Shown here piece after piece: positions 1-37,640 of a stretch of DNA of 37,640 bases. Below the pieces are notes generated by a model. That model was not told the DNA's origin, searched no databases, and saw nothing but the letters and a program-made list of their open reading frames with translations. The stretch is taken from contig JAISHQ010000039.1 in assembly GCA_031262465.1 (NCBI GenBank), forward strand, positions 1 through 37,640, written 5' to 3'. Source of the DNA: Rikenellaceae bacterium. GTDB lineage: Bacteria; Bacteroidota; Bacteroidia; Bacteroidales; Rikenellaceae. Each line of letters begins with the position of its first letter. Within the stretch, counting starts at the first letter, position 1. Both the position numbers and the translations under genes were made by a program.

Positions 1-342
1 CTCGATGAAGCACATTTCTGCGCCGTCGCCCAACCGGAAATCGGTCTTCAAAATCCGGGTGTAACCGCCCGGACGATCGCCGATGGCCGGAGCCACCACG
101 CGGAAGAGTTCGGTCACAGCCTCCTTTTGTTTGAGGTAGCTGAACGCGGTACGACGCGAGTGGGTCGTATCCTCTTTCGACTTGGTGATGATCGGTTCAA
201 CGAACTGTTTCAGCGCTTTCGCTTTGGCCACCGTGGTGTTGATCCGTTTGTGCAGGATCAACGAGCAAGCCATGTTGGACAACATAGCCTTGCGGTGTCC
301 GGCCTGACGGCCTAAGTGATTAAAACTTTTGTTATGTCTCAT
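1..342 (-). CDS. rplQ: 50S ribosomal protein L17 (3' end cut by window edge)
   Basis: Large-subunit protein that sits near the outer rim of the peptide exit tunnel. The frame opens at the ATG ending at 342 with [20 protein letters not shown], the standard L17 N-terminus, and runs open for 114 codons to base 1, so the C-terminus lies outside the window. It follows rpoA by 29 bp, as the last gene of the alpha operon does in most bacteria. No terminator can be seen because the end is missing. Confidence 0.95.
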
Positions 343-371
343 TTTCTTTCGTTTTTAACTTTTACCGGGGG

Positions 372-1364
372 CTAATCCTTGTCCAATCTGTACTGGGAGA
401 CGTCCATCCCGAAATGAAGGTTCAGCGAATCGAGCAACTCGTCGAGTTCGGAGAGCGATTTTTTCCCGAAATTGCGGAATTTCAGCAGGTCGTTGCGGTG
501 GAAGCGAACCAAGTCGCCGACCGTTTCGACTTCGGCGGCCTTCAGGCAGTTCAGCGCGCGCACCGAGAGATCCTGTTCGGAAAGTTTCGTCTTGAGCAAC
601 TGACGCATGTGCAACACATCCTCGTCGAACTCTTCGGTGGCCGTGCTTTCCTCGACATTGACCGTGATCTTCTCGTCGGAGAAGAGCATGAAGTGTTGGA
701 TCAGGATTTTGGCCGCCTCTTTCAGCGCCTCCTTTGGAGGAATCGAACCGTCGGTGGTGATCTCCAAATTCAACTTTTCGTAGTCGGTCTTTTGTTCTAC
801 ACGCCAATTGTCGACAGAGAATTTCACGTTCTTGATCGGAGTGTGGATCGAGTCGATCGCCAACAGGCCGAACTCGGCATCGACCGGCGCATTCTCTTCG
901 GCCGGCACATAGCCCCGTCCCTTGCCGATGGTCAGCTCCATCTGCATCTTCACATCGCTGTTCAGGCGGCAGATGACCAGATCGGGATTCAAGACCTTGA
1001 AGTTGGTCAAAAAGTTGGAAATGTGCCCGGCAGTCAGCTCGGTCAAGCCGGCCACATTGACGGTCACTTTCTCAAAATCGACGTTATCGACCGTGCGCAC
1101 GAACCGCACCTGCTTCAGGTTCAGAATGATGTCGATCATTCCTTCCATCACGCCGGGAATCGCGGCAAACTCGTGACTGACTCCGGCCACTTTCACAGTA
1201 GTAATAGCATACCCCTCCAATGAAGAAAGAAGAATGCGGCGAAGCGCGTTACCGATTGTCATACCGAAGCCCGGCTCCAACGGACGGAACTCAAAGGTGC
1301 CGTGCGTTGCGCTGGATTCCAGCATGATGACCTTTTCAGGTTTTTGGAATGCTAATATTGCCAT
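372..1364 (-). CDS. rpoA: DNA-directed RNA polymerase subunit alpha
   Basis: Assembly platform of RNA polymerase (330 aa). The N-terminal dimerisation domain includes the conserved stretch around [14 protein letters not shown] (about residues 37-50). The C-terminal domain (about 250-330) carries the helix-hairpin-helix region with [12 protein letters not shown] and [14 protein letters not shown], which contacts UP-element DNA and activators. The open frame extends 46 codons upstream into rpsD, but the start at 1364 is preferred: it begins [12 protein letters not shown] and is preceded at correct distance by AGAAGGAG, one of few clear Shine-Dalgarno sequences in this cluster. A strong site fits the need for high alpha output. 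Lies between rpsD (23 bp) and rplQ (29 bp). Confidence 0.97.
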
Positions 1365-1387
1365 AGTATGCTCCTTCTGTTTAGTGA

Positions 1388-1993
1388 CTATTTCGAGTAC
1401 AATTCGACGATCAGCTGTTCTTTGATGTTTTCGGGAATTTCTGCCCGTTCGGGACGTTGCAGGAATTTTCCGCTCATCGAAGCGCCGTCCCACTCGATCC
1501 ACGAGTAGCGGCTGCGGTTGCCCGCGATCGCTTCTTGGATGACTTCCAGCGATTTCGATTTTTCACGCACACCGACCACTTCGCCCGGACGCACGCGGTA
1601 CGAGGCGATGTTCAACACATTGCCGTTGACGGTGATGTGGCGGTGAGAAACGAGTTGACGCGCGGCGGCACGGGTCGGAGCGATGCCCATCCGGTAAACC
1701 ACGTTATCCAAACGGCTTTCTAACAGGCGAAGAAGGTCTTCACCCGTGATACCGCCCATCCGAGCGGCCTCTTCGTAAGCGCGGCGGAACTGTTTTTCCT
1801 GCACTTCGTAGATCGCTTTGGCCTTCTGTTTTTCCAACAGCTGAGTACCGTATTCCGATACTTTCTTGCGTTTCCGAGCCAGCCCGTGCTGTCCCGGAGG
1901 GTAATTTTTCTTTTCGAACGATTTGTCCGCCCCATAGATCGGTTCACCGAATTTACGGGCAATCTTGGTTTTAGGTCCTATGTATCTTCCCAT
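1388..1993 (-). CDS. rpsD: 30S ribosomal protein S4
   Basis: Primary 16S rRNA-binding protein that nucleates the 30S body (201 aa, close to the usual 200-208). The start [18 protein letters not shown] and the motif YPPGQHG are typical. The S4 RNA-binding domain begins near residue 93 with [11 protein letters not shown]. The zinc-binding cysteines found in some S4 proteins are absent from the N-terminal 40 residues, so this is the zinc-free form. In E. coli S4 represses its own alpha operon; no matching pseudoknot was identified here. Confidence 0.97.
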
Positions 1994-2047
1994 TGTTGAA
2001 ATTTTTGCTAAATGAATTCAAATGAATACGTGTTCAGTCGTAAGTGC

Positions 2048-2437
2048 TTAGACACGTCTTCTCCCGGGAGGACGACAACCGTTGTGCGGAAGTGGGGTGA
2101 CGTCGATGATTTCGAGCACCTCGATACCCGCGCCGTGGATCGTGCGGATCGCCGATTCGCGCCCGGCACCCGGCCCTTTCACATAGACTTTCACCTTGCG
2201 CAAGCCAGCGTCGAAAGCCACCTTGGCGCAATCCGTTGCCGCCGTTTGTGCGGCGTAGGGGGTGTTCTTTTTGGAACCACGGAAGCCCATTTTACCGGCC
2301 GAGCTCCAACTGATCACATCGCCGTTGCCGTTGGCGATCGTTACTATCACGTTATTGAAAGTGGAGTGAACATGAACCTGTCCTACGCCGTCCACTTTAA
2401 CCGTTCTTTTCTTAACGTTTCCGGTCTTTTTTGCCAT
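2048..2437 (-). CDS. rpsK: 30S ribosomal protein S11
   Basis: Platform protein of the 30S subunit near the mRNA exit (129 aa). Recognised from [12 protein letters not shown] around residue 88 and the diagnostic C-terminal run [16 protein letters not shown]. The N-terminus is the lysine-rich [16 protein letters not shown]. It lies 12 bp downstream of rpsM and 54 bp upstream of rpsD in the usual alpha-operon order. Confidence 0.97.
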
Positions 2438-2449
2438 AACAGTCTACAA

Positions 2450-2830
2450 TTACTTGGTTGCTTTCTTCTTGTTAGCGACGGTTTTCTTACGTCCTTTGCG
2501 GGTACGGGCGTTGTTTTTCGTGCTCTGTCCCCGGGTCGGCAAGCCGATACGGTGACGGATCCCGCGATAGCAACCGATGTCCATCAGTCGTTTGATGTTG
2601 AGCTGAACGGAAGAACGAAGTTCTCCTTCGACCTTGAGGCCATTATCGGCGATCGCGTTACGGATCAGCCCGACCTGTTCGTCCGACCAGTCTTTTACTT
2701 TGGTGTCGTAGTCAATTCCTGCTGTGTCGAGGATTTGGCGGGCGGTACTCCGCCCCACGCCGTAGATATAGGTCAGCCCTATCTCTCCTCGCTTATTCTT
2801 CGGTAAGTCTACACCGACTATACGTGCCAT
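2450..2830 (-). CDS. rpsM: 30S ribosomal protein S13
   Basis: Head protein of the 30S subunit that contacts the P-site tRNA through its C-terminal tail and forms intersubunit bridges (126 aa). [19 protein letters not shown] and the helix-two-turn-helix stretch [12 protein letters not shown] identify it. The C-terminal [14 protein letters not shown] is the tRNA-contacting tail, followed by a lysine-rich end. First 30S gene after rpmJ, from which it is separated by 49 bp. Confidence 0.97.
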
Positions 2831-2879
2831 AAATTTTCCCTTCTAAGAGTTTTAAACATGAGATTTTCGGCGAGGGGGC

Positions 2880-2996
2880 TTACCCCTGGCGTTGTTTGAA
2901 CTTCGGAGTCTTTTTGCAGATCACATACAAACGCCCTTTGCGTTTGACGATCTTGCAATCCTCGCTTCTTTTTTTGATGGATGCTCTGACTTTCAT
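2880..2996 (-). CDS. rpmJ: 50S ribosomal protein L36 (38 aa)
   Basis: Smallest 50S protein. Reading back from the ATG at 2996 gives [19 protein letters not shown] followed by [19 protein letters not shown] and TAA at 2880, exactly 38 residues. The gene is short and easily missed. Of the four zinc-ribbon ligands known from E. coli L36 (C11, C14, C27, H33) only C14 and C27 remain; position 11 is Ser and 33 is Phe, so tetrahedral zinc binding is unlikely. It sits between infA (41 bp) and rpsM (49 bp), its usual place in Bacteroidota. Confidence 0.95.
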
Positions 2997-3037
2997 CGAA
3001 CTTGTTTTTTGTTGGGTTGATCGACAAAACGAATCCG

Positions 3038-3256
3038 CTATTTGTAACGGAACGAAATGCGCCCTTTCGACAGGTCGTAAGGGGACATCTCTACTTTTAC
3101 CTTGTCTCCGGGCAGGATTTTGATGTAGTGCATCCGCATCTTGCCGGAAATGTGGGCTGTGATTACGTGGCCGTTGTCTAATTCCACGCGAAACATCGCG
3201 TTGGACAACGCCTCGATAATCGTCCCGTCTTTTTCAATCGCAGCCTGTTTTGCCAT
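3038..3256 (-). CDS. infA: Translation initiation factor IF-1
   Basis: Single OB-fold protein (72 aa, the standard length) that occupies the 30S A site during initiation with IF-2 and IF-3. [20 protein letters not shown], the central [16 protein letters not shown] and the C-terminal [16 protein letters not shown] are near-consensus. It is encoded 19 bp downstream of map, a Bacteroidota-type arrangement placing initiation and N-terminal methionine removal functions together in the ribosomal cluster. Confidence 0.97.
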
Positions 3257-3275
3257 TCGTTAAAATTGATGAAAA

Positions 3276-4043
3276 TTACTTGTTTTCGATACACTCGAAC
3301 GTTGTCAGAACATCGGCCCCATGTTTGGTTACGGCCACGGCAAACTCATAGTGTGCCGAGGGTTTTCGGTCGCGTGTGCGTACTGTCCAGCCATCTCGTT
3401 CAAAGACGACATAGCGGCTTCCGAGGTTAATCATTGGTTCGATACAGATCACCAGCCCCTCTTTCAAAAGAGGGCCGCGTCCCTTTGCACCGTAATTGGG
3501 AACTTCGGGGGACTCGTGCATATTGCGTCCCAGCCCGTGACCTACCAACTCTCTCACCACGGAAAAACCATTTTTTTCGGCGTGCTCCTGCACAGCGTTC
3601 GATATGTCGCCGATGCGATTACCGACGCGAACCTGTGCGACACCCTTATGCAGCGCTTCTTTGGTGATGTCCATCAGCCTGCGGACATCAGGAGCAACCT
3701 CCCCGACGGCAAACGTATATGCCGAATCGCCATAGAACCCCTTCATAACCGTGCCACAATCGACCGAAACCATGTCGCCTTCCTGAAGAACCTGCCGATC
3801 CGACGGAATCCCGTGAACCACCTGTTCGTTGACAGAAATGCACAGCGAATTGGGAAAACCGTTGTAACCCAAAAACCCGGGTATGGCTCCGTGATCCCGT
3901 ATGAACTCCTCGGCGATGCGGTCAAGTTCCAGCGTCGTCACGCCGGGTTTGATGTGCTTGCCCACTTCGGCCAAGGTCTTCGATACGAGTTGATTGTTCT
4001 CACGAAGCAACTCGATTTCTTCCTCTGTTTTGTAGTGTATCAT
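3276..4043 (-). CDS. map: Methionine aminopeptidase, type I
   Basis: Cytosolic metalloprotease that removes the initiator methionine from nascent proteins (255 aa). All five metal ligands are visible: D95 (VDCGT), D106 (YGDSAY), H169 (GHGLGRNMHE), E202 (CIEPM) and E233 (YEFAVAV); H78 matches the conserved substrate-side histidine. The frame is open 11 codons further upstream (MDRLSGSF), but the start at 4043, MIHYKTEEEIELLRENN, matches the family length. It is 160 bp downstream of secY, and that gap contains a candidate promoter, so map-infA-rpmJ and the alpha genes may be partly transcribed on their own. Confidence 0.96.
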   Translation of the reverse strand: MIHYKTEEEIELLRENNQLVSKTLAEVGKHIKPGVTTLELDRIAEEFIRDHGAIPGFLGYNGFPNSLCISVNEQVVHGIPSDRQVLQEGDMVSVDCGTVMKGFYGDSAYTFAVGEVAPDVRRLMDITKEALHKGVAQVRVGNRIGDISNAVQEHAEKNGFSVVRELVGHGLGRNMHESPEVPNYGAKGRGPLLKEGLVICIEPMINLGSRYVVFERDGWTVRTRDRKPSAHYEFAVAVTKHGADVLTTFECIENK

Positions 4044-4117
4044 GTATGTTGTAAAAGAACCTGAAAGTCTGTCCAAGAGACAAACTCTGTTGGAAATTTC
4101 TCAGGTTCATTCTAATA

Positions 4118-4154
4118 AAAACGCAAAAGTAATTGATTTATTGCGATTTTACAA
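4118..4154 (-). promoter_or_regulatory. Candidate Bacteroidota-type promoter in the secY-map gap
   Basis: On the minus strand a -7 box TACTTTTG (4124-4131) fits TAnnTTTG, and TTG (4152-4154) lies 20 bp upstream. This would give a leader of about 75 nt before map. It is in the largest gap of the spc/alpha part of the cluster. Sequence match only. Confidence 0.4.
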
Positions 4155-4203
4155 GAATGAACCCGAACGGGTTTCCGACCCCGTTTTTTTAAATGGACGG
4201 TGA

Positions 4204-5526
4204 TTAAACCCCCGAGCGGCCTTTCAGTCGCCCGGTCTTCATCAGACCGTCGTAGTGGCGAGACAACAGGTGGCTTTCGATCTGCTGAAGCGTATCGAGC
4301 ACCACACCCACCAAGATCAGCAACGAAGTGCCGCCGAAGAAGGAGGCAAATTGCTGATTCACACCGATCATCATGGCAAACGAGGGCAGGATCGCGATCA
4401 AACCGAGGAAGATCGACCCCGGCAGGGTGACCCGTGTCATGATGTTATCGAGGTATTCGGCCGTCTTCTTGCCCGGTTTGATGCCGGGGATGAATCCGCC
4501 GTTTTTCTTCATGTCGTCCGCCATCTGCGTGGTGTTGATCGTGATCGCCGTGTAGAAATAGGTGAAAGCCACAACCAACAGGAAGAAGGTGATGTTATAG
4601 CCAAATCCCATCATGTTGCCGAACGTGGCGGCAAAACCGGGGAACCAGCGACCGAAGAGAATCGGCAACATCATCAGCGCCTGAGCGAAGATGATCGGCA
4701 TCACACCGGCCGCGTTGATCTTCATCGGCAGGTATTGGCGCACACCGCCGTACTGTTTGTTGCCGACAATCCGTTTAGCGTACTGCACCGGCACCTTGCG
4801 CACGGCTTGAACCAGCGCGATGGTGGCGGCGAAGATGATCGCCAAGATCGCCAACTCGATGACGAAGAAGACAAAACCCCCGACCGATTCGGAGAAGCGA
4901 GCGTTAAATTCAGCCAACAGGGCATAGGGCAGACGAGCCACAATACCCACGGTGATAATCAACGAAACGCCGTTTCCGATCCCTTTGTCGGTGATCTTTT
5001 CGCCCAGCCACATGGTAAACATCGTACCGGCCAACAGGATAATAACCCCTACCACCTTGAAGAAGAAGGTGTTGCCGAACACGAAAGCGGCGGCGGGCAC
5101 ACCCAGCGCAGGAAGGCTCACCAGATAGGCAGGCCCCTGAATCAGCAACACGCCGATGGTCAGGTAACGGGTCAGCTGGTTGATCTTGCGGCGGCCGCTT
5201 TCGCCCTCTTTCTGAAGACGTTGGAAGTAAGGCACCACAATACCCAAGAGCTGAACGACGATCGAGGCCGAAATGTAAGGCATGATACCCAACGCCAAGA
5301 TCGACGCCTGTCCGAAGGCACCGCCGGAGAACATATCCAACAGCCCCATCAACCCGTTGTTGGCCACACTGCTGGCCAAGCCACTGATTGCGTTGGGGTT
5401 GATCCCCGGGATCACGATGAAGCTACCGATGCGGAAAATCATAATCAAGCCGAAGGTGTAGAGAATCCGCTTGCGCAGTTCTTCGATCTTGAATATGTTT
5501 TTGATCGTTTCTATCAGTTTTTTCAT
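4204..5526 (-). CDS. secY: Protein translocase subunit SecY
   Basis: Channel-forming subunit of the SecYEG translocon in the inner membrane (440 aa). It begins MKKLIETIKNIFKIEELRKR, with the first membrane segment at RILYTFGLIMIFRIGSFIVI, and shows about ten hydrophobic segments. The plug/TM2a region (FSGGAFGQASILALGIMPYI) and the TM2b stretch SIVVQLLG are recognisable. A cytoplasmic loop with RKVPVQYAKRIVG is the ribosome/SecA-binding region. It starts 4 bp after rplO, so it is translated with the spc ribosomal genes. Confidence 0.98.
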   Translation of the reverse strand: MKKLIETIKNIFKIEELRKRILYTFGLIMIFRIGSFIVIPGINPNAISGLASSVANNGLMGLLDMFSGGAFGQASILALGIMPYISASIVVQLLGIVVPYFQRLQKEGESGRRKINQLTRYLTIGVLLIQGPAYLVSLPALGVPAAAFVFGNTFFFKVVGVIILLAGTMFTMWLGEKITDKGIGNGVSLIITVGIVARLPYALLAEFNARFSESVGGFVFFVIELAILAIIFAATIALVQAVRKVPVQYAKRIVGNKQYGGVRQYLPMKINAAGVMPIIFAQALMMLPILFGRWFPGFAATFGNMMGFGYNITFFLLVVAFTYFYTAITINTTQMADDMKKNGGFIPGIKPGKKTAEYLDNIMTRVTLPGSIFLGLIAILPSFAMMIGVNQQFASFFGGTSLLILVGVVLDTLQQIESHLLSRHYDGLMKTGRLKGRSGV

Positions 5527-5530
5527 GGGC

Positions 5531-5977
5531 TTACAGTGTTATAGCCTGACCCTGCTGTGCTTCGATCGCAGCGACTGCCGATTTAGAAAATTTATGCGCA
5601 GTTACGTTCAGTTTCACGGTCAACGTGCCGTTGCCGAGGATTTTCACGCGGTCTTTGCTGGCGATTACACCAGCCTCACGCAAGGTGTCGAGCGTGATCT
5701 CGGTCAGCGAGTTGGCCTGAGCCAATTCTTCCAACGTCGAGAGGTTTACCGCCTTGTACTCCACACGTTCGTGGTTCTTGAAACCGAATTTAGGCAGACG
5801 GCGTTGGATCGGCATCTGACCCCCTTCGAATCCGGCCTTGCGGGAGTAGCCCGAACGGGATTGTGCCCCTTTGTGACCACGTGTAGACGTGCCGCCACGG
5901 CCGGAGCCTTGTCCCCTACCCACTCTCTTGTTTGTTTTTGTCGAGCCTTGTGCAGGCTTCAAATTACTGAGATTCAT
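5531..5977 (-). CDS. rplO: 50S ribosomal protein L15
   Basis: Late-assembly 50S protein (148 aa). The glycine/arginine-rich N-terminal extension (RVGRGQGSGRGGTSTRGHKG) threads into 23S rRNA; the C-terminal globular half includes GFKNHERVEYKAVN. The frame can be extended 3 codons to a TTG, but the ATG at 5977 giving MNLSNLKPAQGS is the family start. Followed by secY after 4 bp. Confidence 0.96.
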   Translation of the reverse strand: MNLSNLKPAQGSTKTNKRVGRGQGSGRGGTSTRGHKGAQSRSGYSRKAGFEGGQMPIQRRLPKFGFKNHERVEYKAVNLSTLEELAQANSLTEITLDTLREAGVIASKDRVKILGNGTLTVKLNVTAHKFSKSAVAAIEAQQGQAITL

Positions 5978-5999
5978 TATTTTCAAGGATTATGGGTTA

Positions 6000-6260
6000 C
6001 TACTCTGCTGCTTGAGCCTCAGCCGGTGCCTCCACAGCGGGAGCGGCTTTTTTGGTCGCTTTCTTCGCCGGTTTGGCGGCTTCGACGATTTCGAAGGTCA
6101 CCAGGTGCTTCACTTTGCTGAGCATCCCCAGAATGATCGGCGAGTCGTCGTGCTCAACGGTCTGATGGATTTTCCGCAAGCCGAGCGCATCCAAATTGGC
6201 CCGTTGATTTTTCGTCGAACCGATGCGGCTTTTGATCTGTGTAATTTTCACTCTTGCCAT
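6000..6260 (-). CDS. rpmD: 50S ribosomal protein L30 with low-complexity C-terminal extension
   Basis: Small 50S protein (86 aa). Residues 1-60 are a complete L30: MARVKITQIKSRIGSTKNQR, LGLRKIHQTVEHDD and the C-terminal strand VKHLVTFEIVE. Ordinary bacterial L30 stops there. Here another roughly 25 residues made almost only of Ala, Lys, Pro and Glu follow (AAKPAKKATKKAAP then VEAPAEAQAAE). The extension keeps the frame and ends at a stop at 6000, so it is read as real. It is probably disordered and solvent-exposed. Confidence 0.93.
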   Translation of the reverse strand: MARVKITQIKSRIGSTKNQRANLDALGLRKIHQTVEHDDSPIILGMLSKVKHLVTFEIVEAAKPAKKATKKAAPAVEAPAEAQAAE

Positions 6261-6271
6261 CTCACTCTCGA

Positions 6272-6793
6272 TTAACCGTTAAACACTTTATTCAGTGAAA
6301 TGCCGCGAATCTGAGCCACGCTGTATGCGTCGCGCAGTTCGAGCAGAGCCTGTACCGTCGCCTTGACCAAGTTGTGCGGGTTCGACGAACCTTTACTTTT
6401 GGCCAACACGTTGTTGATGCCGACGCTTTCGAGCACGGCACGCATGGCACCCCCGGCGATGACCCCCGTACCGGGAGCGGCCGGTTTGATCAACACGCGC
6501 GATCCGCCAAATTTGGCCTCCTGAGCGTGCGGAATGGTACCCCGGAGCACCGGGATTTTCACCAAATTTTTCTTTGCATCTTCTACGCCTTTGGCGATAG
6601 CCGAAGTTACTTCGTTGGCTTTACCCAAACCGTAACCTACCACGCCGTTCTCGTTGCCGACCACGACGATCGCCGAAAAGCTGAAAGTACGACCCCCTTT
6701 GGTTACCTTGGTAACACGCTGAATGCTCACCAGACGGTCTTTCAGCTCCAGGTCGCTTGTCCTTACCTTTTTTGTATTTGTATTTACAGCCAT
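6272..6793 (-). CDS. rpsE: 30S ribosomal protein S5
   Basis: 30S protein involved in decoding accuracy and mRNA unwinding (173 aa). The N-terminal double-stranded-RNA-binding-like domain contains [19 protein letters not shown] and [12 protein letters not shown]; the C-terminal domain contains [17 protein letters not shown]. Lies 5 bp after rplR and 11 bp before rpmD in conserved spc order. Confidence 0.97.
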
Positions 6794-6798
6794 TTCGC

Positions 6799-7161
6799 TT
6801 AGAATTTAAGACCACCCTGGCGGGCGGCATCCGCTAACATTTTAACTCTTCCGTGGTACAGGTATCCGTTGCGGTCGAATGCCACTTCGGTAATCCCCTT
6901 CTGGGTAGCGCGCTCGGCGGCCAATTTGCCCACGAGGGCGGCAACCTCCGATTTGTTTTTGCCAGCGGCTTGTTCGGCCACTTCCTTGTCCTTGGACGAA
7001 GCGGCGGCCAGCGTGGTGCCGTTCAAATCGTCGATAAACTGCACGTAAATCTGTGTATTGCTGCGGAAGACCGACATACGCGGTTTTTGAGCCGATCCGT
7101 TCACAATTTTACGGATGCGCATTTTGATGCGTGCTCTTCTTTCCAATTTACTCAATGCCAT
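6799..7161 (-). CDS. rplR: 50S ribosomal protein L18
   Basis: Binds 5S rRNA with L5 and L25 (120 aa). [18 protein letters not shown] is a basic N-terminus; [19 protein letters not shown] and the C-terminal [20 protein letters not shown] are conserved L18 features. A clear Shine-Dalgarno sequence, GGAGGA, lies 7 nt before the ATG, which is unusual in this cluster and fixes the start. Confidence 0.97.
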
Positions 7162-7176
7162 GTTCAGTTCCTCCTA

Positions 7177-7734
7177 TTATTTAGCGTTAGCAGATTTACC
7201 GGCTTTGCGGCGGATTACTTCGCCCACGAAGCGGATACCCTTGCCCTTGTACGGCTCCGGTTTGCGCAACGAGCGGATTTTGGCCGCTACCTGACCGATC
7301 AATTGTTTGTCAGCGCTTTTCAGTATGACGATCGGGTTATTCTTCTTTTCGGCAATGACCTCGGCCTTGATTTCGGCGGGCAATTGCAGGTGAATGTCGT
7401 GCGAATAACCGAGGCTAAACTGGAGGATCTGCCCTACCAATTCTACTTTGTACCCTACACCGACCAGTTCCTGGCGGGTTTCATAGCCTTTCGAAACGCC
7501 GTACACCATGTTGTAGATCAAGGCGCGGTAGAGACCGTGCATCGAACGATGGCGGGGCTGATCGGTAGGACGGGTCACTGTCAATTCCGTTCCCTCGATC
7601 GAAACCTTGATATCCGGATCAACCGCTTGCATCAATGTTCCGAGAGGTCCTTTCGCTGTTACCGTGTTGTCGTTCGCAACGGTGACCGTCACGCCCGCCG
7701 GTATGCTTACAGGCATTTTACCAATTCTTGACAT
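7177..7734 (-). CDS. rplF: 50S ribosomal protein L6
   Basis: Two-domain 50S protein at the base of the L7/L12 stalk near the sarcin-ricin loop (185 aa). The N-terminal repeat begins MSRIGKMPVSIPAGVTVTV with AKGPLGTL; the C-terminal repeat ends in the signature PEPYKGKGIRFVGEVIRRK. It is 18 bp after rpsH and 15 bp before rplR. Confidence 0.97.
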   Translation of the reverse strand: MSRIGKMPVSIPAGVTVTVANDNTVTAKGPLGTLMQAVDPDIKVSIEGTELTVTRPTDQPRHRSMHGLYRALIYNMVYGVSKGYETRQELVGVGYKVELVGQILQFSLGYSHDIHLQLPAEIKAEVIAEKKNNPIVILKSADKQLIGQVAAKIRSLRKPEPYKGKGIRFVGEVIRRKAGKSANAK

Positions 7735-7752
7735 TTTTTGTCCGTTTAATGA

Positions 7753-8151
7753 TTAATAAATGTAACACAGGACTTCACCACCAACGTTGTCCTGAACGGC
7801 CTGTTTGTTGGTCATAATCCCTTTCGAGGTGGATACGATCGCGATCCCCAACCCGTTCTGTACTCGCGGCATATCCTGCGCGTTGGAGTACTGACGCAGA
7901 CCGGGACGGCTGACCCGCTTGAGGCCTTTGATCGCCGGTACTTTGGTTTCGGGGTGGTACTTCAAGGCGATTTTGATCGTCGCGTGACCTTTTTCGTCTT
8001 CGCCGAACTTGTACGCCAGGATGTATCCCTGTTCGTGCAGGATTTTTGTGATGGCCTGCTTCATCTTTGAGCCGGGAGCTTCAACCACTTTGTGGTTGGC
8101 TTTCACCGCATTCCTAATCCGGGTCAGGAAATCTGCAATTGGATCAGTCAT
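7753..8151 (-). CDS. rpsH: 30S ribosomal protein S8
   Basis: Primary 16S rRNA-binding protein contacting helix 21 (132 aa). MTDPIADFLTRIRNA and the C-terminal STSKGIMTNKQAVQ then VGGEVLCYIY are diagnostic. In E. coli S8 represses the spc operon by binding an mRNA mimic of its rRNA site near rplE. Here the gene is preceded by an unusual 236-nt structured gap, which is a natural place to look for such a mimic. Confidence 0.97.
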   Translation of the reverse strand: MTDPIADFLTRIRNAVKANHKVVEAPGSKMKQAITKILHEQGYILAYKFGEDEKGHATIKIALKYHPETKVPAIKGLKRVSRPGLRQYSNAQDMPRVQNGLGIAIVSTSKGIMTNKQAVQDNVGGEVLCYIY

Positions 8152-8387
8152 AAAGATTAATGTGTTTAAAATTAAGTTTATTGTGGGAAACCCCCAAGAG
8201 TTCCCTTGTGTAAATGTTTGTTTCGTTTTTTCACTCGCCCTCCCTCAGGAACGCAGATTGCCGACCGCCCCCAAAGGGCAGTCAGCACCACGCAAATAAG
8301 GAGGGAGATGGGCCTCGGTGCATCTTCCAAAGGATATTATAAACCGCTTCCGTTTTATAAACCCCTTGTCGCGCCCCCCGTTAGACC
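8152..8387 (-). promoter_or_regulatory. Structured 236-nt spacer between rpsN and rpsH, candidate mRNA regulatory element
   Basis: No gene is visible here. In sense (minus) orientation it contains: an AT-rich hairpin with arms TTATAAA/TTTATAA (8337-8360); an outer stem CTCCCTC/GAGGGAG (8301-8307 with 8240-8246) enclosing a 10-bp stem GCTGACTGCC/GGCGGTCGGC (8277-8286 with 8260-8269); and a small hairpin GGGAA/TTCCC (8185-8205). The two imperfect positions of the 10-bp stem are U-G pairs on the transcribed strand but A-C mismatches on the other, which favours folding of the operon mRNA. The function is inferred; a ribosomal-protein-binding leader is one option. Confidence 0.45.
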
Positions 8388-8657
8388 CTACCAGCTCGCT
8401 TTTTTCACTCCCGGGATCAGGCTCTTGGAGGCCATTTCGCGGAACTGGATGCGGCTGATCCCGAAGAGCCTCATGTATCCTTTCGGACGGCCGGTCAGAC
8501 TGCAACGGTTGTGCAGGCGGATCGGATTGGAGTTCCTCGGCAGTTTGGACAAACCAACTTGATCACCTTCCGCTTTGAGCTGAGCACGTTTGGCGGCATA
8601 ACGCTTCACCAGTTTCGCGCGCTTCACCTCGCGGGCTTTCATTGATTCTTTTGCCAT
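8388..8657 (-). CDS. rpsN: 30S ribosomal protein S14 (zinc-free long form)
   Basis: Late-assembly 30S head protein (89 aa). [40 protein letters not shown] and the C-terminal [22 protein letters not shown] identify it. The length and the lack of two CxxC pairs make it the zinc-independent form, as in E. coli. Its stop at 8388 is followed by the 236-nt structured spacer rather than directly by rpsH. Confidence 0.97.
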
Positions 8658-8662
8658 AATCC

Positions 8663-9235
8663 CTATTCGTTGTTAGCGTTTTTTCTGATGTTCTTGAACG
8701 GCAAACCAAAGGCTTTCAGCAGGGCATAAGCCTGCTCATCGCTTTTGGTGTTGGTCACAAAAGTGATCTCCATGCCCAGAATTTGCGAAATCTTGTCGAT
8801 GTCGATTTCCGGGAAGATGATCTGTTCGGTGATGCCGAGCGAGTAGTTTCCGTGTCCGTCGAACTTCTCGTTGATCCCCTTGAAGTCGCGGATGCGCGGC
8901 AAAGATACAACAATTAATCGTTCGAGAAATTCATACATACGATCTTTTCGCAGGGTCACCCGCAAACCGACCGGCATTCCCTTCCGAAGTTTGAAGTTCG
9001 AAATGTCTTTGCGCGAGCGAGTTAGTACGGCTTTTTGGCCGGCGATGTTGGTCAATTCTTCCTGAGCGGTTTCGATCAGTTTTTTGTCCGCAGTCGCTTT
9101 GCCGACCCCTTGGTTGATGACGATTTTTTCCAATTTCGGCACCTGCATGATGCTTTTGTAGCCGAATTCTTTCATCAGTGCCGGAATAATCTCCTCCCGG
9201 TACTTGGTTTTCATTGAAGGTGTGTATGTTGCCAT
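8663..9235 (-). CDS. rplE: 50S ribosomal protein L5
   Basis: Binds 5S rRNA and touches the P-site tRNA (190 aa, slightly longer than the usual 179-183). [38 protein letters not shown] and the C-terminal [11 protein letters not shown] are conserved. Its ATG overlaps the rplX stop by one base (TAATG), so the two are translationally coupled; AGGAG lies 8 nt upstream inside rplX. Confidence 0.97.
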
Positions 9236-9558
9236 TATTTAATCTCCTCCCCTGAACGTTTAGCGTAACGAACTATTTTACCTTGGTCGTTCTGACGGCG
9301 GCCGACCCGGGTGGGTTGCCCCGATTTCGGATCGATCAGTTGCAGATTCGAGATGTGGATCGGAGCCTCTTGCTCGATGATACCACCCTGAGGATGTGCG
9401 GCGTTGGGTTTGGTGTGTTTTTTCACCAGATTGACACCTTCCACGATCGCGCGGCTTTTGTCTGTCCGGATTTCCATCACCTTGCCTTCGGAGCCTTTGT
9501 TGTCTCCGGCAATTACCCGTACCGTATCCCCCTTCTTAATGTGTAATTTTACTGACAT
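9235..9558 (-). CDS. rplX: 50S ribosomal protein L24
   Basis: Assembly-initiator protein of the 50S subunit (107 aa). The KOW motif is at the N-terminus: [22 protein letters not shown] in short form; [20 protein letters not shown] follows. It overlaps the rplE start by one base and lies 18 bp downstream of rplN. Confidence 0.97.
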
Positions 9559-9576
9559 CGTTGTGAATTTTTGAGA

Positions 9577-9942
9577 TTACAGTACTTCGGGAGCCAGTGA
9601 GACGATCTTCATGTACGAGTCGCGCAACTCACGGGCAACGGGGCCGAAGATGCGCGTACCGCGCATTTCGCCAGCGTTGTTGAGCAACACCACGGCATTG
9701 TCGTCGAACCGGATATACGAACCGTCGGGACGGCGTATCTCCTTTTTCACACGTACTACGACCGCCTTCGAGACGGTTCCTTTTTTCATATCGCCCGAGG
9801 GAGTAGCGCTCTTCACAGCCACTACCACTTTATCGCCGATGGATGCGTACCGCTTGCGCGTACCACCCAATACCCGGATACAAAGGACTTCCTTTGCGCC
9901 GCTGTTGTCGGCTACGGACATTCTGCTTTCCTGTTGTAACAT
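9577..9942 (-). CDS. rplN: 50S ribosomal protein L14
   Basis: Conserved 50S interface protein forming bridges to 16S rRNA and binding the silencing factor RsfS (121 aa). [19 protein letters not shown] and the C-terminal [18 protein letters not shown] are near-consensus. Starts 2 bp after the rpsQ stop, implying coupled translation. Confidence 0.98.
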
Positions 9943-9944
9943 GA

Positions 9945-10199
9945 CTATTTAGCTCTTTCTATGATTTCTACTACCCGCCAACGTTTGGTTTTGCTGAGCG
10001 GCCGGGTTTCACTGATCTTCACCGTATCGCCGGGGTTGCAATCGTTTGTCTCGTCGTGAGCCACAAACTTGGTCGTCTTGTTGACGAATTTGCCGTAGAT
10101 CGGATGTTTCACCTTTCTTTTGACAGCCACCGTGATGGATTTTTCCATCTTGTTGCTCACAACCACCCCGATTCTTTCTTTTCTGAGATTTCTTTCCAT
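9945..10199 (-). CDS. rpsQ: 30S ribosomal protein S17
   Basis: OB-fold 16S rRNA-binding protein (84 aa). [39 protein letters not shown] and the terminal [16 protein letters not shown] match the family through its whole length. Between rpmC (12 bp) and rplN (2 bp). Confidence 0.97.
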
Positions 10200-10211
10200 G
10201 GGGATTTCAGA

Positions 10212-10403
10212 TTATTGGTTTTGCTTTTCTGCCAATATGGTCATCATACGGGCAATGTCCCGGCGTGCTTTCCGGATCGTGGTAGGATTTTCTACCGGTG
10301 AAACCGCGTGGTTCAGTTTCAGGCTCTGCAAGCTGGCCTTTTCAGCCTCGATGCGTTCCTGAAGATCCGCTACGGAGAGTTCTCTTATTTCTACTGTTTT
10401 CAT
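10212..10403 (-). CDS. rpmC: 50S ribosomal protein L29
   Basis: Small helical hairpin protein near the tunnel exit and the trigger factor/SRP docking site (63 aa). MKTVEIRELSVADLQERIE and the C-terminal NPTTIRKARRDIARMMTIL are typical L29. It is 8 bp after rplP and 12 bp before rpsQ. Confidence 0.97.
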   Translation of the reverse strand: MKTVEIRELSVADLQERIEAEKASLQSLKLNHAVSPVENPTTIRKARRDIARMMTILAEKQNQ

Positions 10404-10411
10404 GGCGTCCG

Positions 10412-10840
10412 TTAGATTTGAGTTTCAGTGAAATCCCGGCGGATGATGAATTTGGTCTTCACGGGAAGTTTTTGCGCTCCCAAGCGCAGGGCTTCCTGTG
10501 CCACTTCGAAAGGTACCCCTTCCGCTTCAAAGAGAATACGTCCGGGCGTTACGGGAGCCACGAAGCCTTCCGGAGCCCCTTTCCCTTTACCCATACGTAC
10601 TTCGGCCGGTTTTTTGGTGATCGGCTTGTCCGGGAAAATCCGGATCCACAGCTGACCTTCACGTTTCATATGACGGACGATCGCCTGACGGGCCGCCTCG
10701 ATCTGGCGACCGGTGATCCAGGCGGGTTCCAGCGTCTTGATGGCGAAGGAACCGAATGCAAGCTGGTTTCCGCGTTGGGCATTGCCCTTCATGCGGCCTT
10801 TTTGCATTCTTCTGAATTTGGTCTTTTTCGGTTGTAACAT
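10412..10840 (-). CDS. rplP: 50S ribosomal protein L16
   Basis: Organises the A-site architecture of the 50S subunit (142 aa). [39 protein letters not shown], and the basic loop [20 protein letters not shown] with the residues that approach the peptidyl-transferase centre are all present. 30 bp downstream of rpsC. Confidence 0.97.
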
Positions 10841-10870
10841 GATTTGTTTCCTTTAAAGAGTCCTTTACAC

Positions 10871-11689
10871 TTACTTTCTTCCTTGACCGCCAGCTGAAGG
10901 ACGACGAGGACGGTCGCCACCTCGGCGATCACCATCCCGGCCACCACGGTCGCCACGGCCACCGCGACGGTCGTCGCGACGATCGCCACGCTCACCGCGT
11001 TCACGGCCTGCGCCGCTTGCCGCTGCATGAGCACCGGTCGAAGGCAGTTCGAAAATGTCGCGTTTGCCATACACCTCGCCGTTGCAAATCCAGACTTTGA
11101 TGCCCAGGATTCCCACTTTGGTCAAGGCCTCAGCCAAGTTATAGTCCACGTCCGCACGGAAGGTGTGCAAGGGAATACGTCCCTCTTTGTACATCTCCGA
11201 GCGAGCCATTTCGGCTCCGCCTACCCGACCCGAGATCATCACTTTGATCCCTTCGGCCCCCATGCGCATGGTCGATGCGATGGTGGTTTTCACCGCGCGG
11301 CGGTAAGAAATGCGGCCTTCGATCTGACGGGCAATATTATTGCTCACGATAACGGCGTCGAGTTCGGGCCTCTTTACTTCGAAAATATTGATCTGTACAT
11401 CCTTGCGGGTCAGTCCCTTCAGCTCTTCCTTCAGTTTGTCGACTTCCTGGCCACCCTTGCCGATGATGATCCCCGGGCGGGCGGTGCTGATGGTGACGGT
11501 CACCAATTTGAGTGTACGTTCGATAATGATTTTAGAGATGCTCGCTTTGGCCAAACGGGCATTCAGATACTGGCGTATCTTAGCGTCTTCCAACAGTTTG
11601 GCGGAGAAGTCTTTCCCACCGTACCAGTTAGAGTCCCAGCCGCGGATGATACCCAACCGGTTCGAAATCGGATTAGTTTTCTGTCCCAT
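10871..11689 (-). CDS. rpsC: 30S ribosomal protein S3 with Arg/Gly/Asp-rich C-terminal tail
   Basis: 30S protein lining the mRNA entry channel with S4 and S5 (272 aa; E. coli S3 is 233). [20 protein letters not shown], the KH domain with [20 protein letters not shown] (about residues 70-90) and [20 protein letters not shown] are conserved. After about residue 220 the protein runs into a tail of repeated RG, RD and GGRD units such as [14 protein letters not shown], ending PSAGGQGRK. The tail is highly basic and probably disordered. The gene starts inside rplV (17-bp overlap). Confidence 0.96.
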
Positions 11690-12119
11690 TTGACTCTGCT
11701 TTAGCTTTTGTATTCTTTTCTTTCACTACCAACTTGTCAACGACGATCGTCACGTGGTTCGACCGTTTGCGGATCCGGTGAGCACGCCCTTGGGGAGCGG
11801 CCTGAATCCGTTTGAGCATACGCGCGCTGTCGACATACACTTGGCTTACGCACAGCGTGTTGTCTTCCAGACGCTCGCCTTCGTTTTTGGCTACCCAGTT
11901 GGCGATCGCCGACTTGAGCAGTTTTTCCATCCGGATCGAGGCGTCCTGTTTCGAGTAACGCAGGATACCTAACGCGCGGTTTACCTCCACGCCACGGATG
12001 TTATCGGCCATCAACCGCATTTTGCGGGGCGAGGTGGGGCAGTCGCGCAGGATAGCAATCGCTACCTGCTTCTTTTCTGCCTTCATCCTCTCGGCTCTTT
12101 CGTGTTTTCTTGCACCCAT
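11673..12119 (-). CDS. rplV: 50S ribosomal protein L22
   Basis: Exit-tunnel protein whose long beta hairpin, with L4, forms the tunnel constriction (148 aa; typical 110-120). The core [33 protein letters not shown] and the hairpin [16 protein letters not shown] are intact. Extra length comes from a charged N-terminus ([18 protein letters not shown]) and a polar C-terminal tail. Its end overlaps the rpsC start by 17 bp. Confidence 0.96.
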
Positions 12120-12148
12120 TTATTCAAGTACTTTTGAATTTTTACCTA

Positions 12149-12418
12149 CTATTTTTTCCTGTTTCCGGCGTGGCCACGGAAGTTGCGTGTCGGCGCAAAT
12201 TCGCCCAACTTATGACCCACCATGTTCTCGGTGACGTACACCGGGATGAACTTGTTGCCGTTGTGCACCGCGATGGTGTGTCCGACAAAGTCCGGCGAGA
12301 TCATACTTGCGCGCGACCAGGTTTTAATGACCGACTTCTTGCCCCCTTCGTTCTGGGCAAGAACTCTCGATTCCAGCTTCGGCTCGATATAGGGTCCTTT
12401 TTTTAATGAACGGCTCAT
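12149..12418 (-). CDS. rpsS: 30S ribosomal protein S19
   Basis: 30S head protein that contacts S13 and the A-site finger (89 aa). [40 protein letters not shown] and the C-terminal [18 protein letters not shown] are near-consensus. Between rplB (20 bp) and rplV (29 bp). Confidence 0.98.
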
Positions 12419-12438
12419 AAGCTACCTTTTTAAACTGA

Positions 12439-13266
12439 TTAACGTTTCTTTTTGGCCTTGGAGACGATGAACTGCGTCGAAGCCTTCTTCGGTTTCCGAG
12501 TCTTGTAGCCCTTAGCCAACAAGCCTTTGCGCGAACGCGGGTGTCCCCCCGACGAACGGCCTTCACCACCACCCATCGGGTGATCGACCGGGTTCATGGC
12601 TACACCACGGTTGCGCGGACGGCGTCCCAACCAGCGTTTACGTCCCGCCTTGCCGTGAGACTCGAGACTGTGGTCCGGATTGGATACCACGCCGATGGTG
12701 GCCTTGCAATTGACAAGCACCATGCGAGTTTCACCCGAGGGGAGTTTAATGATAGCGTATTTACCTTCACGAGCCAACAGCTGTGCGTAGGTACCGGCAC
12801 TGCGCGCCATGACAGCGCCCTGTCCGGGGTAGAGTTCAATGTTATGCACGACGGTACCGAGCGGAATCTCCGACAGGAAGAGCGTGTTGCCAACTTCCGG
12901 AGCGACGCCTGCACCGCTTTCGATCTTTTGTCCCACCTTCAGGCCGTTCGGAGCCACGATGTACCGTTTTTCGCCGTCGCCGTAGATCACCAGCGCGATA
13001 CGAGCCGAACGATTCGGATCGTACTCGATGCTTTTTACGGTCGCTTCGCCCGCTTTTTCGCGTTTGAAGTCGACGATGCGATACATTTGTTTGTGACCGC
13101 CTCCGAGGTAACGCATGGTCATCTTACCGGAGCTGTTGCGGCCGCCCGAATGCTTCTTGGGTTCGAGGAGCGATTTTTCGGGGATCGACGTTGTAATATC
13201 GTCAAAGGTGCCAACCACTTTGTGGCGGGTACCCGGTGTCATGGGTTTAAATTTTCTTACTGCCAT
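12439..13266 (-). CDS. rplB: 50S ribosomal protein L2
   Basis: Largest conserved 50S protein, needed for subunit joining and peptidyl transfer (275 aa). [19 protein letters not shown], the SH3-like barrel, and [20 protein letters not shown] with the conserved histidine close to the peptidyl-transferase centre are all visible. The basic C-terminus reaches into 23S rRNA. rplW lies 5 bp upstream. Confidence 0.98.
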
Positions 13267-13271
13267 AGCGC

Positions 13272-13562
13272 TTAGATATTACCGTAAAAATCAATCAAAT
13301 CCCCCTCTTTCAGGGTAACAATCGCTTTTTTGAAGTGGTTTGAACGACCGGTGAGCATCCCCGCCTTCGTGTAACGGCTTCTGACTTTGCCGTTGTAGTT
13401 GATCGTGTTCACATCGGTCACCACCACGTTGTAAGCCGCTTCCACCGCATCCTTAATCTGGAGTTTGTTGGCGCGCGGATCAACGATAAAACCGTAACGG
13501 TTCAGCTTCTCGCCCTGAGCCGTCATTTTCTCGGTTAATACTGGCTTAATAATCATATTCAT
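13272..13562 (-). CDS. rplW: 50S ribosomal protein L23
   Basis: Exit-site protein that docks trigger factor and SRP (96 aa). [40 protein letters not shown] and [17 protein letters not shown] match Bacteroidota L23 end to end. The ATG at 13562 is preferred over the internal one two codons later because it fits the family N-terminus. Between rplD (14 bp) and rplB (5 bp). Confidence 0.97.
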
Positions 13563-13576
13563 CGTTTCGTTTTTTC

Positions 13577-14206
13577 TTAGATTCCGAACATTTGGTTGAG
13601 TTCGCCGATGGCGTTCTCAGTCATCAGAATCGTTCCGGCGTTCATCACATCATACGTGTTGACGTTCTGGGCGATGGTTACCTTCACATTCTTGAGGTTG
13701 CGCGCGGACAAAGAGATCGACGGGTTGGATTCGGGAAGAACCAACAGGATTTTTTTGTCGCTCAGTTTCAAGCTGTTCGTTACGTTGAGGAACGATTTGG
13801 TTTTTGGTGTCTCAAAGCCGAACTCTTCAACGATCAGGATGTTAGCCTCTTTCGCCTTGTAGGTCAACGCGCTCTTGCGGGCGAGTTGTTTCAGCTTTTT
13901 GTTGAGTTTGAAACCATAATCGCGCGGAACCGGGCCGAATACGCGCCCACCACCCACGAAGAGCGGCGATTTGAGGCTACCCGCACGGGCACCGCCTGTT
14001 CCTTTTTGTCGTTTGATTTTTTTGGTCGAGCCGGCCACTTCGCCGCGCTGTTTCGACTTGTGGGTACCCTGCCGTTGGTTGGCCAAGTACTGCTTTACGT
14101 CGAGCCAGATCGCGTGGTCGTTGGGTTCAACACCGAAGATCGCATCGTTAAGGGTCGCCATCCGTCCGGTTTCGCCGCCTGTAATGTTCAATACTGCTAA
14201 TTCCAT
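13577..14206 (-). CDS. rplD: 50S ribosomal protein L4
   Basis: 50S protein whose long loop forms the tunnel constriction with L22 (209 aa). The loop region [19 protein letters not shown] and [20 protein letters not shown] is intact. In E. coli L4 is also the autogenous repressor of the S10 operon, binding a leader ahead of rpsJ. Here the large candidate leader lies instead just upstream of rplC, the gene before this one, which makes L4 one plausible ligand (inference). Confidence 0.97.
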
Positions 14207-14208
14207 GA

Positions 14209-14826
14209 CTAATTTTCGATTAATAAGTAAGACCCTTTCGCTCCCGGGATCGACCCTTTGACTAAGAGCAGGTTGCTCTCCGGGAACTTTTTCAATACTC
14301 TCAGGTTCATCACTTTGACCTGCTCACCGCCCATGCGGCCACCCAGCTTCTTGCCCCGGAATACGCGGGAAGGATACGAGGAGGCACCCAATGAACCCGG
14401 TGCGCGCAGGCGGTTGTGTTGACCGTGTGTTTGACCACCCACACCGGCGAATCCGTGACGTTTGACAACCCCCTGAAAGCCTTTCCCTTTCGAGATGCCG
14501 GTCACGTCAACCCAGTCGTCGTCGGCAAAGATGTCGACCGTGATGATGTCTCCCAAGTTAAATTCTTGTTCAAACGATTTGAATTCAGCCACTTTCGCCT
14601 TGGGTGTGGTGCCCGCTTTCTTAAAATGCCCCACTAAGGGCATACCGGCTGTTTTCTCCTTTTTCTCGCCATAGGCAATTTGAACCGAAGCGTAGCCATC
14701 TTTCTCTACGGTTTTCACTTGCGTAACGACACAGGGACCGGCTTCAATAACAGTGCATGGGATGTTTTTCCCCTCAACACTGAAAACGGAAGTCATTCCG
14801 ATTTTTTTTCCAATAAGTCCTGACAT
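14209..14826 (-). CDS. rplC: 50S ribosomal protein L3
   Basis: Early-assembly 50S protein with an extension reaching the peptidyl-transferase centre (205 aa). [39 protein letters not shown] and [20 protein letters not shown] identify it. It is followed closely by rplD (2 bp) but separated from rpsJ by 422 bp, unlike the usual compact S10 order. Confidence 0.97.
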
Positions 14827-15248
14827 TGCGTCTAAGTTTACTTAAAATAGTTTGGTAATACGAAGAAGTGCATCACTACGCTGGCGGCTCGATTTCAGAA
14901 GTATCGGCTTCGGAGAGGATTTTCGGAATCCCTCTCCCCCGCGCGACTCTCTTTTTGAGCACAGCCGTTTTTCGCCTTCTTCGGTCGGAGCCTCGTAACA
15001 GGTTTGATGAGCGTGGCCAACGTAGCCTGCCCCCGGCCTTCATCCGGCATCGACCGATTATTTTATTATCGGCGACCCATATCTCGACCCCTTGTACGGG
15101 AACTCCTATGAGTTGAAATTTTCGTTGCGTTTCAGTAACACAAAACGCCGCGACAGCGATTTTCCTTCAGTTTCCTCTCAGTTTCCCCTCTCGGTTCTCC
15201 CTTGATTCCCCCTCAGTTCACCCCTCTCCGGCTTTTTGTGTCCAGCAA
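14827..15248 (-). promoter_or_regulatory. 422-nt untranslated spacer rpsJ-rplC, candidate leader with hairpins
   Basis: No convincing gene lies on either strand. In the operon sense it begins with a purine-rich block of about 11-nt imperfect repeats (15160-15231, listed separately), then hairpins at 15101-15114 (AACTC/GAGTT, 4-nt loop), 15054-15072 (CCGAT/ATCGG, AU-rich loop) and 14913-14936 (GAGAGG/CCTCTC, continued by a G-U pair on the transcribed strand). No clear TAnnTTTG promoter box was found in it. Position just ahead of rplC-rplD suggests an autoregulatory leader (inference). Confidence 0.45.
15160..15231 (-). repeat. Five imperfect direct repeats of about 11 nt, purine-rich on the sense strand
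   Basis: On the plus strand, units beginning at 15168, 15179, 15192, 15203 and 15214 read CAGTTTCCTCT, CAGTTTCCCCTCT, CGGTTCTCCCT, TGATTCCCCCT and CAGTTCACCCCTCT. Spacing is 11, 13, 11 and 11 nt, about one helical turn. The sense strand is therefore an almost unbroken run of A and G. Repeated protein or antisense contact sites are possible; nothing proves function. Confidence 0.6.
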
Positions 15249-15554
15249 TCAGACTTTGATCTCTACTTCGACCCCGCTCGGGAGTTCCAGCTTCATCAGC
15301 GCGTCGATCGTTTTGGGCGTCGAGCTGTAAATGTCGAGAATGCGTTTGAAGGTCGACAGCTGGAACTGTTCGCGTGACTTCTTGTTCACGAAAGTCGAAC
15401 GGTTCACGGTAAAAATCTTCTTGTTGGTCGGCAGCGGAATAGGCCCGCTGACCACTGCGCCCGTCCCCTTGACGGTCTTCACGATCTTCTCAGCCGACTT
15501 GTCGACCAGCGAGTGGTCGAACGATTTGAGTTTGATTCTTATTTTTTGACTCAT
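15249..15554 (-). CDS. rpsJ: 30S ribosomal protein S10
   Basis: 30S head protein, also the NusE subunit of transcription antitermination complexes (101 aa). [40 protein letters not shown] and [13 protein letters not shown] are diagnostic. The frame is open 6 codons upstream (MHKQKT), but the ATG at 15554 is the family start. Lies 68 bp after fusA and 422 bp before rplC. Confidence 0.96.
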
Positions 15555-15622
15555 GGTTTTTTGTTTATGCACAGCGGGTTCGGCTTTCGGAGAACCTTAT
15601 GCGAAAAAACGTCATTTTACTA

Positions 15623-17734
15623 TTATTCGAGGTCTTTGTTCTTGTGGCCCGATTTCTCGATCACATCTTTAGCGATGTTGTCCGAAACCCGTTCAAAGTT
15701 GGAGAACTCCATCGAGGAGGTCGCCCGCCCGGAAGAGATCGTGCGCAAAACGGTCACATAACCGAACATTTCCGAGAGCGGCACTTTGGCTTTGACCACA
15801 CGGGCATTGCCTTTGGACTCCATGCCGTTGACCTGTCCGCGACGCTTGTTCAGGTCGCCGATGATGTCACCCATGCTCTCTTCGGGTGTCACCACTTCAA
15901 CAGACATGACCGGTTCCATAATCACCGAGCCGGCTTTCGGAGCCGCGTGGCGGAAGCCGTTGCGGGCAGCGATCTCGAACGAGAGCTGATCGGAGTCGAC
16001 CGGGTGGAACGAACCGTCCTTCAGGGTCACCTTCATGCTGTCGATCGTGTATCCAGCCAGCGCACCGTTGGCCATCGCGTTCTCGAAACCTTTCTGAACC
16101 GCCGGGATGTACTCTTTGGGAATATTCCCCCCTTTGACCACATCCACGAACTGAAGACCAACCACCCCTTCGTCGGCCGGGCCGAGTTCGAAGATGATGT
16201 CGGCGAATTTCCCGCGACCCCCGGTCTGCTTCTTGAACACCTCGCGGTGTTCGACCGTTTTGGTCAGGGCCTCTTTGTAGTTGACCTGCGGCGCACCCTG
16301 GTTGATCTCCACGCCAAATTCGCGACGCAGGCGGTCAACGATGATGTCCAAGTGAAGCTCGCCCATCCCGCTGATGACGGTCTGTCCCGAATTTTCATCG
16401 GTACGAACCGTAAAGGTCGGGTCTTCTTCGGCGAGTTTACCCAGCGCGATGCCGAGTTTGTCGAGGTCTTTTTGGGTTTTGGGTTCCACGGCCAGACCGA
16501 TCACCGTTTCGGGGAAGGTCATGGCTTCGAGCACGATCGGTGCCTTTTCGTCGCAGAGCGTATCGCCCGTGCGCACATCCTTGAAACCTACCGCACCGCA
16601 GATGTCGCCAGCCTCCAGCGCTTCGACCGGATTCTGTTTGTTGGCGTGCATTTGATAGAGGCGGCTGATGCGCTCTTTTTTACCGGAACGGCTGTTCAGC
16701 ACATACGAACCGGCATCCAACTTGCCCGAATAGGCGCGCACATAAGCCAAACGGCCTACAAACGGGTCGGTCGCAATTTTGAACGCCAGCGCGGCGAACG
16801 GATCGTTTAAGCTCGGGTGACGGATCACTTCCTCGTCGGTGTTGGGGTCGATCCCCACGATCGCCTCTACATCGACAGGCGACGGAAGGAAAGCGATGAT
16901 ATAGTCCAGCAGAAGCTGAACCCCTTTATTTTTGAACGACGTACCGCACAACATCGGGACGATAATCATCTCGTTGGTCGCCTTGCGAATCGCCACCATC
17001 AACTCCTCAACGGTAATTGAGTCGGGGTCTTCGAAGAATTTCTCCATCAACGCATCGTCGATCGAGGCAACCTCCTCGATCAGTTTGTTGCGCCACTCGG
17101 CCACTTCGGCCTTCATGTTGTCGGGAACTTCTTCGTAGGTGAAGTTGTCGCGAACGGTTTTGTCGTCGAAATATTTAATAGCACGGTTGTGTATGAGGTC
17201 AACCAAACCTTCGAATTTGTCTTCGGCGCCGATCGGCAACACCACCGGAAGGGCGGTCGCGCCGAGGCGTTCTTTGATTTGAGCGCAAACGCTGAGGAAG
17301 TCGGCACCCGTGCGGTCCATCTTGTTGACATAACCGATACGCGGAACGTGGTATTTGTCGGCTTGTCTCCAAACGGTTTCGGACTGAGGTTCTACACCGC
17401 CCACCGCGCAGAAGGTTGCCACCGCGCCGTCCAGCACACGCAACGAACGCTCTACCTCAACGGTAAAGTCGACGTGTCCGGGGGTGTCGATGATGTTAAT
17501 CTGATAGGTGTCGTTGTTGTAGTTCCAAAAGGCGGTCGTTGCGGCCGAGGTGATCGTGATCCCCCGTTCCTGCTCCTGCACCATCCAGTCCATCGTCGCC
17601 GCGCCTTCGTGTACCTCGCCGATCTTGTGAGTCTTGCCCGTGTAGAACAGAATCCGTTCGGTCGTGGTGGTCTTCCCGGCGTCGATGTGCGCCATGATAC
17701 CGATATTTCTCGTTAATTTCAGATCTCTTGCCAT
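15623..17734 (-). CDS. fusA: Elongation factor G
   Basis: Ribosomal translocase GTPase, also acting with RRF in recycling (703 aa). G1 AHIDAGKTT (residues 15-23), G3 DTPGHVDF and G4 NKMDR are intact, followed by domains II-V; domain IV includes the translocation region around [20 protein letters not shown] and the C-terminus carries [17 protein letters not shown]. Located in the str order rpsL-rpsG-fusA with 25 bp to rpsG. tuf is not the next gene; rpsJ follows, as in many Bacteroidota. Confidence 0.98.
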
Positions 17735-17759
17735 GTGTGTCTCTCTCTGTATCCCTCAA

Positions 17760-18236
17760 TTAAAATCTGAAATGTGCGAATGCTTTGTTGGCCTCGGCCA
17801 TGCGGTGCATCTCCTCTTTCCGTTTGAAAGCGGCGCCTTCCTCATTGAACGCGGCCATGATTTCAGCAGCTAACTTTTCGGCCATCGACCGTCCGGCACG
17901 CCGGCGCGAGAACACAACCATGTTCTTCATGCTCAGTGCAATTTTGCGTTCGGGTCTCACCTCGATCGGAACTTGGAAGGTAGCTCCCCCCACGCGGCGC
18001 GATTTTACTTCGACCTGCGGGGTGATGTTTTCAATGGCTTTTTTCCAAATTTCCAGAGGCGCCTTTTCCGCGTCTTTCATCTTCTCGCCTACGATGTCCA
18101 ATGCATCATAAAAGATCGTGTAGGCAATACTCTTCTTACCATCCAGCATCAGGCTATTAACAAACCTGGTCACCAATACGTCGCCGTATTTGGGATCCGG
18201 AAGTAGAATTCGCTTTTTAGGCTTGGCTTTTCTCAT
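17760..18236 (-). CDS. rpsG: 30S ribosomal protein S7
   Basis: Nucleates assembly of the 30S head and contacts E-site tRNA (158 aa). [19 protein letters not shown], the conserved [20 protein letters not shown] and the C-terminal [18 protein letters not shown] match the family. 52 bp after rpsL and 25 bp before fusA. Confidence 0.98.
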
Positions 18237-18288
18237 TGTGTTTTTGTAACTCTAAAAATGGTTTTTTTAATCCGGTTTTTTCTCCGGT

Positions 18289-18693
18289 TTACTTTTTCTT
18301 GGCAGGTGCTCCTGCTTTACCCGCTTTGGGTCGTTTGGTACCGTATTTGGAACGACGCTGATTGCGTTTGTCCACGCCCGAAGCGTCGAGCGCTCCGCGC
18401 ACCAGGTGGTAACGTACCCCCGGAAGGTCTTTTACACGACCGCCGCGTACCAGGACGATCGAGTGTTCCTGCAAGTTGTGGCCTTCCCCCGGGATGTAGG
18501 CATTGATCTCCTTCCCGTTGGTCAGACGCACCCTCGCCACTTTTCGCATAGCCGAGTTCGGCTTCTTGGGGGTTGTCGTGTAAACACGTACACACACCCC
18601 ACGGCGCTGCGGACAGGCATCCAATGCCGGGGCTTTGCTGTTATAGCCCGGCGTAACCCGTCCTTTGCGCACCAATTGTTGAATTGTTGGCAT
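18289..18693 (-). CDS. rpsL: 30S ribosomal protein S12
   Basis: Decoding-centre protein (134 aa). [32 protein letters not shown] and [20 protein letters not shown] are conserved. The two positions where streptomycin-resistance substitutions usually occur both carry the wild-type lysine (K43 in TPKKPNSA and K88 in [12 protein letters not shown]). The tail is basic and Ala-rich ([10 protein letters not shown]). First gene of the cluster, about 50 nt downstream of a good promoter. Confidence 0.98.
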
Positions 18694-18741
18694 GTTTAGC
18701 TGCTTCTTTCTTTTTAATTACTACACTTTTAGACAAAATTC

Positions 18742-18777
18742 GGACTGCAAAGATATTTATTTTTTCTTAACGATCAA
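18742..18777 (-). promoter_or_regulatory. Promoter of the str/S10/spc cluster
   Basis: On the minus strand TATCTTTG (18748-18755) is an exact TAnnTTTG -7 box, and TTG (18775-18777) lies 19 bp upstream, the spacing expected for the primary sigma factor of Bacteroidota. This would give a leader of about 50 nt before rpsL. A second -7-like box TATATTTG (18849-18856) lacks a matching upstream element. Confidence 0.7.
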
Positions 18778-18884
18778 CACTTTATCTGCTTTTTTTGAAC
18801 AATAGCGTTGTTTTTCAGCATTTTTGCCCCAATTTCGGCCCGAACAGGCAAATATACCTATTATATAAGGTCTCTTATTTTCTT

Positions 18885-18913
18885 CTACTTTCTTTTATCC
18901 TAAAAGAAAGTAG
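18885..18913. repeat. Perfect 13-bp inverted repeat
   Basis: Arms CTACTTTCTTTTA (18885-18897) and TAAAAGAAAGTAG (18901-18913) are exact reverse complements around the loop TCC. No T-run follows in either direction as a classical terminator would need. From memory, similar TACTTTCTTT palindromes recur between genes of Bacteroidota genomes. Confidence 0.8.
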
Positions 18914-18946
18914 CAAAGAAAAGTTTTCGGCCGGGGTTTCGGAATA

Positions 18947-19025
18947 CTTTTGCCTGCGATTTTGTCTCGCGGTCGAACGAAATTACAGTTTCGTTCGCCG
19001 GACCGCGGCCAAAATCGGCCAAAAG
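18947..19025. repeat. Long composite inverted repeat (79 bp)
   Basis: Nested complementary arms: CTTTTG/CAAAAG (18947-18952, 19020-19025), CGATTTTG/CAAAATCG (18957-18964, 19010-19017), CGCGGTC/GACCGCG (18968-18974, 19001-19007) and GAACGAAA/TTTCGTTC (18975-18982, 18989-18996), with a 6-nt loop and short internal bulges. Together nearly 30 pairs, far more than a terminator needs. Confidence 0.8.
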
Positions 19026-19158
19026 CATCCCTTTCACCCCACTGCCGAGGTCGGGCTTTGCCCGAATTGGAATCCTTTTTGTTTTTTAGGGAGAATACAG
19101 GGGGCTGATGTGAATTGAGTTTTCAGGGCGATCACATTCGCTTACGGGCGAATGCGTC

Positions 19159-19214
19159 TTGTTTTTCATGTCCCGCCCCAAGCTCGCTTGGAGGGCAGGG
19201 GGCATGGAAAACAA
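19159..19214 (+). repeat. Long hairpin with wobble pairs favouring the plus strand
   Basis: TTGTTTTTCATGTCCC (19159-19174) pairs with GGGGGCATGGAAAACAA (19198-19214); an inner stem CCAAGC/GCTTGG closes a 2-nt loop. The imperfect positions in the outer arms are T opposite G on the plus strand (U-G in RNA) but A opposite C on the minus strand. Confidence 0.65.
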
Positions 19215-19271
19215 AACGAAGTTCCTGCAAGGAATGATCGACCTGCAAGCCCAAGCACAAAAGTTTTTGGG

Positions 19272-19293
19272 GCGCCTTTTTTCAAAAAGGCGC
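19272..19293. repeat. Perfect 10-bp inverted repeat GCGCCTTTTT/AAAAAGGCGC
   Basis: Exact arms at 19272-19281 and 19284-19293 with a 2-nt centre. It lacks a trailing U-run outside the stem, so it is more likely part of the repeat cluster than a terminator. Confidence 0.7.
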
Positions 19294-19337
19294 AGTTAAA
19301 GCCGGCGCGATGGTGCTGCCAAGAACAGTTCGAGAAT

Positions 19338-19372
19338 ACAAAAAGGCCTCCCTCAATCGAAGGAGACCTTTA
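19338..19372 (-). terminator. alaS: Intrinsic terminator of alaS
   Basis: On the minus strand, 25-60 nt after the alaS stop, AAGGTCTCC pairs with GGAGGCCTT (one U-G pair) around a 10-nt loop and runs directly into TTTTTG. Stem plus U-run is a standard factor-independent terminator. Confidence 0.75.
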
Positions 19373-19396
19373 TATATATAAGGTGTCTGTTTACGA

Positions 19397-22018
19397 TTAA
19401 CCTAACGCCTCGCGGATCAGCGACTGAGCCTGATTCAAGGCTTCGTCGATGCCGGCGGGGTTTTTACCCCCGGCTGTGGCGTAGAACGGCTGTCCGCCGC
19501 CGCCGCCCTGAATCGCTTTGGCCGCCGTGCGCACCAGGGTCGCTGCACTCAACCCCCGGGTGACTAAGTCGTCGCCCAAAGCGACGGCCAATGCCGGTTT
19601 GTCATCAACCACCGCACCGATGACCAGCGCGAGCGTCGGGAAAGCCTGCCGAAGCCCCATAGCCTCCTCTTTGAAGAGGTCGGGGTGGATGTCGATCCGG
19701 CGCGCGGTGAGGTAAACGCCATTTTCCGCCCGAAGCTCTTGTTCGATTTCGGCACGGATCGTGCGCGCACGCAGGCGATTAGCGGCCTCCAATTTGCGCG
19801 ACAGCTCGCTGTTTTCCTCCTTCATCTTGGTGATAGCCGGGAGCACCGCCGGTGAATTGAGGGCGGTTTTGATCTCGCCAATCGCGTCCTGATAGTCGTA
19901 GAGCATCTCCTCGGCCACCGAGGCCGTCACGGCTTCGATTCGGCGCACCCCGGCAGAAATCGCACTCTCGCTCCGGATCAGGAAAAGCCCGATTTGACCG
20001 GTGCGCCCGGCGTGGGTTCCGCCGCACAGCTCGACCGAGGAGCCGAAGCGAATCATCCGCACCTTGTCGCCGTATTTTTCGCCGAAGAGCATCATCGCAC
20101 CCGCCAGCTGAGCCTCCTCCATGGTACATTCGCGGTTCTCCTCGGCGGGCAGGTTCTCGCGAATCTTCCGGTTGACGATCCGTTCGACCAAGCGCAACTG
20201 CTCATCGGTAACCTTTTGGAAATGAGAAAAGTCAAAGCGCAAGTATTCCGGCGAAACCAGCGACCCTTTTTGTTCGACGTGCGCGCCCAACACCTCGCGC
20301 AGGGCCTCCTGCAAGAGGTGGGTCGCCGTGTGGTTATTGGCCGTGGCAATCCGTTTGTCGCCGTCGACCACCGCCCGGAAGGTCGCCGTCACATCGTCGG
20401 GCAACGCCTCGACCAAGTGGATGGTCAGGCCGTTTTCTTTCTGCGTGTCAACTATCACCGTCCGTTTGCCGTCGGCCTCGATGAACCCCGTGTCGCCCAC
20501 CTGTCCGCCCGAATTGCCGTAAAAGGGCGTTTGGGGGAAGACCAATTGGTAGAATGTCTTGTTTTTTCCGCTCACCCGGCGGTACCGTTCGATCTGAACA
20601 TCGGCCTCTAAGGTGTCGTATCCGATGAAACGACCCTCGGCCGACGGATGTACCTCCACCCAGTCGTCGGTTTCCACAGCGGCGGCGTTGCGCGAGCGGC
20701 TCTTTTGTGCCTCCAACTCCCGCTGGAAACCGGTGTGGTCGACCTGCATCCCCTGTTCGGAGGCGATCAACCCGGTCAGGTCGATCGGGAAACCATACGT
20801 ATCGTAAAGCACAAAGGCATCGGTGCCCTCGATCTCGCTTTTTCCCGCCGTGCGCGCTTTGGCGATCACCTGATCGAGCAGGTTGATCCCCGTGGCCAGC
20901 GTCCGCAGGAAGGAGTTTTCCTCTTCGGCAATCACCTTTTCGATTAGCTCCTGCTGGGCAACGAGTTCGGGGTATTGATGCCCCATTTCGGCCACCAAAA
21001 CGGGCACGAGGCGGCAGATAAACGGCTCGTGGAAACCGAGGTAGGTATATCCGTACCGCACGGCGCGGCGCAGGATGCGGCGAATCACATAGCCCGCCTT
21101 GACGTTCGAGGGCAACTGCCCGTCGGCGATCGAAAACGAGATGGCCCGCAGGTGGTCGGCGATCACGCGCATGGCGATGTCGGTCTCTTCGGTCGTGCCG
21201 TATTTTTTGCCCGAAAGCTCCTCGATCCGGCGGATAATGGGCTGGAAAACATCGGTATCGTAATTGCTCTGCTTCCCTTGCAGGGCCATGCAGAGGCGTT
21301 CAAAGCCCATTCCGGTGTCGACGTGGCGCGCGGGCAACGGCTCCAGCGAACCGTTGGCCTTGCGGTTGAACTGCATAAAGACCAAGTTCCAAATCTCGAT
21401 CACCTGCGGGTGGCTTTCGTTTACTAACCGTGCTCCGGGCAATTGGGCGATCGCTTCGGCGCTCCGCAGGTCGTAATGGATTTCACTGCACGGGCCGCAG
21501 GGGCCGGTGTCGCCCATCTCCCAAAAATTATCTTTGCGGTTGCCCATCAAAATATGGTCTTCGGGCAAAAATTTCGTCCACAGGTCGTAAGCCTCGCTGT
21601 CGCGCTCCAACTTGTCGGGGGCATACCCCTCGAAAACCGTGGCATACATCCGCGCAGGGTCCATCCCAAAAACCCCGACCAAAAGCTCCCACGCCCATTC
21701 GATCGCCTCTTTTTTGAAGTAATCGCCGAACGACCAATTGCCCAACATCTCGAACATGGTGTGGTGATAGGTATCCTTGCCCACCTCTTCGAGGTCGTTG
21801 TGCTTGCCCGAAACCCGCAGGCATTTTTGGCTGTCGGCCACCCGGGGGTATTTGACCGGCGCGTTGCCCAAGAAAATATCCTTGAACTGGTTCATGCCGG
21901 CGTTGGTAAACATCAGCGTCGGGTCGTTTTTGACGACCATCGGAGCCGACGGAACAATTTGGTGGCTCTTATCTTTGAAAAACTGCAGGAAAGTTTCCCG
22001 AATCTGATTGGCATTCAT
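19397..22018 (-). CDS. alaS: Alanine--tRNA ligase
   Basis: Class II aminoacyl-tRNA synthetase charging tRNA-Ala, with editing of Ser/Gly mischarging (873 aa). The N-terminal catalytic core contains [14 protein letters not shown] and [10 protein letters not shown]. The editing domain has the zinc-site motifs NHTATHLLQ (about residue 560) and CGGTHAG (about 665). The C-terminal C-Ala/DHHA1 domain ends with the glycine-rich [17 protein letters not shown]. The frame opens 12 codons earlier (MRESDKHF), but [14 protein letters not shown] at 22018 is the family start. It has its own terminator and is divergent from the M23 peptidase gene. Confidence 0.98.
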
Positions 22019-22082
22019 GCTCAATAAAATGAAATGTTTATCGCTCTCTCTCAAACGCTCACTATGAGGCGTTTATGGGACA

Positions 22083-22100
22083 GGGTGCAAAAATACAGAT
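22083..22100 (-). promoter_or_regulatory. alaS: Candidate alaS promoter (-7 box only)
   Basis: TATTTTTG on the minus strand (22088-22095) fits TAnnTTTG and would give a leader of about 65 nt. No clear TTG lies 19 bp upstream. The intergenic region is shared with the divergent peptidase gene. Confidence 0.35.
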
Positions 22101-22143
22101 TTTTTCCGTAAATTCGCATCGGATTCCCCGAAGAATAAGAGAG

Positions 22144-23118
22144 ATGGCCGTCAAACGATATAAATTCAATCCGCACACCCGAGCCTACGAAGTGATTACA
22201 CTGCCGTTTCAGGTGCGCTTTTACCGTTTTCTGCGCCACGTGCTGATCGCCTTTATCTTTGCCTCGGTGGTGACCATGCTCTTTTCCTATTTCTTCTACA
22301 CCCCGAAAATGCACCGGATCAACGAGCGGCGCAACGACCTGTTGTTGGAATACGCCCTGCTCAACCAGCGGATCGCCACCGCTTCTGAACAGTTGACGGC
22401 CATCCGCCAACGCGACAATTCGGTTTACCGGGCACTTTTCGCCGTCGATTCGCTCTCGATTCCGGGGATTTACACCCCATACGCGGAGGCCAAATACGCC
22501 TCGTTCAGCGGCGATCGGTACGCTCCGCTGATTGGCTCGACGTGGAGTGCGCTCGATGCCTTGGGACGACAGATTTATGCCGAATTGCTCTCCTTGGACG
22601 AACTCGCTCCGCTGGCCTCCGACAAGGAGCTGATGGCCGAGAGCATTCCGGCGATCTGGCCGGTGGATCAAAACGACATCCGGAACATCGGCCGGTACGG
22701 GCGGCGCATCGACCCGATAACCAACCAGCCGGGAACTATGCACTATGGGATGGACTTCAGCGGGCCACAGGGTACGCCGATTTACGCCACCGGCAACGGC
22801 ACGGTGATGACTCCCACGGGTGGCTCCGGTTACGGGCGGCAGGTGATGATCGACCACGGCTTCGGCTACCGCACCCGTTACGGCCACCTGAGCCGGATTT
22901 TGGTCGAACCGGGGCAGAAAGTGGTTCGCGGCGAGCAGATCGGGCTGATGGGCAACACGGGCCGCTCGGTCGGCTCTCACCTCCACTATGAGGTGCTTTA
23001 CCGGGGAAATAAAGTGAATCCGATCAGCTATTTCAGCCGCGAAATGGAGGATGCCGACTTCCAATCGATCATCGAATCGGCCAAAGAGGCCACCCTCGAT
23101 GCCAATTACGACGAATAA
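22144..23118 (+). CDS. Membrane-anchored M23 family metallopeptidase (first of a tandem pair)
   Basis: Predicted peptidoglycan endopeptidase of the LytM/lysostaphin type (324 aa). After a short basic cytoplasmic start (MAVKRYKFNPHTRAYEV) comes one membrane segment (about residues 35-55), then a charged helical region likely to form a coiled coil (about 58-105), and the M23 domain from about 195. Zinc and catalytic residues are present: H200 and D204 (HYGMD), H248 (YGHLS), H279 and H281 (SHLHYE), so it should be active, unlike degenerate LytM activators. The frame is open 23 codons upstream, but the ATG at 22144 gives the membrane-protein N-terminus. The second M23 gene follows after 9 bp. Confidence 0.9.
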   Translation: MAVKRYKFNPHTRAYEVITLPFQVRFYRFLRHVLIAFIFASVVTMLFSYFFYTPKMHRINERRNDLLLEYALLNQRIATASEQLTAIRQRDNSVYRALFAVDSLSIPGIYTPYAEAKYASFSGDRYAPLIGSTWSALDALGRQIYAELLSLDELAPLASDKELMAESIPAIWPVDQNDIRNIGRYGRRIDPITNQPGTMHYGMDFSGPQGTPIYATGNGTVMTPTGGSGYGRQVMIDHGFGYRTRYGHLSRILVEPGQKVVRGEQIGLMGNTGRSVGSHLHYEVLYRGNKVNPISYFSREMEDADFQSIIESAKEATLDANYDE

Positions 23119-23127
23119 TAAACCAAA

Positions 23128-24084
23128 ATGAGACGACCCGGACGCAAAAACAGCCACCTCGACAAGCCGAAACACCCGGTACACCTCAAGCGGAAGCTCA
23201 TCCGGTTGGGGATCGGCAGTTTGGTTTGGTTGGGGATCGCGGTGGTTTATTACCTGATCTTCTCGTTCTTCTTCGACACGCCGATCGAATACGGCATGAA
23301 ACAGTCGCTGATCGCCCTCGAGCGGGAGTACGACCAACTGAACGACCGGTACGAAATGTTGGAAAAAGTGCTCGATAACGTCTCCGAGCGCGATCGACAA
23401 ATCTTTCGGACACTCTACGACTCAGAGCCGCTGAATTACGACGAGGGCGACCGGTCGATGCTTCGCATGGATTCGCTCATGTCGCTGACTAACCAGCAGT
23501 TGGCCGCCACCTTTTTCGACCGTTTCGACCGCTTCGAGGAGCAGACCGAAGACCTGCGAGCCGACCTCGACCTGTTGCTCCGGCGGGTCGAAGAGCGGGG
23601 AATAGAGATGAACCGCATCCCCTCGATCCAGCCCGTCATCGACCCCGATCTGACCCAAATCGCCACCTCTTACGGGATGCGCATCCACCCCTTCTACCGC
23701 ACGATGGTCATGCACAACGGCATGGACTATGCCGTCCCCGAAGGGACGCGGGTCTTCGCCACCGCCGACGGCACGGTGACCTTAGCCGCCAGCAACCAAG
23801 CCACCACCGGCACGACGCTGGAGATCGACCACGGCAACGGCTACAAAACCTCCTACCACCACCTCTCCCGGCTGACGGTACGCCGGGGCAATCAAGTGCG
23901 CCGGGGCGACATCGTGGCACTGACGGGCAACACGGGCCTCTCGCTCGCCCCGCACCTCCATTATGGGATCACGCTCGACGACCAGCCGGTCGATCCGATC
24001 CATTATTTCTTCTACGAACTCGGCCCGGTGGCTTATGAAGAGGTCGAACGACAGGCCGCTGTGGGGATGCAGTCGTTTGATTAA
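23128..24084 (+). CDS. Membrane-anchored M23 family metallopeptidase (second of a tandem pair)
   Basis: Same architecture as its upstream neighbour (318 aa): basic N-terminus, one membrane segment (about residues 28-50, LVWLGIAVVYYLIFSFFF), charged helical stalk (about 55-95), and a C-terminal M23 domain. Metal and catalytic residues are H196 and D200 (HNGMD), H244/H245 (YHHLS) and H276/H278 (PHLHYG). The two are probably an old duplication acting in the periplasm on peptide cross-links. queG follows after 7 bp on the same strand, so the three are probably one transcript, though no functional link to queuosine is known. Confidence 0.9.
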   Translation: MRRPGRKNSHLDKPKHPVHLKRKLIRLGIGSLVWLGIAVVYYLIFSFFFDTPIEYGMKQSLIALEREYDQLNDRYEMLEKVLDNVSERDRQIFRTLYDSEPLNYDEGDRSMLRMDSLMSLTNQQLAATFFDRFDRFEEQTEDLRADLDLLLRRVEERGIEMNRIPSIQPVIDPDLTQIATSYGMRIHPFYRTMVMHNGMDYAVPEGTRVFATADGTVTLAASNQATTGTTLEIDHGNGYKTSYHHLSRLTVRRGNQVRRGDIVALTGNTGLSLAPHLHYGITLDDQPVDPIHYFFYELGPVAYEEVERQAAVGMQSFD

Positions 24085-24091
24085 CTCGACC

Positions 24092-25042
24092 ATGATCTCC
24101 CTTTCCGACATCAAACAGGTTGCGCGCGAGGTGGGCTTCGACGCTTGTGGCGTGGCGCGCCTGCGCCCCATGGAGGCCGAGGCTCGGGAATTGGAAGCAT
24201 GGATCGCCCGGGGATACCACGCCGGAATGGACTACATGACCCGGTACATCGACCTGCGGCGCGACCCGGCGGGGCTGTTAGCGGGTGCCCAATCGGTCAT
24301 CGTCTGCCTGATGAGCTACAAAACCGACCGAAAATACGCCGAGGGCATCCCCCGGATTGCCGCCTATGCCCGGAGCGGCGACTATCATTATTCGATCAAA
24401 CGGCGGTTGGAAGCGTTGGCCGAACGTCTCCAGACCCTCACCCCCGAGAGCCGGGCGCGCTGTTTTGTCGACTCGGCACCGGTGCTCGAAAAGGCGTGGG
24501 CCGTGGAAGCCGGGCTGGGCTATATCGGGCGGAACACCCTGCTCATCCACCCCGAATTGGGTTCGTTTGTGCTGATCGGCACGATCCTAACCACCCTTCC
24601 ACTATCCGAATACGACACTCCATACCCCGAAAATCATTGCGGCGGTTGCCATAAATGCGTGGAAAACTGCCCGGCAGGAGCCTTGCGGGCGGACGGTTCG
24701 CTTGTCCCGAACGGAGGACTCGACGCGAACCGTTGCCTCTCTTACCAAACGATCGAAAACCGACAGCCGATCCCCGAAAATCTCCTTCCCCGGCTCGCCG
24801 GTCGCCTGTTCGGGTGCGACAGCTGTCAGGACATCTGCCCGCATAACGCCGCCGCCCCCATAAAAAACCACGACATCTTCCAACCCATCGAAGGAATCTA
24901 CGACCAGAGTGCCGAGGCGTGGCTCGCACTCAGCAACAGCGCCTTCAAACGCCGCTTCGGACACACCCCCCTCGCCCGCGCTGGCCTGCGCAAAATCAAA
25001 CAAACCATTGAACAGGCGATAAAACGCGCAAAAGAAGGATAG
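24092..25042 (+). CDS. queG: Epoxyqueuosine reductase QueG
   Basis: Cobalamin- and iron-sulfur-dependent enzyme for the last step of queuosine synthesis in tRNA (316 aa). Two 4Fe-4S motifs are visible: C183xxC186xxC189xxxC193P and C242xxC245xxxC249P, with C215 between them. The upstream half is the DUF1730 cobalamin-binding region, including FVDSAPVLEKAWA with the likely catalytic aspartate D127 and GYIGRNTLLIHPELG. It lacks the C-terminal HEAT repeats of the E. coli enzyme, as short forms do. The open frame begins 43 codons earlier inside the M23 gene; the ATG at 24092 gives MISLSDIKQVAREVG, the usual start. Converges on uvrC with 8 bp between stops. Confidence 0.95.
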   Translation: MISLSDIKQVAREVGFDACGVARLRPMEAEARELEAWIARGYHAGMDYMTRYIDLRRDPAGLLAGAQSVIVCLMSYKTDRKYAEGIPRIAAYARSGDYHYSIKRRLEALAERLQTLTPESRARCFVDSAPVLEKAWAVEAGLGYIGRNTLLIHPELGSFVLIGTILTTLPLSEYDTPYPENHCGGCHKCVENCPAGALRADGSLVPNGGLDANRCLSYQTIENRQPIPENLLPRLAGRLFGCDSCQDICPHNAAAPIKNHDIFQPIEGIYDQSAEAWLALSNSAFKRRFGHTPLARAGLRKIKQTIEQAIKRAKEG

Positions 25043-25050
25043 ACCTAAGG

Positions 25051-26868
25051 TTAGTCAGCTTCCTCAAAGTGCGCGCGGATGGCATCGGTGCGGGATTTGC
25101 CGATGAGGGCGGTTAGCTCTTCGGGGGAGGCCTGTTTGATTTTGGAGAGGGTTCGGAAGCGTTTGAGCAGTTTTTCGACCGATTTTTGGCCCAGACCGGG
25201 AATCTCTTCCAGCTCGGATTTGATGAAGTCGTTCGACCGTTTTTGGCGGTGGAAGGTGATCCCGAAGCGGTGGGCTTCGTCGCGGATGTGCATCAGGATT
25301 TTCAGGCTTTCCGATGTTTTGTCGAGGTAATGGGGCGTTGGGTCGTTGGGGTAGAAGACCTCCTCCAACCGTTTGGCCAGCCCGATCAGGACGATTTTCT
25401 GCTCCAGCCCGAGGCTCTTAAGTACCTGATAGGCAAAGCTCAACTGCCCTTTTCCGCCGTCGACCACGATCAGGTCGGGCAATTCGCCCCCCTCTTCCAA
25501 CACCCGGCTGTACCGGCGGGTGACCACCTCGGCCATCGAGGCGAAGTCGTTGGCTCCGACCACGGTTTTGATGTTGAAATGGCGGTACTCTTTGCGCGAG
25601 GGTTTGCCGTCGCGGAAGACCACGCAGGAGGCCACGGGGTGAGTCCCCTGGATGTTGGAGTTGTCGAAACACTCGATGTGGCGGGGCTGAGCGTCCATGT
25701 AGAGGTCTTTGCGCATGGTCTCCATGATCCGCTCGGTGTGGCGGCGGGGGTCGACTTTTTCGATCTGTTTGAGCTTTTCGATCCGGTATATTTTGGCGTT
25801 TTTCTCGGCAAATTCGATCAGTTTCAGCTTGTCGCCCCGCTGGGGAACGTGGAAACTTTTGTCGGGAAATAATTCTGCATCGGGCATCACCGAGACCAAA
25901 ATCTCGTGCGACAGGCCGCCGTCGACCTTGTCGGCAATCTGTGAAATGGCATAAGAAAGAATCTCGCCCGGCTCCTCGTCGATCCTCAACTTGAGTTCGA
26001 CCGTAAAGGAGTTGACGATCGCCCCGCGCTTGACGCGCATGAAATGAACAAAGGCAGTGCCCTCGTCCATCAGCAGGTAAAAAACATCGAGGTTGGTCAA
26101 TGTGCTGTTGACCACGACGGTTTTGCTCTCGAAGGTGCGCACGAGGTGGATGCGCTCTTTGATCTGTTGTGCCTCCTCAAAACGCATCTGGTCGGCGGCG
26201 GCGGCCATCTCGGCCTGAAGGGTCTCGATCACCTCGCGGGTGTTGCCCTTGAGGATGTCGGCGGCCAGCGCGACGCTTCGGTCGTAATCCTCCTCGGTTT
26301 GGTGACCGGCGCAGGGGCCTTTGCAGTTGCCGATGTGGTATTCGAGGCAGACGGCGAATTTGCCCTGCCGGATGCGCTCGGGGGTCAACGGCAGGGAGCA
26401 ACTGCGGAGCGTATGGGTGCCCCGGATCAGTTCGAGCATCTGCCGCTGGGTGTAAACCGACGAATAGGGACCGAAATAGCGCGATCCGTCGCGGATGAGT
26501 TTGCGGGTCGAGAGGATGCGGGGAAAAGGCTCGTTGCGCACGACAATCCAGGGATAGGTTTTGTCGTCCTTGAGCATCACGTTGTAACGCGGCTTTAGCT
26601 CCTTGATGAAATTATTTTCCAACAAAAAAGCGTCGCGCTCGGAGGCCACCACGGTATGGAGCACATCGGCGATCTGGCGCACCATCACCCCCACTTTGGG
26701 GTCGCGGTTGCGCGAGGCGAGGAAATAGGACGACACCCGCCGCTTCAGGTTCTTGGCCTTGCCGACATAGATCACCTTGCCCTCGTTGTTGAGGAAGCGA
26801 TAAACCCCCGGATCGGGCGGGAGCAAGGCGACTTTGTCTTTAAGCGTTGTCGAACGTTCTTTTTTCAT
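25051..26868 (-). CDS. uvrC: UvrABC system protein C
   Basis: Nuclease subunit of nucleotide excision repair, making both incisions around a lesion (605 aa). Domains in order: GIY-YIG nuclease (PGVYRFLNN and VIYVGKAKNLKRRV, about residues 20-50), UVR motif binding UvrB (about 205-240, RFEEAQQIKERI), RNase H-like nuclease with IECFDNSNIQGTHPVAS (about 400), and a C-terminal helix-hairpin-helix pair (LEEIPGLGQKSVEKLLKRF). Its ATG overlaps the stop of the glycosyltransferase gene by 4 bp, so the two are co-transcribed. No terminator fits in the 8-bp gap to queG, so transcripts may run into one another. Confidence 0.97.
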   Translation of the reverse strand: MKKERSTTLKDKVALLPPDPGVYRFLNNEGKVIYVGKAKNLKRRVSSYFLASRNRDPKVGVMVRQIADVLHTVVASERDAFLLENNFIKELKPRYNVMLKDDKTYPWIVVRNEPFPRILSTRKLIRDGSRYFGPYSSVYTQRQMLELIRGTHTLRSCSLPLTPERIRQGKFAVCLEYHIGNCKGPCAGHQTEEDYDRSVALAADILKGNTREVIETLQAEMAAAADQMRFEEAQQIKERIHLVRTFESKTVVVNSTLTNLDVFYLLMDEGTAFVHFMRVKRGAIVNSFTVELKLRIDEEPGEILSYAISQIADKVDGGLSHEILVSVMPDAELFPDKSFHVPQRGDKLKLIEFAEKNAKIYRIEKLKQIEKVDPRRHTERIMETMRKDLYMDAQPRHIECFDNSNIQGTHPVASCVVFRDGKPSRKEYRHFNIKTVVGANDFASMAEVVTRRYSRVLEEGGELPDLIVVDGGKGQLSFAYQVLKSLGLEQKIVLIGLAKRLEEVFYPNDPTPHYLDKTSESLKILMHIRDEAHRFGITFHRQKRSNDFIKSELEEIPGLGQKSVEKLLKRFRTLSKIKQASPEELTALIGKSRTDAIRAHFEEAD

Positions 26869-27599
26869 TGCAAACCGTCACGGGTTCCCCTGATTTTTCG
26901 GAAGCGAAGGCCGATCACGCCCCAAAAGGCTTCGCCGAAGATGCTGCTGCTCATTTTGGAGGCTCCGCGTGTGCGTTCGGTGAAGATGATCGGGATTTCG
27001 ACGATCCTGTACCCCAATTTCCACGCCGTGTATTTCATTTCGATCTGAAAACCATACCCTTTCATCCGGATAGAGTCAAGGTCGATGCCCTCCAACACCC
27101 GGCGCGCATAGCAGACAAACCCGGCCGTTGCGTCGTGCACCTGCATCCGGGTCACCGTCCGCACATAGCCCGAGGCAAAATAGGACATCAGGATGCGTTT
27201 CATCGGCCAGTTGACCACATTCACCCCGACGACATAGCGCGAGCCGATCACCACATCGGCACCCGAGACTTCGGCGGCCTCGTACATCCGGATCAAATCG
27301 TCCGGGTTGTGCGAAAAATCGGCATCCATCTCAAAAATATAGTCGTACTCAAGTTCCAACGCCCGGCGAAATCCGGCGATATAGGCCGTCCCAAGCCCCT
27401 CTTTGCCAGCGCGTTTCAGTAGCAACAGCCGCTCGGGAAACTCAGCCTGTAATCCCTCGACAATTTGCGCCGTCCCGTCGGGCGAAGCGTCGTCGATCAC
27501 CAGCACATCGAACCCGCCCGCCAGCGACATCACTTTACGAACCATCTCCTCAATATTCTCCTTCTCGTTGTAAGTCGGGATCAGTACGATCTTTTTCAT
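26865..27599 (-). CDS. Polyprenol monophosphomannose synthase-like family 2 glycosyltransferase
   Basis: GT2 enzyme similar to dolichol-phosphate mannosyltransferase, transferring a sugar from a nucleotide donor to a polyprenyl phosphate at the cytoplasmic face of the membrane (244 aa). VLIPTYNEKENIEEM, VIDDASPDGT (residues 35-43) and the metal-binding DAD at 92-94 (FEMDADFSHNPDD) are present, plus VIGSRYV and the downstream GYGFQIEMKYTAWKLGYRI typical of DPM1-type proteins. There is no C-terminal membrane domain, so it is the short soluble form. The sugar cannot be assigned. MKKIVLIPTYNE at 27599 is preferred to an ATG 8 codons upstream. Overlaps uvrC by 4 bp. Confidence 0.88.
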   Translation of the reverse strand: MKKIVLIPTYNEKENIEEMVRKVMSLAGGFDVLVIDDASPDGTAQIVEGLQAEFPERLLLLKRAGKEGLGTAYIAGFRRALELEYDYIFEMDADFSHNPDDLIRMYEAAEVSGADVVIGSRYVVGVNVVNWPMKRILMSYFASGYVRTVTRMQVHDATAGFVCYARRVLEGIDLDSIRMKGYGFQIEMKYTAWKLGYRIVEIPIIFTERTRGASKMSSSIFGEAFWGVIGLRFRKIRGTRDGLQ

Positions 27600-27615
27600 G
27601 AGTGTACGTTTTGTT

Positions 27616-27628
27616 TCTACCAAAGATA
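27616..27628 (-). promoter_or_regulatory. Candidate promoter of the glycosyltransferase-uvrC pair (-7 box)
   Basis: TATCTTTG on the minus strand (27621-27628) is an exact TAnnTTTG match about 20 nt before the start codon. No correctly spaced TTG was found. Confidence 0.4.
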
Positions 27629-27667
27629 ACGGTTATTCTTCAACTTTGTTTCTTTCGTCCGATCCTT

Positions 27668-27686
27668 TTGCCTATTTTTGTCACTC
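27668..27686 (+). promoter_or_regulatory. Candidate promoter of the GH20-like gene (-7 box)
   Basis: TATTTTTG (27673-27680) fits TAnnTTTG, 35 bp before the start at 27715. TTTG at 27645-27648 is 24 bp upstream, longer than the ideal spacing. With the box above it forms a divergent promoter region. Confidence 0.4.
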
Positions 27687-27714
27687 AGCCCAATTCAAAG
27701 AGAGATTTGTCGCG

Positions 27715-28647
27715 ATGAAATACCGTCTGCTTGCCTTGTTTTTTCTCTGTTTTTTGCCTCTTGCGCTGACTGCGGGGGAGGCCGATTTTGCCCCGCAATA
27801 CACGGAGCGGCACATGGGCCATGCCGACCTCTCTCGGGGGCTTTTTTACCGCCCGCCCCAAGACCCCTTGCCCGAGGCGGTCACAGCCCTGCTTGTCGAG
27901 GTCGGAGCCACGGCGACCGGTACCCCTCCGCGCCGGGGCGTGGTGCTCGAACTCATTCAGGCCGAGGCTATTCCGGTTATTTCCACGCCAACGGCCAACG
28001 CCTATCGGATGGTTGTCTCTTCAAGCAGGATACGGATCGAATACACCTCCCTGCGCGCAGTGATCGCCGCTTTGCGGGAGCTGACGGCCTTGCGCGACGA
28101 GCAACCCACCTCGCGCCGTCGGCGGATTCCGGCGGGTGAGGTACGGGGGTGGATCGCCGCTTCGCAGGCCACGGTTTATCGCCTGACGGTCACCCCTTTC
28201 CGCTCGCCGCAAGCGTTGGAAGCGGAGATTTTGGGAGCGATCCCCCCGACGGCCACCGAGGTCGAATTGCCGTTGACCTCGCCCGATAACGGTTGGCTTC
28301 TGCCGGGCGAGGTGTTGCAGACGATCGACTTCGCCGTACCGACCGACACGCGCCACTATTATACTTACGGCCAGCTGAATGAGCTTTCAAAAACCTTTTC
28401 CCGGTACGGTCTGAATCTCGTCCCGCTCTTCGACCTGACGGCGAAAAATCCCCATTTCGAGGCCACGGTGGGTCACGCCCTGCTCTCGGTCGAGGGGATG
28501 CGCTTTGTCCGGATGCTGTTGGAGGAGTTCCTTGCTCACACGGCCTTTCCTGCGGTCGCCTTTGTGGTGCCCGAGGGGGTTTACCGCGACCAAATTGCCC
28601 GGATTGTGGCTCAATATCCCTCAGTTTCCGCCCGCTATTATAAATAG
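27715..28647 (+). CDS. Exported GH20-like protein, apparently lacking the catalytic half
   Basis: Secreted or periplasmic protein of 310 aa. Residues 1-20 are a signal peptide (MKYRLLALFFLCFLPLALTA). Residues about 50-130 resemble the small alpha/beta domain preceding the barrel in family 20 hexosaminidases: an AYRMVVSSSRIRIEY strand pattern, then a helix. Residues about 145-275 recall the start of a GH20 barrel (YTYGQLNELSKTFSRYGLNL followed by VPLFDL). The Asp-Glu catalytic pair and the second half of the barrel are missing, and the protein stops at residue 310 without an evident frameshift. It is therefore either a non-catalytic derivative or a distant relative. The open frame starts 39 codons earlier, but only 27715 gives a signal peptide. 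An FAD dehydrogenase gene follows after 6 bp. Confidence 0.6.
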   Translation: MKYRLLALFFLCFLPLALTAGEADFAPQYTERHMGHADLSRGLFYRPPQDPLPEAVTALLVEVGATATGTPPRRGVVLELIQAEAIPVISTPTANAYRMVVSSSRIRIEYTSLRAVIAALRELTALRDEQPTSRRRRIPAGEVRGWIAASQATVYRLTVTPFRSPQALEAEILGAIPPTATEVELPLTSPDNGWLLPGEVLQTIDFAVPTDTRHYYTYGQLNELSKTFSRYGLNLVPLFDLTAKNPHFEATVGHALLSVEGMRFVRMLLEEFLAHTAFPAVAFVVPEGVYRDQIARIVAQYPSVSARYYK

Positions 28648-28653
28648 GTAACT

Positions 28654-30210
28654 ATGCCCACCGAAATCTCCCTTGTCCTTTCGCCCCAAGAGGCGGCCGA
28701 CCCCAAAATCTATACGGCTAAGGCTGTCAAACAGTTGGGCATCAGCGCCGATCAGCTCGCGCTGGTGCGGATTTTGGGTCGATCCATCGACGCACGAAGC
28801 CGACAAATTCGGGTCAACCTGCGCCTGCAACTCTTCATCGACCCCGAGGGAGAACCGGCTCCGGTTCGCTTCGATTACCCGGACGTAACCCACGCCGCGC
28901 CCGTGGTGATTGTCGGGGCGGGGCCTGCCGGGCTGTTTGCCGCCCTGCGGCTGATCGAGCGGGGGATCAAGCCGATTTTGGTCGAGCGGGGCAAGGACGT
29001 CTCGGCCCGCAAACGCGACATTGCGCAAATCAATCGCAACGGGGCGGTCGACCCCGACTCCAATTACGCCTTTGGCGAGGGTGGCGCGGGAGCCTATTCC
29101 GACGGCAAACTCTTCACCCGCTCCAAAAAGCGGGGCGATTACCGCAAGGCGCTCGAAGTGTTGCACGCCCACGGTGCCGACGAGTCGATCCTTTACGATG
29201 CCCACCCGCACATCGGCACCGACCGCCTGCCCCGCATCATCGCCGCCATTCGCCAGACCATTCGCTCCTGCGGCGGGGAGATTCTGTTTGAAACGCGCGT
29301 CGCCGATCTCCTCCTGCGCGAGGGCAGAGCCGTTGGGGTCGTCGACCGGCAGGGCAATCGGATCGAGGCCATGGCCGTCATTTTGGCCACCGGCCATTCG
29401 GCTCGGGATGTATATAAACTATTGAACAGCAAGGGTGTCCGCTTAGAGGCCAAGCCGTTTGCCATGGGCGTGAGGGTCGAACACCCCCAATCACTCATCG
29501 ACACCATCCAATACCACCTGCCCTCCCGGGGCGAATACCTCCCGGCGGCGGCCTACTCCTTGGTCAGCCAGATCGGCGGGCGGGGGGTCTATTCGTTCTG
29601 TATGTGTCCTGGCGGATTTGTCGTGCCTGCGCTCACCCAGCCGGGCGAGGCGGTGGTCAACGGAATGTCGCCCTCGGGGCGCAATTCGGTCTATGCCAAT
29701 GCGGGCATCGTCACCGAAATCCGCGCCGAGGATTATGCCCACTTGACCGAGGAGTATGGCGCGTTGGCCGCCCTGCGTTTTCAGGAGGAGTTCGAGCAGG
29801 CGGCTTTTGCCCAGGGCGGTGGCCGTCAGGTTGTTCCGGGGCAACGGTTGGCCGATTTTGTGGCCGGGCGAGTGTCGAAATCCCTGCCCGCGACCTCCTA
29901 TCATCCGGGGGCGGTGGCGACGGATATGTACGGCTGGATGCCCCACTTCATCGGCGAGAGCCTGCGCGGCGGCTTTGCTTCGTTTGGGCAAAAAATGCGG
30001 GGGTTTGTGACCAACGAGGCCCTGATCCTTGGCGTGGAGTCGCGCACCTCGTCGCCGGTACGCATCCCGCGCGACCCGCTCACGCTCATGCACCCCGAGA
30101 CCGACGGGCTATTCCCCAGCGGCGAAGGGGCAGGCTATGCCGGAGGCATCGTCTCCGCCGCCCTCGACGGCGAACGCTCCGCCGACCGCTGCGCGGATTA
30201 TTGTCGGTAG
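28654..30210 (+). CDS. COG2509-type FAD-dependent dehydrogenase
   Basis: Flavoprotein of 518 aa. An N-terminal domain of about 85 residues precedes the Rossmann FAD motif VVIVGAGPAGLFAALRLIERG shortened here as GAGPAG (about residues 88-93). YAFGEGGAGAYSDGKLFTRS, the C-terminal GEGAGYAGGIVSAALDGERS and FCMCPGGFVVPA are family hallmarks. Members are annotated as uncharacterised FAD-dependent oxidoreductases; the substrate is unknown. No signal peptide, so cytoplasmic, in contrast to its exported upstream partner. The 6-bp spacing suggests one transcript, which ends at the hairpin just downstream. Confidence 0.85.
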   Translation: MPTEISLVLSPQEAADPKIYTAKAVKQLGISADQLALVRILGRSIDARSRQIRVNLRLQLFIDPEGEPAPVRFDYPDVTHAAPVVIVGAGPAGLFAALRLIERGIKPILVERGKDVSARKRDIAQINRNGAVDPDSNYAFGEGGAGAYSDGKLFTRSKKRGDYRKALEVLHAHGADESILYDAHPHIGTDRLPRIIAAIRQTIRSCGGEILFETRVADLLLREGRAVGVVDRQGNRIEAMAVILATGHSARDVYKLLNSKGVRLEAKPFAMGVRVEHPQSLIDTIQYHLPSRGEYLPAAAYSLVSQIGGRGVYSFCMCPGGFVVPALTQPGEAVVNGMSPSGRNSVYANAGIVTEIRAEDYAHLTEEYGALAALRFQEEFEQAAFAQGGGRQVVPGQRLADFVAGRVSKSLPATSYHPGAVATDMYGWMPHFIGESLRGGFASFGQKMRGFVTNEALILGVESRTSSPVRIPRDPLTLMHPETDGLFPSGEGAGYAGGIVSAALDGERSADRCADYCR

Positions 30211-30251
30211 GGAGATTCAGGACAAAAAAGAGATAAGGAAATTTGTAAAAC

Positions 30252-30282
30252 AAAATCCCTCGCAACCCTGCGGGGGATTTTT
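30252..30282 (+). terminator. Terminator between convergent genes
   Basis: AAAATCCC-T-CGCA pairs with TGCG-G-GGGATTTT around ACCC, 13 pairs including one T-G pair on the plus strand, with T residues at the 3' end and A residues at the 5' end. It can serve both the FAD dehydrogenase gene (plus) and the lipoprotein gene (minus, stop at 30305). Confidence 0.75.
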
Positions 30283-30304
30283 GATGTTTGTCCGTGATTA
30301 CGGA

Positions 30305-32326
30305 TTACCACACCACCTCTTCCCACTTGAGGTTGTCGAAATAATAGGTGGTGGCCACCTTCCCAAAGAGAAAGGCGATTGTCCGGAAATCGGACTGAGT
30401 TGTTGTTCCCGTCCACTCGTAATGTTGCCACTGGGTCGTTGTGTTGATCTGCCCAACGGCATCCCAATAAAGGTAACTACCGGGGTCGGCATGATTCTGT
30501 GTCTGGATATTAGCAGGAGCGTCCGATTTTACGTCCATCGAGAATTTGTACGTTTTACCCATTGTTGCTTCGGGTATCTTAAAGAAGAACTGAGCATCCC
30601 AAGCGTTAGGGCCGACAATGTTGTTCGTAATTGTCAACGCACGTCCTTTTCCTTGATAACCACCTCCATCGGCCGTATAACCAACAGTAACAGTAACTCC
30701 ATTAGCAGGAGCGTCCTGAGTCTGCCAGTTCGACGCATCGTCGGTCTCAAAATCCTGCACGCCGGATAAGTCGTAATTTGGTCCAGGATTTTCCCCACCT
30801 TTTTCGAATTTCTCGATTGCTTTTTTATATTCTTCAAAGAACTTATTCGTGTCCGAGGGTGTAATAATATCGGACAGAGAAACAAGGTCAGACTCTATTA
30901 AAGTATAGTTCAAGCCTGGTATATTCACGCTATAGACAAAATTTAAAAACGACCACCAGATTCCAGGGATATTGTGTTCCGCTCTCCATTTTTCCAGCTT
31001 GTCGAGGTTAACGACAAATCCGTCACGTACGTCAAATTCTTTTTGTGCCATGTCATCAGGTATACCCAGAATAGCTTCTTTATTCGTCGGAAATAGATTT
31101 TCTACAAAAGACTCTTCTCGTGGGCCGGGCAGATAAACTTCATTACCGTTTTCATCATAATCATAATACCCACTAGTAGGCCAAAGAACTGTTACACTCA
31201 TATCAGGTAATACAGGCAAATCAGCCGCATTCAAAGCAGGGGCACGTATACCTGCATTGGCTTGTATCATTTGGTCGTAATAATAGGTATCAAACAGTTT
31301 ATTTATAGGCAAATTACCAATTATATAATTGTTAATTTGGCAAACGAAAGAATTTTTGGCTTGGGAATATTCATAATCTCTAAACATTTTTGCTGTTCGA
31401 CCATTATTCTTCCAGTTTGCCAATAGAAAATTACCACAACGGTCAAGGGTATCAATGTTAAATGAGCCATACGATAATTCCACTTCTGATATAAGCGGGG
31501 TTTTGTCGAATTGGATGTTTTTTGTCAGATCACACACCGAAGGACAGGACCAATCAGTCATGCAAGTCGTGCCTGTAAGCTTCATTGGGTACTTGTTGGC
31601 GCCTCTGACAATTATGGTTTTGCCAGGGTTATTCGCGACTAATTCGGCTTGGGTTTCAACCCATCTGTCTGCCATTTCCGCAGTCATTTGAACAATTGCA
31701 CCAATCGGCATTGGTGGCACGGGCGCAGGGGTTACTTTGATTTTTTCTACATCTGCAGGTGGGATAATACCCGAAGCCGTCAGAGCGTCCGCTGTTTCCT
31801 CGGGCACGGTCAATGGCTCGTGTGTTACTGGGTTTTCTGATAATAATTCAACCGGTACGTCTGCAACGGCTGCCAACTCTGTCAATGTGCCTATATTTTC
31901 CTCTGTCCACAGTCCCTCGTCAACTTTTCCTGTTGTCGGGTCGGGTGCCTGGTAAAATGAAAGTTCGCCTTTGATTTCGACATCTGCATACATCCCGGCG
32001 CGGGTTTGTTTCATTGCGTCCAAGGCGTTTTTCAGCGCAGCCAATGCCTCGAAATCTTCTTTATTTCGTAATGGCAAAGGTTTGGTTAAATCCAATACGA
32101 CCGTTTTGCCGCTTTTGAACAATTGATAAAGTATCTCGGACGGCGACTTTGGATTGGTTATGGTTATAACATTCCCCTCTTCGACAACGACCGGTTTTTC
32201 TTTTTCGACGGGTTCGACCGGCGGTTCTTTGCCGACGCAGGCGGTCATTAATGCAAATGCGGACACGACCGCGATTTTTCCAGCGTTCGCCATCAAACGA
32301 TTCGAATCGTAAGTCTTTGCTTTCAT
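30305..32326 (-). CDS. Large lipoprotein with C-terminal carbohydrate-binding-like domain
   Basis: Predicted surface or periplasmic lipoprotein of 673 aa. A signal peptide ends in the lipobox LMTAC with the lipidated Cys at 30, followed by a Pro/Glu/Val/Lys-rich linker (residues 31-50). About 50-240 is a predicted helical/mixed region of unknown family. About 260-345 has five cysteines (TTCMTDWSCPSVC, DRC, FVC). From about 523 to the end is a beta-rich domain resembling CBM4/9/22 jelly rolls: VQDFETDDASNW at its start, FKIPEATMGKTYKFSMDVKS in the middle and TTYYFDNLKWEEV at its end. The codon make-up is more AT-rich than the upstream genes. No SusC/SusD partner is adjacent. Function unknown; glycan or surface binding is an inference from the last domain. 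Confidence 0.75.
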   Translation of the reverse strand: MKAKTYDSNRLMANAGKIAVVSAFALMTACVGKEPPVEPVEKEKPVVVEEGNVITITNPKSPSEILYQLFKSGKTVVLDLTKPLPLRNKEDFEALAALKNALDAMKQTRAGMYADVEIKGELSFYQAPDPTTGKVDEGLWTEENIGTLTELAAVADVPVELLSENPVTHEPLTVPEETADALTASGIIPPADVEKIKVTPAPVPPMPIGAIVQMTAEMADRWVETQAELVANNPGKTIIVRGANKYPMKLTGTTCMTDWSCPSVCDLTKNIQFDKTPLISEVELSYGSFNIDTLDRCGNFLLANWKNNGRTAKMFRDYEYSQAKNSFVCQINNYIIGNLPINKLFDTYYYDQMIQANAGIRAPALNAADLPVLPDMSVTVLWPTSGYYDYDENGNEVYLPGPREESFVENLFPTNKEAILGIPDDMAQKEFDVRDGFVVNLDKLEKWRAEHNIPGIWWSFLNFVYSVNIPGLNYTLIESDLVSLSDIITPSDTNKFFEEYKKAIEKFEKGGENPGPNYDLSGVQDFETDDASNWQTQDAPANGVTVTVGYTADGGGYQGKGRALTITNNIVGPNAWDAQFFFKIPEATMGKTYKFSMDVKSDAPANIQTQNHADPGSYLYWDAVGQINTTTQWQHYEWTGTTTQSDFRTIAFLFGKVATTYYFDNLKWEEVVW

Positions 32327-32385
32327 ATTTTTCCTTTTAAAAACCTGCGTAAAATTAGGAAAAAACAGTTAGATCACCAAATTTT

Positions 32386-32409
32386 TATCTATCTATCTAT
32401 CTATCTATC
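32386..32409. repeat. ATCT tetranucleotide microsatellite upstream of the lipoprotein gene
   Basis: Five full ATCT units plus ATC in tandem (32387-32409), 60 bp upstream of the start at 32326. On the minus strand, AAAATTTG (32378-32385), one mismatch from the TAnnTTTG box, lies immediately downstream, so the repeat would fill the spacer of that possible promoter. No good TTG is seen at -33. Confidence 0.8.
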
Positions 32410-32565
32410 AGTACTTTATGATTGTAGTTTTGCGAGCAAAAAACATACCCTCGACACCAGTTTTTAACGCATCAGTCGTATTTGTCGGCTTGAGAAAAAA
32501 GGAAGAAAAAGGATCCGGTTTTCGGCAGATTTTGGCCATTCTGCGCAGATTTTAGAGCCGACCTC

Positions 32566-32594
32566 TTGCATTTTGGAAAAAAGCGTTATCTTTG
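32566..32594 (+). promoter_or_regulatory. Promoter of tRNA-Leu
   Basis: TTG (32566-32568), 18 bp, then an exact -7 box TATCTTTG (32587-32594); the tRNA begins 14 nt later. The rest of the 280-bp gap before the tRNA holds the microsatellite and no gene. Confidence 0.65.
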
Positions 32595-32608
32595 CACTCC
32601 GATCGCTT

Positions 32609-32690
32609 GCCCAGATGGCGGAATTGGTAGACGCGCTGGTCTCAAACACCAGTGGAGTGATCCGTGCCGGTTCGATCCCGGCTCTGGGTA
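32609..32690 (+). tRNA. tRNA-Leu (anticodon CAA)
   Basis: Full cloverleaf by eye: acceptor stem GCCCAGA/TCTGGGT (32609-32615, 32683-32689) with discriminator A; D arm containing GGAATTGGTAGAC; anticodon stem CTGGT/ACCAG around CTCAAAC, anticodon CAA, reading UUG; a long variable arm with a GGA/TCC stem as expected for Leu; T arm GCCGG-TTCGATC-CCGGC. CCA is not encoded. Own promoter and terminator flank it. Confidence 0.95.
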
Positions 32691-32694
32691 CGGC

Positions 32695-32740
32695 AAAAAT
32701 CGCTAACTTCTAATTAGTTAAGAAGTTGGCGATTTTTATT
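32695..32740 (+). terminator. Terminator of tRNA-Leu
   Basis: AAAAATCGC-T-AACTTCT (32695-32711) pairs with AGAAGTT-G-GCGATTTTT (32721-32737), 17 pairs including one U-G on the transcribed strand, ending in T residues. It starts five bases after the mature tRNA end. Confidence 0.8.
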
Positions 32741-32747
32741 TGGTTGG

Positions 32748-32769
32748 TTTTCCCCACATTTTCCCCACA
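32748..32769. repeat. Two perfect tandem copies of TTTTCCCCACA next to the tRNA
   Basis: The 11-mer occurs twice back to back, 58 bp downstream of the tRNA 3' end, in a gap of about 190 bp with no gene (32741-32932). Short direct repeats beside a tRNA are what integrase arm-type sites look like; no integrase is in the window, so this is only suggestive. Confidence 0.6.
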
Positions 32770-32932
32770 GGGCTATAAAAACCATTATTACGCTCGATAT
32801 GAATTCTATGGTGCAATCTTATAGGCAAGATTCAAAATTTCAGGCGTGATCGTGAATACAGGTGCGTATTTATATTCATTCCCACTCACACCACATTTGC
32901 ACCACCGAAATTCTCTCCAAGATTTCTTCTAA

Positions 32933-33469
32933 TTATTCCAGGACCGAAATGGGCGATACTCTTGTCAAAACCTCCGTAGACATTTTTGATTTTATCTTCT
33001 CTTTTGCTCGTAGTTTACTTTTGCAAATTATTCTGAAACCAGTGCAGTCATTTTCTCTAATATAGTATTTATTATCAGTGACATCAGCTATATGAAAAGT
33101 GAAAAAGATTTTATCCCTCCTATTAAAATTATCAATATGTACATAACACTCATTGTCGCACTTCCCCTTCTTCATTTTATATTCATTTGAACCAGATTTT
33201 GATTTATTGTATGACTTAATAATCTTAGAGGTTGGATCAAACTGAAAGAGTACCTTGAATCTGGAAATATCTTTATTAGTAGTGTTAATTAACTTAAATT
33301 CTTTGACATAAATATTCTCATGCTGCGAACCATCATCTCCCACAGTAGGTATTTTTGATAGTATGTCTTCATCAATATGATGACATTGCATCTTTTGTAA
33401 TCTTCCTCTTAGCCAGTTTACAAGGAACGTAAAGCCACTACCTCCAATAAATGACCCTATTAATTTCAC
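32933..33469 (-). CDS. Hypothetical protein with short hydrophobic N-terminus
   Basis: 178 aa, not recognised. The proposed start is GTG at 33469 (17 bp after the upstream stop), giving MKLIGSFIGGSGFTFLVNWL, a short hydrophobic segment that may anchor it, followed by basic residues. The rest is polar, Lys/Asn-rich and predicted beta-rich, with strand-like stretches YVKEFKLINT and RFKVLFQFDP, and cysteines in KCDNECYVHID. A strand-like fold is a guess. Strongly AT-rich, unlike the ribosomal and repair genes. Encoded behind the nuclease-like gene, so the two probably form a unit. The start is uncertain because the frame is open upstream without a better codon. Confidence 0.6.
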   Translation of the reverse strand: MKLIGSFIGGSGFTFLVNWLRGRLQKMQCHHIDEDILSKIPTVGDDGSQHENIYVKEFKLINTTNKDISRFKVLFQFDPTSKIIKSYNKSKSGSNEYKMKKGKCDNECYVHIDNFNRRDKIFFTFHIADVTDNKYYIRENDCTGFRIICKSKLRAKEKIKSKMSTEVLTRVSPISVLE

Positions 33470-33486
33470 ATATTCTTCTATAATTT

Positions 33487-33885
33487 CTACATGAATTTAA
33501 TAGAAATATTATTGAAATTATCAACGGAGTACGAAGCAAATCGTACACTTATACCCAGTTGAATACAAAGGTCACTCGCCTTCTTTAATGATGCTTCTGG
33601 AACCAAGAGATAGAAAGATGCGTCTATTTCAGAAGCATACTTTTTCCACTGACCTTCTGCTTCAGATGGGTTAATACTATCTGCTGTCTCGACCTCTATG
33701 ATAAAAGCAACTTCGTTTGTCCCTTTTTTAGTCATGATGATATCCGGATAGTTTTCCAAAATGCCAGCATTCTTTTTTGTTCCTGGGTTAGTATAGATAT
33801 CAAATTCCACTCTATTCAACCTTTTGATCGCTGCATCAATAACTCTATCATGTAATGCCGCATTAGTAAAATCTCTTTGTGCCAT
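33487..33885 (-). CDS. Small PD-(D/E)XK nuclease-like protein
   Basis: 132 aa, no family name given with confidence. An N-terminal helix (ALHDRVIDAAIKRLNRVEF) is followed by NYPDIIMTKKGTNEVAFIIEVET: a Pro-Asp (D48), two strands, and E64-V-E66 in the place of (D/E)xK, then a helix with EGQWKKYA (Q79, K81, K82). This layout is that of PD-(D/E)XK nuclease folds, with Glu replacing Lys. It may be an active variant, a DNA-binding relic or unrelated. It lies downstream of the type I restriction genes on the same strand, separated by 228 bp, and just ahead of the 178-aa gene. Confidence 0.55.
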   Translation of the reverse strand: MAQRDFTNAALHDRVIDAAIKRLNRVEFDIYTNPGTKKNAGILENYPDIIMTKKGTNEVAFIIEVETADSINPSEAEGQWKKYASEIDASFYLLVPEASLKKASDLCIQLGISVRFASYSVDNFNNISIKFM

Positions 33886-34113
33886 ATCTTATTCATTTGG
33901 ACTTCAACAATTAGTTTTAAGGCTTATTTTTGAGATAGAATCCGAAGTCCGTTAAGGGCTACCTCATAAAACCTATACAAAATAAATAAAAATAATTAAG
34001 AGTACCGAATAATTCATGTTTTAATGTTATAATCTTGAGATTGTTCTATTGTGGGGTTAATAATGCCACGCTGTATAAATTAAATATATTGGACAGATGT
34101 AAATATTTCCTAA
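33886..34113. other. AT-rich gap without a gene between hsdR and the nuclease-like gene
   Basis: 228 bp, very AT-rich. No gene, no clear terminator and no exact TAnnTTTG box on the minus strand were found. It marks the boundary between the GC-richer hsdR and the two AT-rich small genes. Confidence 0.5.
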
Positions 34114-37100
34114 TCAATTATCATCACTCCACATTTCGCATTGGGCGATGACGGTGTTGATTGCATCTTCAACGCCTTCGGGCGGGTATTTGTACTTTCG
34201 GAGGAGACGTTTCACAATCATTCGCATTCCGGCACGGGCTCTCTCTTTCTTCTGCCAGTCGATGGTTTTGTTCTTGCGCAGGGTGTCGGTCAGCTCTTTG
34301 GTGATGGCGACCAGTTGGTCGTTATCGTAGAAATCCTTGACCGCATCGGGTTTGGTCAGCGCATCGTAGAACGCCATCTCCTCGGTGTTAAGCCCCATCT
34401 CTTCGCCCTCCCGCGAGGCTTGGGTAATATCGTGAGCCATTTTCAGCAACTCTTCGATAACCTGCTCGTTGGTCAGCAATCCTTTGAGGTAGTTGCTCAT
34501 CGACCGCGCCATCATCTCCGAGAACTTCTCCGACTTCACAACATTGGTGCGCTTATATATCGAAATCTGCTCGGCAATCAGTTTTTTGAGCATCTCAACG
34601 GCGAGATTACGCTCCTTCATCTGTGAAATCTCGGCAAGGAACTTCGGGTCGAAAAGCGAAAATTCTTCTCTTATATCCGAGAACAGATTGATTACACCTT
34701 CGCTGTGAATACTCTGTTTCAGCAACTCGTTAATCGCCTGATTGATCTCTTTGAACGACAACTTGCCTTGTCCTCCCACGCGGGTAAGCAATATGCGTAC
34801 AGCCTCGAAGTATGCAGCCTCGAAACGTTGCGATTCATCGAGACGGCTGTGGCACAGGCTCATAGCCTGACGTAACAGCAGAGCCTCTTTGATGAAATTC
34901 GCCTTTTTCGCCGACATCTCGGGCGAAGAGAAGAAATCGACCCCGCCGCTTATGGTTTGGGCACGGGGATAGTCGGTCTTGGAGGTCATAAACGCAGAGT
35001 AGTCGTAGCCGTGCATCAAATCGCGGCACACATCCAACTTCTCGATGAATTTGGGTAGCGCGGTCTTGATGATGTCCATCTCGCCGTAATTGCTCTGGTC
35101 GCGGCGGGTGTAATCGGACATTGCCTGTTTGAGAGCCGAAGCGATGCCGACGTAATCGACCACCAGCCCGCCCTCTTTATCTTGAAATACCCTGTTTACA
35201 CGGGCGATGGCTTGCATCAAGTTGTGGCCCGACATCGGTTTGTAAACATACATCGTTGCCAGCGACGGCACATCGAACCCTGTCAGCCACATATCCACAA
35301 CGATAGCGATTTTCATCGGGTCGTCGTTGTCCTTGAACTTGCGAGCCAAATCTTCGCGGTACGTTTTGTTGCCGACTATATCGTGCCACTCCTCGGGGTC
35401 GCGGTTGTCGGAGGTCATCACCACCTTCACCTTTTCTCGCCATGCAGGGCGCAGTTCGAGCAGTTTTTCGTAAATCTTCATCGCAATGGGGCGTGAATAT
35501 GCCACCACCATCGCCTTGCCGGTCAGCAGATACTGTCGGTCTTCATAATGCGCCACGATGTCGCGGCAGAGCGAATCTATCGTTTCCGGTGAACCCAAAA
35601 TAGAGTCGAGTCGGCCGAGTTCTTGCTTGCTTTTTTCTATAAGCGGAGCGTCGGCCATCTCGGCCAGTTCATCGTATTTTTTGTCGATCTGCTCCAGAAT
35701 CTCCTTGTCGAGTTTCAGGTTGATAACCCGGCTCTCGTAGTATACGGGGCGGGTCGCGCCGTCTTCCACCGACTGGGTCATGTCGTAGATGTCGATATAG
35801 TCGCCGAACACCTCGCGGGTACTGCGGTCTTTGGTCGAGATGGGAGTGCCCGTGAAGCCGATGTAGGTGGCATTGGGCAGGTTGTCGCGAATTACACGGG
35901 CAGCTCCGATAGAGACCTTGCCCGTCTTAGGATCGACCTTTTCGGTGAATCCATACTGTCCGCGATGCGCTTCGTCGGCCATCACCACAATATTGCGCCG
36001 CTCGGACAACGCCTTGTCAACCTCCTCGAACTTCTGCATCGTGGTAAAAAAGATGCCGTTGGCCTGTCTACCGGCGAGTAATTGACGCAGATGCTCTCTG
36101 CTATAAGCCTGTACTGGAGTTTGACGCAGAAAATTCTTGCAACTGCTGAACTGTCTGTAAAGTTGGTCATCGAGGTCGTTGCGATCGGTCAACACGACAA
36201 TCGTCGGGCTGTCGAGGGCCGATTGCAACAACCGAGCGTAGAACACCATAGACAACGATTTGCCGCTACCTTGTGTGTGCCAAAAGACACCGCCTTTGCC
36301 ATCGGTTTTCGCCGCCTCAGATGTCGAGGTTACGGCCTTGCGCACGGCGTAGTATTGATGATAGGCGGCCAGAATCTTGCGGTCGCTGGCATCGTCTTTT
36401 GAGAAACAAATAAAGTTGCGCAATATATCCAGAAATCGCGCTTTCTCAAACATCCCCTCGAAAAGCACGTTGAAAGCGGCGTGTCGTTTGTTTTCGCTGT
36501 CGCCGTTCACGGTTTTCCACTCCATGTAGCGACCCTCGTCGGCGGTGATTGTGCCCACTTTGGTTGTGAGTTGGTCGCTGATGACGCACATGGCGTTATA
36601 GTAGAACAGCGACGGGATTTCGCGCATATAGTTTCGCAACTGGGCGTATGCCTCCGAAACATCGGTTTGCTCGCGCGACGGCGATTTCAACTCCACAACC
36701 ACCAACGGCAGACCATTCATAAAAATCACTATATCGGGGCGTTTTACCGAGTGCTCCTCCACCGTCCACTGATTGGCAACGCAGAAATCGTTGCGTTCCG
36801 GACGGTCGTAATCCACGAGCCGAACCAGTGCCGATTTTTGCTCTCCCCCGTGGTGGAAATTAACCTCGATGCCGTTTTGCAACCAATCGATGAAATGCGC
36901 GTTCTTTTGTACGGGAGTGCCACCCTCAAAATTGGTGAGCTTGTGCAGAGCTTCGGTGATTGCCTCACCCGGAAGCGCAGGATTGACACGCTCCAACGCT
37001 GCCATCAAGCGTTCCGTCATCAGCGGCGAACGGTAATCTCTCGCCACATCGGGGCCGTAAACGTGCTCATAACCCAGTCTGTCGGTCAGTAGCTCGATTA

Positions 37101-37134
37101 TCGCGTTCTCGTAATTAGCTTCTTTAAAACTCAT
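34114..37134 (-). CDS. hsdR: Type I restriction enzyme, R subunit
   Basis: Motor and nuclease subunit of a type I restriction-modification complex (1006 aa). The N-terminal nuclease has RPD134IVIF and E148-L-K150 in VVVELKSP. The superfamily 2 helicase motor shows Walker A HTQGSGKS (286-293), DEAH (387-390), GFTGTPI and later helicase motifs (MTGFDVPSL-like WLTGFDVPSLATMYVYK). A C-terminal helical region binds the methylase core. All motifs are intact, so it should be functional. It is 80 bp downstream of hsdS in the same direction. GC-richer than the two small genes that follow. Confidence 0.97.
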   Translation of the reverse strand: MSFKEANYENAIIELLTDRLGYEHVYGPDVARDYRSPLMTERLMAALERVNPALPGEAITEALHKLTNFEGGTPVQKNAHFIDWLQNGIEVNFHHGGEQKSALVRLVDYDRPERNDFCVANQWTVEEHSVKRPDIVIFMNGLPLVVVELKSPSREQTDVSEAYAQLRNYMREIPSLFYYNAMCVISDQLTTKVGTITADEGRYMEWKTVNGDSENKRHAAFNVLFEGMFEKARFLDILRNFICFSKDDASDRKILAAYHQYYAVRKAVTSTSEAAKTDGKGGVFWHTQGSGKSLSMVFYARLLQSALDSPTIVVLTDRNDLDDQLYRQFSSCKNFLRQTPVQAYSREHLRQLLAGRQANGIFFTTMQKFEEVDKALSERRNIVVMADEAHRGQYGFTEKVDPKTGKVSIGAARVIRDNLPNATYIGFTGTPISTKDRSTREVFGDYIDIYDMTQSVEDGATRPVYYESRVINLKLDKEILEQIDKKYDELAEMADAPLIEKSKQELGRLDSILGSPETIDSLCRDIVAHYEDRQYLLTGKAMVVAYSRPIAMKIYEKLLELRPAWREKVKVVMTSDNRDPEEWHDIVGNKTYREDLARKFKDNDDPMKIAIVVDMWLTGFDVPSLATMYVYKPMSGHNLMQAIARVNRVFQDKEGGLVVDYVGIASALKQAMSDYTRRDQSNYGEMDIIKTALPKFIEKLDVCRDLMHGYDYSAFMTSKTDYPRAQTISGGVDFFSSPEMSAKKANFIKEALLLRQAMSLCHSRLDESQRFEAAYFEAVRILLTRVGGQGKLSFKEINQAINELLKQSIHSEGVINLFSDIREEFSLFDPKFLAEISQMKERNLAVEMLKKLIAEQISIYKRTNVVKSEKFSEMMARSMSNYLKGLLTNEQVIEELLKMAHDITQASREGEEMGLNTEEMAFYDALTKPDAVKDFYDNDQLVAITKELTDTLRKNKTIDWQKKERARAGMRMIVKRLLRKYKYPPEGVEDAINTVIAQCEMWSDDN

Positions 37135-37147
37135 GCTGTCAATGGTG

Positions 37148-37161
37148 TATCCACAAAGATA
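37148..37161 (-). promoter_or_regulatory. hsdR: Candidate hsdR promoter (-7 box)
   Basis: TATCTTTG on the minus strand (37154-37161), an exact TAnnTTTG match, 20 nt upstream of the hsdR start and inside the 80-bp hsdS-hsdR gap. The nearest TTG is 25 bp upstream, so the match is incomplete. It would permit hsdR expression apart from hsdS. Confidence 0.35.
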
Positions 37162-37214
37162 AGCATTCTTTTATTCATAGAGATAGCAACTACAATAAAT
37201 GATAATTTAGCGGC

Positions 37215-37640
37215 TTAGAGTCGTTGTTCCGCTTCCTCGACCGACAACTCGCCGGACATCAGTTTAGGCAGGAGCGTGTCGCGGAGATTTGCCAACCTTC
37301 TATTTTGCACACAGCTGTTTAGTATATTATCGTAAATCGGACTGACCATATTTTCAAAGTCACACATTTGTTCTGACGAAGGGATTATGATTTCCTCTGC
37401 CTCGAAATCGCGAGTAGTAATCGCATCGAAAACAGCTCCGTTGGCTTTCTTTTTTAGACGTTCAACAACATCTTTTGTAATATGGTATGTCAGTAATTGC
37501 CCGCATCTATCTTTACCAATCAAAGCATAATTTGTCTGATTCATAGCCATATCACATCCTGCCATAACAATTTTGCCGACAGTTCCACGAGCGGTAATAA
37601 AGACTGTATTCTGGCGGTATAATTGACTGTTACATTTCAT
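37215..37640 (-). CDS. hsdS: Type I restriction enzyme, specificity subunit (C-terminal part only)
   Basis: DNA-recognition subunit. Only about 141 residues of the C-terminus are in the window; the frame runs off the right edge, so the methionine at 37640 is probably internal. Seen are the end of a target-recognition domain (NTVFITARGTVGKIVMAG, an IPSSEQMCDFENMVSPIYD stretch typical of hsdS 'IP..eEQ' regions) and the closing helix LRDTLLPKLMSGEL with VEEAEQRL. hsdM and the other recognition domain must lie beyond the window. Confidence 0.9.
   Translation of the reverse strand: MKCNSQLYRQNTVFITARGTVGKIVMAGCDMAMNQTNYALIGKDRCGQLLTYHITKDVVERLKKKANGAVFDAITTRDFEAEEIIIPSSEQMCDFENMVSPIYDNILNSCVQNRRLANLRDTLLPKLMSGELSVEEAEQRL

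Follow-up and report, generated by a model that had tools for sequence, protein, structure and literature searches.

The window, by which we mean the whole 37,640-nt stretch of DNA analysed here, contains a ribosomal protein gene cluster in the order rpsL-rpsG-fusA-rpsJ, a 422-nt gap, and then rplC-rplD-rplW-rplB and further genes (Table 1). Pfam confirmed the identities of S10, L3 and L4, and the remaining genes of the cluster were named from gene order and sequence. Both genes that border the gap lie on the minus strand, and exactly 422 nt separate the rpsJ stop codon at 15249 from the rplC ATG at 14826, as the initial annotation had stated; the ten other gaps from rpsL to rplP measure -17 to 52 nt. 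The true start of rpsJ is likely the ATG at 15554, which gives MSQKIRIK..., six residues downstream of the listed GTG at 15572.

No gene could be recognised in the gap. Its three ORFs of at least 50 aa (82 aa on the plus strand, 55 and 51 aa on the minus strand) are its longest, and none of them matched Pfam at E 0.1, on which ground a small ORF as its content was rejected. In an Rfam 15 scan of the window at the gathering score the gap remained empty, so that no known family of ribosomal protein leaders, as had been envisaged at the outset, was recovered there; below the gathering score the gap region gave two matches at chance level (E 2.5 and 2.9). The sole match in the window at the gathering score is a tRNA gene at 32609-32690 on the plus strand. 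Comparison of the gap DNA with its own genome returned other matches of only 22 and 26 nt (E of at least 0.03); the gap is not a dispersed repeat. The genome bin has a completeness of 93% and a contamination of 5.6%, and misplacement of the contig is argued against by a second genome of the same genus (G001), whose S10 is 97% identical and which has gap islands in common with the window.

Table 1. Features of the rpsJ-rplC junction in the window
Feature	Coordinates	Strand	Basis or remark
rpsJ (S10)	15249..15572	-	Pfam match; ORF list
422-nt rpsJ-rplC spacer, intercistronic leader candidate	14827..15248	-	no Bacteroidota promoter at 0-1 mismatches; no Rfam family
5' hairpin domain round purine-rich repeat	15137..15242	-	closing stem ACACAAAA/UUUUGUGU and GCCG/CGGC
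Degenerate tandem repeats, 11- and 13-nt units, sense strand purine-rich	15161..15228	-	
Conserved island ACGAAAATTTCAACTCATAGGAGT	15102..15125	-	partly common to G001 and G020
Conserved island AGGCTACGTTGGCCA	15014..15028	-	common to G001, E 0.34
rplC-proximal long hairpin	14860..14984	-	lower stem 14976-14983 / 14861-14868 (CGAAGAAG/CUUCUUCG)
A/U-rich translation initiation region without Shine-Dalgarno sequence	14827..14859	-	sequence
rplC (L3)	14209..14826	-	Pfam match

Parts of the gap and predicted folding

The gap comprises an untranslated, structured RNA directly 5' of a ribosomal protein gene, rplC, which is the general mark of an r-leader. The GCCG/CGGC core of its 5' hairpin and, with one base different, the 3' island TCGCGGCGTTTTGTGT recur in G001. 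The island at 15102..15125 bears a likeness, by eye, to the short gaps of genus g6 as well, and we propose that it is what is left of an ancestral spacer that was short and AT-rich. The initiation region has a similar character throughout the family (AAGTAA..AGAC..A-ATG, by eye). Separately, an AT-rich palindrome like CCTATAATATATAGGTAT was noticed by eye upstream of rplC in several genera (g15, g19 and g22, e.g. L089, L126, L131, L243, L257 and L261).

Three hairpins had originally been described in the sense strand. The minimum free energy structure contains more than three, and the gap as a whole folds no better than shuffled sequence (z -1.05, 12 of 100 shuffles being equally good); its last 160 nt reach z -1.78. 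What stands out is the rplC-proximal hairpin, with z -3.02 and 1 of 200 shuffles as good, for a region that was picked after inspection. A folding bias is seen across the family: the last 160 nt or fewer of 60 gaps, from 60 genomes with gaps of 100-700 nt, have a mean z of -2.47 (sd 1.62); for controls taken from rplC, which are coding and not intergenic sequence, it is -0.22 (sd 0.66).

The nearest relative with a complete long gap, G020 (L3 87% identical), has a counterpart hairpin in the same place with z -3.53. Folded separately, the two hairpins share a like base, AAG.GCG / UGC.A.CUU with a bulged A, and GAAGGCGA and AGTGATGCACTT are conserved between them, so that there are islands in both arms. 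Four of the five outer pairs differ on both strands and are still paired, in a comparison of two sequences whose arms were matched by hand because MAFFT misaligned the 5' arms; the G001 contig ends before reaching the hairpin. The covariation over relatives foreseen in the initial annotation amounts, for the window hairpin, to two sequences with four doubly changed pairs, and is found for elements of genus g8 and of Flavobacteriaceae described below. As far as these two sequences indicate, the hairpin appears to have been retained through paired changes in two species. For most of the lower stem the predicted pairing probability rises from 0.75 for the isolated gap to 0.97 with 60 nt of rplC added, and is about 0.33 once 100 nt of coding sequence flank the gap on either side.

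Gap length and conservation in related genomes

The pair rpsJ-rplC is usually regarded as a tight one. An L3 match was present in 165 genomes of Rikenellaceae, the family to which the genome of the window belongs; 93 of them were sampled, and in 87 of these the fetched stretch included both genes. Among these 87 the median gap is 178 nt, with one gap of 40 nt or less, 64 of at least 100 nt and ten of at least 422 nt; four of the ten are the gaps of at least 1.5 kb in genera g7 and g9. Together with the gap of at least 303 nt in G001, where the contig end is reached first, the family median disposes of the idea of an insertion unique to this strain. (The L3 match is missing in 103 of 268 Rikenellaceae genomes and in 14 of the 110 of good quality, perhaps through missing contigs.) Across 18 other families of the order the median gap measures 24 nt (two of 20 loci being dropped for lack of rpsJ), and in 48 further loci, nearly all from Bacteroidota, it is 42 nt, with 17 of the 48 gaps at 100 nt or more; the latter set is what remained of 80 named loci after subtraction of 10 from Rikenellaceae and 22 without rpsJ. 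The normal spacing of a few to tens of bases assumed originally therefore holds for most Bacteroidales and fails for those 17 loci.

In a survey that counts some genomes twice, a spacing of at least 100 nt was found between S10 and L3 in 61 of 83 loci, as against 1/83 for EF-G-S10, 0/35 for L3-L4, 0/35 for L23-L2 and 1/35 for L4-L23; the S12-S7 junction was observed in one locus (116 nt) and S7-EF-G in two (26 nt at most). Among the junctions tested in numbers, expansion is specific to rpsJ-rplC.

A search with the gap DNA returned no orthologous gap, and we rejected the idea of one homologous element throughout the family. The best foreign match, a 39-nt stretch at E 5e-4, comes from another family of the order. 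Outside the islands the similarity to the gap of G020 is 0.72, for a mean of 0.67 and a maximum of 0.72 in shuffles, and to judge from this comparison the gap sequence is saturated apart from the islands. In g11 two gaps (L019, L021) contain long, near-identical tandem units of roughly 100 nt, as seen by eye.

Promoters, terminators and operon splits

The primary sigma consensus of Bacteroides, as given in a passage of PMC7366714, is TTTG at -33 and TAnnTTTG at -7. We scanned the last 500 nt before rplC for TTTG-N17..23-TAnnTTTG with 0-1 mismatches in 79+13 genomes, stretches below 40 nt being excluded (G301, 13 nt; G279, with 4 nt upstream of rplC before the end of the contig). Such a promoter precedes rplC in 13 of the 13 genomes of g7, g9 and g13 plus G068, 11 times without and twice with one mismatch, and in none of the 79 other gaps, that of the window among them. 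The grouping is by genus: in three g7 genomes rpsJ and rplC are adjacent and not split, and G068 belongs to another family. A new promoter of the Bacteroidota type is hence ruled out in the window gap at 0-1 mismatches.

In the genera with promoters the cluster is often physically divided. The seven g7 and g9 genomes with both genes on one stretch have spacings of 315-3133 nt, and in four of them the genes lie 1.5-3.1 kb apart with ORFs between, which by eye look LRR-like, glycosidase-like and lipoprotein-like. In G013 (g13) some 394 kb lie between rpsJ and rplC, which are on opposite strands; the other two g13 genomes show no rpsJ within the available 218 and 1155 nt. A terminator-like hairpin follows rpsJ in 5 of 7 g7/g9 gaps versus 3 of 80 others, and the strong terminators of the split genera are absent from the window gap. 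Loci in which the S10 part is started anew at rpsJ-rplC are L065, L213-L215, L231-L233 and L095 (g7), L216 (g9), and L217, L085 and L229 (g13).

Outside Rikenellaceae, 19 gaps of at least 90 nt include seven with the promoter and seven others with the Flavobacteriaceae element described below. The long gaps bearing a promoter at 0-1 mismatch come from a Prevotellaceae MAG, Flavobacterium and Dyadobacter (L172, L175, L178, L184, L197, L198 and L201).

Since the phylum's promoter is absent from the window gap, yet present in genera that are split or start the S10 part on their own, the likeliest reading of the sequence is that the window gap is transcribed through, as read-through RNA.

Leader elements at the same junction in relatives

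Two elements at this junction can be described by covariance models. The first, from g8 (Alistipes-type), spans 81 positions, is situated some 20 nt upstream of rplC and folds into a long hairpin whose internal loops are unequal. Both sides have changed in 10 of its 17 pairs, 83.8% of cells are paired, and its covariation is 0.345 against 0.187 in shuffled alignments (reached by 0 of 500 shuffles), although the count of further pair types was reached by 46 of 500. The corresponding model, R1, has one copy in each of the six g8 genomes searched and none in six genomes of other genera, the window's included (with at most 150 candidates scored per genome). The element, of the type AGGCUUG...CAAGUGGACU, is seen in L010, L016, L024, L025, L029, L234, L235 and L236. 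In g7 the leader that follows the promoter shows high sequence conservation and modest covariation (0.168 versus 0.102); 121 of 500 shuffles have at least as many doubly changed pairs. A motif common to g7 and g8, a G.U pair plus a 3-nt bulge ending in GA, lies 30-39 nt before rplC; it occurs in 13 of 89 gaps for 0.35 expected, a count that is partly circular, the motif having been defined on these two genera.

The second element, from Flavobacteriaceae, consists of AUGUCC-hairpin-GGAAAAACGG and, 3' of this, a second hairpin with a U run. At E 0.001 its model, R2, matched once in each of 49 genomes out of 60 from this family (that of a Winogradskyella genome), and in 30 of 30 fetched loci the element lies between rpsJ and rplC; it is found in L283-L312, L155, L180, L186, L190, L191, L193 and L199. 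In 35 aligned copies, seven of which were used to build the model, the modelled helices covary (0.220 versus 0.111). An extra helix, absent from the model, would exclude the terminator; its covariation is 0.268 versus 0.089 with 93.7% of cells paired, and its three doubly changed pairs were reached by 390 of 500 shuffles. The element is terminator/antiterminator-like. Seven Flavobacteriaceae loci had no Rfam match at the gathering score, and under relaxed limits one locus gave matches at chance level only (E 0.13-0.62).

Strong matches of R2 are confined to Flavobacteriaceae. A weak one lies in the right place in one of four g11 gaps (L018, 2120-2215 on the minus strand), with E 0.6 in a search of 70 loci and 0.033 in one of five; it might reflect a common ligand or chance. 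The window gap has no match to R1 at E 10 or to R2 at E 5, the window's only R2 match (E 1.5) falling at 13540-13597, outside the gap. With R1 matching g8 only and R2 matching strongly only in Flavobacteriaceae, a single element common to the whole family was rejected on this ground too.

Interpretation

To our knowledge, little is known about how Bacteroidota balance the expression of their ribosomal protein genes. We tentatively favour, at close to even odds, the reading of the gap as a structured leader of rplC that lies between two cistrons, is transcribed through and tunes the translation of rplC. The str-type unit (rpsL-rpsG-fusA-rpsJ) and the S10-type unit (rplC-rplD-...) would remain one transcript, with the junction between them loosened in Rikenellaceae. 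Ribosomes that have passed rpsJ would then meet more than 400 nt of RNA, presumably too long for translational coupling, and would have to re-initiate at an A/U-rich site devoid of a Shine-Dalgarno sequence and placed directly 3' of the 125-nt hairpin. The hairpin would tune initiation at rplC; a plausible ligand is a protein encoded downstream (L3 or L4), and the effect would be to set L3, L4 and the genes that follow apart from S12, S7, EF-G and S10. We infer co-transcription, separate initiation at rplC, tuning by the hairpin and a ribosomal protein ligand (L3 or L4) from the arrangement as a whole; the spacer may let a gut-type bacterium control one half of its ribosomal genes separately. 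That Bacteroidota lack Shine-Dalgarno sequences and that mRNA structure tunes initiation in them is stated in a passage of PMC6847099.

The initial annotation had taken the gap for a shifted leader regulating L3 and L4 apart from the str genes. This was right in direction and is partly supported: an untranslated and partly structured region does precede rplC-rplD, and in related lineages the junction houses leaders or lets the S10 part be transcribed separately. A new transcription start is unsupported for this genome, whose gap has neither a Bacteroidota promoter at 0-1 mismatches nor strong terminators.

The main rival, which we consider rather unlikely, is neutral, lineage-specific growth of the spacer, in which repeats and GC-rich insertions accumulated at a tolerated junction and the hairpins are by-products. 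It holds this place because genus g6, one of the nearest relatives (L3 86% identical), manages with a gap of 55-59 nt, which is too short for such a hairpin. Gap length, moreover, ranges from 13 to 678 nt among unsplit genomes and varies even inside genera, the sequence is saturated outside the islands, and the window has purine-rich degenerate repeats. Neutral growth is argued against by expansion at one junction among those tested in numbers, by the folding bias across 60 genomes, and by conserved islands and paired changes; the gap is, besides, not a dispersed repeat in its own genome.

We regard as improbable that the hairpins are RNase sites or barriers of a processing or mRNA-stability element giving the str and S10 parts different half-lives; hairpins between two parts of a cluster that lack a consensus promoter or strong terminator between them would suit such a role, but nothing in the sequence points to a cleavage site. 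Slightly more improbable still is a separate transcription unit, in which rplC would have its own promoter inside the gap, together with a shifted leader of the S10 type. Promoters of this kind do precede rplC in the sister genera g7, g9 and g13, and the window gap offers two candidates: TTTG-N18-AAAATTTC, its best match to the Bacteroidota consensus, with two mismatches, and one sigma-70-like site (9 of 12) on the sense strand at 15087-15060, matching the consensus of E. coli and not that of the phylum (two such sites on both strands of the 701 nt scanned, versus 0.2 in shuffles). Against it stand the absence of a Bacteroidota match at 0-1 mismatches, the spacing of the weak candidate, which by eye differs in G001, and the want of a strong terminator following rpsJ. 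Least probable of all is a transcription attenuator similar to the Flavobacteriaceae element: the gap has one terminator-like site in the sense direction, at 15158-15146 (three on both strands of the 701 nt, versus 0.9, sd 0.8, in shuffles), but its stem has only 5 bp, its T run is engaged in pairing inside the 5' hairpin and has one T fewer in G001, and R2 finds nothing in the gap at E 5.

Beyond the window, the tuning leader may be one instance of a wider pattern, and we put forward, as a possibility somewhat short of even, that rpsJ-rplC is an unrecognised regulatory hub of Bacteroidota at which lineage after lineage gained a leader uncoupling S10/spc from str, the window representing such a leader at a stage preceding the gain of a promoter, with L3 as a possible ligand. 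The forms of the proposed hub would be a terminator/antiterminator in Flavobacteriaceae, an intercistronic hairpin in the window and g8, and a promoter with a leader, often with a terminator, in g7, g9, g13 and some Dyadobacter and Flavobacterium. This pattern across the junction is of more interest than the window gap itself: the relatives fall into a natural series that begins with a gap of 20 nt, passes by way of structured spacers that are read through and ends with operons that are split completely, and concrete RNAs can now be named in culturable Alistipes and Flavobacteriaceae. The look of the g8 and g9 leaders by eye had also suggested autoregulation by L3 through mimicry of the sarcin-ricin region of 23S rRNA. 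The comparison was negative, with the top match in that region, assumed to be the L3 side, in 1 of 91 gaps for 4.4 expected (reference: one 23S, from G048).

Comparison with known systems

Searches of the open-access literature (subscription journals and supplements lying outside it) and passages of PMC2965389, PMC11109978 and PMC2864571 revealed no rplC leader described for Bacteroidota, and these sources likewise yielded no L3 r-leader. Within the part of Eckert and Weinberg (2020, PMC7247131) considered here, Table 1 lists rplC for Archaeoglobi only, and an S4 r-leader is predicted in Bacteroidia for rpsD, rpoA and rplQ. Set beside it by description, the window gap is alike as a candidate hairpin leader for genes of a large ribosomal protein cluster, and differs in the genes concerned.

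The Flavobacteriaceae element shares its junction with the window gap, but is of the AUGUCC...GGAAAAACGG type, whose model has no match there; the g8 element shares junction and family, and likewise lies near rplC, but its model does not match the window either.

The leader of the E. coli S10 operon sits before rpsJ, as the 5' UTR of an operon that starts with this gene. This operon is regulated by L4, according to a passage of PMC10931766. Unlike that leader, the RNA of the window lies after rpsJ and not between a promoter and rpsJ, and has no promoter of the phylum's type; like it, it would be a long, structured, untranslated RNA before the genes for L3 and L4, and would set the output of the S10 operon.
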